Assembly: GCA_027618995.1 (NCBI GenBank) | Contig: JAQCGO010000002.1 | Span: 62,001 to 126,000, forward strand | Source of the DNA: Pseudomonadota bacterium | Lineage (GTDB): Bacteria > Pseudomonadota > Gammaproteobacteria > Steroidobacterales > Woeseiaceae | Direction of reading: 5' to 3' | Length of the DNA: 64,000 bases | Shown: positions 1-64,000 of the stretch, one piece after another | Layout of the letters: each line of letters starts with the position of its first letter | Numbering within the stretch: the stretch's first letter is position 1 | Translations under genes and position numbers: made by a program | The notes under the pieces: generated by a model | Database searches by the model: none | What the model was told of the DNA's origin: nothing | The model's input: the letters and a program-made list of their open reading frames with translations, nothing else

Positions 1-120
1 CTGCCGTTTTGGCCGTTCGAACCCTTCTGGTCACTGTTTTTCATCGGAGCCGGCACAATGCTGGTGACAAAAACCAGAACCCAGGTTGAACAGGAAGGAC
101 TACGCTCGCCAGCGACCTGA
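1..120 (+). CDS. C-terminal end of an unidentified membrane protein (partial)
   Basis: The reading frame is open from the window edge to a TGA at 118-120 and encodes 39 residues. It starts with a very aromatic hydrophobic stretch (LPFWPFEPFWSLFFIGAG) that looks like a last membrane segment. A short polar tail (KTRTQVEQEGLRSPAT) follows. It ends 19 bases before the convergent acs stop codon. The fragment is too short to assign to a family; coding is supported only by the membrane-segment-plus-tail composition and the absence of any competing frame here. Confidence 0.45.
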   Translation: MPFWPFEPFWSLFFIGAGTMLVTKTRTQVEQEGLRSPAT

Positions 121-139
121 TGTAGCGAAACGCGCTTTC

Positions 140-2092
<1,953 letters not shown>

Positions 2093-2121
2093 CGTTGCTG
2101 CCTTCTTGTTCTGATTTATTC

Positions 2122-2989
2122 TCAGGAAGCGGTCTTCTTCCTCGCTAGTTCCAGCAGGCGCTCCGCATGCTGCAGGTGCGGCCGGTCGAGCATCGCGCCG
2201 TCCAGTCCGAGCGTGCCGGCGCCGGGGTTCGCCGCAAACAGTGCCACCACCCGCTCGGCATGCTCAATTTCGGCGCTGGTCGGCACAAAAGCGTGGTTAA
2301 TGATATCGACCTGCGCCGGATGTATCGCCAGCATGCCGCTGAAACCATCGCGCCGCGCGTTCGCTGCATAACGCGCCAGACCCGCGCTGTCGTTGTAATC
2401 CGTATACACCGTATCGACAAGCGGCCACTCCGGCAGCCGCAGCCGCGCACAAGGCCAGCGAGCGCGCCATGGCGTAGGTTGGCAGCCAGTTGCCGTCCTC
2501 ATCGCGGCTGGCGCTGGCGCCCAGTGCAGCACTCAGGTCTTCGGCGCCCCATGACATGGCGGCGAGTCGCGCTGATGCGCCAACATAGCCGTGCAATGTA
2601 AACAGGGCCGCGGGCCGCTCCGTGCAAATCGCCATAATCCGGGTCTGGCCTGGCCTCAGGCCATGCTCGACCTCGAGCTTGTCCAGCTGCGCCGAAAGTT
2701 GCGCGACATCTGCCGCGCTGCGCGGCTTGAGTAGCACGATCCCGGCCGGGGCCGCGGGCATGACGGCCGCCAAATCTGCACTCGCGTCTTCGCTGTCGAT
2801 TGCATTAATGCGCACCCAGGCGTGCTCGCGACCTTGCAGGAACTCCGTTGGCGCAAAGCAGGCAGCGGGTCGCGCCGACGCGGCGACCGAATCTTCCAGG
2901 TCGAGAATGAGCGCGTCGGCATCGACCTCGACGGCCTTCGACAACTTGCGCCGGTTGTCGGCCGGCACGAAAAGGTAGCTGCGCATCAT
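2122..2989 (-). pseudogene. CitE/HpcH-family CoA-ester lyase, frameshifted
   Basis: Family members cleave malyl-, citramalyl- or citryl-CoA-type esters, or hydrolyse malyl-CoA. The first part ([16 protein letters not shown], then LILDLEDSV and the AMSWGAEDLSAALGA block) reads from 2989 to about 2425. The remainder (PLVDTVYTDYND, GFSGMLAIHPAQVDIIN) reads in a different frame to the stop at 2122. Removing one G from the GTGGCC at about 2423-2426 restores GVPLVDTVYTD, which is what the family shows at this point. Without the repair the product ends early in an unrelated tail. It overlaps the upstream MaoC gene by 4 bases (ATGA). The shift may be a real mutation or an assembly error. Confidence 0.75.
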
Positions 2990-3438
2990 GCCGGCTGTTT
3001 CAGCATCAACGCCGTGCGCTTACAAACGCCAACCAGTTCGTCGTGCTGATTAAACGCGCGGTGCTCGAAAACGACAATGCCATTATCCGGCCGTGACTTG
3101 CTATCGCGCTTCTCGAGAACCTCGGTCGCGATGTGAATCGTGTCGCCGTGAAACAGCGGTTTTGGAAAGCGCACTTCGTCCCAACCAAGGTTCGCGACGG
3201 TCGTACCGTGGGTCGTGTCGTTGACGGATATGCCGACCATAAAGGCGAGAGTGAGGCAGCTATTAACCAGCGGCCGCCCAAACTCGGTGGTTTTCATATA
3301 CTCGGCGTCGAGGTGCAAGGCCGCTGGATTGTGTGTCATCGTCGTCAACAGAACATTGTCGGCCTCGGTAATCGTGCGCCGGATCGGGTGTTCGATCTTC
3401 TGGCCGACGTTAAGCTGTTCGTAGTACAAACCTGGCAT
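2986..3438 (-). CDS. MaoC-family hot-dog hydratase
   Basis: This 150-residue single hot-dog-fold protein resembles MaoC-type enoyl-CoA, mesaconyl-CoA or itaconyl-CoA hydratases. The segment [20 protein letters not shown] is the MaoC hydratase region, followed by a strand-rich second half ([18 protein letters not shown], a typical MaoC signature). Pairing with a CitE-like lyase, joined by a 4-base overlap, recalls the hydratase-plus-lyase modules of itaconate/citramalyl-CoA and mesaconyl-CoA pathways (established for Ich/Ccl). The exact substrate cannot be read from the sequence. No CoA-transferase is nearby. Confidence 0.85.
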
Positions 3439-3487
3439 CGCTATTCCTCCCGCTTCGCGCGCTCAATCGCATGGTGGCCCCGCTCGT

Positions 3488-4642
3488 CTAGGTTCGCAAC
3501 CACTCGACCACGCTGATACCGACAAAGCTGCCGATGGCATAGCCGAACGACCCCGCCAGGATGCCCGGAATAAGCAGCTCCCTCCAGCCCTTCGCCGAGG
3601 CAAGTGCCGCACCCGATGCTGGGCCGCCGATACAGACCGCCGATGCAATGATCAGCTCGGCCAGATCGAGTTTCAGCCACCAGCCCGCGCTGAACGTGAT
3701 GAGCAAGTGCACGACAATGATGATTGATGCGAAAACAAACAATACCGGTCCCGCCGCGACGAGCTCCCAGATGTCCATGGTCGCCCCAACGCCGGCCAGA
3801 AAAATAAACATCAACACATTGCCCGCCTCACCCGCACAGGACAGGTTTTGCAATGGTTTCGCAAACATCGTCGCGACCAGCAGCGTCAGCGCCGTCGTGA
3901 CGATGATCGAGTATTGCGGCGTGTTCATCCAGCCCGAAATCGCATCACCGGCCGCGGCCAGCCCGAACGCGATTGCGATCGCCGTCAGCAAGCCCGAAAT
4001 GCTCAGCTTCGAGACCTGGTGTGGAACCGGCTGCGAACCGGCGTCAGTAACTGTCGCCGTATCCATATGATGCGTCGGGTAGCGCGCAGCAATCCACGCG
4101 ATTCCGGGCATTAGGATCAGGAGCAGGAAATGCAGGTTGGTGGCCACGTTGTCGGCAGCGATCGCCGCGCCCAGTAAACTGCCGTCCTGCAAGCCAATGG
4201 CCTTGGCTACAGCCGCAAAGTTCAGACTGCCACCGATGTAGGTACCCGCGTATGCGCCGGCGAGCTCGGGCTCCATCGCGCCAAGATCCAGAGCCCAGGC
4301 ACCGATCAATACTCCGGCAACCACCGCGGCGCTGCCAATGATGAATGCAATCAGCGTCGGACCGGCCTCGCGCAGGATGCGTTGCAGATTGGCCTCGAAT
4401 AGCAGCAAGGGAATAGCAATCGGCACCAGCACGTCCCAGGCCGCGTGATACGCCGGTGCCGAGGTAGGAATGATGCGCAGGTTCGAAAGAACCATTGCGA
4501 GAGTCATCAGCAATAGAATCCCAGAGTATTTTCGGCCCCAGGAATATCGCTCGCACCAGAATCCGAAAGCGGCCAAGCCGATCATGGTCGACCAAAGTGC
4601 AAAATCCTGCTCCGGACCAATCAGGGAAAATGTCATGATCAA
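3488..4642 (-). CDS. DUF819 family membrane protein
   Basis: A 384-residue integral membrane protein with roughly ten to twelve hydrophobic helices in two related halves. The glycine-rich segment AGTYIGGSLNFAAVAKA is characteristic of the DUF819 (YjcL-like) family, whose members look like carboxylate or ion permeases but have no settled function. It is the first gene of the minus-strand operon leading to MaoC, the CitE-like lyase and Acs, 49 bases upstream of MaoC. This suggests uptake of the acid metabolised by those enzymes (inference). The region between it and the divergent small gene at 4705 carries the promoter of the latter. Confidence 0.85.
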   Translation of the reverse strand: MIMTFSLIGPEQDFALWSTMIGLAAFGFWCERYSWGRKYSGILLLMTLAMVLSNLRIIPTSAPAYHAAWDVLVPIAIPLLLFEANLQRILREAGPTLIAFIIGSAAVVAGVLIGAWALDLGAMEPELAGAYAGTYIGGSLNFAAVAKAIGLQDGSLLGAAIAADNVATNLHFLLLILMPGIAWIAARYPTHHMDTATVTDAGSQPVPHQVSKLSISGLLTAIAIAFGLAAAGDAISGWMNTPQYSIIVTTALTLLVATMFAKPLQNLSCAGEAGNVLMFIFLAGVGATMDIWELVAAGPVLFVFASIIIVVHLLITFSAGWWLKLDLAELIIASAVCIGGPASGAALASAKGWRELLIPGILAGSFGYAIGSFVGISVVEWLRT

Positions 4643-4671
4643 GTCTCCACAATCCGCGTAAATGCTATAAT
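4643..4671 (+). promoter_or_regulatory. Strong extended -10 promoter for the small lysine-rich gene
   Basis: A perfect TATAAT lies at 4666-4671, preceded by TG one base upstream (TGCTATAAT, an extended -10). The -35 position (about 4643-4648, GTCTCC) is a poor match, as is common for extended -10 promoters. The transcript would start near 4678 and include the AGGAGG ribosome-binding site at 4691-4696. Confidence 0.6.
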
Positions 4672-4704
4672 CCGGCCCGGTTGTTCTATCAGGAGGCGGC
4701 CACT

Positions 4705-4815
4705 ATGTCCAAAGAACGCAATACAACGAAGGAAGTCAAAAAGAAAGCTCTATTGAACCCGAAGGAAAAGAAAGCGGCCAAGAAAGCCAAGAAAGAAGCG
4801 AAGCGCCTGGTCTGA
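4705..4815 (+). CDS. 36-residue lysine-rich small protein
   Basis: A very short gene: ATG at 4705, stop TGA at 4813-4815. It is preceded by a perfect AGGAGG eight bases upstream and a TATAAT promoter. The product begins MSKERNTTKEVKKKALL and is about 40 percent lysine plus arginine. Its second half (NPKEKKAAKKAKKEAKR) is an alanine/lysine helix-former. There is no signal peptide or membrane segment. Such a basic peptide could bind nucleic acid or ribosomes, but no function is claimed. I recall similar MSKERx-type lysine-rich small ORFs in other gammaproteobacteria, without a characterised role. It converges on ygiQ, 16 bases away. Confidence 0.75.
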   Translation: MSKERNTTKEVKKKALLNPKEKKAAKKAKKEAKRLV

Positions 4816-4831
4816 AAATTACGCCGCGTTA

Positions 4832-6988
4832 TCAGCGGCCCGTGCGCGGTGGCAAGCCGGTGTGCTGGGTTAACAGCTTGCCCTTGCGAACTCGTTTCTC
4901 ATGCGCCGCGGCGGTATTTTTTCGGCGTGGCGATGCAGTGGCTTTGGCAACAGGTGGCTGATCCTTCGGCACCAGTTTGCCACTGCCAGACCCTATCAGA
5001 TGGCCAAGATTCATCTCACTGAGTGCCGCACGTATGAGCGGCCAGTTCTTCGCATCGTGGTAACGCAACAAAGCTTTGTGCAGGCGCCGCTGCTCCGGGC
5101 TCTTGACGATCTCAACACTGTCACTCTTATAAGTCACCTTGCGCAAGGGGTTCTTGCCCGAGTGATACATCGCCGTCGCGGTCGCCATCGGCGACGGGTA
5201 AAACGCCTGCACCTGGTCAGCGCGGAAGTTATTCTTCTTCAGCCACAGCGCCAGGTTGACCATGTCCTCGTCGGTCGTGCCCGGGTGTGCGGCTATGAAG
5301 TACGGGATCAGGTACTGTTCCTTGCCCGCCTCCTTTGAAAACTTCTCGAACAACTCCTTAAACTTGTCATAGGCGCCGATGCCGGGCTTCATCATTTTGT
5401 CGAGCGGGCCCTTCTCCGTGTGCTCAGGTGCGATCTTGAGATAACCGCCGACATGATGCGTAACGAGTTCCTTCACATACTCCGGATCCTCGACCGCGAG
5501 GTCGTAGCGTAGTCCCGAGGCGATCAATACTTTTTTCACACCCGGCAACTTGCGTGCCTTGCGATACAGGGCTGTTAGCGACGAATGATCGGTATTCAGG
5601 TTGCTACAGATACCCGGGAACACGCAGCTCGGCAGCCGGCACGCCGCTTCGATCTCGCGGCTCTTGCAGGCGAGGCGATACATATTCGCCGTCGGCCCGC
5701 CAAGATCGGAAATAACGCCGGTGAATCCGGGCACCGTGTCGCGAATTTTTTCGATCTCTTCGAGTATCGATTCCTCGGAACGATTCTGGATGATCCTGCC
5801 TTCGTGCTCGGTGATCGAACAAAACGTGCAGCCGCCGAAACAGCCACGCATGATGTTGACCGAGAATCGAATCATTTCGTAGGCTGGTATATTTGCTTCG
5901 CCGTAGCGCGTATGCGGCACGCGCGTGAATGGCATGCCGAACACATAATCCATTTCATCGGTGCTCAGCGGTAACGCCGGCGGATTCATCCACAGATCAC
6001 GGTCGCCGTGTGCCTGCACCAGCGCGCGCGCATTGCCCGGGTTGGTCTCGAGGTGCAACACGCGATTCGCATGTGCATAGAGTACGGCATCGTTGCGCAC
6101 CTTTTCGAACGACGGCAAACGAATCACAGTGCGACTTCGATTGCGCCGCGCATCGGGGACGAAGCGCAACACGTTATCGTCGCTCTTCGGACCCTCATCC
6201 TGTTTAGTTGCGCAGGCTTTACTATCCTGCGTATTTACATACGGGCTTACAATCTGGTCAACGCGCCCGGGCCGGTCGATGCGGGTCGAGTCGATCTCCC
6301 ACCAGCCCTCCGGCCTGTCGTTACGAATAAACGCAGTGCCGCGTACGTCGGTAATTTCGTCAACCCGTTCGCCACGTGCGATGCGGTGCGATAACTCGAC
6401 GATCGCCCGCTCGGCATTGCCATAGATCAGGATGTCAGCGCTCGCATCGAGCAGGATCGAGCGCCGCACACTGCCCTGCCAGTAATCGAAATGTGCGATC
6501 CGGCGCAACGATGCTTCGATGCCGCCGAGAACGACCGGCACATCTTTGAAAGCTTCCTTGCAGCGCTGCGAGTACACCAGCGAACAACGATCAGGCCGTT
6601 TGCCACCGACGCCGCCCGGCGTGTAGGCATCGTCGTTGCGAACTTTCTTGTCCGCCGTGTAGCGGTTGATCATGGAATCCATGTTGCCGGCCGCAACGCC
6701 GAAGTACAGATTCGGCTTGCCGAGCTGCTCGAAGTCGGCCTTCGAATGCCAGTCGGGCTGCGCGATGATGCCAATCCGAAAACCGTTCGCCTCAAGCAGG
6801 CGACCGATGATCGCCATGCCAAAGGACGGATGGTCCACGTAGGCGTCGCCTGTGACGATGACGATGTCGCAGGAATCCCAGCCCAACGCGTCCATTTCCG
6901 CCCGCGACATCGGCAACTGCGGCGCGGTACCGAAGCATTCAGCCCAGTATTTGTTGTGACCGTAGAGTGTAGTGGCAGGCGTTGGCAT
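4832..6988 (-). CDS. ygiQ: YgiQ family radical SAM protein
   Basis: A 718-residue member of the YgiQ/UPF0313 family, whose function is not established. The radical SAM cluster motif C-x3-C-x2-C is present as CFGGCTFCS in the middle of the protein, followed by SITEHEGR. The N-terminal block ([23 protein letters not shown]) and the [16 protein letters not shown] block are specific to YgiQ. The basic C-terminal tail ([17 protein letters not shown]) is usual. The length fits the family. It lies 9 bases downstream of the APC permease gene and is probably co-transcribed with it. Confidence 0.93.
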
Positions 6989-6997
6989 CAGTCGGTG

Positions 6998-8317
6998 TCA
7001 TTCTGGCGGTCGTTGATGATACCCTTTGCGAGCGAAAACCGCGTAAATTGCCAGCCCGGCCGCGATCACGCCGAGGCCAAGCATCGATTCGGCAGGCTTG
7101 TCGAGGAGCACAAAAACCAGCGTCCAGGCGGTCAGCGCAAGGTACAGCAGCGGCGTCAGCGGGTAGGCAAATGTTTTAAACGGACGCGGCAGGTCAGGCT
7201 GCCGGATGCGCAGCACGAACACCCCGAGCACCGTCGCGAAACTGTTCAGCGCCAGGATGAAGCCGGCAAACACGAGCACCGATTCGAAACTCGAGGTCAG
7301 GATGAACAGGATCGCGAGCGACGACTGCACCAGGATCGCGGTGGCCGGTACTCCGTCGCGGTTGGTGCGTGCCAGTGCGCCGAGGCCACGGACGTCCTGG
7401 CCGATCACCTGCAATACACGAGGGCCGGCGATCGTCATGGCGCTGACGGTGGATATCAGCAGCAGGCTCAAGATCAGCCCGGAAAACCGCCCGCCGGCTT
7501 CGCCGAACGCAGCATCGGCGGCGATATAGCCCACCTCGACCTGCCCACTCAAGGTGTCCATGGGTGCGACCCGCAGGAACACATAATTCAGCGCCAGGTA
7601 CAGCAGCATCACGAGCAGGGTGCCGCCGCCGAGTATCCACGGCAGCGTGCGCTGCGGGTTCTCGAGTTCACCGCTGAGATAGGTCGCCGCGTTCCAGCCC
7701 GTGTAGGCATAGCTGACATAGATCAGCGACACTGCGAATGCGCCACTGGACAACAATCCAAGATCACCGGCAGCCGGTGTAAAACGAACCGGCTCTGCGA
7801 CGTCGGCCCACCAGAGCGCGCCGATGCAGAAAAGCACGATGACGGCGACTTTCAGGACGGTGAACATCACTTGCAGGCCGCCACTGTTGCGCCGCGTGCT
7901 GCCGTGCACCATTGTCAGCAACAGGATCAGGCTGCAAGCCAGCGCCTTCTGTGCCAGCGGGTCCACGCCGCCCGGCAGCGCGGAGCTCGCATAGGCGGCG
8001 AAAGTCATTGCAGCGAGCGCGGTCGGCCCGGCAAAGCCGACGGTCGCGGACACCCAGCCCGAGACAAAGCCGATCGCCGGATGGTAAATCCGGGTCAGGA
8101 AGTTGTACTCGCCGCCCGAGCGCGGCATGGCAGCACCGAGCTCGGCATAGGTCATGGCGCCGCACAGCGCGACGACGCCGCCGACGGCCCAGAGCATCAG
8201 CAGCACGAATCCGGAGCGAATATTGAGCAACTGGAAGCCGAGGCTCGTGAATACGCCCGTGCCAACCATGTTGGCGATGACCACGGCCGTAATCGTCGTG
8301 TGGCGAAATTTACGCAT
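6998..8317 (-). CDS. APC-family amino acid permease
   Basis: A 439-residue protein with about twelve membrane helices, of the amino acid-polyamine-organocation superfamily. The first helix carries the unwound GVFTSLG motif expected in the substrate site (ANMVGTGVFTSLG at about residues 16-28). YAELGAAMPRSGGEYNFL is the conserved cytoplasmic-loop signature of SteT/LAT-like members. Substrate is not predictable in detail; neutral or basic amino acids are likely. It is immediately upstream of ygiQ. The gene seems intact and GC-rich like the chromosome, in contrast to the island that begins about 200 bases upstream. Confidence 0.88.
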   Translation of the reverse strand: MRKFRHTTITAVVIANMVGTGVFTSLGFQLLNIRSGFVLLMLWAVGGVVALCGAMTYAELGAAMPRSGGEYNFLTRIYHPAIGFVSGWVSATVGFAGPTALAAMTFAAYASSALPGGVDPLAQKALACSLILLLTMVHGSTRRNSGGLQVMFTVLKVAVIVLFCIGALWWADVAEPVRFTPAAGDLGLLSSGAFAVSLIYVSYAYTGWNAATYLSGELENPQRTLPWILGGGTLLVMLLYLALNYVFLRVAPMDTLSGQVEVGYIAADAAFGEAGGRFSGLILSLLLISTVSAMTIAGPRVLQVIGQDVRGLGALARTNRDGVPATAILVQSSLAILFILTSSFESVLVFAGFILALNSFATVLGVFVLRIRQPDLPRPFKTFAYPLTPLLYLALTAWTLVFVLLDKPAESMLGLGVIAAGLAIYAVFARKGYHQRPPE

Positions 8318-8332
8318 CAGGACGCGTGACCA

Positions 8333-8515
8333 TCAGCAGCGGCCATTCGCTTTGATCGTGACAAAATGCTCAATGATGAGCGCCTGCGGGGAATGATCGA
8401 TGGACCAGGCAAAGCGGCCCTCGAATTCGACAAACGCTGGCTTGCCCTTGCCACCGGCGCTTCGATACTGATGCTGAAAACGGCTGACGTCATACAATGT
8501 CCATGCTGCGACTGT
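8333..8515 (-). pseudogene. 3' remnant of an exported/lipoprotein gene, decapitated at the island edge
   Basis: A minus-strand frame runs into the island-side junction and ends at a TGA at 8333-8335. It reads ...YRSAGGKGKPAFVEFEGRF and then FVTIKANGRC. This resembles the C-terminus of COG3650-type envelope proteins, in which a 'FVEFEGR' strand and a terminal cysteine are common. It has no start codon or N-terminus; upstream sequence belongs to the ADP-ribosylglycohydrolase. I read it as what is left of a host gene cut by arrival of the island. The family assignment is from memory and tentative. Confidence 0.4.
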
Positions 8516-8517
8516 AG

Positions 8518-9618
8518 CTATTGCAGGATTGTTTTCGGGACAAAATTATTGATTGAACTGTGCAAATCATGTAGTCGCAATAGACGAGCGGCCAAATCTT
8601 CCAGGTCAAATTTGTTGGCTTTATTCAAGACGGGCAGATAATTGCCTGGTAGTGCTTCAACGCCATGCAGGGCACCTACGATGGAGCCAACCATGGTTGC
8701 AACTGTGTCGGTATCATTACCAATGTTCACTGCTGCCAGAATTGCCGATTCAGGGTCATCTCCGCAACACGCCAATATGCCAAACACCGCAGGCACGGCC
8801 TCACTGGCATGAAGGCCTGACCCGATGATGTCTGCGAGTTCCGACACGGCCGTTTCCCAGGAAGCATGCTTTTGCCCGATTTGAATCGCGAGTTCAATCC
8901 TTCGGGCGACACTCGGCCCAGCCATCATCGTCGCACCCTGTTGCTCTGCGTAAGCGTAACCCTGATCAGCACCTTTGATTGCTGCGTCCAAAACGTCTCT
9001 TAGTTTTGTTCCATCTGAAAGAGCGGCATTTACCGCTGTTGAAACGGCACAGGCCCCTGAAACGGAAATCACGTTGTTGTGAGTAAATCGCGCTATTTCA
9101 TAGGTCGTAGTGATCAAATCATCCGGCTCGCTTAGTGAAACCAACGAACAAGACCATGCTTTCATTGCCGCACCGTTGGTCGCCGATGCATTGCCTTTGT
9201 TGACAAGGGCAACTCCCTGAGCTGGCTCGCCTGCTTCGACACTACCCTGTAAAGACTGCCGTGTGTCGTCAAAGATGCGCTGCATTGCTGCTCGGGTGGT
9301 TGGGCCGGTAAAGTTTGGATAGAAAGGGAAGTCCATCCAGCGCTTGAAGGCTTCTTTCAATACATCATCATTGATTTCGCCGTCATGGTCTAAAACAGCT
9401 TCCAGGATAAATCGGCCTTGAGTGAAGTCGTCAGTAACCATGCCCGCATCATTGCAGCGTCCAAAGGTGTCCTGTGGCGGCACAACAAATGTTGTAACCC
9501 ACCCGTTAAAATCCCTCTTAATCTGTTCAATTGTTCTTAACTCTGTTGCCGCACCCATCGCATCGCCTGCGGCAGCTCCAACCAGGCTTCCCAGAACCTT
9601 ACTTTTTAGTGTAGACAT
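8518..9618 (-). CDS. ADP-ribosylglycohydrolase family protein (YegU/DraG-like)
   Basis: A 366-residue all-alpha enzyme of the ARH/DraG family, which hydrolyses N- or O-glycosidic bonds of ADP-ribosyl or ribosyl groups with two Mg ions. The metal-site motifs are present: GAAAGDAMGAATE near the N-terminus, TDDFTQG at about residue 62, and GNDTDTVATMVGS at about 300, equivalent to the DxD of DraG. It overlaps the downstream partner kinase gene by 13 bases. Association with a sugar kinase and a sugar permease, as in E. coli yegTUV, points to catabolism of a small ribosylated compound rather than reversal of protein ADP-ribosylation (inference). Confidence 0.88.
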   Translation of the reverse strand: MSTLKSKVLGSLVGAAAGDAMGAATELRTIEQIKRDFNGWVTTFVVPPQDTFGRCNDAGMVTDDFTQGRFILEAVLDHDGEINDDVLKEAFKRWMDFPFYPNFTGPTTRAAMQRIFDDTRQSLQGSVEAGEPAQGVALVNKGNASATNGAAMKAWSCSLVSLSEPDDLITTTYEIARFTHNNVISVSGACAVSTAVNAALSDGTKLRDVLDAAIKGADQGYAYAEQQGATMMAGPSVARRIELAIQIGQKHASWETAVSELADIIGSGLHASEAVPAVFGILACCGDDPESAILAAVNIGNDTDTVATMVGSIVGALHGVEALPGNYLPVLNKANKFDLEDLAARLLRLHDLHSSINNFVPKTILQ

Positions 9619-10544
9619 TCCGACCCTTTCTCTTTGATGAACCTATTTAGTGTGACCAGATTTGGTAATGCAGACATCGCACCTTTTTTTCCTACAACTA
9701 ATGCACCACATGCATTGGAAAACTCAACAGCTTCAATCAATTCAGCGTCAGACCAGTTTTCTAACGGCATGAGTTTACTTATAAAGGCAGCAATAAATGC
9801 ATCTCCAGCGCCTGTCATGTCAACAACTGGAACGTTAAACCCTTCAACCTGAAATTCGGACTGTCCGGTTAACAGGATTGCTCCCTTTTGTGCTCTGGTA
9901 ATAATCTTGATCCTTGCGGGCCACCGCTTGACCTTTTCAATCCCTTCTTCGACAGAATCCGTATTCGCCAGAAGGAATAGCTCATGCTCAGACATTTTGG
10001 CTATATCAGCCATCTTCAGGGCATCTGTCGTTGTTGGAACTAACAGCGATCTGTCATCCCACCTGTCAATGCGCATATTCGCATCAACACAAACGATCAA
10101 GTCTGCCATTTTCGCCTGCTTGATCGCGTGCAAAGTAGCTTCTCTCGATGAGCGCTGAGAGAGCATGAAGGAGCTAACGCAAAGCCACTCGCCCCTTTCG
10201 AAAGCAGGAATATCTGAGCTTTCCAACTGAGAATCGGCGCTTGGTTTCTCCATGAAGGTAAACTCTCTCTCGCCTGCGCTATCAACCGAAATCCCGACTA
10301 CTCCTGTCCTGTAACCGTCGCTATAGGATATGTGCTGCGTATTGACGTTTTCCCGTTTGAGTTTGTCTACCAGCAAAGCGGCATGAGGGTCATTGCCAAG
10401 TTTGGTTATCAGGGCGGTTCTGACACCTAGCCTTGACAACGCCACTGAAACGTTAGCCCCGGTCCCCCCGGGAAGTTCCAACTGCGTATTACCTTCTCGT
10501 ATCAGGTCGATCGCAGCGTCACCAATTACCCAACATTGCGACAT
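9606..10544 (-). CDS. PfkB-family carbohydrate kinase (YegV/ribokinase-like)
   Basis: A 312-residue ribokinase-fold kinase. The substrate-side motif LPGGTGANVSVALSRLG is near residues 24-40. The C-terminal signature DMTGAGDAFIAAF, with the catalytic aspartate of GAGD, is near 245-257. Family members phosphorylate ribose, fructose, nucleosides or related sugars. It lies between the transporter gene (8 bases upstream) and the ADP-ribosylglycohydrolase, so it likely phosphorylates the sugar released by that enzyme. There is no signal peptide. The AT-rich codon use matches the other island genes. Confidence 0.9.
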   Translation of the reverse strand: MSQCWVIGDAAIDLIREGNTQLELPGGTGANVSVALSRLGVRTALITKLGNDPHAALLVDKLKRENVNTQHISYSDGYRTGVVGISVDSAGEREFTFMEKPSADSQLESSDIPAFERGEWLCVSSFMLSQRSSREATLHAIKQAKMADLIVCVDANMRIDRWDDRSLLVPTTTDALKMADIAKMSEHELFLLANTDSVEEGIEKVKRWPARIKIITRAQKGAILLTGQSEFQVEGFNVPVVDMTGAGDAFIAAFISKLMPLENWSDAELIEAVEFSNACGALVVGKKGAMSALPNLVTLNRFIKEKGSECLH

Positions 10545-10552
10545 GTTTCGGC

Positions 10553-11899
10553 CTACCGAGAATCCGCCAACTTCAGGTCGGATGCGATTTCACTGTAGTA
10601 GTCATTGCTAATCAGGTATTTGCGCATTATCAGGCCGACCGCCAGGTGGAAGAAGGCAGGAATGATTGTGACCATTGACGCAAGTCCATTTAGCGTAAAT
10701 TCACTCTGTTCTGCATCGGCTTGATAATTGAAGTAGCTGAGCAAGTATCCCAAGAGCCCGCCCGCAACACCCATGCCGAACTTCTGGCAGAAAGAAACTC
10801 CGCCGAACGCTAACCCGGAAACCCTGATGCCGGTTTTCCTATGCCCATAATCAACGGCTTCTGCAATGGATGACCAGAAGATCGGTGAATACAGGTCAGC
10901 AGCGAACCAGATCAGGAATGTAAACAGAAAAGCCAGAACCATGTCGTCCTGACCAACGGTAAAGTACATTGCGATAGACAGGATAAAGGTCAGGAGTTGG
11001 CTGTATCGGAAGAGTCGTATTTTGCAGTAAAACTTGGTGATCCAGGTGCTGGCTATCATTGCCAGGATAGAGGCGGTAACGCCCGTTGTTAAGAATGGTG
11101 AGATGAGTGCGTCGCCGCCGTTCAAATAGTACTTGGCGTAGTACGGTGCCACAGAGCCTCTAATTACAAAGCCGCACATCAGGAAAATCAGGGCAGCACA
11201 CAAGAGAATCCACTGGTCATTTCTTAATAGCAAACTGACTTGCTCTTTGAGCCCAATTTTCGCAATTATCGGTTTTATTCGTTCTTTTGTAGTGAAGAAG
11301 CAAACCAGGAACAGTAGTGAGCCTAATATCCCCATCAGGCCCATTGCAGGCTGATAGCCGTCACGCATATTCCCTTCGCCCAGATACAGAGCCAGGGCGG
11401 GAACCACTATGGTCACAAGAAATGCGGCGATTTTTACAAGAACGAAACGGTAGCCGTTGGCGCTCAGTCGTTCTACCGGGTCGTTTGTAATGACACCAAT
11501 TAGTGAGATGTATGGAATCGTTACAATCGTGAAGAGCAGGGTGAGCAGAGTATAGCTAAAGTAGGCCCATGCCAATTTGTACGAATAAGCGACATCTGGA
11601 GTGATAAACGCAAGATAAACAGCTACGCCAAAAGGTATGGCAAACCACAACATGAACGGCCTGTAGTGACCATGCTTACTGTTGCACCGGTCTGTGATGA
11701 TGCCCATAACCGGATCAGAAAATGCATCGATCAAGCGCACAACGATAAACAGAACAGCCATATCAGAAGTGTCCAGGCCGTAAATATCGGTGTAAAAGTA
11801 GGCAATGATCAGTTGCATGGTAATAATGACAATATTGACTGCCATATCACCGGCGCCAAACCCTAACTTTTCTGTAATGCTAAGTTTCATCTCACTCAT
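10553..11899 (-). CDS. GPH-family (MelB-like) glycoside-cation symporter
   Basis: A 448-residue, twelve-helix major-facilitator-superfamily protein of the glycoside-pentoside-hexuronide family. The cation-site motif of MelB-type carriers is clear in helix II (RLIDAFSDPVMGIITDR, about residues 51-67). It is the first gene of the three-gene island operon and presumably imports the substrate. The corresponding transporter in E. coli yegTUV (YegT) is of the nucleoside-symporter type, so the transporter class has been exchanged here. Two possible ATG starts are four codons apart; the first is used. Confidence 0.9.
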   Translation of the reverse strand: MSEMKLSITEKLGFGAGDMAVNIVIITMQLIIAYFYTDIYGLDTSDMAVLFIVVRLIDAFSDPVMGIITDRCNSKHGHYRPFMLWFAIPFGVAVYLAFITPDVAYSYKLAWAYFSYTLLTLLFTIVTIPYISLIGVITNDPVERLSANGYRFVLVKIAAFLVTIVVPALALYLGEGNMRDGYQPAMGLMGILGSLLFLVCFFTTKERIKPIIAKIGLKEQVSLLLRNDQWILLCAALIFLMCGFVIRGSVAPYYAKYYLNGGDALISPFLTTGVTASILAMIASTWITKFYCKIRLFRYSQLLTFILSIAMYFTVGQDDMVLAFLFTFLIWFAADLYSPIFWSSIAEAVDYGHRKTGIRVSGLAFGGVSFCQKFGMGVAGGLLGYLLSYFNYQADAEQSEFTLNGLASMVTIIPAFFHLAVGLIMRKYLISNDYYSEIASDLKLADSR

Positions 11900-12053
11900 T
11901 AAGAGAGCCTTGTCACGTGCCGAGACGTTGGGTGTTTGTTTGTAAATTATCAGGTTTTTTTCATGTCCAACTGTAAAGGTATTTTGAGGGATTATGGGGT
12001 CAGAGTAAAAACTATTTGCCGGGTGCAGGGCCGCGCTTGAGTGGGCGCTGCGG
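11900..12053. other. Intergenic region upstream of the island operon
   Basis: About 150 AT-rich bases without a coding frame. Near 11990-12010 it contains TGGGGTCAGAGTAAAA, a sequence typically seen at the ends of REP-associated (Y1) transposase modules. A GATAAT lies on the minus strand but has no well-spaced -35, so no promoter is called. The island operon must start here, and no regulator gene is present. Confidence 0.4.
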
Positions 12054-12179
12054 TTAGCCTGTTAGCTGCTCCACTTCGGTTTTAAAGCGGTCTGTGCCCA
12101 GAACCAGGCCCAGATTGACAGTTACCTGTCGATTTGCACGCCGGATTGACCCTACTTTTGCAACCTGGAAATGACCCAT
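12054..12179 (-). pseudogene. C-terminal fragment of a REP-associated Y1 transposase (RAYT)
   Basis: The minus-strand frame reads ...RRANRQVTVNLGLVLGTDRFKTEVEQLTG and stops at 12054-12056. The LVLGTDRFKTEVE segment is characteristic of the C-terminus of REP-associated tyrosine transposases, normally written 'VLGsdrFkxEie'. The catalytic HUH and tyrosine region is absent. The adjoining TGGGGTCAGAGTAAAA is a frequent companion of these modules. It is a decayed mobile fragment at the right edge of the island. Confidence 0.55.
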
Positions 12180-12290
12180 CCTACTCATGGCGAAAAGCAA
12201 TCCTTTCAATGAACTAGCAAACAGCAGACGGGTCAGCTTTCAATGCAAAAAATGGCTGTTTTTGGATTACATTTCGGTGCAAATCAACAC
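12180..12290 (-). mobile_element. Possible IS21-type terminal segment
   Basis: On the minus strand this stretch starts TGTTGATTTGCACCGAAA directly after the broken amidohydrolase codon. A second, related unit follows (TTTTGCATTGAAAGCTGACCC). Paired 'GCACCGAAA.../GCATTGAAA...TGACCC' units just inside a TG terminus are what I know from IS21-family ends upstream of istA. No transposase frame remains. The assignment is from pattern memory only. Confidence 0.35.
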
Positions 12291-12515
12291 CTCGAGATCA
12301 ATAACCGTATACGCGGTCGGAATCCTGGCGTCAGCCTCTGCAATGCGTTCGATCCTGCCGTCTTTAACCAGGACAGTTACATTTGGCTGGACCCGATTGT
12401 CGACACCATTGAACAGGTTCGCGTTGGTGAGCGCGTAAGCGTGATCCTGAGCGCCGGCTTGCAGCCAGCAAACCAGGGCGAGAAGCGCGGTAGGTGCGCG
12501 TTGTGTCTTTTTCAT
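12291..12515 (-). pseudogene. N-terminal fragment of an exported amidohydrolase
   Basis: The ATG at 12513-12515 overlaps the stop of the YaiI gene by 4 bases. A signal peptide ([23 protein letters not shown]) is followed by TNANLFNGVD and VLVKDGRIERIAEAD, the N-terminal beta-sandwich of imidazolonepropionase-like amidohydrolases. These proteins then normally read 'VIDLEGxxLLPGLIDxHxH'. Here the frame breaks right after VIDLE, at 12290, where the IS-like sequence begins. The metal-binding domain is entirely lost. The gene was evidently a downstream member of the Mth938-like/YaiI operon before being cut. Confidence 0.65.
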
Positions 12516-12991
12516 GGTGTGTTCCCGGTATCGGTAGCGCTGCGCGGATGCCGCGCCAGGAAGCGATCGAGATTGTTGGCGAATGCCTGGCGGTCGCTTT
12601 GCGTCAGTGGTGGTGGGCCACCGCTCGTGTCGACGCCGCTGCTGCGCATCGTGTCCATAAAGTCGCGCATGTTCAGGATCGCCTTGATGTTCTCCGTTGA
12701 ATACATTTCACCGCGCGGATTCAGCGCGTGACCGCCATTCTCTATCACTTCGGCGGCCAGCGGAATATCCGCCGTGATGACGAGGTCACCAGCCGCCGCG
12801 CGCTTGACGATCTCATGGTCTGCTATATCGAATCCGGAGGGCACCTGCACCGTCCTGATGAATTCCGACGACGGCACCCGCATGGGCTGATTTGCGATCA
12901 GGGTTAGTTGCGTGCGGGTTCGTTCGGCCGCCCTGAACAATATCTCCTTGATGACAACCGGACAGGCGTCCGCGTCGACCCAGATCTGCAT
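12512..12991 (-). CDS. yaiI: YaiI/YqxD family protein (DUF188)
   Basis: A 159-residue protein of the UPF0178 family, which has a PIN-like fold and no assigned function. The N-terminus [24 protein letters not shown] with its clustered acidic residues is the family hallmark, as are [15 protein letters not shown] and [14 protein letters not shown]. The full family length is present. It follows the Mth938-like gene by one base and overlaps the truncated amidohydrolase by four, so the three formed an operon. Confidence 0.93.
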
Positions 12992-12992
12992 G

Positions 12993-13370
12993 TCAGGACG
13001 GTTCGGCGACGTAAAGTACGGCGGCTACAGATCGGCCTTCGCCCAGCAAAACATTGAACGTGCGTGCGGCAGCCGCCGTGTCCATCATTTCCAGTCCGAC
13101 GCCACGTCGTGCCATGGCAAACATGAGTTCGCGATTCGGCAATACCTGCTTTTCGCCGGTGCCGACGATGATGAGCTCGGGCCCGGTCGCAATCAGCGGC
13201 TCGAGATCGCCTATCGACAGTTGCTCCGCGGGCGCCGGGGTCCAGTCCGGTATCACCCCGGCCCCGGTCAGGCCAACCGGTCGCGTCCACACTTCATTGC
13301 CCACCATGATTTCGGTCGCCGACACCCGACGCACGCTGGCGGCCAATTTCGATTCCAAGGTGAACTTCAT
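12993..13370 (-). CDS. Mth938-like domain protein (DUF498, NDUFAF3-like)
   Basis: A 125-residue cytoplasmic protein of the DUF498/Mth938 family, related to the mitochondrial complex I assembly factor NDUFAF3. Family features are the [19 protein letters not shown] block and the [28 protein letters not shown] segment near the C-terminus. It is the first gene of the minus-strand operon with yaiI. It is divergent from the rpfE-like gene, with 47 bases between the start codons, so the two promoters must be closely packed. Confidence 0.9.
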
Positions 13371-13417
13371 TCAACGTTTCCGTTAACATCGCTGCTCGAA
13401 TTGCATAGTAAATCATC

Positions 13418-14386
13418 GTGACACTTCCTTACGACAAATCTGCCGCCGTCGTTGTACTGCCATCGCTTGCTGGTGATCGGGTCAGCGACCCTGGCTTGCG
13501 ATGCTGGTTGTCTCGCGGCACCGTGAGCCGCAGCGAGCGGCCGCGTGAGTTGCTGCGAAACGTGCTCGAAAGCCTGCAGCTGCCGTATCCGGAGGAGGGC
13601 ATCGCGGCGCTGCGCATGTGGGGGCAAACCGGTGATCGGCCAACGGTCTGGGTTGCGGCGGCCGACCCGGTCTACCTCGAGGCGCGCCTAACGAGTCTCT
13701 GTTTGCACGCCCTGCAGGGCGCGCAGATGCCGAGCAGAGATCTGCACGAAATCCTCGACTATTTGCAGCAGCGTCTGGCAGGTGAGGATCGCTACGGCTT
13801 CGCACGTATCGGCTTGTACGGCTATGTTCGCGCCAGCACACCCTTGCCGACGTCGCGCTATCCAGCCAGTGTGATCGACCAACAGGCACCCAACGATTAT
13901 CTGCCGGTCGCGGACGAGACCAGCAGACGTCATGCACTGCGTGGTGAAGTCGAAATGGCCCTGCACGAGCATGCTGTAAATCAGCGTCGCGAGTTGGAAG
14001 GGCAGCTGCCCGTCAATTCACTGTGGTTATGGGGTGGTGGATTTGCGCCGGCACAAACAGCCGAGCCCAGACCGCCGTTGTTTGCCGATGATGCACTGCT
14101 CCGGGGTTACTGGCTGAGCAAGACCGGTACCGTCGACGACTGGTCTGGTTCGATCGACGCCTGCCTCGACGCGGCCATCGCCGGATTTGTTGCGGTGCCC
14201 GTCGACGCTCGAAGTGCCCCGGGCGAGCTGCAAACCTGCCTGGAGCAGTTGCGCGCCGCGCTGCAATCGGGCCGTATCAGCAAGGTTACGCTGTTGCTTG
14301 AGGACGGTTTCGTGGTTGAGATTCGGCGCTCGGATGCCTGGCGATTCTGGCACCGCGATACAGAAATATTCGGGCCGCAGCCTTGA
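13418..14386 (+). CDS. rpfE: RpfE-like protein of unknown function
   Basis: A 322-residue cytoplasmic protein starting at GTG. The segment LPVNSLWLWGGGFAP, at about residues 195-209, is the most conserved feature of the RpfE-type family (also annotated as a phosphoglycerate-mutase-like regulatory protein) known from Xanthomonas and betaproteobacteria. There it also sits just upstream of recJ. A TTGA overlap couples it to recJ here. The quorum-sensing genes rpfF/C/G are not in the window, so the name reflects position and similarity, not a proven regulatory role. No catalytic motif is evident. Confidence 0.7.
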   Translation: MTLPYDKSAAVVVLPSLAGDRVSDPGLRCWLSRGTVSRSERPRELLRNVLESLQLPYPEEGIAALRMWGQTGDRPTVWVAAADPVYLEARLTSLCLHALQGAQMPSRDLHEILDYLQQRLAGEDRYGFARIGLYGYVRASTPLPTSRYPASVIDQQAPNDYLPVADETSRRHALRGEVEMALHEHAVNQRRELEGQLPVNSLWLWGGGFAPAQTAEPRPPLFADDALLRGYWLSKTGTVDDWSGSIDACLDAAIAGFVAVPVDARSAPGELQTCLEQLRAALQSGRISKVTLLLEDGFVVEIRRSDAWRFWHRDTEIFGPQP

Positions 14387-16113
14387 AGCCCGCACGCTTG
14401 GTTCGCCCTGTTGTCCTGCGCCAGGCGCCGACTCCGGCCGCAATGCATGAGCTTGGCACGATCGATTCGGTGTATGCGCGGCTGTATGCGGTGCGCGGCG
14501 TAACCGGGCCCGAGGAACTGAACTACGGGCTCGCTAGCCTCGCACCGGTAGGATCGCTCGAACACATCGCGGATGCCGTCGAACTGTTGCTGAAGCACAG
14601 GCAGCAACGCATTGTCATCGTCGGTGACTTTGACGTTGATGGCGCGACCAGTACGGCATTACTGATGCGGTGCTTCAAGGCCTTCGGGTTTGCCGAAGTC
14701 GATTACCTCGTGCCGAATCGCTTCGAGTACGGTTATGGCCTGACACCCGAAATCGTCGCCGTCGCGGCGGCCAGCAAGCCACAGCTGATCGTGACGGTCG
14801 ACAACGGAGTTGCAAGTATTGCCGGTGTGCGCGAAGCACAACGCCTCGGCATTGCCGTGCTGGTCACCGATCATCATCTTCCCGGCAGCGAATTGCCGAG
14901 CGCCGACGTGATGCTGAATCCGAACCTTCCGGGCAGCCGGTTTCCAAGCCGTAATCTCGCCGGCGTAGGCGTCGCCTTTTATCTCGTCGCAGCCCTCGGT
15001 CGTCGGCTTGAAGAAGAAGGCTGCAAAGGATCGGCAAAAATACCGGCGCAGTTTCTGGACCTGGTCGCGCTCGGCACCGTAGCTGATGTTGTGCCGCTCG
15101 ATCACAACAACCGGATTCTGGTGCAACAGGGCCTGGATCGTATCCGCGCTGGCCGGACGGTGGCCGGAATTCGTGCCTTGCTCGAGCAATCGGGGCGGCA
15201 ACTGTCGCGCACGGTCAGCACCGATCTTGGATTCGTCGTTGGCCCGCGCATCAACGCAGCTGGTCGCCTGGAAGACATGTCAATCGGCATCGAGTGCCTG
15301 TTAACCGATGACGATGCCGCTGCGCAGCAACATGCACGCCTGCTCGATGACATCAACAAGGAACGACGCGAGATCGAGGCGACGATGCGCGACCAGGCGT
15401 TCGCCTATGTGGATAGCCTCGACCAACAACGTTGGCCGTCCTGTGTCTGCCTGTTCGAGGATTCCTGGCATCAGGGTGTGGTCGGCCTGATTGCGTCACG
15501 CGTGCGTGAGCGCTGTCATCGTCCCGTGATCGCGTTTGCGCGCGAGGGTCAGGGCTTTCTCAAGGGCTCGGCGCGCTCGGTGCAGGGTGTGCACGCGCGG
15601 GATCTACTCGTCGCCGTGTCCGCGGCGCATCCGGACCTGATACCGAAATTTGGCGGTCACGCAATGGCAGCGGGTCTGACAATCTCCGAAGAGAACTACG
15701 CACAATTTTCTACTGCAGTGGATCAGCAGCTGAAGCGCCTCTACCCCGACGCCGATTTCAGTGGTGCGATCGTCAGCGACGGTGTTCTGGCAGACGATTA
15801 CTTCAATCTCGCATTTGCCAGGTCGCTGCGCGATGCCGGGCCCTGGGGCTCCGGATTCGCGGAGCCGATGTGGAGCGGAGACTTTGCCGTCGTCGAGCAG
15901 CGTACTGTTGGCGAGAATCATCTGAAGCTGCGCGTGCAACCGGTTGCCGGCGGTGCCGTCGTCGACGCGATCGCGTTCAATCAGGCGGGCGCAGCCTGGC
16001 GTGGTGTCGTGCAACTTGCGTATCGACTTGACGTCAATGAATTTCGCGGCCGGGAAACTGCACAGCTCATTGTCGAGCAAATTAGCGCTTTGCACGATGG
16101 GGCTGCGTGCTAA
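14383..16113 (+). CDS. recJ: Single-stranded-DNA-specific exonuclease RecJ
   Basis: RecJ degrades single-stranded DNA 5' to 3' in recombination and mismatch repair. The 576-residue product has the DHH-phosphoesterase motifs: IVGDFDVDGATSTAL (motif I, about residue 86), TVDNG (II) and VTDHHLPG (III). It also has the DHHA1 motif GGHAMAAGLT near residue 425. The chosen start is TTG at 14383, overlapping the rpfE stop, because the RPVVLRQ stretch before the first ATG (14443) matches the usual RecJ N-terminus. prfB follows 27 bases downstream. Confidence 0.95.
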   Translation: MKPARLVRPVVLRQAPTPAAMHELGTIDSVYARLYAVRGVTGPEELNYGLASLAPVGSLEHIADAVELLLKHRQQRIVIVGDFDVDGATSTALLMRCFKAFGFAEVDYLVPNRFEYGYGLTPEIVAVAAASKPQLIVTVDNGVASIAGVREAQRLGIAVLVTDHHLPGSELPSADVMLNPNLPGSRFPSRNLAGVGVAFYLVAALGRRLEEEGCKGSAKIPAQFLDLVALGTVADVVPLDHNNRILVQQGLDRIRAGRTVAGIRALLEQSGRQLSRTVSTDLGFVVGPRINAAGRLEDMSIGIECLLTDDDAAAQQHARLLDDINKERREIEATMRDQAFAYVDSLDQQRWPSCVCLFEDSWHQGVVGLIASRVRERCHRPVIAFAREGQGFLKGSARSVQGVHARDLLVAVSAAHPDLIPKFGGHAMAAGLTISEENYAQFSTAVDQQLKRLYPDADFSGAIVSDGVLADDYFNLAFARSLRDAGPWGSGFAEPMWSGDFAVVEQRTVGENHLKLRVQPVAGGAVVDAIAFNQAGAAWRGVVQLAYRLDVNEFRGRETAQLIVEQISALHDGAAC

Positions 16114-16140
16114 TATCGCGCGTCGCCCAAACCCGCAGCA

Positions 16141-17248
16141 ATGAAATTCGTCATGGAAACCAGTGCAATAAAACTATCGATACTCGACCTGACCGAACGC
16201 GTCACAGCGTTGAGGGGGTATCTTTGACTATGACAGCAAAGCGGAACGCCTGACCGAAGTACAGCGCGAACTCGAACAACCCAATATCTGGAATGACCCC
16301 GACCGTGCGCAGGCGCTTGGCAGGGAACGCGTCGCGCTGGAAAACGTGGTCAAGGTCCTCGACGAGCTGACGACTGGTCTCGACGATGCCGGGCAATTGT
16401 TCGAAATGGCGGTCGAGGAAGATGACGTTGCCTCTGTTGACGAAGTCGGCGCCGAGCTGGATCGATTCGAGCAGTCGGTGGCAGGCCTCGAGTTCCGTCG
16501 CATGTTTGCTGGCGAAATGGACCCGAACAGCGCCTATCTGGACATCCAGTCCGGCGCCGGCGGCACCGAAGCGCAGGATTGGGCCGAAATGATCCTGCGC
16601 ATGTACCTGCGCTGGGCGGAGGCGCACGATTTCAAGGTTGAGGTGATCGAGGCGTCCGAAGGCGAGGTCGCGGGTATCAAGAGCGCGACCGTGCATGTCG
16701 TCGGCGAATACGCGTACGGTTGGCTGCGAACGGAAACCGGCGTACACCGGCTCGTACGCAAATCGCCGTTCGATTCCGGCAATCGGCGGCATACCTCGTT
16801 CGCGTCAGTCTTTGTTTCTGCCGAAGTGGATGACGATGTCGAGATCGAGATCGACCCGTCGGATTTGCGCATCGACGTGTATCGCGCCAGCGGTGCGGGC
16901 GGACAGCACGTGAATCGCACTGAGTCCGCGGTGCGCATTACGCATCTGCCGACCAATACGGTAGTGCAGTGCCAGAACGATCGCTCGCAACACAAGAACA
17001 AGGCACAGGCGATGAGCCAGCTCAAGGCGAAATTGTACGAACTTGAGATGCAGGAGCGTCGCGCCAAGGCGTCGCTGGTTGAGGCGGGCAAAGCCGATGT
17101 CGGTTGGGGAAGCCAGATTCGCAACTACGTGCTGGACCAGAGCCGCATCAAGGATTTGCGTACCGGTGTCGAAACCGGTAACACTCAGGCTGTATTGGAC
17201 GGTGGGCTCGATGATTTTATCGAGGCCAGCTTAAAGCAAGGACTTTAA
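16141..17248 (+). CDS. prfB: Peptide chain release factor 2 (with +1 programmed frameshift)
   Basis: RF2 terminates translation at UGA and UAA. The first 28 codons ([12 protein letters not shown]...RGYL) run from 16141 to an in-frame TGA at 16225-16227. Translation must shift +1 (CTT-T-GAC) and continues for 340 residues to 17248, giving 368 in all, the normal RF2 length. The stop-recognition tripeptide SPF ([18 protein letters not shown]) and the peptidyl-hydrolysis GGQ ([16 protein letters not shown]) are present. It is followed after four bases by lysS, the common prfB-lysS pair. Confidence 0.97.
16213..16228 (+). promoter_or_regulatory. RF2 programmed frameshift signal
   Basis: AGGGGGTATCTTTGAC is the canonical autoregulatory signal. 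A Shine-Dalgarno-like AGGGGG lies just upstream of the slippery CTT, followed by the UGA stop at 16225-16227 and a C in the +4 position. Low RF2 favours the shift and so restores RF2. The spacing and sequence match the well-studied enteric site. Confidence 0.95.
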
Positions 17249-17252
17249 TAGC

Positions 17253-18752
17253 GTGACCGACAAGCCACAGGATGAAAGCAAACTGATTGCCGAGCGCCGG
17301 CGCAAACTCGATGCGTTGCGTGCCGATGGCAACGCATTCCCGAACGATTTTCGACGCAATGCGACGGCAGACGAACTGCAGGGCACATTTGTGGACCACA
17401 GTGACGAAAAGCTGCGCGAGGAAAAGATCCAGGTTGCCGTAGCCGGGCGCATGATGGTCAAGCGCGTGATGGGCAAGGCCAGTTTCATTAAATTGCAGGA
17501 TCGTTCCGGGCAGATCCAGGTGCGGCTTGAGCGGGATCATTTGCCCGAGGGCCTCTATGCCACGTTCAAGAAGTGGGATGTCGGTGACATTGTCGCGGCG
17601 AAAGGGTCACTTTTTCGTACCCAGACCGGTGAGCTCACGGTCCTGGCGGACGAGGTGCGGCTGCTGACCAAGTCACTGCGGCCGCTGCCAGAGAAATTTC
17701 ACGGCCTGGCCGACCAGGAAACACGCTATCGGCAGCGCTATGTTGACCTCATCGTCAACGAAGAAAGCCGCAAGGTGTTTAGGACACGCTCTGCGATCGT
17801 GGCCTACATACGAGCTTTTCTCGATGCGCAGGACTATCTCGAAGTCGAAACGCCGATGATGCAGGTCACCAAGGGCGGTGCGGTCGCACGACCCTTTACG
17901 ACGCACCACAACGCGCTCGATATGTCCCTGTTCCTGCGCATTGCGCCGGAGTTGAACCTCAAGCGCCTCGTGGTCGGCGGATTCGAGCGTGTGTACGAGA
18001 TCAATCGCAATTTCCGCAACGAAGGTGTCTCGACGCAGCACAACCCCGAATTCACCATGCTCGAGCTCTATCGGGCCTATGCGGACTACGAAGACCTCAT
18101 TGAAATGCTCGAGGCATTGTTACACGGCTTGGCTGAATCCATCCTGGGCACGGCCATCGTGCGTTATCAGGGTGAGGAGTTTAATTTCGGCGAGCCGTTT
18201 GCTCGGATGACGGTGGAAGAGGTGGTACGCAAGTACAACCCGGACATCGATGCCGCGAAGATTCGTGATCGCGACTATCTCGTGGGCGTATGCAAACGCC
18301 TGCGTGTCGGCGTCAAAGACAATTACGGGCCCGGCAAGTTGCTGATCGAGATCTTCGACAAGACCGGCGAGCATGAGCTGCGTAAACCCACCTTTATCAC
18401 TCAGTATCCGACCGAGATTTCGCCGCTCTCGCGCAAGAACGACGCCGACCCGTTTGTGACGGATCGCTTCGAGTTTTTCATCGGTGGTCGTGAGATCGCG
18501 AACGGTTTTTCCGAGCTCAATGATCCGGAGGACCAGGCAGAGCGCTTCCATGCCCAGGTCGCGGATGCCGAGGCGGGTGACGATGAAGCGATGGCCTTCG
18601 ACCACGACTACATACGCGCCCTCGAATACGGTTTACCGCCGACCGCTGGAATCGGTGTCGGTATCGATCGGCTCGTCATGCTGCTGACCGATTCGCCATC
18701 GATTCGTGATGTTCTGCTGTTTCCGCATATGCGGCCGGAAGTATTCGATTAG
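17253..18752 (+). CDS. lysS: Lysyl-tRNA synthetase (class II)
   Basis: The enzyme charges tRNA-Lys. The 499-residue product starts at GTG four bases after prfB. It has an N-terminal OB-fold anticodon-binding domain ([19 protein letters not shown]) and a class II core. Motif 2 is [18 protein letters not shown] at about residue 255. Motif 3 is [20 protein letters not shown] near the C-terminus. The last codons (VFD and the TAG stop) lie inside the left arm of a 20-base inverted repeat whose other arm forms the end of ygfZ. Confidence 0.97.
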
Positions 18753-18863
18753 TTCCTGACGGGATATTCCTCTCCCTCATGCCTCGGTCCCGCTTGACGG
18801 GAGCTCGCTGACGCTGCGCTTTACTTCGGTCGAAGAACATCCAGTCAGGAACTAATCGAATAC
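18741..18863. repeat. Perfect 20-bp inverted repeat covering the ends of lysS and ygfZ
   Basis: Left arm GTATTCGATTAGTTCCTGAC at 18741-18760 and its exact reverse complement at 18844-18863 flank 83 bases. The left arm includes the last codons and stop of lysS. The right arm encodes the last residues of convergent ygfZ. A transcript through it could fold as a stem that serves as a bidirectional terminator, although no U-tract follows either arm. It could equally be an inverted duplication. Confidence 0.8.
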
Positions 18864-19516
18864 GGCAGTTTGCCCTTGGATAGTCGAATAGTACCGACGG
18901 TCAGCGGATGGTCGGTGGCATCGACGGCGACGACCGCCAGCAGATCGGTGCCGATCGCGTTGACGACCTCGCCGATGTCGCGTTCGCCATCGGACACCTT
19001 GTCTCCCGCGGCAACGGGCTCGCTGCTCTCGAAGCGCAGGCAACGACGTTTGCTCGCACCACGATAATGCGTCCGCGCGACGATTTCCTGGCCCGGGTAA
19101 CATCCCTTGTTGAGGCTGACGATGTGCAGCAAATCCAGGTTCAGCATGTGTGGCGTGAACTTTTCGGATTGTGCGAGAGTGATCTCCACCACGCCGCTAC
19201 GCAGCATGGTCAGCTGCTCGTCAGTGCTGCGGCCAGCCGCTGCCTGCTGAGAGAATTCAACTTTCGAGCGAAAACGAAACAGGGTCAGTCTTTGCTGCAC
19301 CACATCGGCAAGATCGGTGGGCAGGGTCAGTGCAAAACCTGCATCTGAGGCGACGATCGTCGGCATGCAGATTACGCGGCCCTTCGGATTACACCACGCG
19401 GATCGAGCGGCTTTTTCCCGTGCGATGGTCGTCATATCGGTGGCCAACTGCGCCTGCAGGAATACAAATGCATCGGCACCACTGACTTGGATTGTTGTGT
19501 AGGAGATTTCTGACAT
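18845..19516 (-). CDS. ygfZ: YgfZ/GcvT-family folate-binding iron-sulfur protein
   Basis: YgfZ helps make or repair Fe-S proteins using folate. The motif K-G-C-Y-x-G-Q-E is present as LNKGCYPGQEIVARTHYRG. The ATG at 19514-19516 (MSEISYTTIQVSG) was chosen because the longer upstream frame is arginine-rich, runs over the divergent SdhAF4 gene and lacks family similarity. The product is 223 residues, shorter than E. coli YgfZ (about 326), mainly through a reduced middle domain. The C-terminal residues come from the right arm of the inverted repeat. It is divergent from the SDH locus, whose Fe-S subunit is a plausible client. Confidence 0.9.
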   Translation of the reverse strand: MSEISYTTIQVSGADAFVFLQAQLATDMTTIAREKAARSAWCNPKGRVICMPTIVASDAGFALTLPTDLADVVQQRLTLFRFRSKVEFSQQAAAGRSTDEQLTMLRSGVVEITLAQSEKFTPHMLNLDLLHIVSLNKGCYPGQEIVARTHYRGASKRRCLRFESSEPVAAGDKVSDGERDIGEVVNAIGTDLLAVVAVDATDHPLTVGTIRLSKGKLPYSISS

Positions 19517-19545
19517 ATTGATCCGCGGTCTGGCATACTTTCGCC

Positions 19546-19686
19546 ATGGCGACAGAGCATACAGAAAAAGACGACGCCGAAGAGCAACCGAAACCCGAAA
19601 AGCCGAAAGAGATTGGCGGCCGGGAAGGGCCGGACCCGACACGTTACGGTGACTGGGAAAAGGCTGGTCGGTGTATCGATTTCTGA
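19546..19686 (+). CDS. SdhAF4-like succinate dehydrogenase assembly factor (DUF1674)
   Basis: A 46-residue gene. After a charged, disordered N-terminus (MATEHTEKDDAEEQPKPEK) the product ends in the DUF1674 signature EIGGREGPDPTRYGDWEKAG, then RCIDF. This motif defines the SDHAF4 family, which in mitochondria binds the flavinated SDHA subunit before assembly. Its position, 29 bases upstream of sdhC, supports the same role here (inference). The gene is too short for most ORF callers. The ATG at 19546 lies 29 bases from the divergent ygfZ start. Confidence 0.88.
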   Translation: MATEHTEKDDAEEQPKPEKPKEIGGREGPDPTRYGDWEKAGRCIDF

Positions 19687-19715
19687 AAAACAAATAGTAT
19701 ATTTAACAGTAAGTT

Positions 19716-20090
19716 ATGAGAAATACTGAAAAACCTTTGTCACCACATCTTTCGATCTATCGCTGGCCGATTACGATGACCATTTCCATCCTGCACCGGG
19801 TGACCGGCGTGGCGATGTCGGCTGGCCTTGTCGTGTTTGCTTGGTGGCTCAGCAGCGTGGCACTTGGCGGTGATAGTTACGATGGTTTTGTGGCCGTGAT
19901 GTCGTCGCTGCCGGGGTGTGTGCTGCTGATCGGCTGGAGCTTTGCATTCTTCCTGCATCTGGCGAACGGTATTCGTCACCTGGTCTGGGATTTCGGCCAC
20001 GGTTTTGAGAAGCGCCAGGCTGACGCGTCCGCGTGGTTCGTAGTGCTCTTTGCGATCGCTGCCACAGCCGCATTCTGGTGGTTGCCGTGA
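19716..20090 (+). CDS. sdhC: Succinate dehydrogenase cytochrome b556 subunit
   Basis: One of two membrane anchors of complex II; binds heme b and quinone. The 124-residue product has three hydrophobic helices. The N-terminal signature SPHLSIYRWPITMTISILHR contains the quinone-site Ser/Arg region. HLANGIRHLVWDFGHG carries the heme-ligand histidine. The stop overlaps the GTG start of sdhD (GTGA). Confidence 0.96.
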   Translation: MRNTEKPLSPHLSIYRWPITMTISILHRVTGVAMSAGLVVFAWWLSSVALGGDSYDGFVAVMSSLPGCVLLIGWSFAFFLHLANGIRHLVWDFGHGFEKRQADASAWFVVLFAIAATAAFWWLP

Positions 20091-20422
20091 GTTCCCCGAC
20101 CGGACACTTCATCGCGCAGCGTGTGACTGCCGTCGTGCTGGCGGTGCTGGGCATATGGTTTGCATGCTCGCTCATTAGTTTCGACAGCTTCGAGCTCAAT
20201 GCAGTCCGTAGTTACGTTGCGCAGCCGCTGAACGGCGGCCTGCTTGCGCTGCTTTCAATGGCGATGGCCTATCATTCTTACCTCGGTGTCGAGGTTGTGA
20301 TTGACGACTATGTGCATGCGCCGCGCCCGAACTGGATGGCGCTGCTGCTGTCGCGTGTGGCGCATCTCGTCCTGGCGCTGGTCTCGCTGCATGCAATTTA
20401 CCAGCTGGGTTTTGGCGCATGA
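20087..20422 (+). CDS. sdhD: Succinate dehydrogenase hydrophobic membrane anchor subunit
   Basis: A 111-residue, three-helix anchor subunit. The GTG at 20087, overlapping the sdhC stop, was chosen over longer frames because the protein then begins [21 protein letters not shown], like other SdhD proteins. The motif [19 protein letters not shown] contains the second heme-ligand histidine and the conserved DDY of the quinone site. The TGA overlaps the sdhA ATG (ATGA). Confidence 0.93.
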
Positions 20423-22203
20423 GTGAATACGAATTCATCGATCACGATTACGACGTCGTTGTCATTGGTGCCGGCGGCGCGGGTTTGCGCGCGACCTTCG
20501 GGCTGGCACAGGCGGGCTTCAAGACGGCCTGCGTCACCAAGGTATTTCCGACTCGCAGCCATACCGTCGCGGCACAGGGTGGCATCAGCGCAGCGCTCGG
20601 CAATATGGGCGAAGACGACTGGCGCTGGCACATGTACGACACGGTCAAGGGCTCGGACTGGCTCGGTGACCAGGACGCGATCGCCTACATGTGCAAGGAA
20701 GCGCCCGATGCGGTGATCGAACTCGAACATTACGGCGTGCCGTTTTCGCGTACCGAAGATGGCCGGATTTATCAGCGCCCGTTCGGTGGCATGACTACAC
20801 GTTACGGCGAAGGCATTGCGCAACGAACCTGCGCGGCGGCGGATCGTACCGGGCATGCGATGTTGCACACCCTGTACCAGCAGTCGCTGAAGCACGACGC
20901 CGAGTTCTATATAGAGTACTTCGCGGTCGATCTGATCATGCAGGATGGCCGGTGCCGCGGTGTTGTCGCCATCGATCTCGCGACCGGCCGGCTGCACCGG
21001 TTTCGCTCGCACCAGGTGATCCTCGCAACCGGCGGTTACGGACGCGCCTATTTTTCGTGTACTTCGGCGCACACCTGCACCGGCGACGGCAGCGCGATGG
21101 CGTTGCGGGCCGGCCTGCCTGTGCAGGACATGGAGTTCGTGCAGTTCCATCCCACCGGCATTTATGGCGCGGGTTGCCTGATTACCGAAGGTGCGCGCGG
21201 CGAGGGCGGCTATCTGATGAACTCGGATGGCGAGCGCTTCATGGAACGTTACGCGCCCAATGCCAAGGATCTGGCTTCGCGCGACGTGGTGAGTCGTTCC
21301 ATGACGATCGAGATTCGCGAGGGGCGCGGGGTTGGCGCGGAAGCAGATCATATTCACCTGCACCTCGAGCATCTCGGCCGCGAGGTCATTGAAGAACGAC
21401 TGCCCGGCATTGCTGAATCGGCACGCATTTTCGCCGGCATCGACGTCACGAAAGAACCGATTCCGGTGTTGCCGACCGTGCATTACAACATGGGCGGCAT
21501 ACCCGCTAACTTCAATGGCCAGGTTATAACCAGCAAGGACGGCAATGCCGAGACGGCCGTGGCTGGACTGATGGCAGTGGGCGAGGCGGCCTGTGTCTCG
21601 GTGCACGGTGCGAACCGGCTGGGATCGAATTCATTGCTTGACCTCGTGGTGTTTGGGCGTGCGGCCGCGCATTTCTGTGCGAAGACCATGGCTCCGGGTG
21701 CGAGCCATGCGCCATTACGAGCCGACGCCGGCGCCAACAGTGTGCAACGCATCGATCGTCTGCGGCACGCCAAAGGATCGCGCTCCACCGCCGAGATTCG
21801 TCTCGATATGCAAAAGATCATGCAAAACCACGCGGCCGTTTTTCGCACGGGCCAGACCCTTAAGGAAGGCGCCGACTTGTTGCAGAAGACGTTTGCGTCG
21901 CTGCCCGACGTCAAACTCAGCGACCGTTCACTGATCTGGAACACCGACCTGATCGAGACGATGGAGCTGGAGAACCTGATGCTGAATGCGTTAGCGACCA
22001 TCGAGTCAGCCGCGAACCGTCTCGAGAGTCGCGGCGCGCACGCACGCGAGGACTATGCGGAGCGCGACGACGAGAACTGGATGAAACACACGCTGAGTTG
22101 GGTCAATGACGCTGGCGAAGTCAGTTTCGAGTATCGGCCCGTGCACCAGGATACGAATAGTGATGAAGTTGCCGCCATCCCGCCGAAGGCGCGGGTTTAC
22201 TAG
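20419..22203 (+). CDS. sdhA: Succinate dehydrogenase flavoprotein subunit
   Basis: The catalytic subunit oxidises succinate to fumarate and passes electrons to SdhB. The 594-residue product has the dinucleotide-binding [12 protein letters not shown] and [12 protein letters not shown], whose histidine binds FAD covalently. It also has [21 protein letters not shown] and [19 protein letters not shown]. Its length and motifs are complete. Three possible flavinylation/assembly helpers are in this locus: SdhE, the SdhAF4-like protein and YgfX. Confidence 0.98.
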
Positions 22204-22228
22204 TTGCTGTATGGCAAGGAGTTGAGAG

Positions 22229-23047
22229 TTGGCTGAATTCAGGCTGCCGCCAAATTCGAGAGTACGGAAAGGAAAGCATGTCGCGGCGCGCGAGGGGGCG
22301 ACGAACACGCGGCGTTTCGCCGTGTATCGCTACGATCCGGACCAGGGCGAAAACCCGCGCATCGATACCTACGATGTCGATATGGACAGCTGTGGCCCGA
22401 TGGTGCTCGATGCTCTGATCAAGATTAAGAACGAGATGGACCCGACCTTGACCTTCCGCCGCTCCTGCCGGGAAGGCATTTGTGGATCCTGTGCGATGAA
22501 TATCGATGGCGGCAACACCCTGGCGTGCACGCGCGCCGTCGATGCGACCCATGGCGAGGTCAGGATCTACCCGTTGCCGCACATGCCGGTGGTCAAGGAT
22601 CTGGTGCCAGACCTGAGCAATTTTTACGCGCAGTACGCCTCGATCAAGCCGTGGCTGCAGGCCAGCACTCCGCCACCCGCTTATCACGAACGGCTGCAAA
22701 GCAAGGCCGAGCAGGAAAAGATTGACGTGCCGGCGGCATGCATATTGTGCGCGTGCTGTTCGGCGAGTTGCCCGAGCTACTGGTGGAACAGCGACCGCTA
22801 CCTCGGCCCGGCGGCATTACTCGCGGCGTATCGCTGGCTGGTCGACAGTCGCGACGAGGCTCGCGATGAGCGACTCGATGCGCTCGACGATTCGTTCAAG
22901 TTGTACCGTTGTCACACGATCATGAATTGCACCCAGGCCTGCCCGAAAGGCCTGAACCCGGCAAAGGCTATTGCCGAGACGAAGAAGATGCTGGTTGAAA
23001 GACGGCAACGGAGTCGCCCGCATGGCGGCCTCCCACAGCAGCCGTAG
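22229..23047 (+). CDS. sdhB: Succinate dehydrogenase iron-sulfur subunit
   Basis: This subunit carries three clusters. The [2Fe-2S] ligands are in [13 protein letters not shown] with a later CTR. The [4Fe-4S] ligands are in [16 protein letters not shown]. The [3Fe-4S] ligands are in [17 protein letters not shown]. It starts at TTG (22229) with an AAGGAG eight bases upstream. The product has 272 residues. After the usual end ([11 protein letters not shown]) it continues [12 protein letters not shown], which is entirely translated from the first copy of a REP-like repeat; the stop is also in repeat sequence. Confidence 0.97.
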
Positions 23048-23110
23048 AGTCGCTCGCGTGGTGGCCTTCCACAGCAGCAGCAAGAGTCGCCCGCATGGCG
23101 GCCTCCCACA
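23011..23110. repeat. Three tandem copies of a 27-bp REP-like repeat
   Basis: Copies lie at 23011-23037, 23047-23073 and 23084-23110. The first and third are identical (GAGTCGCCCGCATGGCGGCC followed by TCCCACA); the middle one has five substitutions. Read on the other strand each begins TGTGGGAGGCCGCC and contains a GCC-GCAT-GGC-type palindrome, like REP elements of pseudomonads and xanthomonads. The first copy is inside the sdhB reading frame; the rest occupy the sdhE start region. Confidence 0.85.
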
Positions 23111-23348
23111 GGCCTCCCTCGGTCAGTTGCGCTGGCAATGCCGGCGTGGCATGCGGGAACTTGATGAGTTGCTGACGAATTTTCTCGACCGCGAATATGA
23201 CGGCGCCGGCGCCGGCGAAAAGGCCGCCTTTCAGTCGCTTTTGGAGCTTCCCGATCCAGACCTGACAAGCTACTTGTTACAGCAACGAATGCCGCCGCCG
23301 GAATTGGCTATTGTCCTCCAGAGAATTCTCCAGCGAACTGACGCCTGA
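23061..23348 (+). CDS. sdhE: SdhE FAD assembly factor
   Basis: SdhE (YgfY/CptB) promotes covalent attachment of FAD to SdhA. The conserved core is LRWQCRRGMRELDELLTNFL; the RG-x-x-E motif is the FAD-transfer site. The body from there is family-like. The start is unclear because the normal N-terminus lies in the REP-like repeats. GTG at 23061 gives 95 residues, with an N-terminus coded by repeat sequence. TTG at 23127 gives 73 residues beginning at RWQCRRGM. Neither has a good ribosome-binding site. The gene overlaps ygfX by 38 bases. Confidence 0.85.
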   Translation: MAFHSSSKSRPHGGLPQASLGQLRWQCRRGMRELDELLTNFLDREYDGAGAGEKAAFQSLLELPDPDLTSYLLQQRMPPPELAIVLQRILQRTDA

Positions 23349-23760
23349 CCTTGCACTGAATCGCTTGTTGCTGGTCGCGGCACTGCTAACGATGTCGCTG
23401 GGCATCCTGATCATCCTCTACCTGCCGGTTGACGACATGCTGCGCATGGCCGGCGTACTTGGCTGGTCTCTCGTGGCCGGCCGCGAGATCGTGGAACTAG
23501 CGTCTTCGCACAAGCGCTTTACGTGGTTGCGAGTCTTCGCCGACGGCAGTCTCCAACTCTTGGCGAGGGACGGGGAGTGGCAGCCAGCCGCCTTCAACCG
23601 CAACTGCGTCGTGCTGTCAGGACTGGCGTGGCTCAATCTGCCGCTGGCCGGCGGCGGCCGATATCGTGCGCTACTGCGCGGCGATGCTCGCGAAAGCAAG
23701 CAATGGCGCCGCCTGCAGGTGATCTGGAGACACTTGGGGACAAAGCCTGGAAGCTGCTAG
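23311..23760 (+). CDS. ygfX: YgfX-like inner membrane protein
   Basis: A 149-residue protein with two adjacent hydrophobic helices (LLLVAALLTMSLGILIILYLP and MLRMAGVLGWSLVAGREIV) and a soluble C-terminal part. This is the YgfX/CptA layout, and it follows sdhE (ygfY/cptB) as in E. coli. The TTG at 23311 (MSSREFSSELTPDLAL) was chosen as the first start; the overlap with sdhE suggests coupling. In E. coli YgfX has been linked to FtsZ/MreB inhibition and to SdhE; its role here is not demonstrated. Sequence similarity is weak beyond the layout. Confidence 0.7.
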   Translation: MSSREFSSELTPDLALNRLLLVAALLTMSLGILIILYLPVDDMLRMAGVLGWSLVAGREIVELASSHKRFTWLRVFADGSLQLLARDGEWQPAAFNRNCVVLSGLAWLNLPLAGGGRYRALLRGDARESKQWRRLQVIWRHLGTKPGSC

Positions 23761-23838
23761 CATGCCCCCGATTCAGGAGCCGTCCCGACCACCTTAGAAC
23801 TACGTCACATAATGTGCACAAGTACGCCCAAGTCAGCA

Positions 23839-23865
23839 GAACTTTCGATGTCGCACCCTGTCTAT
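23839..23865 (+). promoter_or_regulatory. Sigma-E-type promoter of rpoE
   Basis: GAACTT at 23839-23844 and TCTAT at 23861-23865 are separated by exactly 16 bases, matching the RpoE consensus GAACTT-N16-TCTGA closely. The start point would be near 23871, about 40 bases before rpoE. Autoregulation of rpoE by such a promoter is established in other gammaproteobacteria. Confidence 0.7.
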
Positions 23866-23911
23866 CCCGGGGTCGAGCGGTTGTGGCCGGCTGCCAGCAG
23901 GACACGACCGA

Positions 23912-24487
23912 ATGTCGAATGAAGAAACCGATTTTGAGCTGGTCAAGCGGGTTCAGAAAGGTGAAAAAGGCGCGTTTGACCTATTGGTACTCAAGTATGA
24001 GCACAAAATAGTGAACCTGGTGATGCGCTATGTGCGTGATCCCGAAACGGCGTTGGACATCAGCCAGGAAGCCTTCATCAAGGCCTACCGGGCGCTGCCA
24101 CGGTTTCGTGGTGACAGCGCTTTCTATACGTGGCTCTACCGCATAGCAGTGAATACCGCCAAGAATCACCTGGCATCACAACGGCGCAGGCCAATGGATG
24201 TCGAGCTCGATTTGCAGGACCCGGAGCAATACGGCTTGCATGCCAAGCTCAAGGAAACAGACACTCCCGAAGCGATATCGCTGAGCGATGAGCTGCAGGA
24301 AATATTGGAACCTGCCATTCACGCGCTGCCGGAAGATCTGCGAACGGCGATTATCCTGCGCGAACTGGATGGCATGAGTTACGAAGAGATTGCGGAAACC
24401 ATGGATTGTCCGGTCGGCACGGTGCGATCGAGAATTTTCAGGGCCCGCGATGCGATTGGTAAAAAGATTGGAACCCTGATTCGCTAA
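23912..24487 (+). CDS. rpoE: RNA polymerase sigma factor RpoE (AlgU)
   Basis: The extracytoplasmic-function sigma factor for envelope stress. The 191-residue product has region 2 (ALDISQEAFIKAYRALPRFRG, -10 recognition) and region 4 with its helix-turn-helix (LDGMSYEEIAETMDCPVGTV, then RSRIFRARD). Both resemble E. coli RpoE/AlgU closely. It is followed 16 bases later by its anti-sigma factor gene rseA. A sigma-E-type promoter precedes it. Confidence 0.97.
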   Translation: MSNEETDFELVKRVQKGEKGAFDLLVLKYEHKIVNLVMRYVRDPETALDISQEAFIKAYRALPRFRGDSAFYTWLYRIAVNTAKNHLASQRRRPMDVELDLQDPEQYGLHAKLKETDTPEAISLSDELQEILEPAIHALPEDLRTAIILRELDGMSYEEIAETMDCPVGTVRSRIFRARDAIGKKIGTLIR

Positions 24488-24503
24488 ACAGGCAGGTAGG
24501 AAA

Positions 24504-25103
24504 ATGAATGAAGGTATAAAAATGCAGATCTCCGCTTTTGTTGACGGTGAATTACCGGAAGCTGAAGCGCAACTGTTGCTGCGCCGGCTGAGCCATGATT
24601 TTGAACTTCGCCAACAGGCTGCGGAGTACCTCGCGCTGGGGCGTGCGATGCGCGGCCAACGCAGTATCGCAGCGATCGGCGATTTGCGCGGGCGTATCAC
24701 GGCGGCCATCGACGACAAGACTAGCGAAGAGGAATTCGCTGCTATCGAGGCAACCGGGCGCAGTTACCTGCGGCCACTGACGGGTCTCGCGATCGCAGCC
24801 ACTGTCGCTGTCGCTGCCATTTTTGGTTTGCAGCAACTGAACGGTGTTGCAGGAACCGATTCAGCCGCGACGGCCCCGGCCGTTGCCGAGGCGGCGGACG
24901 CTTCGTATACGGTGCCCGATATCGAATACTTCCAGCGGCACAGCCAGTTCTCGATGGAATCCGGGTTCAGCAATTTTGAGACACGTCGCGTCAGTTTTGA
25001 ACTCCGTGACGACAACGAACTCGAAACCGATCTGCAGGAAATTGATCCGCGGCAAGGTCCTGAGACAGACGCGTCACTCACAGAGGAACGGCCAATGCCG
25101 TAG
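24504..25103 (+). CDS. rseA: Sigma-E anti-sigma factor RseA (MucA-like)
   Basis: RseA spans the inner membrane and holds RpoE inactive. The N-terminal sigma-binding domain is recognisable (MQISAFVDGELPEAEAQLLLRRL). A single membrane helix (LTGLAIAATVAVAAIFGLQQL) is at about residues 92-112, with an acidic periplasmic C-terminus. The 199-residue length fits. A GGTAGGAAA-like ribosome-binding site precedes the ATG. Family members are cleaved by DegS and RseP under stress; neither protease gene is in this window. Confidence 0.9.
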   Translation: MNEGIKMQISAFVDGELPEAEAQLLLRRLSHDFELRQQAAEYLALGRAMRGQRSIAAIGDLRGRITAAIDDKTSEEEFAAIEATGRSYLRPLTGLAIAATVAVAAIFGLQQLNGVAGTDSAATAPAVAEAADASYTVPDIEYFQRHSQFSMESGFSNFETRRVSFELRDDNELETDLQEIDPRQGPETDASLTEERPMP

Positions 25104-25117
25104 TGCCCCGAAACCAT

Positions 25118-26089
25118 ATGAAATTCAATTTCCTGAAAGCCGCGGTGCTGGCAGCGACGCTGCCCGGATCCCTTCTGGCCGCCGCAGACGCGCACAGCGA
25201 GGATGAAAGCCCGGGCGACTGGCTGCAAAAAATGACTATTGCTGTGCAGACCACGAATTATGAGGGCACGGTAATTCGTATTCAGGACGACGTGGCGGAG
25301 GCAATCAAGGTAGTACACGTTGTCACCGACGGGGTCGTGCGCAAGAAGGTGGTTATCCAGGAAGGCAATGGTCTGGAAATCATTCGTAACGGTAACGAAG
25401 TGCATTGCATCTTGCCGGACAGGAAATCGGTTCTGGTTCAAGAATGGGACGATCAAAGCACGCTGTTTTCGACGTTGCCGTCCAGCGATATTCAGTTTGG
25501 CAACGAGTACGACGTTGCGATCGTACGCAAGGATCGTGTCGCCGGTCGGCAGGCAATCGTACTGGCGATCCGACCGCACGACGGTCTTCGCTATGGCCAT
25601 CGCATCTGGCTCGATCTCGCGACCGGGTTTCCGCTGCAGACCAATCTCATAGCGGGCGACGGTGAGGCGATTCAGCAGGTGAAGTTTGCGGATATTCGAA
25701 TTGGCGAGACGATTCACGCCAGCGCATTTCAGCCGTCGACCAATATTGACGATTTCCGCTGGTTCACCGAGCCGCGGGAAACGATAGAGCAGGAGATTGA
25801 GTCGGACTGGATAAGCAGCAATGCGCCGGCCGGTTTTCGGCTGATCTCGACGCATGTTGAAGAAGCCCCGGGCAAGGAGGATCCGCAGACACACATGTTG
25901 TTCAGCGATGGTCTGGCGAATGTGTCTGTCTTCGTAGCCCCGCACATGGGTGACACGGAGGCACGCCGTGCGCGAGTGGCTGCTTCGAATTCATTCAGTA
26001 TCGCGATTGACGGTTTCCGCATTACCGCCGTGGGTGATGTGCCAGCCGAGACGGTCGAGCAAATCGCGCGATCGATGCAGCCAAAGTAA
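25118..26089 (+). CDS. rseB: Sigma-E regulator RseB/MucB
   Basis: A periplasmic protein that binds RseA and senses lipoprotein/LPS signals. The ATG at 25118 gives 323 residues with a clear signal peptide (MKFNFLKAAVLAATLPGSLLAA). A GTG at 25103 is a possible upstream start. Domain features include MTIAVQTTNYEGTVI at the mature N-terminus and the GLRYGHRIWLDLATGFPLQT block typical of MucB/RseB. The C-terminal small domain ends VPAETVEQIARSM. Its position between rseA and rseC is standard. Confidence 0.92.
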   Translation: MKFNFLKAAVLAATLPGSLLAAADAHSEDESPGDWLQKMTIAVQTTNYEGTVIRIQDDVAEAIKVVHVVTDGVVRKKVVIQEGNGLEIIRNGNEVHCILPDRKSVLVQEWDDQSTLFSTLPSSDIQFGNEYDVAIVRKDRVAGRQAIVLAIRPHDGLRYGHRIWLDLATGFPLQTNLIAGDGEAIQQVKFADIRIGETIHASAFQPSTNIDDFRWFTEPRETIEQEIESDWISSNAPAGFRLISTHVEEAPGKEDPQTHMLFSDGLANVSVFVAPHMGDTEARRARVAASNSFSIAIDGFRITAVGDVPAETVEQIARSMQPK

Positions 26090-26126
26090 GCCACCCGCGC
26101 CAAAAAACGGGATATCATCGCCCGCG

Positions 26127-26588
26127 ATGAACATTCCCACAGGCACCATCCATTCATTGACATCGGACGAGCAGGGCACGCGTGCACTGATTGATGTCGA
26201 TGACAGCCCCGTGTGTCTGCGCTGCGCGGCCGGCAAAGGCTGTGGCGCGGGTCTGCTGACGGGTACAGCGAAGCGGCGTCGCGTCGAGGTATCGGTTCGT
26301 ACCGGTCTGCCGGTCGCGGCGGGTGACCGGGTTGAACTGGTGCTGGCCACTGACAGGCTCCTGCGGGCGAGCCTGATAAGCTACGGGTTGCCGCTGCTCG
26401 GCGCATTGCTTGGGGCTGGAATCGCGTATTTGCTTGCATTGGGCGACGCAGCGGCGGCATTGGCTGCGATGGCCGGAATCTGGGCCGGGTGGATTGTCGG
26501 CCGCTGGCAGCTGGACCGCGGCAGCTGCCTGCAGCAGTTCGTGCCAAAAATCGGAAGGCGGCTGCATACCCAGGAAAGTGGTAGCTGA
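26127..26588 (+). CDS. rseC: SoxR-reducing/RseC family membrane protein
   Basis: A 153-residue inner-membrane protein. The N-terminal soluble domain holds a cysteine cluster (CLRCAAGKGCGAG) as in RseC. Two helices follow (LISYGLPLLGALLGAGIAYLL and AALAAMAGIWAGWIVG). RseC-family proteins take part in electron transfer (SoxR reduction, Rnf-like contexts). The ATG at 26127 was preferred because it matches the family N-terminus; the longer frame runs back into rseB. The stop is immediately followed by the glutaredoxin-like gene. Confidence 0.85.
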   Translation: MNIPTGTIHSLTSDEQGTRALIDVDDSPVCLRCAAGKGCGAGLLTGTAKRRRVEVSVRTGLPVAAGDRVELVLATDRLLRASLISYGLPLLGALLGAGIAYLLALGDAAAALAAMAGIWAGWIVGRWQLDRGSCLQQFVPKIGRRLHTQESGS

Positions 26589-26831
26589 ATGCGGGAATTG
26601 CAGGTATTCAGCTGTCGCGGCTGCCATTTATGTGAACTATTAATTGAGGAATTACTGCCGCTCGTAGAGGGCCGGTTGACCGTCGAGGTCTGCGACATTG
26701 ATAGTCGCGACGACTGGCGTGACGCCTATGACACGAGGATTCCGGTCGTTAAATATGACGGCGAGGAGATCTGTCAGTATCATCTCGATCGCTCTGCGCT
26801 CACAAGGATTTTGAGCAACACCCCGTCATGA
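26589..26831 (+). CDS. Glutaredoxin-like protein (DUF836)
   Basis: An 80-residue thioredoxin-fold protein with the redox motif C-H-L-C in [15 protein letters not shown] and the cis-proline region [13 protein letters not shown]. It starts on the base after the rseC stop and overlaps lepA by four bases (ATGA). In pseudomonads mucD (a DegP protease) occupies the slot after mucC; here it is this small thiol protein. It may serve the cysteines of RseC, although that is only a neighbourhood argument. Confidence 0.88.
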
Positions 26832-28618
26832 AAAACATCCGAAATTTTTCCATTATTGCCCACATCGATCATGGCAAATCGACCCTGGCCGATCGCTTCA
26901 TCCAGCTTTGCGGGGGGCTCGATTCGCGCGAAATGTCGGCGCAGGTTCTCGATTCCATGGACATCGAGCGGGAACGCGGCATCACGATCAAGGCGCAGAG
27001 CGTGTCGCTGAACTATCTGGCCAAGAACGGTGAGACTTACCAGCTGAATTTCATCGATACGCCCGGGCATGTCGATTTTTCCTACGAGGTATCACGCTCG
27101 CTGGCCGCCTGCGACGGGGCGCTGCTCGTCGTCGATGCCGCCCAGGGTGTTGAGGCGCAGAGTGTCGCCAACTGCAATACGGCAATTGATCAGGGCCTCG
27201 AAGTAATGCCGGTGTTGAACAAGATTGATCTGCCTGCGGCGGAGCCCGCACGCGTGATCGCGGAAATCGAAGAAATTATTGGCATCGATGCGAGTGACGC
27301 CGTGATGGTCAGCGCGAAGACCGGCGAGGGCGTTCCCGAATTGCTGGAGGCCATCGTTGCGAGGATCCCGCCGCCAACTGGCAATCCTGATGCAAGCTTG
27401 CAGGCCCTGATCATTGATTCCTGGTTCGACAATTACACTGGTGTTGTATCACTGGTTCGTGTGGTTAACGGCCGCTTGCCGAAACGCGGCAAATTTACGG
27501 TCATGTCGACGGGCGTGTCGTACCAGGCCGACCGTGTTGGCAGCTTCACACCGAAAATGGTGGATCGTGAGGCGCTCGAAACGGGCACGGTTGGCTATGT
27601 GATCGCAGGTATCAAGGATATTTATGGTGCGCCCGTTGGCGACACGCTGACGCTGACCAGCGCGCCGTCTGCCAAACCCCTGCCCGGATTCAAACAGATG
27701 CAGCCGCGCGTGTTCGCGGGCATGTTTCCCATTCAGTCGGACGATTACGAGCACTTTCGCGAGGCGCTGCAAAAACTGCGACTCAACGATGCCGCGTTGC
27801 ATTTTGAACCTGAGACTTCGGTTGCTCTCGGTTTTGGCTTTCGCTGCGGGTTCCTCGGCATGCTACATATGGAGATTGTGCAGGAGCGGCTGGAGCGCGA
27901 ATACAACATCGACCTTATTACAACAGCACCCACGGTAATTTTCGAGATCATCGACAACAGCGGCAACCTCAGTTACGTCGACAACCCGTCCAAATTGCCG
28001 CCAGTCAACGAAATCGCGGAGCTGCGTGAGCCGATCATTACGGCCAACATCCTGGTGCCGGAGAAATTTGTCGGCCCGGTAATCACCTTATGTATCGAAA
28101 AGCGTGGTGTGCAAAAGCATATCCGCTACCTTGGCAGCCAGATATCTATCGAATACGAAATGCCGATGGCGGAAGTTGTGCTGGATTTCTTTGACCGACT
28201 CAAGTCGGTAAGCCGCGGCTTCGCATCATTTGACTATCATTTCGCTCGTTTTGAGCCGGCCAACCTGGTACGACTCGATATTTTGATCAACAAGGAGCGG
28301 GTCGATGCACTGTCAATAATCGTGCATCGCGAGAAATCACTGCGGCGTGGTCGCGACCTGGTTGAGAAAATGCATGAACTCATTCCGCGGCAAATGTTCG
28401 AAGTGGCAATACAGGCTGCAATTGGCAGCCAGATCGTCGCACGCAGCACTGTGAAAGCGCTGCGCAAAAACGTCACGGCAAAATGTTATGGTGGTGACGT
28501 GTCGCGCAAACGAAAACTTCTGGAAAAACAAAAGGCCGGCAAACGCCGGATGAAACAGGTAGGATCGGTCGAAATTCCGCAAGAGGCATTTCTGGCGGTC
28601 CTCCGAGTGGATAAGTGA
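26828..28618 (+). CDS. lepA: Elongation factor 4 (LepA)
   Basis: A ribosome-associated GTPase that acts in translation and ribosome assembly. The 596-residue product has G1 [14 protein letters not shown] (residues 11-24), G2 [11 protein letters not shown]3 [10 protein letters not shown]4 NKIDLP and G5 SAKTG. The LepA-specific C-terminal domain ends in [20 protein letters not shown]. Length and order of domains are standard. It is followed after ten bases by lepB. Confidence 0.98.
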
Positions 28619-28628
28619 GACTCAAGTT

Positions 28629-29381
28629 TTGAGTATTAATCTGGCATTGATTTTGACGCTTTTAACATTGCTCAGCGGCCTGATTGTGGCGTTGGACAAA
28701 CTGGTTTGGCGAACCAGGCAGCAGAAGAAGGCGTCCCTCGCGCTTTTGGCTCTGGTCGAGTATGCACGGTCGTTCTTTCCCGTATTGCTGTTCGTATTGG
28801 TCATTCGGTCGTTTGTATTTGAGCCGTTTCGAATTCCGTCCGGATCGATGATGCCGACCCTGTTGCAGGGCGATTTTATATTCGTCAAGAAGTACTCCTA
28901 TGGCCTTCGTCTGCCGGTGACGGAGACCAAGATTCTTGGGACGGGTGCGCCAGAGCGAGGCGATGTGGTCGTATTTCGCCTGCCTTCGGATCCCAGTATC
29001 AATTACATCAAGCGCGTTGTTGGATTGCCCGGCGATGTCGTGACCTACCGCCGCCATGTACTGACTGTGAACGGCGAAGTGATTCCCTTGGAGCGGCATC
29101 CGCATGCGACGCCGGCAGATCCCCGTTTTGTCGAGCAACTGGGCGATCGGGAGCACGAAATTCTTATCATCGACGAGAATCACGTGACGCCGGGCGAGGC
29201 ATTCGAGGTCCCGGAGGGGCATTACTTCATGATGGGCGACAACCGGGATAACAGTAAGGACAGTCGCTATCTTGGGGCGATTCCGGAGACCCATCTGGTT
29301 GGGGAGGCGGTACGGATCTGGATGCATATCGACGGCCTGCAATGGCCACGCTGGGATCGAATCGGCGACAAGATTCAATAA
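28629..29381 (+). CDS. lepB: Signal peptidase I
   Basis: Removes signal peptides from exported proteins at the outer face of the inner membrane. The 250-residue product has two N-terminal helices. The catalytic serine is in PSGSMMPTLLQGD and the catalytic lysine in NYIKRVVGLPGD. The family boxes GDVVVF and GDNRDNSKDSRYLG are present. It starts at TTG (28629); no ATG fits the N-terminal helix. It is paired with lepA as usual. Confidence 0.96.
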   Translation: MSINLALILTLLTLLSGLIVALDKLVWRTRQQKKASLALLALVEYARSFFPVLLFVLVIRSFVFEPFRIPSGSMMPTLLQGDFIFVKKYSYGLRLPVTETKILGTGAPERGDVVVFRLPSDPSINYIKRVVGLPGDVVTYRRHVLTVNGEVIPLERHPHATPADPRFVEQLGDREHEILIIDENHVTPGEAFEVPEGHYFMMGDNRDNSKDSRYLGAIPETHLVGEAVRIWMHIDGLQWPRWDRIGDKIQ

Positions 29382-29395
29382 TGTGGTGCAAGTCA

Positions 29396-29424
29396 CTGAC
29401 AGGCCGTCTAAAATTACATTAAAT
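29396..29424 (+). promoter_or_regulatory. Candidate sigma-70 promoter before DUF4845-rnc-era
   Basis: CTGACA at 29396-29401 and TTAAAT at 29419-29424 are 17 bases apart, in the 90-base gap after lepB. The gap is AT-richer than its surroundings. It could provide separate expression of the DUF4845-rnc-era-recO-pdxJ-acpS genes. The match is moderate. Confidence 0.35.
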
Positions 29425-29471
29425 CTGGTCCAATCTGAGTGTGGAGGCTGCCTGATCTGCAGTGCTGAAAT

Positions 29472-29879
29472 ATGCGAAGAATTAGACGATTGGAAGCGAG
29501 CTTGTTGCGTAACTCACGGCGACGGCAGCAGGGCATGACCATGCTGGGCCTGGTGTTCCTGCTCATATTCATCGGTGTATTCGCGTTCGGGGCCATTCGC
29601 CTCATACCGGTCTACCTGAACTACATGAAGGTCATCGGTGTTGTAAATGGTGTGGTGACGGAATTCGAAGGGCAGAATGCAAACGCTGCGGCGGTGCGCC
29701 GTTCGATTTCGCGGCGTTTCGACGTGGAGAGTGTGAGCGAGATTGTCGCCAAGGATGTAAAGGTATCGCCGGTTGATGGTGGCCTGCAGGTTTCTGCTAC
29801 TTATGATCACAGCACGCCTTTCCTCAGCAATATCTCTTTCACGGTGCATTTCGATAAAACCGAAACTGTGCGCCGCTGA
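29472..29879 (+). CDS. DUF4845 family membrane protein
   Basis: A 135-residue protein with one N-terminal membrane helix (GMTMLGLVFLLIFIGVFAFG) after a basic segment; this resembles the hydrophobic start of a prepilin. A mixed alpha/beta domain follows. This is the DUF4845 family, regularly found between lepB and rnc in gamma- and betaproteobacteria. Its function is unknown; the conserved position suggests a link to export or membrane-bound RNA processing. It ends five bases before rnc. Confidence 0.85.
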   Translation: MRRIRRLEASLLRNSRRRQQGMTMLGLVFLLIFIGVFAFGAIRLIPVYLNYMKVIGVVNGVVTEFEGQNANAAAVRRSISRRFDVESVSEIVAKDVKVSPVDGGLQVSATYDHSTPFLSNISFTVHFDKTETVRR

Positions 29880-29884
29880 GTTCT

Positions 29885-30574
29885 GTGACGTCTGGCGCTT
29901 CGATGTGGCTCGCAGAAACGCTGAGCTACAAGTTTAATGACGCCCGACTGCTGCAGCAGGCACTGACTCACCGCAGCTGTCATGGCGATAACAATGAGCG
30001 CCTCGAGTTTCTGGGTGATGCTGTCCTGGACCTGGTGGTTTCCGACTTGTTATTCAACAAGCGAACGGCGGCCGCCGAGGGCGATCTGAGTCGTTTACGC
30101 GCTTCACTCGTTAACAAGTCGTCGCTTGCCGAACTCGCATCCGAACTGGGTCTGGGCGAGTTTCTGATTCTCGGTGAAGGCGAACGCAAGACGGGCGGCC
30201 ATCGGCGCGAATCCATTCTGGCGGACGCCCTTGAAGCCCTGTTTGGCGCGGTCTACGTCGATGCCGGTTTCGCCGCGGCGACCGCTGTGATCCGGCATGC
30301 TTTTGGCGCGCGCCTGACGACGCTGCCCGTGGATGACGAGCTGCGAGATCCGAAAACGCGACTCCAGGAGTGGCTGCAAGGCAAGGCTAGTGGATTGCCC
30401 GACTACGAGTTGATCAGGACCAGCGGCAAAGCACATCGACAGCTGTTTGAAGTGCGTTGTTCAATACAGGACGGTCGCTTGCAGTCGACGGGCTGCGGTT
30501 CGTCCCGGCGCAATGCAGAGCAGGAATCTGCCGAAAAAATGCTGGCAGCGCTGGACGCTGACGACGCGAGCTGA
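29885..30574 (+). CDS. rnc: Ribonuclease III
   Basis: Cuts double-stranded RNA in rRNA and mRNA processing. The 229-residue product contains the RNase III signature NERLEFLGDAVLDLVVSDLLF and the second acidic site ADALEALFGAVYVD. A C-terminal double-stranded-RNA-binding domain follows (DPKTRLQEWLQGKASGLPDY to AEKMLAAL). It starts at GTG (29885), and its stop overlaps the era ATG. Confidence 0.97.
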   Translation: MTSGASMWLAETLSYKFNDARLLQQALTHRSCHGDNNERLEFLGDAVLDLVVSDLLFNKRTAAAEGDLSRLRASLVNKSSLAELASELGLGEFLILGEGERKTGGHRRESILADALEALFGAVYVDAGFAAATAVIRHAFGARLTTLPVDDELRDPKTRLQEWLQGKASGLPDYELIRTSGKAHRQLFEVRCSIQDGRLQSTGCGSSRRNAEQESAEKMLAALDADDAS

Positions 30575-31458
30575 TGACGACACATTGCGGATTCGTAGCG
30601 GTTATCGGCCGGCCCAATGTCGGCAAGTCGACGCTGATCAATTCCGTGATGGGCCGGAAAATCAGCATTGTGACGGCCAAGCCACAGACAACACGCCATC
30701 GGATCCTCGCGGTACACAGCGAGAAGAATACGCAGATCATATTCGTCGACACGCCCGGCATACATCGCAAAGCAAATCGCGCCATGAATCGAATGATGAA
30801 CCGGACCGCCGCGAGTGCATTGGCTGATGCGGACCTCGTCTTATTCGTCTGTGATGCGACGCGCTGGACGGAAGAGGACGATGATGTTGTGCATCGCCTG
30901 AAATCAATCAAAGCGCCGATTATCGCCTTGCTGAACAAGGTAGATCGCGTGCATCCGAAAGAGCGCCTGTTCGCAAAGCTTGCAGAACTTGCGGCGCGTC
31001 TCGAATTTACCCAAATTTTCCCGTTATCCGCCTTGAAGAAGAGCAATCTGAATGAACTAATGGCAGCGATCCCGGCTTTTTTGCCGGAATCACCGTTTCT
31101 CTTTCCGCAGGAAATGCATACTGATCGTGGCGTCGAATTTCAAGCCGCCGAGGTAATACGTGAAAAGCTCACCTTGATGCTGCACCAGGAAGTGCCGTAT
31201 GGCCTGACGGTACAAATCGAACGTTACACGACGGCCGAAGAACAGGTCGAAATAGACGCGGTGATCTGGGTCGAGCGCGATAGCCAGAAAGGGATTGTCG
31301 TCGGCAAGGGCGGACAGGTGTTGAAGACAGTAGGTCAGGCGGCGCGCCTGGAGCTTTGCGAGCAGTTGCAGCGTCGCGTGCATCTCGAGATGTGGGTGAA
31401 AGTGAAAGACAACTGGTCGGACAGCGAGCAGGATCTAATGCGGCTCGACTACGAGTAA
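30574..31458 (+). CDS. era: GTPase Era
   Basis: Era binds 16S rRNA during 30S ribosome maturation. The 294-residue product has G1 GRPNVGKSTLINS, G3 DTPGIHRKANRAMN, G4 NKVDRV and a C-terminal KH domain with GIVVGKGGQVLKTVGQAAR. Its ATG overlaps the end of rnc by one base. recO follows after six bases. All features are normal. Confidence 0.98.
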   Translation: MTTHCGFVAVIGRPNVGKSTLINSVMGRKISIVTAKPQTTRHRILAVHSEKNTQIIFVDTPGIHRKANRAMNRMMNRTAASALADADLVLFVCDATRWTEEDDDVVHRLKSIKAPIIALLNKVDRVHPKERLFAKLAELAARLEFTQIFPLSALKKSNLNELMAAIPAFLPESPFLFPQEMHTDRGVEFQAAEVIREKLTLMLHQEVPYGLTVQIERYTTAEEQVEIDAVIWVERDSQKGIVVGKGGQVLKTVGQAARLELCEQLQRRVHLEMWVKVKDNWSDSEQDLMRLDYE

Positions 31459-31464
31459 CTCGGA

Positions 31465-32187
31465 ATGCGCGCACAGCAACAAGCGGCGTTCATCCTGCAT
31501 CATCGGCCGTTTCGCGATACCAGCCAGATTTTCGACGTACTGAGTCGCGAGCACGGCAAGCTGTCGCTGGTGGCGCGCGGCAGCCGCGGACCGAAATCGC
31601 GCTTGCGCGGGGTGCTTCGCCCGTTTATGCCGTTGTCGATGTCCTGGGTAATGCGTACCGAGCTCGGTACTCTGACGGGTGCCGAATTGCACGGTTCTCC
31701 CCTGCGCCTGACCGGTGACGCGTTGCTGTCGGGTTTTTACATCAACGAACTGTTGCTGCATTTCCTGCACCGGCACGATCCGCAACCGGATATTTTTGAC
31801 AACTACGTGCATGTCCTTGAGGCTCTGGCTGCCGCCGAGGACGTCGCGCCCTGCCTGCGAAAGTTCGAAATCGAATTGTTGCGTCAACTCGGCTACGCGC
31901 TCAGCCTTGAGCACGAAGCGGAGTCGCAGGAGTCGCTGCGGCCGGAAACCTGGTACCAGTACCGGGTCGAGCAAGGGCCGATGCCGGTTGCTCGCAGCGA
32001 GGGGCCACTCGTGTTTTCCGGCGCAACGATGCTCGCGATCGCTGCGCAGCGCTTTTCCGATCCTGCGGTGCTACGCGCAGCGAGCAGGCTGCTACGCGAG
32101 GTGATCAGCTTTCATCTCGGCGGCAAGGAATTGAAAAGTCGCAAGGTCCTGATCGAATTACATCGACATCGAACGCCTGCAAGCTAG
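31465..32187 (+). CDS. recO: DNA repair protein RecO
   Basis: RecO loads RecA in the RecFOR pathway. The 240-residue product has an N-terminal OB-fold ([37 protein letters not shown]) and a helical C-terminal domain. It lacks the zinc-binding cysteines of some Gram-positive homologs, as is usual in gammaproteobacteria. It sits between era and pdxJ in the standard order. Confidence 0.93.
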
Positions 32188-32198
32188 AATACGCCGCT

Positions 32199-32939
32199 AT
32201 GACAATCAAGCCATTGTATCTGGGCGTCAACATCGATCATGTTGCAACCCTGCGGCAGGTGCGCGGTACACAGTATCCGCGTCCGGCCGAGGCCGTGCCA
32301 ATCGTCGAACAGGCCGGAGCTGACAGTATTACCGTCCACCTGCGGGAAGATCGACGGCATATCCAGGACGGCGACCTCGACGCGATTCAGGCGGTAATGC
32401 GGACTCACATGAACCTGGAATGTGCCGTGACCGATGAAATGCTCAGTATCGCTATCGCCGTTGCACCCAGCGATGTTTGCCTGGTGCCGGAGAAGCGCAC
32501 CGAACTGACGACTGAGGGCGGCCTGGACGTGGCCGGACAACTGAACAAGGTCCGCGACGCCTGCACCCGTCTGCTAACAGCCGGGATACGGGTATCACTG
32601 TTCATCGACCCCGATCCCGTGCAGCTTGACGCCGCGGTGCTGGCCGGCGCGCCGGTTGTCGAATTGCACACCGGGCGTTATGCCGACAGCGACGGGGCTC
32701 AGCAACAGCGCGAGTTGCAGCGCGTTGCGGCGGCGGCGAAACATGGCGAGAACTGCGGGTTGGTCGTCAATGCCGGTCACGGCTTGCATTACGGCAACGT
32801 AGCGGCGATCGTACGCATTCCGGAAATCGTAGAGCTTAATATCGGCCATGCCATCGTCGCACGGGCAATATTCGATGGACTCAGTATCGCAGTCAGCGAG
32901 ATGAAGCGTCTGATGAGCGCCGCGCGGTCCGGAAAATAG
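32199..32939 (+). CDS. pdxJ: Pyridoxine 5'-phosphate synthase
   Basis: Joins deoxyxylulose 5-phosphate and amino-acetone phosphate to pyridoxine 5'-phosphate in vitamin B6 synthesis. The 246-residue TIM-barrel protein begins [19 protein letters not shown]. It has the catalytic-loop blocks [16 protein letters not shown] and [31 protein letters not shown] closes the barrel. It is followed by acpS four bases later, a widespread pairing. Confidence 0.97.
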
Positions 32940-32943
32940 CCAG

Positions 32944-33330
32944 ATGATTTTCGGTGTTGGCACGGACATTGTTGAAGTATCGCGGATTCAGGCGACCTAC
33001 GATCGCTTCGGCGAGCACTTTGTGCAACGTATCCTGATGGAGGAGGAGCTCGAGCTCTTCCGCAGCAGCAAATCGCCGGTGCGATTTCTGGCCATGCGTT
33101 TTGCTGGCAAGGAGGCCGCCGTCAAGGCCATGGGTACTGGTTTTCGCCATGGCATCTGGATGCGTGACGTGGGCATTACAAACAATGACTGGGGGCGGCC
33201 GTTGATCATCTGGTCGCAGCGTGGTCGTGCCGTTTGCGAACGGCTGGGTATCGGTGCAGGTCATGTCAGTCTCACTGACGACGCGGGTCTCGTTGTCGCG
33301 TTTTCCGTGGTCGAGACGGCGGAGCAATAG
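32944..33330 (+). CDS. acpS: Holo-[acyl-carrier-protein] synthase
   Basis: Transfers 4'-phosphopantetheine from CoA to acyl carrier protein. The 128-residue product has the motifs GVGTDIVEVSRIQ (Mg/CoA-binding aspartate) and FLAMRFAGKEAAVKAMGTG. The trimer-forming fold and length are standard. It closes the rnc-era-recO-pdxJ-acpS run; the next gene starts four bases later. Confidence 0.97.
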   Translation: MIFGVGTDIVEVSRIQATYDRFGEHFVQRILMEEELELFRSSKSPVRFLAMRFAGKEAAVKAMGTGFRHGIWMRDVGITNNDWGRPLIIWSQRGRAVCERLGIGAGHVSLTDDAGLVVAFSVVETAEQ

Positions 33331-33333
33331 CGC

Positions 33334-34107
33334 ATGAATTGTTTCTCATTCGATATTGAGACCATACCGGACGTCGAGTTCGGCCGCCGCTTCTGGGATC
33401 TCGGCGACTTGTCGGATGAAGATGTTGCCAAGGCGATGTTCTTCAAACAGCAGCAAAAGGCGGGCAGTGACTTCCTGCCGCTGCACCAGCATCGCATTGT
33501 CGCGATTTCAGTCGCATTGCGTACTGCGGACTCGTTTCGAGTCTGGTCGCTCGGCGACGTTGAGTCGGATGAGGCCGAAATCGTGCGTCGATTCTATGCC
33601 GGTATCGACCGCTATTTGCCCGATCTTGTGTCCTGGAATGGCGGTGGTTTTGATTTGCCCGTGCTGCATTACCGCGCCCTGAAGCACAATGTCCAGGCGC
33701 CGCGCTATTGGGAAATCGGCGATACGAATCGCGATTTCCGCTACAACAATTACCTGAGTCGATTTCACTGGCGACATGTGGATCTGATGGATGTGTTGTC
33801 GGGTTTCCAGCCGCGGGCTCGTGCGAATCTCGATCAGGCTGCCGTGTTGCTCGGTTTTCCCGGCAAGCTGGGCATGAGCGGTGACAAGGTGTGGGATTGT
33901 TACCGTAACGGTGGCATTCAGCAGATTCGTGATTACTGCGAGACCGATGTCCTCAACACCTGGCTGGTCTTCCTGCGCTTTGAGCATATGCGCGGCAATC
34001 TCGATGTGGCGGATTTGCAGCGCGAACTTGACCTCGTGCGTAATACGGTGCAGGCGATGGATGTGCCCCACCTGAACGAGTTTCTCGCCGCCTGGACTGC
34101 GAGCTGA
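33334..34107 (+). CDS. PolB-like 3'-5' exonuclease
   Basis: A 257-residue stand-alone exonuclease of the DnaQ/PolB proofreading fold. The catalytic acids are in FSFDIETIPD (Exo I), LVSWNGGGFDLPVLHYRA (Exo II) and YCETDVLNTWLVFLR (Exo III, Y-x3-D). Family members are described only as predicted exonucleases. It lies between acpS and rlmD with short gaps and is probably expressed with them. Confidence 0.88.
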   Translation: MNCFSFDIETIPDVEFGRRFWDLGDLSDEDVAKAMFFKQQQKAGSDFLPLHQHRIVAISVALRTADSFRVWSLGDVESDEAEIVRRFYAGIDRYLPDLVSWNGGGFDLPVLHYRALKHNVQAPRYWEIGDTNRDFRYNNYLSRFHWRHVDLMDVLSGFQPRARANLDQAAVLLGFPGKLGMSGDKVWDCYRNGGIQQIRDYCETDVLNTWLVFLRFEHMRGNLDVADLQRELDLVRNTVQAMDVPHLNEFLAAWTAS

Positions 34108-34116
34108 GGACTGCCC

Positions 34117-35436
34117 ATGGCCCTTCGTCAACGTCCTGAGCCGGAAACGGCGCTGATCAATTCGGTTGCGCACGATGGCCGCGGCATTGCAGAGGTCGCC
34201 GGCAAGAAGGTGTTTGTCGCCGGCGCATTGCGGGGTGAGCAGGTGAGCTTCATACGCCGCAAGAAGAATCGTAATTTCGACGAAGCTGAGTTGCTCGAAA
34301 TTCATGCGGCCTCGCCCGATCGGATTGAAGCACGCTGCGCTGCATTCGGCCACTGTGGTGGCTGCTCGCTGCAACACATAACGGACGATCAGCAACGCGC
34401 GATCAAGTTTCAGACGCTGCAGGACAACCTGCAGCGAATCGGCAAAGTGACCCCGGCGAGGTGGCTGGAGCCGCTCGTAGCCCCGACCTGGAACTACCGA
34501 AGGCGTGCGCGCCTGGCGGTCAAACAGGTACCGGCCAAGGGCAGGGTCCTGGTCGGCTTCCGCGAGCGTCACGCACCTTACATCACTGATATGCATCGCT
34601 GCGAAGTATTGGCGAGGCCGGTCGACGGCATGCTCGATGCCCTGAGCGAAATGATCGGCGCTCTGACGATTGCTGCCCGTGTGCCGCAGATCGAGGTCGC
34701 GGTAGCGGAGAACGGAGTCGCCCTGGTGTTTCGCGTGCTCGACGCCCCAACCGAAGCGGACAAGGTTTTGCTGCGTGAATTCGGTGTCCAGCATGCCGTC
34801 CGTATCTATTTGCAGCCACGCGGCCTTGATTCCGTCACGTTCCTGGATCCGGAGGAACAACCGGAACCGCTTTATTACACCCTGCGCGCGGCAGATGTCC
34901 GCATCGAGTTCGATCCGATGGGCTTTGTACAGGTCAATGCGGAGATCAATGAAAAGATGGTTGCGCTGGCGCTCGAACTGCTGGCGCCAGCACCCGACGA
35001 TCGGGTCCTAGACCTCTATTGCGGCATCGGCAATTTCTCTCTGCCCCTGGCGCGCCGTTGCAGCGCCGTACTTGGCGTGGAAGGGGATGCGCTGCTGGTC
35101 TGCGCCGCAGGCCACAATGCCGCGTTGAACAAGCTCGCGAATGCGAGCTTTCGGACCGCGGACCTGAGCAAGATTGATGGCAACGAAAGCTGGCTCCGCG
35201 ATGGCTGGGACTGTGTGCTCCTCGACCCCGCACGAAACGGGGCCGCCGAGGTCGTGCAACACATGCATCGCATTGGCGCGCGGCGTATTGTGTACGTGTC
35301 CTGTCACCCGGGAACCCTGGCGCGGGACGCCGGCACCCTGGTCCGGGAACAGGGGTATCAGCTTGACGCCGCCGGTATCATCGACATGTTCCCGCACACG
35401 GCACATGTCGAGTCGATCGCGCTTTTTAGCAAGTGA
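34117..35436 (+). CDS. rlmD: 23S rRNA (uracil-1939-C5)-methyltransferase RlmD
   Basis: Uses SAM to methylate U1939 of 23S rRNA. The 439-residue product has an N-terminal TRAM-like domain. The [4Fe-4S] cysteines are in CAAFGHCGGCSLQHI. The SAM-binding motif is VLDLYCGIGNFSLPLA. The catalytic cysteine is in VYVSCHPGTLARD. All RlmD/RumA landmarks are in order. The following 59 bases are AT-rich and carry the nagZ promoter. Confidence 0.96.
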   Translation: MALRQRPEPETALINSVAHDGRGIAEVAGKKVFVAGALRGEQVSFIRRKKNRNFDEAELLEIHAASPDRIEARCAAFGHCGGCSLQHITDDQQRAIKFQTLQDNLQRIGKVTPARWLEPLVAPTWNYRRRARLAVKQVPAKGRVLVGFRERHAPYITDMHRCEVLARPVDGMLDALSEMIGALTIAARVPQIEVAVAENGVALVFRVLDAPTEADKVLLREFGVQHAVRIYLQPRGLDSVTFLDPEEQPEPLYYTLRAADVRIEFDPMGFVQVNAEINEKMVALALELLAPAPDDRVLDLYCGIGNFSLPLARRCSAVLGVEGDALLVCAAGHNAALNKLANASFRTADLSKIDGNESWLRDGWDCVLLDPARNGAAEVVQHMHRIGARRIVYVSCHPGTLARDAGTLVREQGYQLDAAGIIDMFPHTAHVESIALFSK

Positions 35437-35459
35437 TGCACGGTAATAATAAATAATAA

Positions 35460-35489
35460 TTACATATACTTAGAGTACTTTTGTAGAAT
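35460..35489 (+). promoter_or_regulatory. Sigma-70 promoter of nagZ
   Basis: TTACAT at 35460-35465 and TAGAAT at 35484-35489 with an 18-base spacer, in an AT-rich gap that contrasts with its flanks. The start point would fall at about 35495-35497, on or next to the nagZ ATG (35496), so the transcript could be leaderless. No ribosome-binding site is visible before the ATG. Confidence 0.5.
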
Positions 35490-35495
35490 CAGTTT

Positions 35496-36542
35496 ATGTC
35501 TCTCGGTCCTGTCATGCTCGATGTTGAAGGGGTTGAATTAAGCCCGGCTGACCGCGATTTGCTGCGCGAACCGGCGGTCGGTGGCGTCATTCTGTTCACG
35601 CGCAACTATGAGTCGCCGGCGCAGATCACGGACCTCGTTGCTGAAATTCGGGCGCTGCGCAGGCCGACGCTGCTGATCGCCGTCGATCATGAAGGCGGGC
35701 GCGTACAACGTTTTCGGCAGGGTTTTTCGGCCATCCCGCCCATGCGCCAGCTGGGTAAGGTCTTCAACCAGGATTCGGAGCAGGGCCTCAAACTGGCGCG
35801 CCAGGCAGGCTGGCTGATCGGTGCCGAATTGCGCGCCGCGAACATCGATTTGTGTTTTGCACCCTGTGTCGATCTCGACTGGGACGTGAGCGAAATCATC
35901 GGCGATCGGGCGTTTCACCCGAATCCGGATACGGTAAGCGAACTCGCCGCTGCATTTTGTCGCGGCTTGCGTGCCGCCGGCATGGCTGCGGTCGCCAAGC
36001 ATTTTCCGGGCCACGGTGGGGTTATCGCCGATTCGCACCTGAAACTGCCGGTAGATCGGCGCGACTATGGAATCCTGCTCGACGACATGCGGCCGTACGA
36101 GCGACTGAATCAAAGTGGCTTGATCGCGGGCGTGATGCTGGCACACATTGTCTATCGTGAAGTGGACGAGCTACCGGCTGGATTTTCGTCGCAGTGGATC
36201 GAACGGGAATTGCGCGGACGTGTCGGCTTCGGCGGGGCGATATTCTGTGACGACCTGAGCATGCGGGCGACTGCTGCCTATGGTGATATGCCCGGTCGTG
36301 CATTGCGCGCGTTGCGCGCGGGTTGCGACATGATCCTGGTCTGCAATGATCGCGCGGCGGCACAGGAAACAGTGGCCGCTCTGAACAGCTATTCGAATCC
36401 ATTATCACTGGTGCGGCTTGCGCGCTTGCATGCCACCGGTAGGATGTCGCGCGAAACCTTGCTGGCGAGCGATGAGTGGCAACAGGCAAGTGCCGATGTC
36501 ACGCGCTGGAGCCAACGGCCGCCGCTGGAGCTCAACGCGTGA
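35496..36542 (+). CDS. nagZ: Beta-N-acetylhexosaminidase NagZ
   Basis: A cytoplasmic GH3 enzyme that removes GlcNAc from anhydro-muropeptides during cell-wall recycling; family members influence AmpC beta-lactamase induction. The 348-residue product has VAKHFPGHGGVIADSHLKLP, with the catalytic Asp/His loop. It also has LIAVDHEGGRVQRFR and the nucleophile region FCDDLSMRA. Length is standard. Its stop overlaps the GTG of the next gene. Confidence 0.96.
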   Translation: MSLGPVMLDVEGVELSPADRDLLREPAVGGVILFTRNYESPAQITDLVAEIRALRRPTLLIAVDHEGGRVQRFRQGFSAIPPMRQLGKVFNQDSEQGLKLARQAGWLIGAELRAANIDLCFAPCVDLDWDVSEIIGDRAFHPNPDTVSELAAAFCRGLRAAGMAAVAKHFPGHGGVIADSHLKLPVDRRDYGILLDDMRPYERLNQSGLIAGVMLAHIVYREVDELPAGFSSQWIERELRGRVGFGGAIFCDDLSMRATAAYGDMPGRALRALRAGCDMILVCNDRAAAQETVAALNSYSNPLSLVRLARLHATGRMSRETLLASDEWQQASADVTRWSQRPPLELNA

Positions 36543-37414
36543 GTTCACTAAGTTGCGAAGTCCTGGAGCAGGTCGTGCAGGCGTCGGCAGAGCCATTGCT
36601 GATTGCGCGTATTGATCACCCGGAGTGGCCCGTCGTGCTGACCAATGCGGCGTTCGAGTCGATTGGTGGCGCGGACGGTCGCGGCAAACCGTTTGCCGAT
36701 GTGATCGGGCAACTCGTGGGGCGCGACCTGGCTGTGGAGGTTTCCGAGTCACTGCGTTCAGAACAGGAAATTAGCTTCCCGGTTGAGCTGGGCGGGCGTG
36801 AATATCTGCTTGCACTGCGTCCGCTGACGATGGCAACAGAACCGAGGGCTAAATTCTATGTGGGGTTCTGGCGCAGCGCGTCGCTCGGCGGGGCTGTCGC
36901 GGGTTCCGAAATGCATCAGGAATTACTCAAAGCCAAACGGCGCATTCGCGATCTGGCACGCATGGATCCCGTGACCGGGTTGCTTAATGAGCGGGCCTTT
37001 ATCGACGTGCTCGAACATGATTGGGCGGTGGCCGAGCGCGAGAAGAGCTCCTTGTCCGTGGTCGTTTTTACGCTCGATGAGTTTGACGCCTATGTGGATG
37101 TATTCGGCCGTCACGCGGCGGATTCCTGTATGCGACGAGTCGCGCAGTCGGTGCGCCGATGCCTGCGCAGGGCCAGCGATGTCGTCGGCAGGTTAAGCGG
37201 CAGCGAAGTCGTGGTTCTGTCGCATGCGTCGGATGAGGCCAGTGTGCGGGAATTCCCCAGCCGCATATCGTCCGGCGTGCGTGAGCTCGGGCTGCATCAT
37301 CCGCGCTCCAGTGTATCAAAATTTGTGACCGCTTCTTTCGCCGTCGGTGTATCGGCGAATGCCGGCGCCGATGTGTCGGCGCGTGCTTTCCTGCAAGGTT
37401 TACTCGGTCGCTGA
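36539..37414 (+). CDS. PAS-like plus degenerate GGDEF domain protein
   Basis: A 291-residue protein; GTG at 36539 overlaps the nagZ stop (GTGA). The first 125 residues resemble a PAS domain (ARIDHPEWPVVLTNAAFESIGG). A coiled linker leads to a GGDEF-fold domain starting RMDPVTGLLNERAFIDVLE. The catalytic signature is changed: RLSGSEVVVLSH stands where GG(D/E)EF should be. It therefore probably does not make cyclic-di-GMP and may instead bind nucleotide or a partner. No membrane segment is seen. The 3' end overlaps convergent csiV by 15 bases. Confidence 0.75.
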   Translation: MSSLSCEVLEQVVQASAEPLLIARIDHPEWPVVLTNAAFESIGGADGRGKPFADVIGQLVGRDLAVEVSESLRSEQEISFPVELGGREYLLALRPLTMATEPRAKFYVGFWRSASLGGAVAGSEMHQELLKAKRRIRDLARMDPVTGLLNERAFIDVLEHDWAVAEREKSSLSVVVFTLDEFDAYVDVFGRHAADSCMRRVAQSVRRCLRRASDVVGRLSGSEVVVLSHASDEASVREFPSRISSGVRELGLHHPRSSVSKFVTASFAVGVSANAGADVSARAFLQGLLGR

Positions 37415-38110
37415 CTCAACGCGCATGACTTTTGCGACAACACCGAATTTGGGGTGGTCGAAGTAGCGTATTTCACCGTTTTTGAGGATCCGGTCTTCCT
37501 GGATGCGGAAGCGGACCGGGCCCTCCACAGGCGGTAACGTGTATTCGAACTCGTGCACGGCACCAGATTCGTCTGCATATTCCGCGGCGGCGGCCGGTGC
37601 TGTCAGCGCCAGGTCGACGACCAGGTGCAAATAGCGTCCCGCGTAGAGCGTAAAGCTGCCCTGAAGCTCCGGCGGTACCGCACCGAAAGTTGCGAGCGGC
37701 ATCGTGATCTGGTCGCTTTGCGCATAGCCGGGCTGAGTCCAGCCAATGTGCATCAGGGGTTCGTATGCGTCGAGAAGCTCAAGTTGTTCGATGACGTCCT
37801 GCATCGTTAACTGATCTTCCGGCAGCACCACCGGTGCAAGGCCGACATAGTCCGGGTGGCGGCGTTTTAACGGCAGAACCTCGAGCTCGGCGACGAAATC
37901 CGGATCTTCAGTAGCCGGCTCAATCGTGTCGGGCGGGAATATTTCGTTGCTTCCGGAAACTTCCTCGGTATGGCTGAACACGACGAGTTCTAACGTATAC
38001 AGCCTGATCTCGGGTTGCAGCTCATCGAGGATTTCATCCTGAGCGACGGCCATGGCCGGCAACAATGTCGCAAGCAACAAAAGCATCGATTTCTGCACTG
38101 CCTCAATCAT
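37400..38110 (-). CDS. csiV: CsiV-family exported protein
   Basis: A 236-residue protein with a signal peptide (MLLLLATLLPAMAVA). The mature protein begins with IRLYTLELVVFSHTEE. Its C-terminal beta-rich part ends EIRYFDHPKFGVVAKV, where 'lrYFDHPxfGvi' is typical of CsiV-like proteins. CsiV is known in Vibrio as a peptidoglycan-binding activator of penicillin-binding protein LpoA/PBP1A. In many gammaproteobacteria the gene follows mfd, as here (8-base overlap). The functional assignment is by family and position. Confidence 0.75.
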   Translation of the reverse strand: MIEAVQKSMLLLLATLLPAMAVAQDEILDELQPEIRLYTLELVVFSHTEEVSGSNEIFPPDTIEPATEDPDFVAELEVLPLKRRHPDYVGLAPVVLPEDQLTMQDVIEQLELLDAYEPLMHIGWTQPGYAQSDQITMPLATFGAVPPELQGSFTLYAGRYLHLVVDLALTAPAAAAEYADESGAVHEFEYTLPPVEGPVRFRIQEDRILKNGEIRYFDHPKFGVVAKVMRVESATE

Positions 38111-41100
38111 TTACGTCCCCGCTGTGACCAGCCTGGTCTTTGATTGCAAGCCGGTCCAATAGTTGCTCTACGGCTTCGAAACGCTGTTTGAGCGTCCCGA
38201 AGTTGCCACGAAATTGCAGGCGGTGCGAGCCCTGCAGCTTGTAAGCCTGGGTGCCATTTTGCACTAATTGCACGAGCGCTACAGGGTCGATACGACTGTG
38301 CGCGCCGAAAACCATGTATCCGCCCTTGTCTGCAGCGTCGATTTTTTCAATACCGAGCGTTGTCGCATGCTGTTTGATTGCGGCGATACGCAGCAGGTTT
38401 TTCGCCGGTTCCGGGAGCAGGCCAAAACGATCGATTAATTCGGCCTGCAGATCGCGCAACTCGTCGGCCGTTTTGCTCGAGGCGACGCGCTTGTACAAAA
38501 TCAAACGCAGGTGCACGTCCGGCACGTAGTCATCGGGAAGTAGCGCAGCCACGTGCAGGTTGATATCGACGCCTGCGTTGAGCGGGCTTTCGAGATCGGG
38601 TTCCTTGCCGGCGCGGAGCGAGTCGACGGCGCGTCCCAGCAACTCCGTGTACAGGGAGAAACCGATCTCGTGTATCTGCCCGCTCTGGGTATCGCCAAGG
38701 AGTTCGCCGGCGCCACGAATTTCGAGATCGTGCGTTGCGAGGGTAAAACCGGACCCCAGGTCTTCCAGAGAATCGATGGCCTCCAGCCGTTTAATTGCAT
38801 CTTCCGTCATCACGGCGCGCGGCGGCGCCAGTAGATACGCATAGGCGCGATGGTGTGAGCGACCAACACGGCCGCGCAGCTGATGCAGTTGCGCCAGGCC
38901 GAACCGATCGGCCCGATTGATGATAATGGTGTTCGCCATCGGCACATCGAGGCCACTCTCGACGATCGTCGTACACAGCAGAACATTGAAGCGACGATGG
39001 TAGAAATCCAGCATGACGTGCTCGAGGTCACGTTCCGGCATCTGGCCGTGACCGATGCGTATCTTGGCTTCCGGCACGAGCTTGCCCAGTCGTTCGCCCA
39101 TCGCGGCGATGTCCTCGACTCGATTGTGAATAAAGTACACCTGTCCACCGCGCTTGATTTCGCGCAGGCAGGCCTCGCGAATCAATACCTCATTCCATTC
39201 CGTGACAAAGGTCTTTACTGCCAGGCGCTCTGCCGGTGGTGTCGTAATGAGCGACAGATCGCGCAGGCCGCCCAGCGCCATATTCATCGTGCGCGGTATT
39301 GGTGTGGCGGTGAGCGTCAGTACATCGATTTCGCTGCGTAATGACTTCATCGCTTCTTTGTGCCGCACACCGAAACGATGTTCTTCGTCGATGATAACCA
39401 GGCCGATGTCCTTGAAGTCCCGCGTGTACTGCAACAAACGATGCGTTCCAATGACGACATCGACCTTGCCGTCGCGCATGCCGGCAACAATGGATTTGGC
39501 TTCGTTGGCCGAGCGAAAGCGCGACAGCACTTCGATACGCACGGGCCAGTCTGCAAAGCGGTCACTAAAGGTCTGGCCGTGTTGCTGGGCGAGCAGGGTT
39601 GTCGGGACCAGTATCGCGACCTGTTTGCCGCCGTGTACGGCGGCAAACGTTGCACGCATTGCGACTTCGGTCTTGCCGAAGCCGACATCGCCGCAGACGA
39701 CCCTGTCCATCGGCTGCCCGGTCCGCAGATCCTGCAGTACTTCGTTGATAGTCCGTTCCTGATCTTCGGTCAGGTCAAACGGAAATCCGGTTGCGAACGC
39801 CCGATAATCAGACTCCGGCCAGTGAAAACGGTGCCCGCCACGTGCCGCACGCCGCGCATAGACATCGAGGAGTTCTGCCGCAACATCACGAATCTTCTTG
39901 ATCGCGCGTCGTTGCGCCTTGGCCCACTGGTCACTGCCCAGGCGATGTAGCGGGGCGTTTTCGGGCGACGTGCCCGTAAAGCGGGTAATCAGGTCCAGCG
40001 CGTGTACGGGTATGTACAGCTTGTCGCCGTCCGCGTACTCGAGTTGCAGGAATTCACCGATAATGCCGCCGGTCTCGAGCGTTGCCAGGCCGAGGTAGCG
40101 ACCCACACCGTACTCGGCGTGAACCACCGGCGATCCTGTGGCGAGATCGTTGAGCTGTCGAATGATGGTTTCGGGATCGCGTTCGATACGCCGTTGCCGG
40201 TTGCGGCGGCCAGCGCGTTCACCGAAAAGTTGCTGCTCGCCGATAATTGCCACACGGTTCGCCGGCAACAGCACGCCGTTTTCAACCGGCGCTATTGCTA
40301 CGCCAATTCGAGTGTTGCCGGTACGAAACGATTGCCAGTCATCGACCCGGGCGAGATCGAGATCCCGGCCGGCGAGTAAATCATGCAGCTGCTCGCGACG
40401 ACCGGCCGAGTCACAGCAGAAAAGGACGCGGCCGTCAAAGGACTCGAGGAAGCGCATCAGTGCGGTGGCGGAATCCTCGTAGCGCGCCTCAACCTTCAGT
40501 GCGGGTGGCAACTGGGTCGGGAGGTTGCTGACCCTGGCGCCATCAGCCAGCGTCTGCGGCGAGTATCTGACCCGTGGCAAACCCTGCATGGATTTCAGCA
40601 CAGCGTGGGGCGTTGCGAAGGTTTCTGTGGCGGTCAAAATCGGCCGTTCGGGATCGAGCCGCGACAGCTCATAACGTTCCTCTATCTCCGCCCAGCTTTG
40701 CTGCAGAATCGCGTCGAGCCCGTCGGGTGCGACGATCAGGCAGTTTTCGGGGAGATAGTCGAGCAGGCTGGCGGTTGCCGGAAAAAACAGAGGCAGGTAG
40801 TACTCGATGCCGCCGTGTGCAATGCCCTCCGATATCTCGCGATAGACACGCGACTTGGCGGGCTGGCCCTCAAATCGCTCACGATACGCGGCGCGAAAAA
40901 ACTGGATGGAGTCCGGGTCCAGCGGTACTTCGCGTGCCGGCAACAGACTGATCTGTTCGAGTACCTCACCGGATAACTGGGTATCAGCGCCGAAATACCG
41001 CAGGCTCTCGATCTCATCGTCGAAAAAGTCGATTCGAATGGGTCGATCCGAGCCCATCGGATACACATCGATCAGGGAGCCGCGGACCGCGAATTCACCG

Positions 41101-41594
41101 TGTTCGCTCACCTGGGGAACGCGCAGATAGCCGGCAGCCGACAGCGTGTCGATAAACGGCTCACGAGGCAGCGATTGCCCGCTCGCGAGCGACAGCGATC
41201 GCGCCGCCACGTAGTCGGGCGGCGGCAGTCGTTGCAGCAAGGCGGGCGCGGACACGATCGTAATACCGCCGCGTTGTTGCCTGAGTGTGGCAAGGACGGC
41301 CAGGCGCTCGGAGATAATGTCCTGGTGTGGCGAAAAGCTGTCCCAGGGCAGGGTCTCCCACTCTACGAAGTGCTGCACCGGTGTCTGACCACCCGCGAAG
41401 AAGCGTATTTCCGCTTCGAGCAGGTCGGCCTGCCGCGGATCTTCGGCCAGAACGAGCACCGGCACCGCGGCGCGCTCTGCCAGTTCGGTTATCACGAGTG
41501 CTGCGCTGGCACCGATCAGACAGCCGAATGCAACGCTGCGGCCGGCCGTCGGCAACGCTTGATCAGGCGAGAGGAGTAGGGGATCGAGTGGCAA
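38103..41594 (-). CDS. mfd: Transcription-repair coupling factor Mfd
   Basis: Displaces stalled RNA polymerase and recruits UvrA. The 1163-residue product has the full set of domains. These are a UvrB-like N-terminal region, the RNA-polymerase-interacting tudor-like domain (PVVHAEYGVGRYLGLATLE) and superfamily 2 translocase motifs (GDVGFGKTEVAMRA, IIDEEHRFGVRHKE, LTLTATPIPRTM, QLRGRVGRSHHRAYAYLL). A C-terminal TRCF domain follows. Length is normal. csiV follows in an overlapping arrangement. Confidence 0.98.
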   Translation of the reverse strand: MPLDPLLLSPDQALPTAGRSVAFGCLIGASAALVITELAERAAVPVLVLAEDPRQADLLEAEIRFFAGGQTPVQHFVEWETLPWDSFSPHQDIISERLAVLATLRQQRGGITIVSAPALLQRLPPPDYVAARSLSLASGQSLPREPFIDTLSAAGYLRVPQVSEHGEFAVRGSLIDVYPMGSDRPIRIDFFDDEIESLRYFGADTQLSGEVLEQISLLPAREVPLDPDSIQFFRAAYRERFEGQPAKSRVYREISEGIAHGGIEYYLPLFFPATASLLDYLPENCLIVAPDGLDAILQQSWAEIEERYELSRLDPERPILTATETFATPHAVLKSMQGLPRVRYSPQTLADGARVSNLPTQLPPALKVEARYEDSATALMRFLESFDGRVLFCCDSAGRREQLHDLLAGRDLDLARVDDWQSFRTGNTRIGVAIAPVENGVLLPANRVAIIGEQQLFGERAGRRNRQRRIERDPETIIRQLNDLATGSPVVHAEYGVGRYLGLATLETGGIIGEFLQLEYADGDKLYIPVHALDLITRFTGTSPENAPLHRLGSDQWAKAQRRAIKKIRDVAAELLDVYARRAARGGHRFHWPESDYRAFATGFPFDLTEDQERTINEVLQDLRTGQPMDRVVCGDVGFGKTEVAMRATFAAVHGGKQVAILVPTTLLAQQHGQTFSDRFADWPVRIEVLSRFRSANEAKSIVAGMRDGKVDVVIGTHRLLQYTRDFKDIGLVIIDEEHRFGVRHKEAMKSLRSEIDVLTLTATPIPRTMNMALGGLRDLSLITTPPAERLAVKTFVTEWNEVLIREACLREIKRGGQVYFIHNRVEDIAAMGERLGKLVPEAKIRIGHGQMPERDLEHVMLDFYHRRFNVLLCTTIVESGLDVPMANTIIINRADRFGLAQLHQLRGRVGRSHHRAYAYLLAPPRAVMTEDAIKRLEAIDSLEDLGSGFTLATHDLEIRGAGELLGDTQSGQIHEIGFSLYTELLGRAVDSLRAGKEPDLESPLNAGVDINLHVAALLPDDYVPDVHLRLILYKRVASSKTADELRDLQAELIDRFGLLPEPAKNLLRIAAIKQHATTLGIEKIDAADKGGYMVFGAHSRIDPVALVQLVQNGTQAYKLQGSHRLQFRGNFGTLKQRFEAVEQLLDRLAIKDQAGHSGDVND

Positions 41595-41640
41595 TGTAGC
41601 GCGCGGGCCGGAAATGGCCGGCGATTATCCCACAGCACAG

Positions 41641-41677
41641 AAAAAAAAACGCCCGCGCAGTTTCCTGCCCGGGCGTT
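41641..41677 (-). terminator. Rho-independent terminator of the small exported-protein gene
   Basis: On the minus strand AACGCCCG (41677-41670) pairs with CGGGCGTT (41655-41648) around a short loop that adds further pairing, and is followed by a run of nine T residues. It lies 22 bases beyond the stop of the gene at 41699-41974 and before mfd, so it separates the two. Confidence 0.9.
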
Positions 41678-41698
41678 ACCGTTGATGCGGTGTGTTGT

Positions 41699-41974
41699 CT
41701 AGCGTTTCTTGACGGCGTGAACTACACGGTCATTTTCGAAAAAAACAACGAAGCTGTCGTACTCCCAGCTTGATATCGGCGGATCACCAACCGCTGCCTT
41801 CTTCGAATTCGGGCTGCCATAGCTGGCCTCGACACTGGCCTGAGTCGAACCGCTCACGGGACCCACAGAGGCGGGTTGTGCCGTGGTGCCATCCATATCC
41901 AGGGTGTCGGCGCCAACGATGCCGGCAACGCCGAGCACGAGCGCAATAAATGTTGTTTTCAAGAGCTTGGTCAT
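41699..41974 (-). CDS. Small exported protein of unknown function
   Basis: A 91-residue product with a signal peptide (MTKLLKTTFIALVLGVAGIVGA). The mature part is Ser/Thr/Ala-rich and contains VEASYGSPNSKKAAVGDPPI, followed by SSWEYDSFVVFFENDRVVHAV. The pattern 'yGxP...aVGxPpIxxWxYxxfxVyFExdxVihaV' recurs in small gammaproteobacterial periplasmic proteins with a BamE/SmpA-like flavour, but no function is known. It has its own promoter and a strong terminator, so it is monocistronic. A ribosome-binding site GAGGAGT precedes the ATG. Confidence 0.8.
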   Translation of the reverse strand: MTKLLKTTFIALVLGVAGIVGADTLDMDGTTAQPASVGPVSGSTQASVEASYGSPNSKKAAVGDPPISSWEYDSFVVFFENDRVVHAVKKR

Positions 41975-42001
41975 TTGCAGATACTCCTCTCTTACGGCTT
42001 G

Positions 42002-42030
42002 ACTATATCACTCCAAATGGTAGCGAGAAA
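42002..42030 (-). promoter_or_regulatory. Candidate promoter of the small exported-protein gene
   Basis: Read on the minus strand, TTTCTC (42030-42025) and TATAGT (42007-42002) are separated by 17 bases and lie about 30 bases before the ATG. The -10 is good and the -35 weak. The rest of the 150-base divergent gap to lolC shows no clear lolC promoter. Confidence 0.45.
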
Positions 42031-42125
42031 CATGTGATTTAAAAGGTTTTATTCCTTGTTGCAAAACTGTGAATCGGGTCACGAATCGAGACGAAATTCG
42101 GCAGGATGTGCTTTAATGCGAGGCC

Positions 42126-43370
42126 ATGATCAACCCCGTCGAACTGTTTGTCGGGCTTCGTTACCTGCGTGCGAAGCGCCGCACCCGATTTGTATCGTTT
42201 ATCACCCTGATCTCGCTGGCCGGCGTGGCGCTGGGTGTGGCGGCATTGATTGTGATCCTGTCGGTCATGAATGGTTTCGAGGGCGAATTGCGCACGCGCC
42301 TGTTGAGCATGTCGGCGCACGGCCAGATTACCGGTGCCGACGGCCGCACTCAGAACTGGCGTGACTTGCTAAGCGAAGTTGCGGCGCATCCCGGTGTCGC
42401 CGCCGCGGCACCGCTGGTACAGATGGAAGGCATGATTCAGTCCGGCCGCGAGCTGCGCGCGGTTCTCGCGCACGGCGTGGAGCCGGAATTTGAGAAGACG
42501 CTGTCGGAGCCGCCGATCAATTTGCTCGAAGGGAGCCTCGACAGCCTGCAGCCGGGCTCACGCAATGTGATTCTCGGTCGCTTGCTGGCCATCGACCTGG
42601 GCCTGTACCTCGGCGATGGTGTGGTCATGCTTATTCCGCGACCGGCGAGTGATGACACGCTGCAGCCGGTGCTCGAGCGCTTCACATTGTCCGGAGTATT
42701 CGAGGCGGGCCTGCAGGAGCACGATGCGTCACTGGCGCTGATCAACGCCAGCGATGCGGCAGCGGTCCTGGGTCTTGGCGATGAACGCAGCGCGGTGCGT
42801 TTCCGGGCGCACGATGTCATGTCGGCGCCGCTGATAGCGGCTGAGCTGCGCGCGCAAATCGGTGGCGACATTGATAGCAGTGACTGGACCGTCGAAAACG
42901 CGAGTTATTTTCGCGCCATTCGCATTGAAAAAATGATGATGTCGCTGATCCTGTCGCTGATCATCGCGGTCGCGGCGTTCAATATTGTTGCCAGCCTCGT
43001 CATGGTGGTCACCGACAAGACCAACGACATTGCGGTATTGCGTACGCTCGGCATGCGACCCGCGGGCGTCGTCAAGGTGTTCTTCATACAAGGGGCGGTG
43101 ATCGGCTGGGCCGGCGTATTTATCGGCGTTGCACTTGGCGTCGTGCTTGCGATCAATGTGCCTGTGATCGTGCCGTTCCTGGAGCAGACGCTGGGCTTTC
43201 AGATCATGCCGGGTGATGTTTTCTACGTAACGCAGATTCCGTCCGAGCTCGAGTCGGCGGATGTCACTACGATCGCGATCGCGGCTTTTCTGCTGACCTC
43301 ACTGGCGACCTTGTATCCAGCGCGCCGCGCGGCGCATGTTAATCCGGCCGTCGCCCTGCGTTACGAGTAG
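42126..43370 (+). CDS. lolC: Lipoprotein-releasing ABC transporter permease LolC
   Basis: With LolE and LolD it extracts lipoproteins from the inner membrane for LolA. The 414-residue product has one N-terminal helix with RRTRFVSFITLISLAGVALGV, a large periplasmic domain and three C-terminal helices. The TDKTNDIAVLRTLGMRP loop is the coupling segment to the ATPase. The last residues (YPARRAAHVNPAVALRYE) are the classic ending. lolE starts four bases later. Confidence 0.94.
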   Translation: MINPVELFVGLRYLRAKRRTRFVSFITLISLAGVALGVAALIVILSVMNGFEGELRTRLLSMSAHGQITGADGRTQNWRDLLSEVAAHPGVAAAAPLVQMEGMIQSGRELRAVLAHGVEPEFEKTLSEPPINLLEGSLDSLQPGSRNVILGRLLAIDLGLYLGDGVVMLIPRPASDDTLQPVLERFTLSGVFEAGLQEHDASLALINASDAAAVLGLGDERSAVRFRAHDVMSAPLIAAELRAQIGGDIDSSDWTVENASYFRAIRIEKMMMSLILSLIIAVAAFNIVASLVMVVTDKTNDIAVLRTLGMRPAGVVKVFFIQGAVIGWAGVFIGVALGVVLAINVPVIVPFLEQTLGFQIMPGDVFYVTQIPSELESADVTTIAIAAFLLTSLATLYPARRAAHVNPAVALRYE

Positions 43371-43374
43371 GCGC

Positions 43375-44622
43375 GTGCGGCAGGCCTTCGAATTCTGGAT
43401 CGGCACTCGCTACGTGCGTTCGCGCAGTAGCAATAATTTTGTGTCGATGATTTCGGCAATTTCAATGTTCGGTATTGCTATCGCTGTTGCGGTCCTGATC
43501 GTCGTGTTGTCGGTCGTCAATGGTTTTGAACGCGAATTGCATGACCGGCTGCTGACGATGACGGCGCATGCCAGTATTGAAGGCATAGATGGCGAGCTTG
43601 CAGACTGGCGAGGAACTTCGGCAACCGCTGCAGCTGATCCGCGCGTCCGCGCGACCGCACCATTCGTGACTGGCCAGGCATTGCTTATGTTTGGCGAGGC
43701 ACTGGGTGGCGCTGAACTGCGCGGCGTCGAGCCAGCCGCTGAGAACAGCGTCGCAGACATTGACAGTGTCCTGATTGAAGGGTCGCTGGACAGCTTGTTG
43801 CCCGGCGAATTCAACATCGTGCTTGGCGTGGAGCTCGCCAAGGTTCTGCGGGTTGCAGTCGGTGACAAGCTGACCGTGACGCTCGCGCAGGGCATCGTGA
43901 CGCCCGCGGGCGTTGTGCCGCGAACCAGGCGTTTTACCGTCAGTGGCCTATACCGGGTCGGCATGTTCGAGTACGACCGGCGCCTCGCGTTCATCAATCT
44001 GCAGGACGCGCAACGCCTGTATCGTTTGCAGGATGCCGTGACCGGTGTGCGGCTCGCGGTGACGGATATTTATGCTGCGCCGGAAATTGTACGCGACGTC
44101 GCGATCGCGCATGGCGAAGTGGTGCTGATATCGAACTGGCAGCGGCACCACGTGAATTTTTTCAAGTCCATACAGATCACAAAGTCGATTTTGTTCGTTA
44201 TCCTGATGCTCGTAATCGCCGTGGCTGCTTTCAATATCGTATCGACGCTGGTCATGGTCGTTAAAGACAAACAGTCGGACATCGCCGTTCTGCGCACGAT
44301 CGGCGCGCGCCCGTCGAGCATTCTCAAGATATTTGTCACGCAGGGCAGTGTGATTGGCATAACGGGCACGCTGATCGGCGTCACTGCTGGTATTCTGCTG
44401 GCCCTGAACCTGGAGAGCATCGTGTCGTTTTTCGAGTCGACATTTGGAATCAAGTTTCTGGCCGCGGATGTGTACTTCATCAGCGACCTGCCGGCCGACC
44501 TGCAGGTTGCCGACGTCGTGAAAATCGCGGGCATAGCCCTGGCATTGGCGTTGCTATCCACGGTCTATCCGGCATGGATGGCAGCGCGCACGCCACCGGC
44601 CGAGGCGTTGCGTTATGACTAG
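43375..44622 (+). CDS. lolE: Lipoprotein-releasing ABC transporter permease LolE
   Basis: The second Lol permease, 415 residues, homologous to its neighbour LolC. The GTG at 43375 (MRQAFEFWIGTRYVRSRSSN) was chosen over an upstream frame that overlaps lolC. The same architecture is present: helix with FVSMISAISMFGIAIAVAVL, periplasmic domain, coupling loop KDKQSDIAVLRTIGARP. The ending is YPAWMAARTPPAEALRYD. It overlaps lolD by eight bases. Confidence 0.94.
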   Translation: MRQAFEFWIGTRYVRSRSSNNFVSMISAISMFGIAIAVAVLIVVLSVVNGFERELHDRLLTMTAHASIEGIDGELADWRGTSATAAADPRVRATAPFVTGQALLMFGEALGGAELRGVEPAAENSVADIDSVLIEGSLDSLLPGEFNIVLGVELAKVLRVAVGDKLTVTLAQGIVTPAGVVPRTRRFTVSGLYRVGMFEYDRRLAFINLQDAQRLYRLQDAVTGVRLAVTDIYAAPEIVRDVAIAHGEVVLISNWQRHHVNFFKSIQITKSILFVILMLVIAVAAFNIVSTLVMVVKDKQSDIAVLRTIGARPSSILKIFVTQGSVIGITGTLIGVTAGILLALNLESIVSFFESTFGIKFLAADVYFISDLPADLQVADVVKIAGIALALALLSTVYPAWMAARTPPAEALRYD

Positions 44623-45301
44623 CACAGTACCGGTACTCCAGTGTCGTGCTGTCGCACGTCGCTTTCGCGAGGGCGACGGCACGCTCGAGGTGTTGAGTGC
44701 GGTTGACCTTGCCGTGCAGCCGGCGGAGCGCGTAGCGATCGTCGGCTCGTCAGGGTCCGGCAAGACCACGCTGCTGCAAATACTGGGTGGCCTCGATGAT
44801 CCCGATGATGGGGAAGTGCTGGTCGGTGGTCAGGCGATGCACGGTGCCGGAGAGCGGGCGAAAAGCGAGCTGCGTAATCACTACATTGGATTTGTCTACC
44901 AGTTTCATCACCTGCTCGCGGAATTCACGGCAGAGGAAAATGTCGCGATGCCGCTGTTGATTCGGCGCGAGCCGAAGGCGGTGGCGCTGCAACAAGCGCG
45001 GCAACTGCTCGCTCGTGTGGGTCTCGCAGAGCGTCTGTCACACAAGCCAGGTGAGTTGTCCGGTGGTGAACGACAGAGGGCGGCCGTAGCCCGTGCTTTG
45101 ATTACACGGCCGCAACTTGTGCTCGCCGACGAGCCAACCGGCAACCTTGATGCCGGCAACGGCGAACACGTCATGCGGCTGATGCTCGAGCTCAATCAGG
45201 AATTACAGACCAGCCTGGTCGTCGTAACGCACGACATGTCCATAGCCGAACGCATGGACCGCATACTGGTGTTGGAAAACGGCAGGCTGCGCGCCGCATA
45301 A
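44615..45301 (+). CDS. lolD: Lipoprotein-releasing ABC transporter ATPase LolD
   Basis: The ATPase that drives LolCE. The 228-residue product has Walker A GSSGSGKTTLLQILGGLD, the LolD motif FVYQFHHLLAEFTAEENVAMP, signature LSGGERQRAAVARAL and Walker B LVLADEPTGNLD. Family length and motifs are complete. Its stop lies two bases from the end of the convergent DUF2062 gene. Confidence 0.97.
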   Translation: MTSTVPVLQCRAVARRFREGDGTLEVLSAVDLAVQPAERVAIVGSSGSGKTTLLQILGGLDDPDDGEVLVGGQAMHGAGERAKSELRNHYIGFVYQFHHLLAEFTAEENVAMPLLIRREPKAVALQQARQLLARVGLAERLSHKPGELSGGERQRAAVARALITRPQLVLADEPTGNLDAGNGEHVMRLMLELNQELQTSLVVVTHDMSIAERMDRILVLENGRLRAA

Positions 45302-45303
45302 GC

Positions 45304-45822
45304 TCAATCAGAACGGTCATTTTGTTTGCGCGTCTTGTAGTCCGCCAGCGAAAAACGCCAGAACACATCGAGCAGGACGTAGGTAATCAGCACAACAATG
45401 CCTCCAACAAGCACGCAGCCGAGTAGCAGTGGCTGCCAGATCAATAGAAACGTCGTACTCAACCATTCGATTGACAGATCGATGTTGAATGGTACCGGCT
45501 CCAGACCCAATAGCCTGGCACCGACCAGGTAGGTGAACAGCTAGATGGGTCCGATCGTGACCGGATTGGAGATGAAGGTGGTCAGCGCCGCGACCGGAAT
45601 GTTGCAGTGCAATTTCAGCGAACCCAGTACCGCGACCAGCACATGGCCCGGGATCGGCAGAAACTCAACGAATGTCCCCCACGCGACGGCGGGCACGACG
45701 GTCCTGCGTCGGATGCCCCAGAGCCGGTGATCGTGCAGCAGGTGCCGAAACGGATAAATGAACCAGCGTTCGGTGACCTGATGTCGTTTGAACGCGAATT
45801 TCCTAAAAAAGCGCCTTGGCAT
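45304..45822 (-). pseudogene. DUF2062 family membrane protein with internal amber codon
   Basis: The first 93 codons (MPRRFFRKFAFKRHQV ... LTTFISNPVTIGPI) and the last 79 (LFTYLVGARLLGLEPVPFNI ... RFSLADYKTRK) are in one frame. They are separated only by TAG at 45541-45543. DUF2062 proteins normally read 'SNPxTigPmYyxaYrlG' here, so the stop replaces a tyrosine codon (TAT or TAC to TAG). Repaired, the protein would have about 172 residues and two to three helices, the usual size. Function of the family is unknown. Real nonsense mutation or base-call error cannot be told apart here. Confidence 0.75.
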
Positions 45823-45881
45823 TTACCGCTGGTTCCGATTCGATGGGGGGCAGAAACAACCGAGCCCGAGTAACCCCTGTG

Positions 45882-48122
45882 ATGACACGAGCCTGCCTGA
45901 GTCTGCTGGCAGGTATGTACGCGCTGCAGCTTAGCAGCTTTGCCAATGCATCCGGGTACCTGAGTGTCGCTTTCGTCGTGGCGTTGCTGTTGCTGTTCGC
46001 AGGTCGCTGGTGGCTGCTGATTTGTTTTTGCGCCGGGCTGGCCTGGTTTTTTATCGCAGCGCATGAACTCATTTCTGCTCGCTTGCCGGCTGCCTTTGAA
46101 GGCGACAGCCTGGTCGTCGAGATAGTCGTGGCGGATTTTCCATCGACAGACAGAGCTACCGTCAGTTTCCTGGCGCATCCGGTTGACGATGCGCGCCTGC
46201 CGTCGCGATTTCGACTGAGCTGGTTCGAGCCGCCGGTGACACTACAGCATGGCGACCGTTGGCGCCTCGAAGTCCGCCTGCGTCGACCTCGAGGCACACG
46301 CAATCCCGGCACATTCGATTACGAGGGCTGGTTGTTTCGCGAAAGCATTGCAGCGACCGGCTATGTTGTCGGAGGTCATCGCAATCATTTGCTCCGGCCG
46401 CCGCTGGCTGGTCCCATCGGGCAGCTGCGGCACCGGTTCGTGAGACGTGTAAGTGCGTTGGTCGAGGACCGTGAACAGGCAGCGGTCCTGATCGCGCTCG
46501 TGGTCGGGACGCCCCATTTGCTGAGCGCGGAGCAATGGCAACGCTACGCCGCAACCGGCACCAGCCACCTGATGGCGATATCCGGGCTGCATATCGGCCT
46601 GGCGGCGGGTGGCGCCTACGCGCTGACACTCCTTATTGCCGGACTGCTATCGGGGCGCGCACGGCAACGCAATCATCTGCGCGGTGCCATCGTGTGTTCG
46701 GCGCTGGTGGCGTTGACGTACGCGGCGATCGCGGGATTCGCGGTCCCGGCGCGTCGTGCCGGCCTGATGGTGCTGCTGGCTGCATTCGCATTGCTCGCCG
46801 GGCGCAGACCAAACCTGCCGGCGATACTTTGCGCCGCGGCCCTGGCAATAGCGGTATCGGATCCGCTCGCCACGATGACGCCAGGCTTTATTCTGTCCTT
46901 CGCCGCCGTCGCACTGCTGGTCTGGGTAGGGCGACGCGGCGCCGGACCGGCGACGCTGCAACTGATGCTGTTGTGCGGATTGTTCCCACTCGTGGCTGTG
47001 CTGTTCGACCAAATTTCCTTTGCGGCATTGCCGGTCAATCTGCTGGCGGTGCCATTGTTCGGGTTTGTCACCGTGCCGTTGTCGCTGCTTGGATTCCTGT
47101 TCGACGGACCCGTGCAGCCGCTGGGCGATCAGGCGCTGCTGCTCGCGGCCCACAGCATTGCGCTGCTCGAAAAGGGTCTGGCCCTTTTCGATCAATTGCG
47201 CTGGGCGTCATTCGCAGTGCCGGCGCTGGCCGGCGCCGCGTGCCTGTACATTGCTGTGCCAGCACTCTGGGCGATCCTGCCGCCGGGCTGGCCGGGGCGT
47301 CCGGTGGCGTGGATTGGCCTCGTTGCGGTTTTGCTGTATCAGCCAGGACGGCCGGCGTTCGGCTGTGCGCTCGTCGAGATCCTTGATGTGGGCCAGGGTC
47401 TTGCGGTCGTCGTCCGGACGCGCCACCGGACACTTCTATATGACACCGGACCGGCCTATCGCAGCGGCAGCAGTGCCGCCGTCAGTGTCCTGCTTCCCTA
47501 TCTCGCGCATCGTGGCGTGCGTGAGCTTGATCGCCTGGTTGTTTCGCACGCAGATCTGGACCACGCGGGCGGTGTCGGTGCGATTCTCGAGACAATTCCG
47601 GTCAGGCGCATTCTCGCCGGAGAACCGCTGGCTGGTCTCAGCGTGCTGCCGTGCCGCGCTGGCCAGAACTGGTCGTATGACGGTATCGAATTCCGGATCC
47701 TGTATCCGCCGCTGCAGGTTGCTGCCCGCGGCAATGACAGTTCCTGTGTATTGTTGCTGCAGGCAGGGGAGCATCGCATTCTGTTGAGCGGCGATATCGA
47801 GGCAACGGCTGAACGTGAACTTGTAGCGATGCAGACCTTGCCGGGCGTTGCTGCGGTGATCGTGCCACATCATGGCAGCCGGACCTCATCGACGCCGCCG
47901 TTCGTACAGGCGCTGCGGCCGACACTCGCGATTGTGTCCAGTGCGTATGGCAATCATTGGGGCTTCCCGAAGCCGGACGTTGTGCAACGATGGCAGTCAG
48001 TGGGCGCCGAGGTCATGAATACGGCGACGTCAGGAGCCATCGAACTGAGGCTGTGTGCGGCGTCCGGACTGGAGTTGATTCGCCGGTATCGCCACGACAA
48101 CCGTCGAATATGGCATGAGTAG
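45882..48122 (+). CDS. comEC: ComEC/Rec2 DNA uptake channel protein
   Basis: Transports single-stranded DNA across the inner membrane in natural transformation. The ATG at 45882 gives 746 residues; two upstream in-frame starts overlap the divergent DUF2062 gene. The N-terminal DUF4131 region is followed by the competence domain with many helices (ATGTSHLMAISGLHIGLAAGG). A C-terminal metallo-beta-lactamase domain has VSHADLDHAGG, LLSGDIEATAERELV and VPHHGSRTSSTPP. The gene looks intact. Together with the pilin at 54685 it suggests past or present competence. Confidence 0.93.
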   Translation: MTRACLSLLAGMYALQLSSFANASGYLSVAFVVALLLLFAGRWWLLICFCAGLAWFFIAAHELISARLPAAFEGDSLVVEIVVADFPSTDRATVSFLAHPVDDARLPSRFRLSWFEPPVTLQHGDRWRLEVRLRRPRGTRNPGTFDYEGWLFRESIAATGYVVGGHRNHLLRPPLAGPIGQLRHRFVRRVSALVEDREQAAVLIALVVGTPHLLSAEQWQRYAATGTSHLMAISGLHIGLAAGGAYALTLLIAGLLSGRARQRNHLRGAIVCSALVALTYAAIAGFAVPARRAGLMVLLAAFALLAGRRPNLPAILCAAALAIAVSDPLATMTPGFILSFAAVALLVWVGRRGAGPATLQLMLLCGLFPLVAVLFDQISFAALPVNLLAVPLFGFVTVPLSLLGFLFDGPVQPLGDQALLLAAHSIALLEKGLALFDQLRWASFAVPALAGAACLYIAVPALWAILPPGWPGRPVAWIGLVAVLLYQPGRPAFGCALVEILDVGQGLAVVVRTRHRTLLYDTGPAYRSGSSAAVSVLLPYLAHRGVRELDRLVVSHADLDHAGGVGAILETIPVRRILAGEPLAGLSVLPCRAGQNWSYDGIEFRILYPPLQVAARGNDSSCVLLLQAGEHRILLSGDIEATAERELVAMQTLPGVAAVIVPHHGSRTSSTPPFVQALRPTLAIVSSAYGNHWGFPKPDVVQRWQSVGAEVMNTATSGAIELRLCAASGLELIRRYRHDNRRIWHE

Positions 48123-48157
48123 CGTGTATATTTCCTTTTTCCCCCAGGTCCGAGTGT

Positions 48158-48772
48158 ATGGTTGAGGTAGTCAAGTCCGGCGGTTGGTTAATGGCGCCGA
48201 TCATTCTCTGTGCGATTATCGCTACAGGAATCATTCTGGAGCGCTTCTGGACATTGCAGCAGAAGCGTGTGATCCCGGAAGATCTGACGAGCAAGGTCTG
48301 GGGCTGGGTCAAGAAAGACCAGCTCGACCAGAAGCAGATTCAGAGCCTGCACCAGGGGTCCGCGCTCGGGCAGATACTGGCGGCCGGCCTGATCAATCGC
48401 GACCGCGAACGCGACATCATGAAAGACAGTATCGAAGACACCGGGCGGCATGTCGTGCATGAGCTTGAGCGCTACCTGGAAACGCTGGGCACTATTGCAG
48501 CGATTTCACCGCTGCTTGGCCTGCTCGGTACTGTCATCGGCATGGTCAAGGTATTTGCCGCTATTACCACCTATGGAGTTGGCGACCCGACGGTGCTGGC
48601 CGGCGGTATCGCGCAGGCGCTGATCACGACGGCTGCCGGACTGTCGGTCGCGATACCCGCGCTGATCGGCTATCGCTACTACCGCAATCGCGTCGATACG
48701 CTGGTTGTTGATATGGAGAAAGAGGCCATCAAACTGGTAGAGGCGTTGCACCGGCGCCAGGAAAAAGGCTGA
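48158..48772 (+). CDS. exbB: ExbB/TolQ-type proton channel subunit
   Basis: A 204-residue MotA/TolQ/ExbB-family protein with three membrane helices. GGWLMAPIILCAIIATGIILERFW is the first. ETLGTIAAISPLLGLLGTVIGMV carries the conserved 'aPLLGLLGTVxGmi' signature. It forms a proton-driven motor with the ExbD-like partner three bases downstream. Placement just before msbA-lpxK-kdsB is common in gammaproteobacteria, where the pair may serve the outer membrane rather than TonB. No tonB gene is nearby. Confidence 0.9.
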   Translation: MVEVVKSGGWLMAPIILCAIIATGIILERFWTLQQKRVIPEDLTSKVWGWVKKDQLDQKQIQSLHQGSALGQILAAGLINRDRERDIMKDSIEDTGRHVVHELERYLETLGTIAAISPLLGLLGTVIGMVKVFAAITTYGVGDPTVLAGGIAQALITTAAGLSVAIPALIGYRYYRNRVDTLVVDMEKEAIKLVEALHRRQEKG

Positions 48773-48775
48773 CGC

Positions 48776-49216
48776 ATGCGGCTTAACCTGCGGCCCCGCA
48801 CTCAGCCCGAGGTCAATCTCACTTCCCTCATCGATGTTGTTCTGCTGTTGCTGATCTTTTTTATGGTCTCAACGAGCTTCGTCAAACAATCGCAGATCAC
48901 GATCAATCTGCCGGAGGCGGATAATTCGGCGCCGGTCGAGGAGACACCAGGGCAAATTGACATCATGATTTCAGAAACCGGCATCTACATGGTGAATGGC
49001 CAGGAACTGATCAACTCTCGCCCGGAGACCATTCGCAATGCGCTGCAAAAAGTATCCAATGGCGACCACAGTTTGCCGTTGAGCATCAGCGCGGATGCCA
49101 ACGCCCGGCATCAGGACGTGGTGACCGCAATGGGTGTCGCCGGCCGGCTCGGGTTCGCACGTATCAGCATCGCTACGGTCAATGAACCTGATGGCGAGCA
49201 GCCCGGATTTGACTAG
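48776..49216 (+). CDS. exbD: ExbD/TolR-type biopolymer transport protein
   Basis: A 146-residue partner of ExbB with one N-terminal helix. The proton-carrying aspartate is in NLTSLIDVVLLLLIFFMVSTSF (residues about 14-35). The periplasmic TolR-like domain begins QITINLPEADNSAP. Length is standard. msbA starts nine bases downstream and is probably co-transcribed. Confidence 0.93.
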   Translation: MRLNLRPRTQPEVNLTSLIDVVLLLLIFFMVSTSFVKQSQITINLPEADNSAPVEETPGQIDIMISETGIYMVNGQELINSRPETIRNALQKVSNGDHSLPLSISADANARHQDVVTAMGVAGRLGFARISIATVNEPDGEQPGFD

Positions 49217-49225
49217 CGGATCGCT

Positions 49226-50983
49226 GTGACTAAAAAAATCGATTCACAATCTGCCAGGACCTTTCGTCGCCTGTGGCAATTCGTCCTGCCCTACAAGCTG
49301 GTGGGTCTGATCGCCATGGTTGGCATGGCCGGCACGGCGCTGGTTGAAGGTGGACTCGTTTACCTGCTCGAGCCATTGATGGACGAAGCGCTGGTTGCGC
49401 GGAATCTGGAAACAACACGCTGGATTCCATTGGCATTTATCGCGATCTTCGTCTTGCGCGGCCTTTTCAGTATCGCCACCGAGTACTCCCTGGGCTGGAT
49501 AGGTCGAAACGTCATCAGTGCCGTGCGGCGCACCGTTTTCTGCAAGTTTCTGACACTGCCGACGCGATTCTTCGAGGAGCGTACGGCAGGGCCATTGCTG
49601 TCACGCGTGACCTATAACGTTGAAATGATCGCGGAGTCCGTGACCACGATTGTAACGGTCGCGGTACGCGACGTGCTGACCGTCATCGCCGCGATCGCTG
49701 TGATGTACATCCAGAGCCCGACCTTGTTGTTGTTCGTCTGCATTGTTATACCCGTGGTGGCACTGCTGGTGCGTATTCTCGGGCGTGTGTTTCGTCGTTA
49801 TAGCGGCCGTATCCAGGACTCGGTCGGCGAGGTCATGCAGGTTACGGAAGAAATTGTTCGCGGCAACCGGGTGGTCAAGATCTTTGGCGGTTATGAGTAC
49901 GAGTCGGAACGGCTTGACGAGGTTGACAGTCGCAACAGGCAGCAAAACCTGAAATTGATTCGGGTTCGTACCATTGGTGTAGCGAGTACCCAGATCATTT
50001 TCGGCCTTGGGGTCGCCGGCGTCGTTTTCATGGCAGGTCGCGAGTCGCTCAGTGGCGATCTGTCGCCGGGTCAATTCATATCCTTCTTCAGCGCCATGAT
50101 GATGACGCTGCAGCCGGTGCGGCGCATCATCAACGTCAGTGCGGCCATTCAACGTGGCGTCGCTGCCGGCGACAGCCTGTTCGAGGTCATTGATGAACCC
50201 GATGAAGCGGACACCGGCAGCATCGTGCTGGACCGGGTACGCGGGCGTGTCGAGTACCGCGATGTCAGTTTCGCTTATGGCGAAAACAATAGCTCAGTGC
50301 TGGCGGACGTCTCCGTAATCGTGGAACCGGGCGCGTCGCTCGCCATTGTCGGCCATTCCGGTGGTGGCAAATCGACGATGGTGAGCCTGTTGCCACGATT
50401 TTATGAAGTCAGCCGCGGCATGATTTTGCTGGACGGGGTACCAATTCGTGACCTCACGCTGAAAAACCTGCGGGACAATATCAGTCTCGTCAGCCAGGAT
50501 GTGGTGCTGTTCAACGATACGATTGCCAACAACCTGAGCTATGGTCAATTACGCAAGCATACGCGGGAGGAGATTCTCGCGGCGGCTGAGGCCGCGCACG
50601 TACTCGAGTTCGCTGACGACATGCCGAAGAGCCTGGAAACAATGGTGGGTGATCGAGGCGTGTTGCTCTCGGGAGGCCAGCGACAACGCATAGCGATTGG
50701 CCGTGCGCTGCTGAAGAATGCACCGGTGTTAATTCTCGACGAGGCGACTTCATCGCTGGATACACAGTCGGAGCGGCGCATTCAGGATGCGCTGCACGAG
50801 CTAATGAAGAATCGCACCACGCTGGTGATTGCACACCGATTGTCCACGGTCGAGAAGGCCGATCGCATCATCGTGCTGGATGCAGGGCGCATCGTCGAGT
50901 CGGGCAATCACGAGGAATTGCTCAATCGGGAAGGTCAGTACGCGGCCCTGTATCGAATGCAATTCACGGAAGAATCCGGTTAA
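49226..50983 (+). CDS. msbA: Lipid A export ABC transporter MsbA
   Basis: Flips core-lipid A across the inner membrane. The 585-residue half-transporter starts at GTG (49226). Six helices are followed by the nucleotide-binding domain with Walker A GHSGGGKSTMVSLLPRFY, signature LLSGGQRQRIAIGRALL, Walker B VLILDEATSSLD and switch histidine VIAHRLSTVEKA. Followed by lpxK after three bases, the usual pairing for lipid A genes. Confidence 0.95.
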   Translation: MTKKIDSQSARTFRRLWQFVLPYKLVGLIAMVGMAGTALVEGGLVYLLEPLMDEALVARNLETTRWIPLAFIAIFVLRGLFSIATEYSLGWIGRNVISAVRRTVFCKFLTLPTRFFEERTAGPLLSRVTYNVEMIAESVTTIVTVAVRDVLTVIAAIAVMYIQSPTLLLFVCIVIPVVALLVRILGRVFRRYSGRIQDSVGEVMQVTEEIVRGNRVVKIFGGYEYESERLDEVDSRNRQQNLKLIRVRTIGVASTQIIFGLGVAGVVFMAGRESLSGDLSPGQFISFFSAMMMTLQPVRRIINVSAAIQRGVAAGDSLFEVIDEPDEADTGSIVLDRVRGRVEYRDVSFAYGENNSSVLADVSVIVEPGASLAIVGHSGGGKSTMVSLLPRFYEVSRGMILLDGVPIRDLTLKNLRDNISLVSQDVVLFNDTIANNLSYGQLRKHTREEILAAAEAAHVLEFADDMPKSLETMVGDRGVLLSGGQRQRIAIGRALLKNAPVLILDEATSSLDTQSERRIQDALHELMKNRTTLVIAHRLSTVEKADRIIVLDAGRIVESGNHEELLNREGQYAALYRMQFTEESG

Positions 50984-50986
50984 CCG

Positions 50987-52012
50987 ATGTACAACTGGTT
51001 GCATCGAGTCTGGTATGAAGGGGCGTCAACGTATCGATTGTTACTTCCCCTGACCGGACTTTTCTGGTTGCTCGTCATGTTGCGACGTGCTCTGTATGAG
51101 TTCGGTATCCTCGGCAGTCGGCGTGCAGCGGCGCCGGTCATTGTTGTCGGTAACATCACAGTGGGCGGCACGGGCAAGACACCGGTAACGATCTGGCTGG
51201 CGCAGGAACTTCGGGCGCGTGGTTTTTCACCCGGTATCGTCAGCCGCGGTTACGGTGGCCGCAAATCGTCGACGTCGATACGCGTGGGTGTGGCCAGTGA
51301 TCCAGCGGTGGTTGGTGACGAACCGGTATTGCTCGCAAGGCTTTCGGGATGCCCGATCGTCGTTGACTCCGATCGTTTTCGAGCTGCCGAGATGCTGGTT
51401 GCCGACGGTGCTGATGTCATCATCGCGGATGACGGGTTGCAGCATTATCGCCTGGCACGAACCTACGAGATCTGCGTCATCGACGGCGCACGTGGCCTTG
51501 GCAATCGCCGTTTGTTACCAGCAGGGCCGTTGCGGGAAACGATTGCCCGGCTGAATGAGGTCGATCAGGTGCTGCTCAACGGTGTGCTGCGGAGGTGCGT
51601 GGCCGAGCTGTCGACCGTTGAGCAAGACGCACTGGTATTCGAACTCGTCGCCACTGAGGTCAGTCGCCTGAACGGCTCGCTGACGCAGCCGATTGAGCGC
51701 TTCCGGGGAACGACAGTGCATGGGGTTGCCGCGATCGGTAATCCCGGTCGCTTCTTTGACCTGCTGCGCGCACACGGCATGCAGGTGATTGAGCATGCGT
51801 TTCCCGATCACGCGCCGATCGCGCGACGCGAGCTTGTTTTCGGTGATGATTTCGAAATTCTGATGACGGAGAAGGATGCCATTAAATTTGGCAGGGTGGT
51901 CGACGACAAATTGTGGAGCGTATCCGTGGCCTTGAAAATGAACCCATTGAAGTCGGGCCCATGGCTTGCGCAGGTCGAGTCACGGCTCAGAAGCGAGCAG
52001 GAAATGCGATGA
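50987..52012 (+). CDS. lpxK: Tetraacyldisaccharide 4'-kinase LpxK
   Basis: Phosphorylates the lipid A precursor at the inner membrane. The 341-residue product has an N-terminal membrane-associated helix (LPLTGLFWLLVMLRRALYEF). The P-loop is VGNITVGGTGKTPVTIWLAQ at about residues 54-73. The Walker-B-like DDGLQHYRLARTYEICVID and LTEKDAIK-like MTEKDAIKF are also present. The stop overlaps the kdsB ATG. Confidence 0.95.
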   Translation: MYNWLHRVWYEGASTYRLLLPLTGLFWLLVMLRRALYEFGILGSRRAAAPVIVVGNITVGGTGKTPVTIWLAQELRARGFSPGIVSRGYGGRKSSTSIRVGVASDPAVVGDEPVLLARLSGCPIVVDSDRFRAAEMLVADGADVIIADDGLQHYRLARTYEICVIDGARGLGNRRLLPAGPLRETIARLNEVDQVLLNGVLRRCVAELSTVEQDALVFELVATEVSRLNGSLTQPIERFRGTTVHGVAAIGNPGRFFDLLRAHGMQVIEHAFPDHAPIARRELVFGDDFEILMTEKDAIKFGRVVDDKLWSVSVALKMNPLKSGPWLAQVESRLRSEQEMR

Positions 52013-52731
52013 GCGAATTTGCGGTTGTCATACCCGCGCGATTCGCTTCAGTGCGGCTGCCGGGCAAATCGTTGCGCGACATTGTTGGCAAGCGTATGAT
52101 TCAGCATGTTTACGAGCGTGCGATTGCAAGCTCGGCTATCGAGGTGCTTATTGCGACCGACGACCGGCGGATAGCGGATGCGGCAAAGGGCTTTGGGGCC
52201 ACTGTTTGCATGACTGGCGATCACCACAATTCAGGCAGCGAGCGCATAGCGGAAGTCTGCGACACATTGGGCTGGCCCGATGATCGCGTCGTCGTCAACC
52301 TGCAGGGCGATGAACCGACCATGCCGCCGGAGCTCATTGATCAATGTGCGGCATTGCTCGACGATCCGTCCGCCGACATCGGCACGCTGGCTTCGCCGAT
52401 TGCCCGCCAGGAAGACATGGATAATCCGAATGTCGTCAAAGCGGTGGCCGATGCGGCCGGCAACGCTGTCTACTTCAGGCGCGCATTGCTGTCACCCGAC
52501 GATGCAGCCATCGCGTTACACCATCATGGCATTTACGCCTATCGCTGCGGCGTTTTGCGTCGACTGGTGGCGGCTGAGTCCTGCGCGATCGAGCTTAGCG
52601 AACGCCTGGAGCAATTGAGAGCGTTGCACCTGGGAATGACGATCAGGATTGCTGTGCCCGTTGTGCGCCCGGGAGCTGGCGTCGACACGGAAGAGGACCT
52701 GGCCGCCGCCGCTATCGAGTTGAGCAAATGA
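52009..52731 (+). CDS. kdsB: 3-deoxy-manno-octulosonate cytidylyltransferase
   Basis: Activates Kdo as CMP-Kdo for LPS core synthesis. The ATG at 52009 gives 240 residues beginning EFAVVIPARFASVRLPGKSL. The CTP-binding NLQGDEPTMPPELID, the FRRALLSPDD region and ALHHHGIYAYR are family landmarks. A longer upstream frame overlaps lpxK and is rejected. The small Trm112-like gene often found between lpxK and kdsB is missing. It overlaps the next gene by four bases. Confidence 0.96.
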   Translation: MSEFAVVIPARFASVRLPGKSLRDIVGKRMIQHVYERAIASSAIEVLIATDDRRIADAAKGFGATVCMTGDHHNSGSERIAEVCDTLGWPDDRVVVNLQGDEPTMPPELIDQCAALLDDPSADIGTLASPIARQEDMDNPNVVKAVADAAGNAVYFRRALLSPDDAAIALHHHGIYAYRCGVLRRLVAAESCAIELSERLEQLRALHLGMTIRIAVPVVRPGAGVDTEEDLAAAAIELSK

Positions 52732-54596
52732 AACTGACCGACAAGCAACTGGGTATGGATCGCGCAATCTCGCGGCGCGATTTTATTAACGGCGTGGCTG
52801 CGGTTTCGGCTGCGAGTGCCGTGCCGCTTGGTGCGCTCGCAGCAGACAAGCCAGCATCAGCCGCAGACTATCCGCCATTGCGGACGGGGCTGCGCGGCAA
52901 CCATCCAGGGTCGTTCGAGGTTGCGCATGAGCTGATCTGGCAAGGTCGAACGGAATGGGGTCCGGTCATCGACGCCGATGCAGATCTTTACGATTTGATC
53001 GTCGTTGGCGCGGGCATCAGCGGCCTGGCCGCAGCGCATTTCTATCGTCAGAAGCACCCAGACGCGCGCATGTTGCTACTCGACAATCACGATGATTTCG
53101 GCGGTCATGCCAAGCGCAACGAGTTTTCGCTCGACGGCAAAACCATCATTGGCTACGGCGGCAGCCAGTCGATGGAAGAACCCAGTAACTACAGTCGTGT
53201 TGTGAAGCGGCTGCTACGCGACATCGGAATCGACATCCAGCGCTTCGAGCAGGCGTATGACCAGGAATTCTTTCACCGCTTCGGTTTGCGCGGTGCGACA
53301 TTTTTTGACCAGGCGACATTCGGGCAGGACCAGCTCGTCAACTATTGCTTGCTGGATCCCACTGTGTTTTTGCCGGCCGCAGCCACGGAAATCAGTGCGC
53401 GACAAGCCGTCGCGCAAATGCCGCTCAGTGAAAATGCGCGTAAGGACCTGCTGCGCCTGCTCGAGACACGCGGCGACCATTTGCACGGCGTGCCGGTCGG
53501 GGAACAGTGGGACTATCTCTACAGCATCAGCTATCGCGAGTTTCTCGAGCGGCACATCGGCATTAGTAATGCCGAAATATTCGCGCTGTTTCAGGGTCTG
53601 ACACTCGACACCGGCGCCAGTATCGAAGAATCTTCGGCGGGCACCACCATCGGCTACCTCGGCTTGCCCGGATTGCTGGCAACGGGTCTTGCCGATTCAG
53701 GCAATGAGCCTGAGCCTTATATTCACCACTTTCCGGACGGCAACGCATCGATCGCGCGGCTCTTGGTGCGGCAGATGATTCCAGGTGTGGCGCCAGGCTC
53801 GACGATGGACGACATAGTGCTGGCCGATTTTGATTATGCGCGACTGGATGAGAAAGGATCGCCGGTTCGGCTGCGTCTGAACAGCACCGTGGTCAATGTG
53901 ACCCACGACGGCGCTTTGCAGGAGGCCAGCCAGGTTACAGCGGTCTACGTCAGGGGCGGTCAGGCCTATCGAGTGCGCGGCAAGTTCTGCGTCATGGCAG
54001 GCAACAATGCGATGGTGCCGAAGATATGCTCGGATATGCCGACCGTGCAGAAAGAAGAGCTCGCGCTGGCAACCAGGTCGCCGATCATCTACACCAGCGT
54101 TTTGCTGCGCAATTGGCACGCTGTGCAGAAGCTCGGAGTCGGTTACATGGTTTCACCGGGTGCTTACTACGGCATGGCGATGGTTGATTTCCCGGTGAGT
54201 ATGGGTGGCTACGTTTTCGCAAAGAGCCCTGAGCAGCCGATCATCCTGCATATGGAACGATTTCCTAAAGGCAACGATCGCAATGCGAGCCTGCGCGAAC
54301 AGATACTCGCTGGTCGGCGGGAGCTATACGCGACGCCGTTTGCTTCGATTGAACGCGAGACGCGCACGCAACTTGCCGGCGCACTGGCGGCGGGAGGATT
54401 TGATCCTGCCGAAGACATCGCCGCGATCACGGTCAACCGCTGGGCGCATGGTTATGCGTACGAACGGTCCATGGAGCGCGGACGGCAACGGCATGGACGC
54501 ATCAGTATCGCGAACTCTGACGCCGGTGGCGTCGCCTACGTTTCGACGGCGATTGAGCAGGCGCATCGGGCGGTGCGCGATCTGAGCGGCCTCTAG
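52728..54596 (+). CDS. Tat-exported FAD-dependent amine oxidoreductase (spermidine dehydrogenase-like)
   Basis: A 622-residue flavoprotein. A twin-arginine signal (SRRDFINGVAAVSAASAVPLG) is at about residues 15-35. The FAD site is LIVVGAGISGLAAAHFYRQ at about residue 89, followed by the LLDNHDDFGGHAKRNEF loop. The stretch YPPLRTGLRGNHPGSFEVAH and the overall length match Pseudomonas spermidine dehydrogenase (SpdH) and its relatives as I remember them. Periplasmic oxidation of polyamines or similar amines is the likely role, but the substrate is not proven. It is joined to kdsB by an ATGA overlap, although the functions are unrelated. Confidence 0.75.
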   Translation: MKLTDKQLGMDRAISRRDFINGVAAVSAASAVPLGALAADKPASAADYPPLRTGLRGNHPGSFEVAHELIWQGRTEWGPVIDADADLYDLIVVGAGISGLAAAHFYRQKHPDARMLLLDNHDDFGGHAKRNEFSLDGKTIIGYGGSQSMEEPSNYSRVVKRLLRDIGIDIQRFEQAYDQEFFHRFGLRGATFFDQATFGQDQLVNYCLLDPTVFLPAAATEISARQAVAQMPLSENARKDLLRLLETRGDHLHGVPVGEQWDYLYSISYREFLERHIGISNAEIFALFQGLTLDTGASIEESSAGTTIGYLGLPGLLATGLADSGNEPEPYIHHFPDGNASIARLLVRQMIPGVAPGSTMDDIVLADFDYARLDEKGSPVRLRLNSTVVNVTHDGALQEASQVTAVYVRGGQAYRVRGKFCVMAGNNAMVPKICSDMPTVQKEELALATRSPIIYTSVLLRNWHAVQKLGVGYMVSPGAYYGMAMVDFPVSMGGYVFAKSPEQPIILHMERFPKGNDRNASLREQILAGRRELYATPFASIERETRTQLAGALAAGGFDPAEDIAAITVNRWAHGYAYERSMERGRQRHGRISIANSDAGGVAYVSTAIEQAHRAVRDLSGL

Positions 54597-54684
54597 CCGC
54601 ATCACATAAAGTGTGACGTAGTTCCGCGTCAGAATTGTGATTTGGTTTAGCGAAATGGCCGGCCTTTTCAGTGAAAATCGAGCG

Positions 54685-55308
54685 ATGAAAACCCGGCAAC
54701 AAGGATTTACACTCATTGAATTGATGATCGTGGTCGCGATCATCGGAATATTGGCGGCTATCGCCGTTCCGATGTACCTTGACGACACGGTCCGCGCTCA
54801 GGTCTCTGAGGGACTAAATCTGTCCTCTGGCGCTAAAGTGGCAGTTGCGGAGTACTTCCAGGATCGAGGCTCGATGCCTGTTGACAACAATGCAGCTGGT
54901 CTTGCGGCGTCGAACGAGATCCAGGGTAAGTACGTTAGCGACGTCAACGTTGCTGGTGGCGTAGTCACCGTGCGGTTTGGCAACGATGCAAATGCGCTGA
55001 TAATCGGCGAGACAATTACGCTTACCCCAGACACCACGACTCCCGGTAGTGTTCCGTGGATCTGCGCAAGCGGCGGCGTCATTTCGGACAGACACCTGCC
55101 AGCTGCCGCCGATAACGCTTCCTCTCAAAGAACGGCATTTCAGCCCTGGCTGCACGACGAGCTGTGGTTTCACATTGAACGCTCAACGTGTTTCTCCCGC
55201 TTCGATCGATTCGAGCAATTCGCTGACTCGAACTTCGATCTCATCGCGAGTCGCCCGAAACTCGGCCATGATTTGCTCTTCGGTGCCGATGGCCTTGGCC
55301 GGGTCTGA
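54685..55308 (+). CDS. pilA: Type IV pilin (PilA-like) with frameshifted C-terminus
   Basis: The ATG at 54685 gives a short leader MKTRQQG, cut before F by prepilin peptidase. The mature helix FTLIELMIVVAIIGILAAIA follows, with the essential Glu5. The globular part is PilA-like to PGSVPWICASGGVISDRHLP (first disulfide cysteine). The frame then runs on antisense through arsC to 55308. Another frame gives PASCRR and a TAA at 55113-55115, the normal pilin ending with the second cysteine. Adding one base, or one CCAG unit, near 55100-55106 would restore about 144 residues. No pilus assembly genes are nearby. Confidence 0.8.
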   Translation: MKTRQQGFTLIELMIVVAIIGILAAIAVPMYLDDTVRAQVSEGLNLSSGAKVAVAEYFQDRGSMPVDNNAAGLAASNEIQGKYVSDVNVAGGVVTVRFGNDANALIIGETITLTPDTTTPGSVPWICASGGVISDRHLPAAADNASSQRTAFQPWLHDELWFHIERSTCFSRFDRFEQFADSNFDLIASRPKLGHDLLFGADGLGRV

Positions 55309-55620
55309 CAACGGCCAATGCAACTTGGTGACGCCCGGTGGCATTACCGGGCATTGCTCATCGGCATGGCCGCATACGGTTACGACAACATCGGCATCTA
55401 TTAACATGTCGTCATTAACTACGGTCGACTCCTGTCCCGCGATATTGATACCGATCTCCTGCATCACATCAATCGCACGGGGATTCTTGCCGTGTGCCTC
55501 GATACCGGCGGACTGCACAACGATGGAATCACCGCCGATATGCCTCGCCCAGCCCTCGGCAATCTGGGAGCGGCAGGAATTGCCAGTGCAAAGAAAAAGA
55601 ATGTTTACAGGGTTTGGCAC
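55183..55620 (-). CDS. arsC: Arsenate reductase, low-molecular-weight phosphatase type
   Basis: Reduces arsenate to arsenite in the cytoplasm. The 145-residue product has the phosphatase-type P-loop LFLCTGNSCRSQIAEGW (C-x5-R). A second cysteine region (VTVCGHADEQCPVMPPG) is typical of thioredoxin-coupled ArsC. The catalytic aspartate lies in WPLSDPAKA. No arsR, acr3 or arsB is next to it, so it is an isolated member. It lies 20 bases downstream of the molybdenum hydroxylase large-subunit gene on the same strand. Confidence 0.9.
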   Translation of the reverse strand: MPNPVNILFLCTGNSCRSQIAEGWARHIGGDSIVVQSAGIEAHGKNPRAIDVMQEIGINIAGQESTVVNDDMLIDADVVVTVCGHADEQCPVMPPGVTKLHWPLSDPAKAIGTEEQIMAEFRATRDEIEVRVSELLESIEAGETR

Positions 55621-55640
55621 AAATCCTCTCCGAACGGTAG

Positions 55641-57881
55641 CTAGCGGAAAAAACGGATGTGCTTGTTCAGCGGCAGTTCGCGAATGCGTTGGCCGGTGGC
55701 GGCAAAAATCGCATTGGCGAGTGCAGGCGCTGCCGGTGGCAGGCCGGGTTCGCCAATGCCACGAATCTTCGTCCCATTTTCCAGTATTTTGACGTCGATG
55801 GCCGGCGCCTGCGCCATGCGGATCGCGTCGTAATCGTGAAAATTGGTTTGTTCGACCACACCCTCCCTGAGGGTAATCTCGCCCATGATGGCGGCGCTCA
55901 GGCCAAAATTGATGGCCGACTGCACCTGAGCTTCAATGTTTCTCGGGTCGAGCGCGATGCCGACATCGACCGCGGCCCAGGCCTTCAGGATCCGGATGCC
56001 ATTCGCGGTGGCGGCGACCTCGATGACTTCGGCTACCGGCACGCCAAACGACAGCACGAACGCCACGCCACGTCCGTGACCGTCCGGGAGTTCGTCGCCC
56101 CAGCCGGACATTGTGGCGACCGCTTCCAGCACGGCGCGACTGGGTTTGTGCGTTAGCAACGCAAGTCGCATCTGCAGGGGATCCGCACCGGCAGCATGCG
56201 CGATCTCATCGATCGCGGACTCGTGGAAGAATCCGTTTTGTGAAGCACCGACCGAACGCCAGGACGAAATCGGCGTCATGACCGGCGCGCGATAGCCCGT
56301 AACGCGGTAATTCGGTATTGCGTAGGGCTGGTCCCAGGCAGCCTGCACAATGGAAATATCGGGCCCTGGAATCGACAATCCAATTCGGGCCAGTTGCGAC
56401 TCGATGGCAGAAGGTGCCGCGACAGACAGGTCAAATGCGAGCGGCGCACCGTTCGCAATCTTGGCGCGGAAGCGAGCTCTGGCCAGCGGTCGATAGGTAT
56501 CGTGTGTTGTATCCTCTTCGCGTGACCAGGTCAGTTTGATCGGTACGCCCGGCATCGCTATGGCTGCATGCACCGCCGTCTTGATGAAATCCGACTCGGC
56601 GCGCCGACCGAAGCCGCCGCCCATCAACGTGGTGTGCAAGGTCACCTGCTGCGTATCGAGATCTGCAATTGCAGCACTGTCCTTGACCGCCTGCGTCGGA
56701 GCCTGGGTACCGGCGCAAAGCTCGAGTCGACCGTCATGCAGCCACGCAACGGCGTTGAGTGGTTCCATCGTCGCATGGGCCAGGTAGGGCACCTGGTATT
56801 CGCCCTCGACGTCGGCGCCATCGGCGAGCGCGCCGTCGACATCGCCGGTGTCGAGATAGCGACTGTCGTGACTATTCGCGAATGCTTCTTCGACAACCGC
56901 AAATTGTGCGGCGCTCGACGCCGGGTAGGGCGCCTCGCCCCATTCACAACGGATCGCTTTCACCGCTTGCATCGCGTACCAGGTATTGCTCGCAATAACC
57001 GCGACGCCACCGGCCAGCGGCACGATTTTCTGCACACCGGGCATCGCGTTCGCCGCTGCCGCATCGAAACTCAGCAGCTCGCCACCGAGCTGCGGATTCA
57101 TTCTGACTGTTGCAAACAACATGCCCGGCAGCCGTACGTCGATCGAATATTGCGCTGTGCCGGTGCACTTGCCGACCATGTCCACGCGCGGCAGCGAACG
57201 CCCGAGCAGTTTCCAGTCGGCGGGGTCTTTAAGTTCCGGATCTTCGGGCGGCTCGATAGCGGCGGCGAGTACCGCCAACTCGGTGTACGGAATGCGCGTG
57301 CCGTCAGCAGCGATCACGACGCCGCCGCGTGTTACGAGTGTGTCGGTGGCAACGCCGAGTTTTTCTGCCGCGGCGGCGAGCAGTACGGCCCGTGCGGCGG
57401 CACCGGCCTTGCGCATTTTTACGAAGGCATCCGGCGTCGACGAGGAACCACCCGTTATCTGCATGCCAACCAGTTTGGCTGCTACGTGCGTGGAGTTACG
57501 CACACCTTCCGCGAAGTTGCCTTCATTGGTCGCGGCGAAGGGCACGCCTTCTTCGAGGGCGACCTGGTTGAAATACGCTTTCGACGCAGGGCCGTGCTCA
57601 ACGCGCACGTCTTCGAGCGCCACGTCGAGCTCCTCAGCGACCAGTGCTGCGAGCGTCGTATGCACTCCCTGGCCCATTTCGGCGCGTGGCGCGATGATCG
57701 TAATGCCGGCCTGATCGATGCGCACGTAAGGCGTCAGCGCCGCCTCGCCATCGCCCAACGATTCCAGCAGCGGATTTTCGTACGGTGTCTTGTAACGCCA
57801 GTAGCCAAAAACGACGCCGCCGGCAATCGCGGCCGATCCGACGAGCAGGGTTCTGCGCGTGATGGTTTTCAGCCGGCCCAA
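55641..57881 (-). CDS. Xanthine dehydrogenase-family molybdopterin-binding subunit (IorB-like)
   Basis: The large subunit of a molybdenum hydroxylase of the isoquinoline 1-oxidoreductase/aldehyde dehydrogenase type; 746 residues. A Tat signal with [20 protein letters not shown] is at the N-terminus, so the holoenzyme is probably periplasmic. The molybdopterin motifs [18 protein letters not shown] and [16 protein letters not shown] are present. The catalytic glutamate region [19 protein letters not shown] is near the C-terminus. Its substrate is unknown. It follows the [2Fe-2S] subunit gene by three bases. No cytochrome c subunit or maturation factor (XdhC/MocA) is adjacent. Confidence 0.88.
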
Positions 57882-57884
57882 GTC

Positions 57885-58343
57885 TCAGGTCTCCCGCAGG
57901 CTGGTGGCTGCCGCTTTGACCGCTGCGCGAATACGCGGATATGCGCCACATCGGCACAAATTGCCCGACATCGCCGTGTCAATGTCGGCGTCGGAAGGGT
58001 CCGGATTATTGGCAAGCAAAGCGGCGGCCGACATGATCTGTCCCGACTGGCAATAGCCGCATTGCGCAACCTGGTGCTCGATCCACGCACGTTGCACGGC
58101 ATGCAACGCCGACGGCGTGCCCAGACCTTCAATGGTGGTTACTTCGCCCCAAACGGCGGCGGCCGGAAGCGTGCAGGAGCGTACCGGGGCACCATCGATA
58201 TGCACGGTGCACGCCCCGCACAGGGCGATGCCGCAACCATACTTTGGGCCGGTGATGCCGAGTTCGTCGCGCAATACCCAGAGCAGCGGTATGTCATCGG
58301 TGACATTCACTTCATGCTCGGTGCCATTGATGGTCAATTTCAT
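57885..58343 (-). CDS. [2Fe-2S]-binding subunit of a molybdenum hydroxylase (IorA-like)
   Basis: The small electron-transfer subunit, 152 residues from the ATG at 58343 ([14 protein letters not shown]). The plant-type cluster ligands are in [17 protein letters not shown] with a later SCTLP. The second cluster is in [16 protein letters not shown] and [13 protein letters not shown] longer upstream frame overlaps glgX and is rejected. It lies 23 bases after the glgX stop and could be read through from the glycogen operon. Confidence 0.92.
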
Positions 58344-58366
58344 TGCTACAGCTCTTGTCGCGATTC

Positions 58367-60375
58367 TCAGCGGTGTTCGTCTGGCATGGATAGTAGCACC
58401 GCGATCGATACCGCCGGTACGCTCGCGCTGCGCTCGTTCAGTGTACCGTCCTCGGTGCTGCACCAGGCAAGTTGCCAGTGGCAGCCCGCCGCCGGAGCCG
58501 GCAGGTGAAAGGTCTGGCCGGCATCCAGGCCGTTGATGCAAATGGTCACGGCAGACGGATGTTGCCCGGGATCAGAGAGCAACAATGCGAAAGCTCGCGA
58601 GTGCGGCCAGTCTTGTGCCGATTTGCGCTTGCCGTCGGGTCGGTACCAGGCGATGGCAACCTCGCCATGACCCTCGTGCACGTAGTGTGGCAAACGTAGC
58701 AACGACGTGCTACGTCGTAATCACACCAGTGCGCGCACCTGCTCTGTGAAATCCGGATCGCGATTCATTGGCTCCCAATCCAGCCAGCCGGTCGCATTGT
58801 CCTGCGCATAGGCATTGTTATTGCCGTGCTGCGAATTGCCAAATTCATCGCCGGCAAGTAACAGCGGCGTGCCTTGGGATAACAGCAGTGTCGCAATCAG
58901 GTTCATGCGGTGGCGCCGTCGCCGCGCAAGGATGGTTGCGTCATCGGTCACGCCCTCGACGCCAAAATTGCAGCTCAGGTTGTGTGTATGGCCGTCGCGA
59001 TTGTTTTCGCCATTGGCCGCGTTATGGCGCTCCGTATAACTCGCAACATCGGCGAGCGTAAAGCCATCGTGACTAGTCACCAGGTTGACGCTGGATTGTG
59101 GAGCACGTCCATTCCGGTCGAACAGGTCCGCAGAACCGTGCATGCGCTGGGCAAATTCTCCGGCGATACCGGCATCACCGCGCCAGAAAGCACGCGCTGC
59201 GTCGCGATAGCGGTCATTCCACTCAGCCCAGCGCGGCGGAAACTGGCCGAGCCGATAGCCGCCCGGACCTGGATCCCAGGGTTCGGCGATCAGCTTGGCG
59301 TTGCCGAGTTCGGAGTCGCTGCCGATCCGCTCGAGCAGTGGGTGGCTGGATGAAAAGCCATGATTGTGACGCCCCAGCACCGGCGCAAGATCGAATCGAA
59401 ACCCGTCGACGCCCATGGTTCGATGCCAGTAGCGCAGGCTGTCGACGACGAGTTGCTGGACCTGCAGATGATCGGCATTCATGGTGTTGCCGCAACCGGT
59501 GTCGTTGATATAGGTGCCCGGCGCTCCGGGTTCGACGCTGTAGTAAGCGAGATTGTCCAGGCCGCGAAACGACAGCGACGGCCCGATGTGATCGCCTTCG
59601 GCCGTGTGGTTGTAGACAACGTCGAGAATGACTTCAAGGCCGGCGTCGTGGATGGCGTGGACCATGTCACGAAATTCCGCGACTGGGTCCGAGTTCGCAT
59701 AGGCCGGCTGTGGTGCAAAAAAGGCAATCGGGTTATAGCCCCAGATATTTCGCAGACCCTTGTCGGCCAGATGCTTTTCACTGAGAAACGCGTGCACGGG
59801 CATCAGCTCGATCGCCGTTACGCCGAGCGATCTGATGTAGTGCAGCACATCCTTGTGGCGCATGCCGTTGAAGGTGCCACGTTCGAGCTCCCCGACGGCC
59901 GGGTGGAGCATCGTGTAGCCGCGTACATTGGCCTCGTAGAAAATGGTTTCCGACCAGGGTATGCGTGGCCCGGCGGGCAATTTCTGTAAGGCATCGCAGA
60001 CGACGCTCTTCGGCACGTACGGGCGCTGTTGGCGGCGTTCGAATCCAGCAGCGCCTGGTGCCAGGCAAAGTTTCCGGACAACGCTTTGGTGTCGGGATCG
60101 ATGAGCAGCTTCGCCGGGTTACAACGCAAGCCTTGTTCCGGCACGCAGGGTCCATGCACGCGATAGCCATAACGCTGGCCAGCCGTGCATCCGGGCAGAT
60201 AGCCATCCCAGATGCCGGCGCTCGCACTTTGCAGGTCGTAAGCGCCAGTCTGGAGTCCGCCACCGTTGAACAGGCAGAGCTCGACGGCCTCGGCGACGGA
60301 TGAGAAAACGGCAAAATGGGTGCCCTGTGCATCCGGCGTGGCGCCGAGCGGCGATGGGCGGCCAGCCGTTATCAT
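58367..60375 (-). pseudogene. glgX: Glycogen debranching enzyme GlgX, broken by a frameshift and a stop codon
   Basis: GlgX removes alpha-1,6 branches from phosphorylase limit dextrin. The ATG at 60375 overlaps the glgP stop. The N-terminal domain (MITAGRPSPLGATPDAQGTH) reads in one frame to about 60021. There a missing C in a CCC run shifts translation; the repaired text is NSAPYVPKSVV. The catalytic barrel (GVDGFRFDLAPVLGRH, nucleophile Asp; LIAEPWD; SHDGFTLAD) is in the second frame. A TGA at 58721-58723 then interrupts ALV-LRRSTSLL before the last 118 codons. Repaired length is about 669 residues, normal for GlgX. Confidence 0.85.
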
Positions 60376-62879
60376 TTGATGTCGAGTTGAATCGGGTCGA
60401 GCTTCCAGATGTCCTCGTTGTACTGGCGGATCGTGCGGTCTGTTGAGAACTGTCCCGATGCGGCCGTATTCAGAATGCTCATCCTGGTCCAATGGGCCGG
60501 ATCCTTGTAGGCTTCGCCGGCGCGTTCCTGCGCGTCCACGAAACCGCGGAAATCCGCCGCAGTCATCCACACGTCAGCCGGCTCGCGAATCGACTGCACG
60601 GCTGCGTCAAACACGCCTGGTTCGAAGCGGTTGAAATGACCGGACTCGAGCAGTTGCATGACGCGCGAAAAATCCGCATCGGCGGCAATGATCGCCTGCG
60701 GATCGTAGTGTCCGCGCAGCTCGCTGATTTGATCGACATCCAGGCCAAACAGGAAGAAGTTGTCGGCGCCGACCGCTTCGCGAATCTCGACATTGGCGCC
60801 ATCGAGCGTGCCGATCGTGAGCGCGCCATTCATCATGAACTTCATGTTGCCGGTTCCGGAGGCCTCCTTGCCTGCCGTTGAAATCTGCTCGGACAAATCC
60901 GTGGCAGGACAAATCAGTTCCATGGCCGATACATTGTAATCCGGGTAAAAAATCAACCGCAGGCGTTCGCGCACCACCGGGTCGCTATTAATAATGCGTG
61001 CGACATTGTTGATGCACTTGATGATGTTCTTGGCCATCGCGTAGCCCGGCGCCGCTTTGCCGCCGATGATAATCGCGCGCGGTACGAGCCCGTCGCCATC
61101 GCCACGGCGAATCCGGTCGTAAAGGTGCACGGCGTGCAGCAAATTGAGCAATTGCCGCTTGTACTCATGAATGCGCTTGACCTGCACATCAAACAGCATG
61201 TCTGTCGATAAGCGCTGGTGGGTTCTCTCGGCGATGTCATCGGCAAGCCGCTGTTTGTTCGCCAGCCTGATCGAACGCCACTGTTCCTGAAAGTCCGCGT
61301 CGTCGGCGTACGCGGCAAGTTGCTGCAACTGGGTCAGTTCGGTGATCCAGCCGGAGCCAATTTTGCTCGTGATCAACTCAGACAATTCTGTATTGCAGGC
61401 GGCGAGCCAGCGACGCTGCGTGACACCGTTGGTCTTGTTGTTGAACTTGTGCGGCCAGAGTTCAGCGAAGTCGCGGAACAGGCCTTCTGTCAGCAGCCTG
61501 GAGTGCAGTGCGGCGACGCCGTTGACCGAGAAGCTGCCGACGATGGCGAGATAGGCCATGCGAATCATGGGTTCACTGCCGTCCTGGATCAGCGACATAC
61601 GGCGAACACGATCGTGATCGCCGGGCCAGTGCACACCGATTTCCTCGATAAAGCGTGCATTGATCTCGTAAATGATATCGAGCAGGCGTGGCAGCAGGCT
61701 GCGAAACATTGCAACCGGCCACACTTCCAGTGCTTCGGGCAATAAGGTGTGGTTCGTATAAGCCATCGACTGCCGCGTAATGTCCCAGGCCTGGTCCCAT
61801 TCGAGATCATGGATATCGATCAGGAGCCGCATCAGTTCGGCGACGGCTATGGCCGGGTGGGTGTCATTGAGCTGCAGGCAGTTCTTGTCGGCAAAACCAC
61901 GAACGTCATCGCCATGTTGATTGGAGTAGAAGCGCAGGATGTCCTGCAGGCTTGCTGATGCCAAAAAATATTGCTGCCGCAGGCGCAACTCATGGCCGTC
62001 CGTGGTCGCTGTATTGGGATACAGCACCATCGTGATATTTTCCGCGAGATTCTTCGATGCGACGGCATCGGCATAGCTGCCCGCATTGAATTCTTCAAGG
62101 TCGAATTCGTCCGTGGCTGCTGCGGACCAGAGGCGTAACGTGTTGACGACATCGTTGCCGTAGCCGGGGACCGGGATGTCGTACGGAATCGCGAGCACGT
62201 CATGCGTGTCGATCCAGCCGAATCGCATCCTGCCGTCCGCACTCTTGCTGGCGATCGTCCTGCCGCCAAATTTGATAGTCCGCGCAAACTCGAAGCGTTC
62301 CACTTCCCAGGGAAATCCCTCGCGTAGCCATGCATCGGGTTCCTCGATCTGATGGCCGTTGTCGAGGCGCTGCCGAAACATGCCGTACTGATAGCGAATG
62401 CCGTAGCCGACGACGGGCAGCGATAACGTCGCGCAACTGTCGACGAAGCAGGCGGCCAAACGTCCGAGGCCACCATTGCCGAGGCCGGCATCATGTTCGC
62501 GATCATAGAGTTCCTCGAGTTTGATGCCGATGCGCTCCAGTGCCTGGGCGGTTTGCTCCTCGATGCCAAGGCTCAGGAGTGCGTTGCGTAACAGGCGGCC
62601 CATGAGGAATTCGAGCGACAAATAGCTCGCGCGCCGATTGTCGTCGCGCTGCATTGCCGTCCGGGTCCGGCCCCAGCGCTCCATCAAGCGGTCGCGCGTG
62701 GCATGTACCACGGCCTGGTAAAGATAGGGCAGCTTCGTGCGCACGGTACGACGTCCGAGCATGCGGCCGAAGTAGTGCGTGACGTCCCGCAGAATCGCGT
62801 CCGCAGTCATTTCCAGCGGCGTGCCCGGCAGCAACTCGATATCGCCAATGCCATCTATTTCATCTGACTGAGCGGGCAT
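60372..62879 (-). CDS. glgP: Glycogen phosphorylase
   Basis: Releases glucose 1-phosphate from glycogen, using pyridoxal phosphate. The 835-residue product has the usual GT35 fold. GLGNGGLGRLAACFVDS is the N-terminal glycine-rich motif. The PLP-lysine region EASGTGNMKFMMNGALTIGT, then LDGANVEI, lies near residue 665. It starts 27 bases after the glgB stop, and its TGA overlaps the glgX ATG. The gene appears intact, in contrast to glgX. Confidence 0.97.
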   Translation of the reverse strand: MPAQSDEIDGIGDIELLPGTPLEMTADAILRDVTHYFGRMLGRRTVRTKLPYLYQAVVHATRDRLMERWGRTRTAMQRDDNRRASYLSLEFLMGRLLRNALLSLGIEEQTAQALERIGIKLEELYDREHDAGLGNGGLGRLAACFVDSCATLSLPVVGYGIRYQYGMFRQRLDNGHQIEEPDAWLREGFPWEVERFEFARTIKFGGRTIASKSADGRMRFGWIDTHDVLAIPYDIPVPGYGNDVVNTLRLWSAAATDEFDLEEFNAGSYADAVASKNLAENITMVLYPNTATTDGHELRLRQQYFLASASLQDILRFYSNQHGDDVRGFADKNCLQLNDTHPAIAVAELMRLLIDIHDLEWDQAWDITRQSMAYTNHTLLPEALEVWPVAMFRSLLPRLLDIIYEINARFIEEIGVHWPGDHDRVRRMSLIQDGSEPMIRMAYLAIVGSFSVNGVAALHSRLLTEGLFRDFAELWPHKFNNKTNGVTQRRWLAACNTELSELITSKIGSGWITELTQLQQLAAYADDADFQEQWRSIRLANKQRLADDIAERTHQRLSTDMLFDVQVKRIHEYKRQLLNLLHAVHLYDRIRRGDGDGLVPRAIIIGGKAAPGYAMAKNIIKCINNVARIINSDPVVRERLRLIFYPDYNVSAMELICPATDLSEQISTAGKEASGTGNMKFMMNGALTIGTLDGANVEIREAVGADNFFLFGLDVDQISELRGHYDPQAIIAADADFSRVMQLLESGHFNRFEPGVFDAAVQSIREPADVWMTAADFRGFVDAQERAGEAYKDPAHWTRMSILNTAASGQFSTDRTIRQYNEDIWKLDPIQLDIK

Positions 62880-62906
62880 GCATCATCCTCCCTGAGTGAT
62901 CGCTAT

Positions 62907-64000
62907 TCATGACTTCACAGCAATTATCAATGTCGCGAGCGGCGGTATTGTAATGCACAGGGAGCACGGTTTGTTGTGCCAGGGTTCGGTGCCGGTCTGC
63001 AGGCTCGAATTGCGGATGCCGCTGCCGCCATAGACCTCGGCATCGGTGTTCAGCAACTCGACGTAGGCGCCGGCGGCGGGTACGCCGATGCGGTAATTCT
63101 CTCGCACGATGGGCGTAAAGTTTGAGACGCAGATAACCGCTTGTCCCTGTCGGTCGTAGCGCATCCAGGACAGTACGCTGTTGTCGCGATCGTTCCAGTC
63201 TATCCAGTCGAAGCCCGCACCGTCGAAGTCGTTGCCAAACAGCGCCGGCCGGTTTCGATACAGCTGATTAAGGTCACGGACCAGGCTCTGCACGCCGCGA
63301 TGCAAGGGGTAGTCGAGCAGGTTCCAGTCGAGTGATTGGTCGTGATTCCATTCTTGGTATTGCGCGAGCTCGCCGCCCATAAAGAGCAGTTTCTTGCCCG
63401 GGTGTGCGTACATAGTCGCGAGGTAAGCGCGCAGGTTGGCGAAGCGCTGCCACTCGTCGCCTGGCATTCGGCCCAGCAGCGAACGCTTGCCGTGTACCAC
63501 TTCGTCATGTGACAGCGGTAGTACGAAATTCTCGTTGAAGGCGTACACGATGCCGAAAGTCATCTTGTCGTGATGATGTTTGCGGTGTATCGGGTCCTGG
63601 CCGATGTAGGACAAGGTGTCATTCATCCAGCCCATGTTCCACTTGTAGGTGAAGCCAAGGCCGCCCGTCTCGACCGGGCGCGAGACGCCCGGCCAGGCCG
63701 TCGACTCTTCCGCGAATGACGTGGCGCCGTGCGCGTGCACTTCCTTGTTCAGCCGGCGCAGAAATTCGACCGCCTCGAGGTTTTCATTGCCACCCCGTTC
63801 ATTGGGCAACCATTCGCCGGCCTCGCGCGAGTAGTCGAGATACAACATCGAGGCGACGGCGTCGACGCGAATCGCATCGATATGAAATTCATCGATCCAG
63901 TACAGCGCGTTGCCGATCAGGTAATTGACGACTTCGCGTCGGCCGAAATTGAAGATCAGCGTGCCCCAGTCTGCGTGCTCACCTTTGCGCGGATCCTCGT
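62907..64000 (-). CDS. glgB: 1,4-alpha-glucan branching enzyme GlgB (partial, C-terminal part)
   Basis: Introduces alpha-1,6 branches into glycogen. The frame is open from the window edge ([20 protein letters not shown]) to the stop at 62907-62909. It includes the nucleophile in [20 protein letters not shown], the acid/base in [14 protein letters not shown] and the transition-state Asp in [15 protein letters not shown]. The C-terminal beta domain ends LIIAVKS. The N-terminal part lies beyond the window. It is the upstream member of glgB-glgP-glgX. Confidence 0.96.

Follow-up and report, generated by a model that had tools for sequence, protein, structure and literature searches.

What is an enzyme of the ADP-ribosylglycohydrolase (ARH) fold, known above all for stripping ADP-ribose from proteins, doing in what looks like a sugar operon, and which compound would such an operon take up and degrade? 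The question is raised by a locus in the window, the whole 64,000-nucleotide stretch of DNA that was analysed, where a GPH symporter, a PfkB kinase and an ARH hydrolase are encoded by three linked genes on the minus strand, transcribed in that order. We regard it as an even bet that these form a self-contained, horizontally moving cassette for the uptake and degradation of a furanosyl, most likely ribofuranosyl, compound, in which phosphorylation is followed by cleavage by the ARH protein.

The cassette and its layout

The features of the locus are as follows.

10553..11899, minus strand: GPH (MelB/YagG-type) cation symporter, first gene, 448 aa (PF13347, 4.4e-94)
9606..10544, minus strand: PfkB-family kinase, middle gene, 312 aa (PF00294, 1.4e-52)
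8518..9618, minus strand: ARH-fold hydrolase, last gene, 366 aa (PF03747, 6.1e-57)
9606..9618, minus strand: overlap of 13 bp between kinase end and ARH start, from the open reading frame coordinates
11995..12009, plus strand: TGGGGTCAGAGTAAA, upstream of the GPH start, the sole exact copy in its own genome
12267..12515, minus strand: open frame of 82 aa resembling an amidohydrolase N-terminus (Pfam NagA_N, below cut-off)

The original prediction of one tight operon of three families with a MelB-type GPH carrier as transporter is borne out by the open reading frames and by Pfam matches that all exceed the cut-off. The kinase and symporter genes are separated by 8 bp (10545-10552), and the overlap between kinase and ARH likely couples their translation. 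The GntR regulator that was said to be absent is indeed not among the four flanking genes scanned with Pfam, and no regulator or side gene accompanies the triplet in every locus, the window cassette being a simple version.

An acquired stretch

That the triplet lies on an acquired island, as had been proposed, is well supported. Its GC content is 48.6%, whereas the two flanks stand at 59.3 and 59.2%, and it is lower than that of the flanks in all seven loci compared (the window and six relatives), with flanks that by eye differ from locus to locus. Within the genus a close ARH (E < 1e-200) is present in only two of the 37 genomes searched, the window's own included. Synteny with a relative (G810), found via its DUF498 gene, ends at window position 12987; past the break that genome has a frame which by eye resembles an M20 peptidase, with the contig end 1.6 kb further, so that the break supports insertion without defining its limits. 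The 82-aa frame, whose matches in two other genomes (G032 and G824) sit within frames of 413 and 475 aa, is a possible right-hand edge. At the island ends the only direct or inverted repeats are internal or chance pairs. An empty site was sought via the YaiI gene, which has a match in 38 of the 61 congeneric genomes searched, the window's own among them; none of the 20 places fetched had any other of 11 window genes beside it.

Relationship to STM4065-4067 and to yegTUV

The expectation that the three genes would recur together holds far above chance: GPH, PfkB and ARH follow one another in identical order and strand in six of the six other loci with a close ARH (ARH 77-84% and GPH 82-87% identical to the window proteins), and again in Salmonella. 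The neighbouring genes include isochorismatase-like, SDR and UrtA-like genes in two of the six loci (L012, scanned, and L013, by eye), similar-looking ABC genes in L011 and an adenosine deaminase in L015; as clues to the aglycone they were dropped, not being constant among loci.

The window triplet was originally described as yegTUV with an exchanged transporter. On identity, order and strand it is instead orthologous to Salmonella enterica STM4065-STM4066-STM4067(-STM4068), its closest known relative, with which it shares the three families, their order and their placement on a single strand, and to which it is close in sequence, with a GPH symporter 68% identical to the STM4065-type transporter and an ARH 59% identical. 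Membership in this operon type is taken here as possession of the three-gene core, with GntR treated as dispensable, since Salmonella has a GntR gene behind its ARH whereas the window has none. If anything, it is the kinase, only 33% identical to STM4066, that may have strongly diverged or been exchanged. Together with the six other loci, Salmonella and Klebsiella, the window ARH forms a nine-row subclade (support 100). The plasmid records used for Salmonella presumably correspond to the STM4065-4067 numbering. This match fits PMC3161100, which reports that STM4066 has AIRs kinase activity, phosphorylating the intact riboside, that this activity meets the thiamine requirement of pur mutants, and that an STM4067 mutant persists less well in the pig gut.

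The E. coli operon yegT-yegU-yegV(-yegW) also unites a transporter, an ARH and a PfkB kinase, and YegU falls on the window's side of the ARH tree, though on another branch. The gene order, which had been thought to resemble that of the window, is in fact different, being transporter-ARH-kinase in E. coli and transporter-kinase-ARH in the window. YegT is moreover an NHS nucleoside-type transporter rather than a GPH carrier, the ARH and kinase are only 29% and 25% identical to the window proteins, and E. coli has a GntR repressor where none stands beside the window triplet. A genome of the window's genus (G007) carries both the STM4065-4067 type and the yegTUV type. The E. coli operon lies near thiD-thiM, and no substrate is assigned to it (PMC10819704); yegV is listed with genes that reduce glycogen when deleted, and the repressor of yegTUV has been tested with ADP-glucose as a candidate effector (PMC10819704 and PMC6195507).

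A clade of ARH proteins with phosphorylating partners

The window ARH has its metal and catalytic positions intact (E26, T62-D63-D64 and D302-T303-D304-T305), matching the ARH3 metal motif E...[T/S]DDT...DTDT except for F65 where T is expected. Its nearest structure is MJ1187 (1t5j; TM 0.72 by query, 0.87 by target), followed by ARH3 and DraG. The fold and the binuclear metal site are common to ARH3, ARH1, DraG and the window protein, which unlike them carries its own loop signature, GP[TS][TS], and is linked to transport and phosphorylation.

The extent of this linkage was followed in a tree of 149 rows, comprising 49 from similarity searches and all 100 places of a survey of ARH neighbourhoods, and leaving out near-duplicates (L033, L054) and a broken frame (L210), with an in-frame stop in L106 read as X. 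The survey places were hand-picked, mostly avoiding contig ends, 60 being taken from the 113 matches that G655's phylum gave and 40 from the 82 in Pseudomonadota. A branch with SH-aLRT support of 92 separates 74 rows, the window protein included, from the other 75. An adjacent PfkB or PTS partner occurs in 50 of the 74 (PfkB 47, PTS 3) and, on the same strand, in none of the 75, although two survey rows among the latter (L061, L065) have a PfkB gene no more than 2.5 kb away on the other strand. The loop signature follows the partner, being found in 48 of the 50 partnered and 6 of the 99 unpartnered rows; L079 and L089, on the window's side, have it with neither kinase nor PTS near. By the rule applied, 24 of the 74 window-side rows have no partner, mostly members of a divergent long-branch group lacking the signature (L085 and 15 others, together with L104 and one further row), the joining of which to this side may be false, as a program warning indicated. 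An earlier tree of 93 rows, in which the survey was represented by seed-found frames only (48 of 100 places) and from which four rows below 270 residues (L076, L116, L125, L138) and the same near-duplicates were omitted, gave a cleaner split: 58 rows (PfkB 46, PTS 3, none 9) faced 35 of which not one had a partner. SH-aLRT is the only support measure for either tree, each being a "quick" search, and it is the 149-row tree that is relied upon. Within the survey itself a same-strand PfkB lies within 2.5 kb in just five of the 100 neighbourhoods (L078, L081, L082, L084, L091), partners having been sought with the seed proteins of this analysis, so that most of PF03747 is not of the partner-linked kind.

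Individual residues are less telling than the loop. The window ARH has the clade signature at G105-P-T-T-R109 and T147-N-G149, with H180 and G149 present; these two are equally common on both sides (69 and 71 of 74 rows on the window side, 70 and 69 of 75 on the other) and are therefore of no use for telling the clades apart. Similarly R240 (95% vs 11%) was dropped as a clade mark because it is apparently common to ARH3 in the alignment. Position 103, taken by its spacing as the counterpart of Asp97, the extra Asp close to the metal in R. rubrum DraG, is Asp in 63% of the 35 other-side rows and F, L, V, I or Y in most of the 58 clade rows. The Phe/Tyr pair that stacks on adenine in ARH3 aligns with non-aromatic residues, V139 (N140 if ungapped) and A146, in a weakly aligned stretch with pLDDT below 50 at 129-141. 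ARH1 also has no such pair, yet binds ADP-ribose.

Proposed phosphorylation and cleavage

In which order would the two enzymes act? The original prediction placed cleavage before phosphorylation of the sugar. In some loci a PTS, which phosphorylates during import, stands in place of both transporter and kinase: among 24 plasmid and E. coli loci, 21 have PfkB, three a PTS, and none both or neither. These loci were hand-chosen, one or two per organism type, and take in 18 of 18 genera of one listing and 18 of 21 of another (leaving out Rhodothermus, Halocatena and one halophilic archaeon). The PTS-linked proteins occupy two places in the tree, that is two changes, with Klebsiella inside the window's nine-row subclade and Listeria/Enterococcus elsewhere. 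The latter ARH genes lie beside a bgl-type EIIBCA, in the slot that a phospho-glycosidase gene takes in bgl operons. The Listeria operon, presumably bvrABC, resembles the window cassette in that its enzyme is an ARH from the window's side of the tree, encoded within a sugar operon, and differs from it in that the PTS replaces GPH and PfkB. Photobacterium also has a PTS gene resembling fruA, some 2 kb past its kinase on the opposite strand, which was not counted as a partner. With three loci in three genera, and a PTS in none of the 100 surveyed ARH neighbourhoods, the argument from the swap is thin; taken together with the action of STM4066 on an intact riboside it makes phosphorylation probably the first step and cleavage the second.

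There are parallels for such an order. In the psuT-psuG-psuK operon for pseudouridine a PfkB kinase acts on the intact glycoside before a second enzyme cleaves the phosphorylated product, this enzyme being PsuG and not of the ARH fold. Likewise, in the fra/frl systems for fructose-asparagine and fructoselysine PfkB acts on the intact Amadori compound, for instance FraD before FraB in Salmonella (PMC4941530), with the cleaving enzyme a deglycase rather than an ARH.

The gene set, its recurrence, the intact catalytic residues, the clade-wide linkage to a phosphorylating partner, the loop signature that goes with it and the PTS replacement of kinase and transporter are all seen directly, and a scheme that accommodates them runs as follows. 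The GPH symporter, to judge from its family, would take up the intact glycoside. The PfkB kinase would then, before any cleavage, put a phosphate on the 5-OH of this compound (on the 6-OH, should it be a fructoside), as is in print only for STM4066 on AIRs. The ARH, with two metal ions, would finally hydrolyse the C1 bond of the phosphorylated furanose to give ribose-5-phosphate, or its equivalent, and the aglycone. The distal half of ADP-ribose is much like a 5-phosphofuranoside, and the phosphate added by kinase or PTS would occupy the place of the ADP-ribose beta-phosphate in ARH1/ARH3, such that the fold would still recognise the 5-phosphoribosyl group with the adenosine half no longer needed. 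The first proposal, that the fold serves catabolism rather than signalling and that import goes together with phosphorylation and cleavage of a glycosidic bond, survives as the likeliest reading, with its order of steps probably reversed.

Other readings of the cassette

What if the sugar is other than ribose? That the same mechanism handles a fructofuranoside or an L-arabinofuranoside, a sub-case with odds that overlap those of the reading just given, has perhaps one chance in four: the kinase is fructokinase-like, and a 52%-identical GPH occurs in Saccharobesus, in a cluster that also holds an arabinanase and genes of GH43 and GH127, whereas nucleoside-type transporters are found elsewhere in the ARH clade and ARH metals bind ribofuranose hydroxyls (PMC6309922).

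Slightly less probable is that the ARH hydrolyses the imported glycoside and PfkB phosphorylates the sugar set free. The window kinase, with a GAGD motif at 245-248, is fructokinase/AIRs-kinase-like (NCBIfam PRK09434, 280 bits, below the cut-off of 450), and its best solved relatives are fructokinase (5ygg/5ey7, 244-245 bits) and then 1tyy (171 bits), which we take to be the Salmonella AIRs kinase. Because the fructokinase is the closer, the window kinase may act on free fructose, as does that of Vibrio cholerae (PMC6240065), and the arrangement of the genes leaves the sequence of reactions undecided; against this, the PTS relatives phosphorylate before a cytoplasmic ARH could act, and STM4066 works on the intact riboside.

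A salvage role, in which the cell would make use of the kinase product, a phosphorylated riboside, as such (as with AIRs for thiamine synthesis) and the ARH would remove unwanted or alpha-anomeric material, is improbable. It would suit the rescue of pur mutants, the position of yegTUV near thiD-thiM and the nucleoside- or nucleobase-type transporters beside ARH-PfkB in other branches; the PTS versions, on the other hand, resemble sugar catabolism, and in the loci read by eye no set of biosynthetic genes was recognised that moves along with the triplet. Least probable of all is that the ARH acts on ADP-ribosylated proteins or an ADP-sugar (ADP-ribose, ADP-glucose), to which the ARH3/DraG fold and metal sites and the glycogen and ADP-glucose observations on yegTUV lend some colour, against the linkage to transporters and kinases, the confinement of same-strand partners to the window's side of the tree and a score of 81.9 bits with the curated DraG model TIGR02662, for which the cut-off is 337.

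Significance

The window cassette adds to an already known, little-studied operon type, that of STM4065-4067 in its three-gene core. More tentatively, and at somewhat less than even odds, the scheme of phosphorylation followed by cleavage can be extended to the whole GP[TS][TS]-loop clade, with YegU, STM4067, the Listeria PTS-linked form and the window protein being 5-phosphofuranoside hydrolases rather than ADP-ribosylhydrolases, which would act once phosphorylation by PfkB or a PTS has rebuilt the 5-phosphoribosyl half of ADP-ribose. The differing transporters would feed differing ribosides, perhaps among them ribosyl leftovers of ADP-ribosylated proteins or NAD. A literature search taking in few of the subscription journals found no enzyme activity in print for any ARH of the clade, and YegU, STM4067 and their relatives are named ADP-ribosylglycohydrolase in many genomes. 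If phosphorylated ribosides are indeed what the clade cleaves, a great many "ADP-ribose" annotations would be wrong, and the phospho-furanoside reading offers a direct substrate class and an order of steps as a testable hypothesis for the clade as a whole.

The cassette and its closest counterpart

The cassette comprises three genes:

10553-11899, minus strand: GPH symporter
9606-10544, minus strand: PfkB kinase
8518-9618, minus strand: ADP-ribosylglycohydrolase-fold (ARH) protein

All three products score far above their own Pfam cut-offs, and the tight spacing that had been predicted, with an 8 bp gap and a 13 bp overlap, is borne out. The residues of the two-metal site are intact in the ARH (E26, T62-D63-D64 and D302-T303-D304-T305), where passages of PMC6309922 give the motif as E...[T/S]DDT...DTDT. 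The AlphaFold model of this protein, from an alignment of 14 rows, is good (mean pLDDT 87.5, with residues 129-141 below 50), and among solved folds it comes closest to MJ1187, ARH3 and DraG. The kinase keeps GAGD at 245-248 and has a fructokinase as its best solved match.

A scan of genome contigs returned eight ARH relatives, six of which (loci L011-L016) lie in a GPH-PfkB-ARH set of the same order and strand. These six are all metagenome-assembled and are labelled as five Woeseiaceae or Gammaproteobacteria and one Alteromonadaceae, L011 being the record behind G007, a genome of the window's genus. The remaining two are Oscillospiraceae, with tandem ARHs and a PfkB gene. The kinase frame of L011 (5204-6142) has one in-frame stop, reflecting either an assembly error or decay.

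Within a plasmid collection, Salmonella records are annotated 'MFS transporter - aminoimidazole riboside kinase - ADP-ribosylglycohydrolase - GntR', a set that we take to be the STM4065-4068 locus and that fits the operon of PMC3161100. In passages of that paper the operon is STM4065-4066-4067 and STM4066 is an aminoimidazole riboside (AIRs) kinase. The Salmonella proteins are 68% (GPH), 59% (ARH) and 33% (kinase) identical to those of the window; their GntR gene is absent from the window triplet. E. coli yegTUV is more distant (ARH 29%, kinase 25%) and differs in gene order. The original prediction of a yegTUV operon with an exchanged transporter should therefore give way to that of an STM4065-4067 set which lacks GntR and whose kinase has diverged or been exchanged. 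Many plasmid PfkB proteins that share about 38-41% identity with the window kinase are named 'aminoimidazole riboside kinase', which makes this name weak evidence of substrate.

Both operon types occur together in G007, as the L011 triplet and a yegTUV-type operon (L049:8223-11450), the latter having a sugar ABC transporter nearby, along with genes that by eye resemble those for SIS-domain proteins and sugar epimerases/isomerases. A yegTUV/W-type set on a Pseudomonas silvicola plasmid (L210:4560-8210) looks broken, its ARH matching in more than one frame.

Acquisition of the cassette

The GC content of the triplet is 48.6% against 59% on either side, and is likewise below the flanks in all six other loci (40.6-47.3% vs 50.2-56.1%), whereas the Salmonella set has the opposite trend (54.4 vs 50.7%). 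A close ARH is present in two of 37 searched genomes of the genus, the window's own and G007, and in a sample of 369 genomes of the class matches at E <= 1e-25 came solely from the window's own. The surroundings of the triplet are unlike from locus to locus, and synteny with G810, to which the window is most closely related at its DUF498 gene, ends at 12987. Because of this GC contrast, patchy presence, differing flanks and synteny break, we conclude that the cassette was acquired. To the right of the triplet there is a short amidohydrolase-like frame; a search for terminal repeats of the acquired stretch found none.

Besides the ARH of the cassette, the window's genome gives three distant matches to this family, two on contig C11 (L008 and L010, both with signal-like N-termini by eye) and one on C21. 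That of L008 sits on a very long branch, with no TDD motif aligned.

A phosphorylating partner

A partner is here a PfkB or PTS gene within 2.5 kb of the ARH on the same strand. A first tree, with 93 ARH frames that seed proteins had recovered, omitted 52 of 100 survey places, and so a second was built of 149 rows with all 100. In this tree one branch (support 92) sets 74 rows, among them every one of the 50 that are partnered (47 PfkB, 3 PTS), apart from 75 opposite rows, none of which is partnered. On the window's side 24 rows are without a partner. L083 has a PfkB further up its operon, two copies in L018 are part of a tandem array with a kinase nearby, and the L099 pair begins near a contig end. 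Neither a kinase nor a PTS lies near L079 or L089. Most of the rest form a divergent long-branch group whose joining may be false.

The fuller tree splits less cleanly than the first and the loop signature is sharper, which leaves the likelihood of the reading as it was. The signature is a closer guide to the partner than position in the tree: GP[TS][TS] at 105-108 occurs in 48 of 50 partnered rows against 6 of 99 unpartnered. Residues 147-149 read [TS]NG in 46 of the 50 partnered rows, as against 6 of 24 unpartnered ones on the same side and one of the 75 on the other side. Placed by alignment and by the description in PMC6309922, both appear to map to the ARH3 loop and turn that touch pyrophosphate.

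Transporters beside the clade ARHs include GPH, NHS (YegT), NCS1, several ABC kinds and PTS. Inspection of 24 plasmid and E. coli loci gave PfkB in 21 and PTS in three, with none having both or neither:

Klebsiella CP067510: mannose-type PTS
Listeria LR134400: bgl-type PTS
Enterococcus raffinosus CP081847: bgl-type PTS

The PTS label requires two changes on either tree, and the Klebsiella PTS-linked ARH sits in the window's 9-row subclade. With three loci against none of the 100 survey places, the swap is suggestive and not statistical proof.

Proposed order of steps and function

Since a PTS phosphorylates its sugar during import, the sugar that reaches the cytoplasmic ARH of a PTS operon must already carry a phosphate. 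Should the clade ARHs share one chemistry, phosphorylation ought to precede cleavage in the kinase-type operons too. This agrees with STM4066, which passages of PMC3161100 describe as phosphorylating the intact riboside, and with a Salmonella precedent, in passages of PMC4941530, in which the FraD kinase acts ahead of the FraB deglycase. The order also makes sense structurally, for in passages of PMC6309922 a His and a Gly backbone of ARH1/ARH3 hold the pyrophosphate beside the distal ribose, with adenosine bound variously. The window protein keeps both (H180, G149), but they are present in most ARHs of either side of the tree, and hence show only that the pocket is retained.

In the best reading, the GPH symporter would import the compound, PfkB would 5-phosphorylate it, the ARH would hydrolyse the resulting phosphofuranoside, and the sugar phosphate would enter central metabolism. 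What the data show is the genes, their recurrence, the intact sites, the partner pattern and the signature; each of these reactions in this organism, like the identity of the sugar, is our inference. Ribose is favoured from the ARH fold and the nucleoside-type transporters of sister operons. Fructose or arabinose is possible, from the fructokinase match and from a transporter 52% identical to the window GPH that sits in an arabinan cluster.

Neighbouring genes vary among related operons. The ARH of the E. coli M8 locus (L054:5617-13861) has matches in 404 of 5426 complete E. coli genomes; the two E. coli loci examined (L035, L054) place it between ygiN and parE, in company with genes for GPH, GntR, SIS, PfkB, a phytase-like esterase and a KdgM porin. 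This porin, together with UshA in Yersinia (L036), suggests an anionic, perhaps nucleotide-like, starting compound. On a L. plantarum plasmid (L050:3869-10241), an ARH - NCS1 permease - PfkB set stands immediately after genes for NUDIX, nicotinate phosphoribosyltransferase and isochorismatase-family proteins, a possible link to NAD breakdown products. In one Oscillospiraceae genome (L018:7913-13128), a row of five ARH genes adjoins those for an ABC transporter of nucleoside type and a PfkB-like kinase. Directly after the ARH in L012:8048-10680 and L013:5042-7686 come an isochorismatase-like hydrolase (in L012 RutB/biuret-hydrolase-like, under cut-off), an SDR and a binding protein resembling UrtA, and similar-looking ABC genes stand ahead of the L011 triplet. 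An adenosine deaminase gene, above its NCBIfam cut-off, diverges from the triplet at L015:6121-7122.

The operon type is already present in known genomes without an assigned function, and the window adds a regulator-free member. Searches of an open-access library found no paper proposing phosphofuranoside hydrolysis for this ARH clade; if shown, it would be new that a clade of 'ADP-ribosylglycohydrolases' consists of phosphofuranoside hydrolases.
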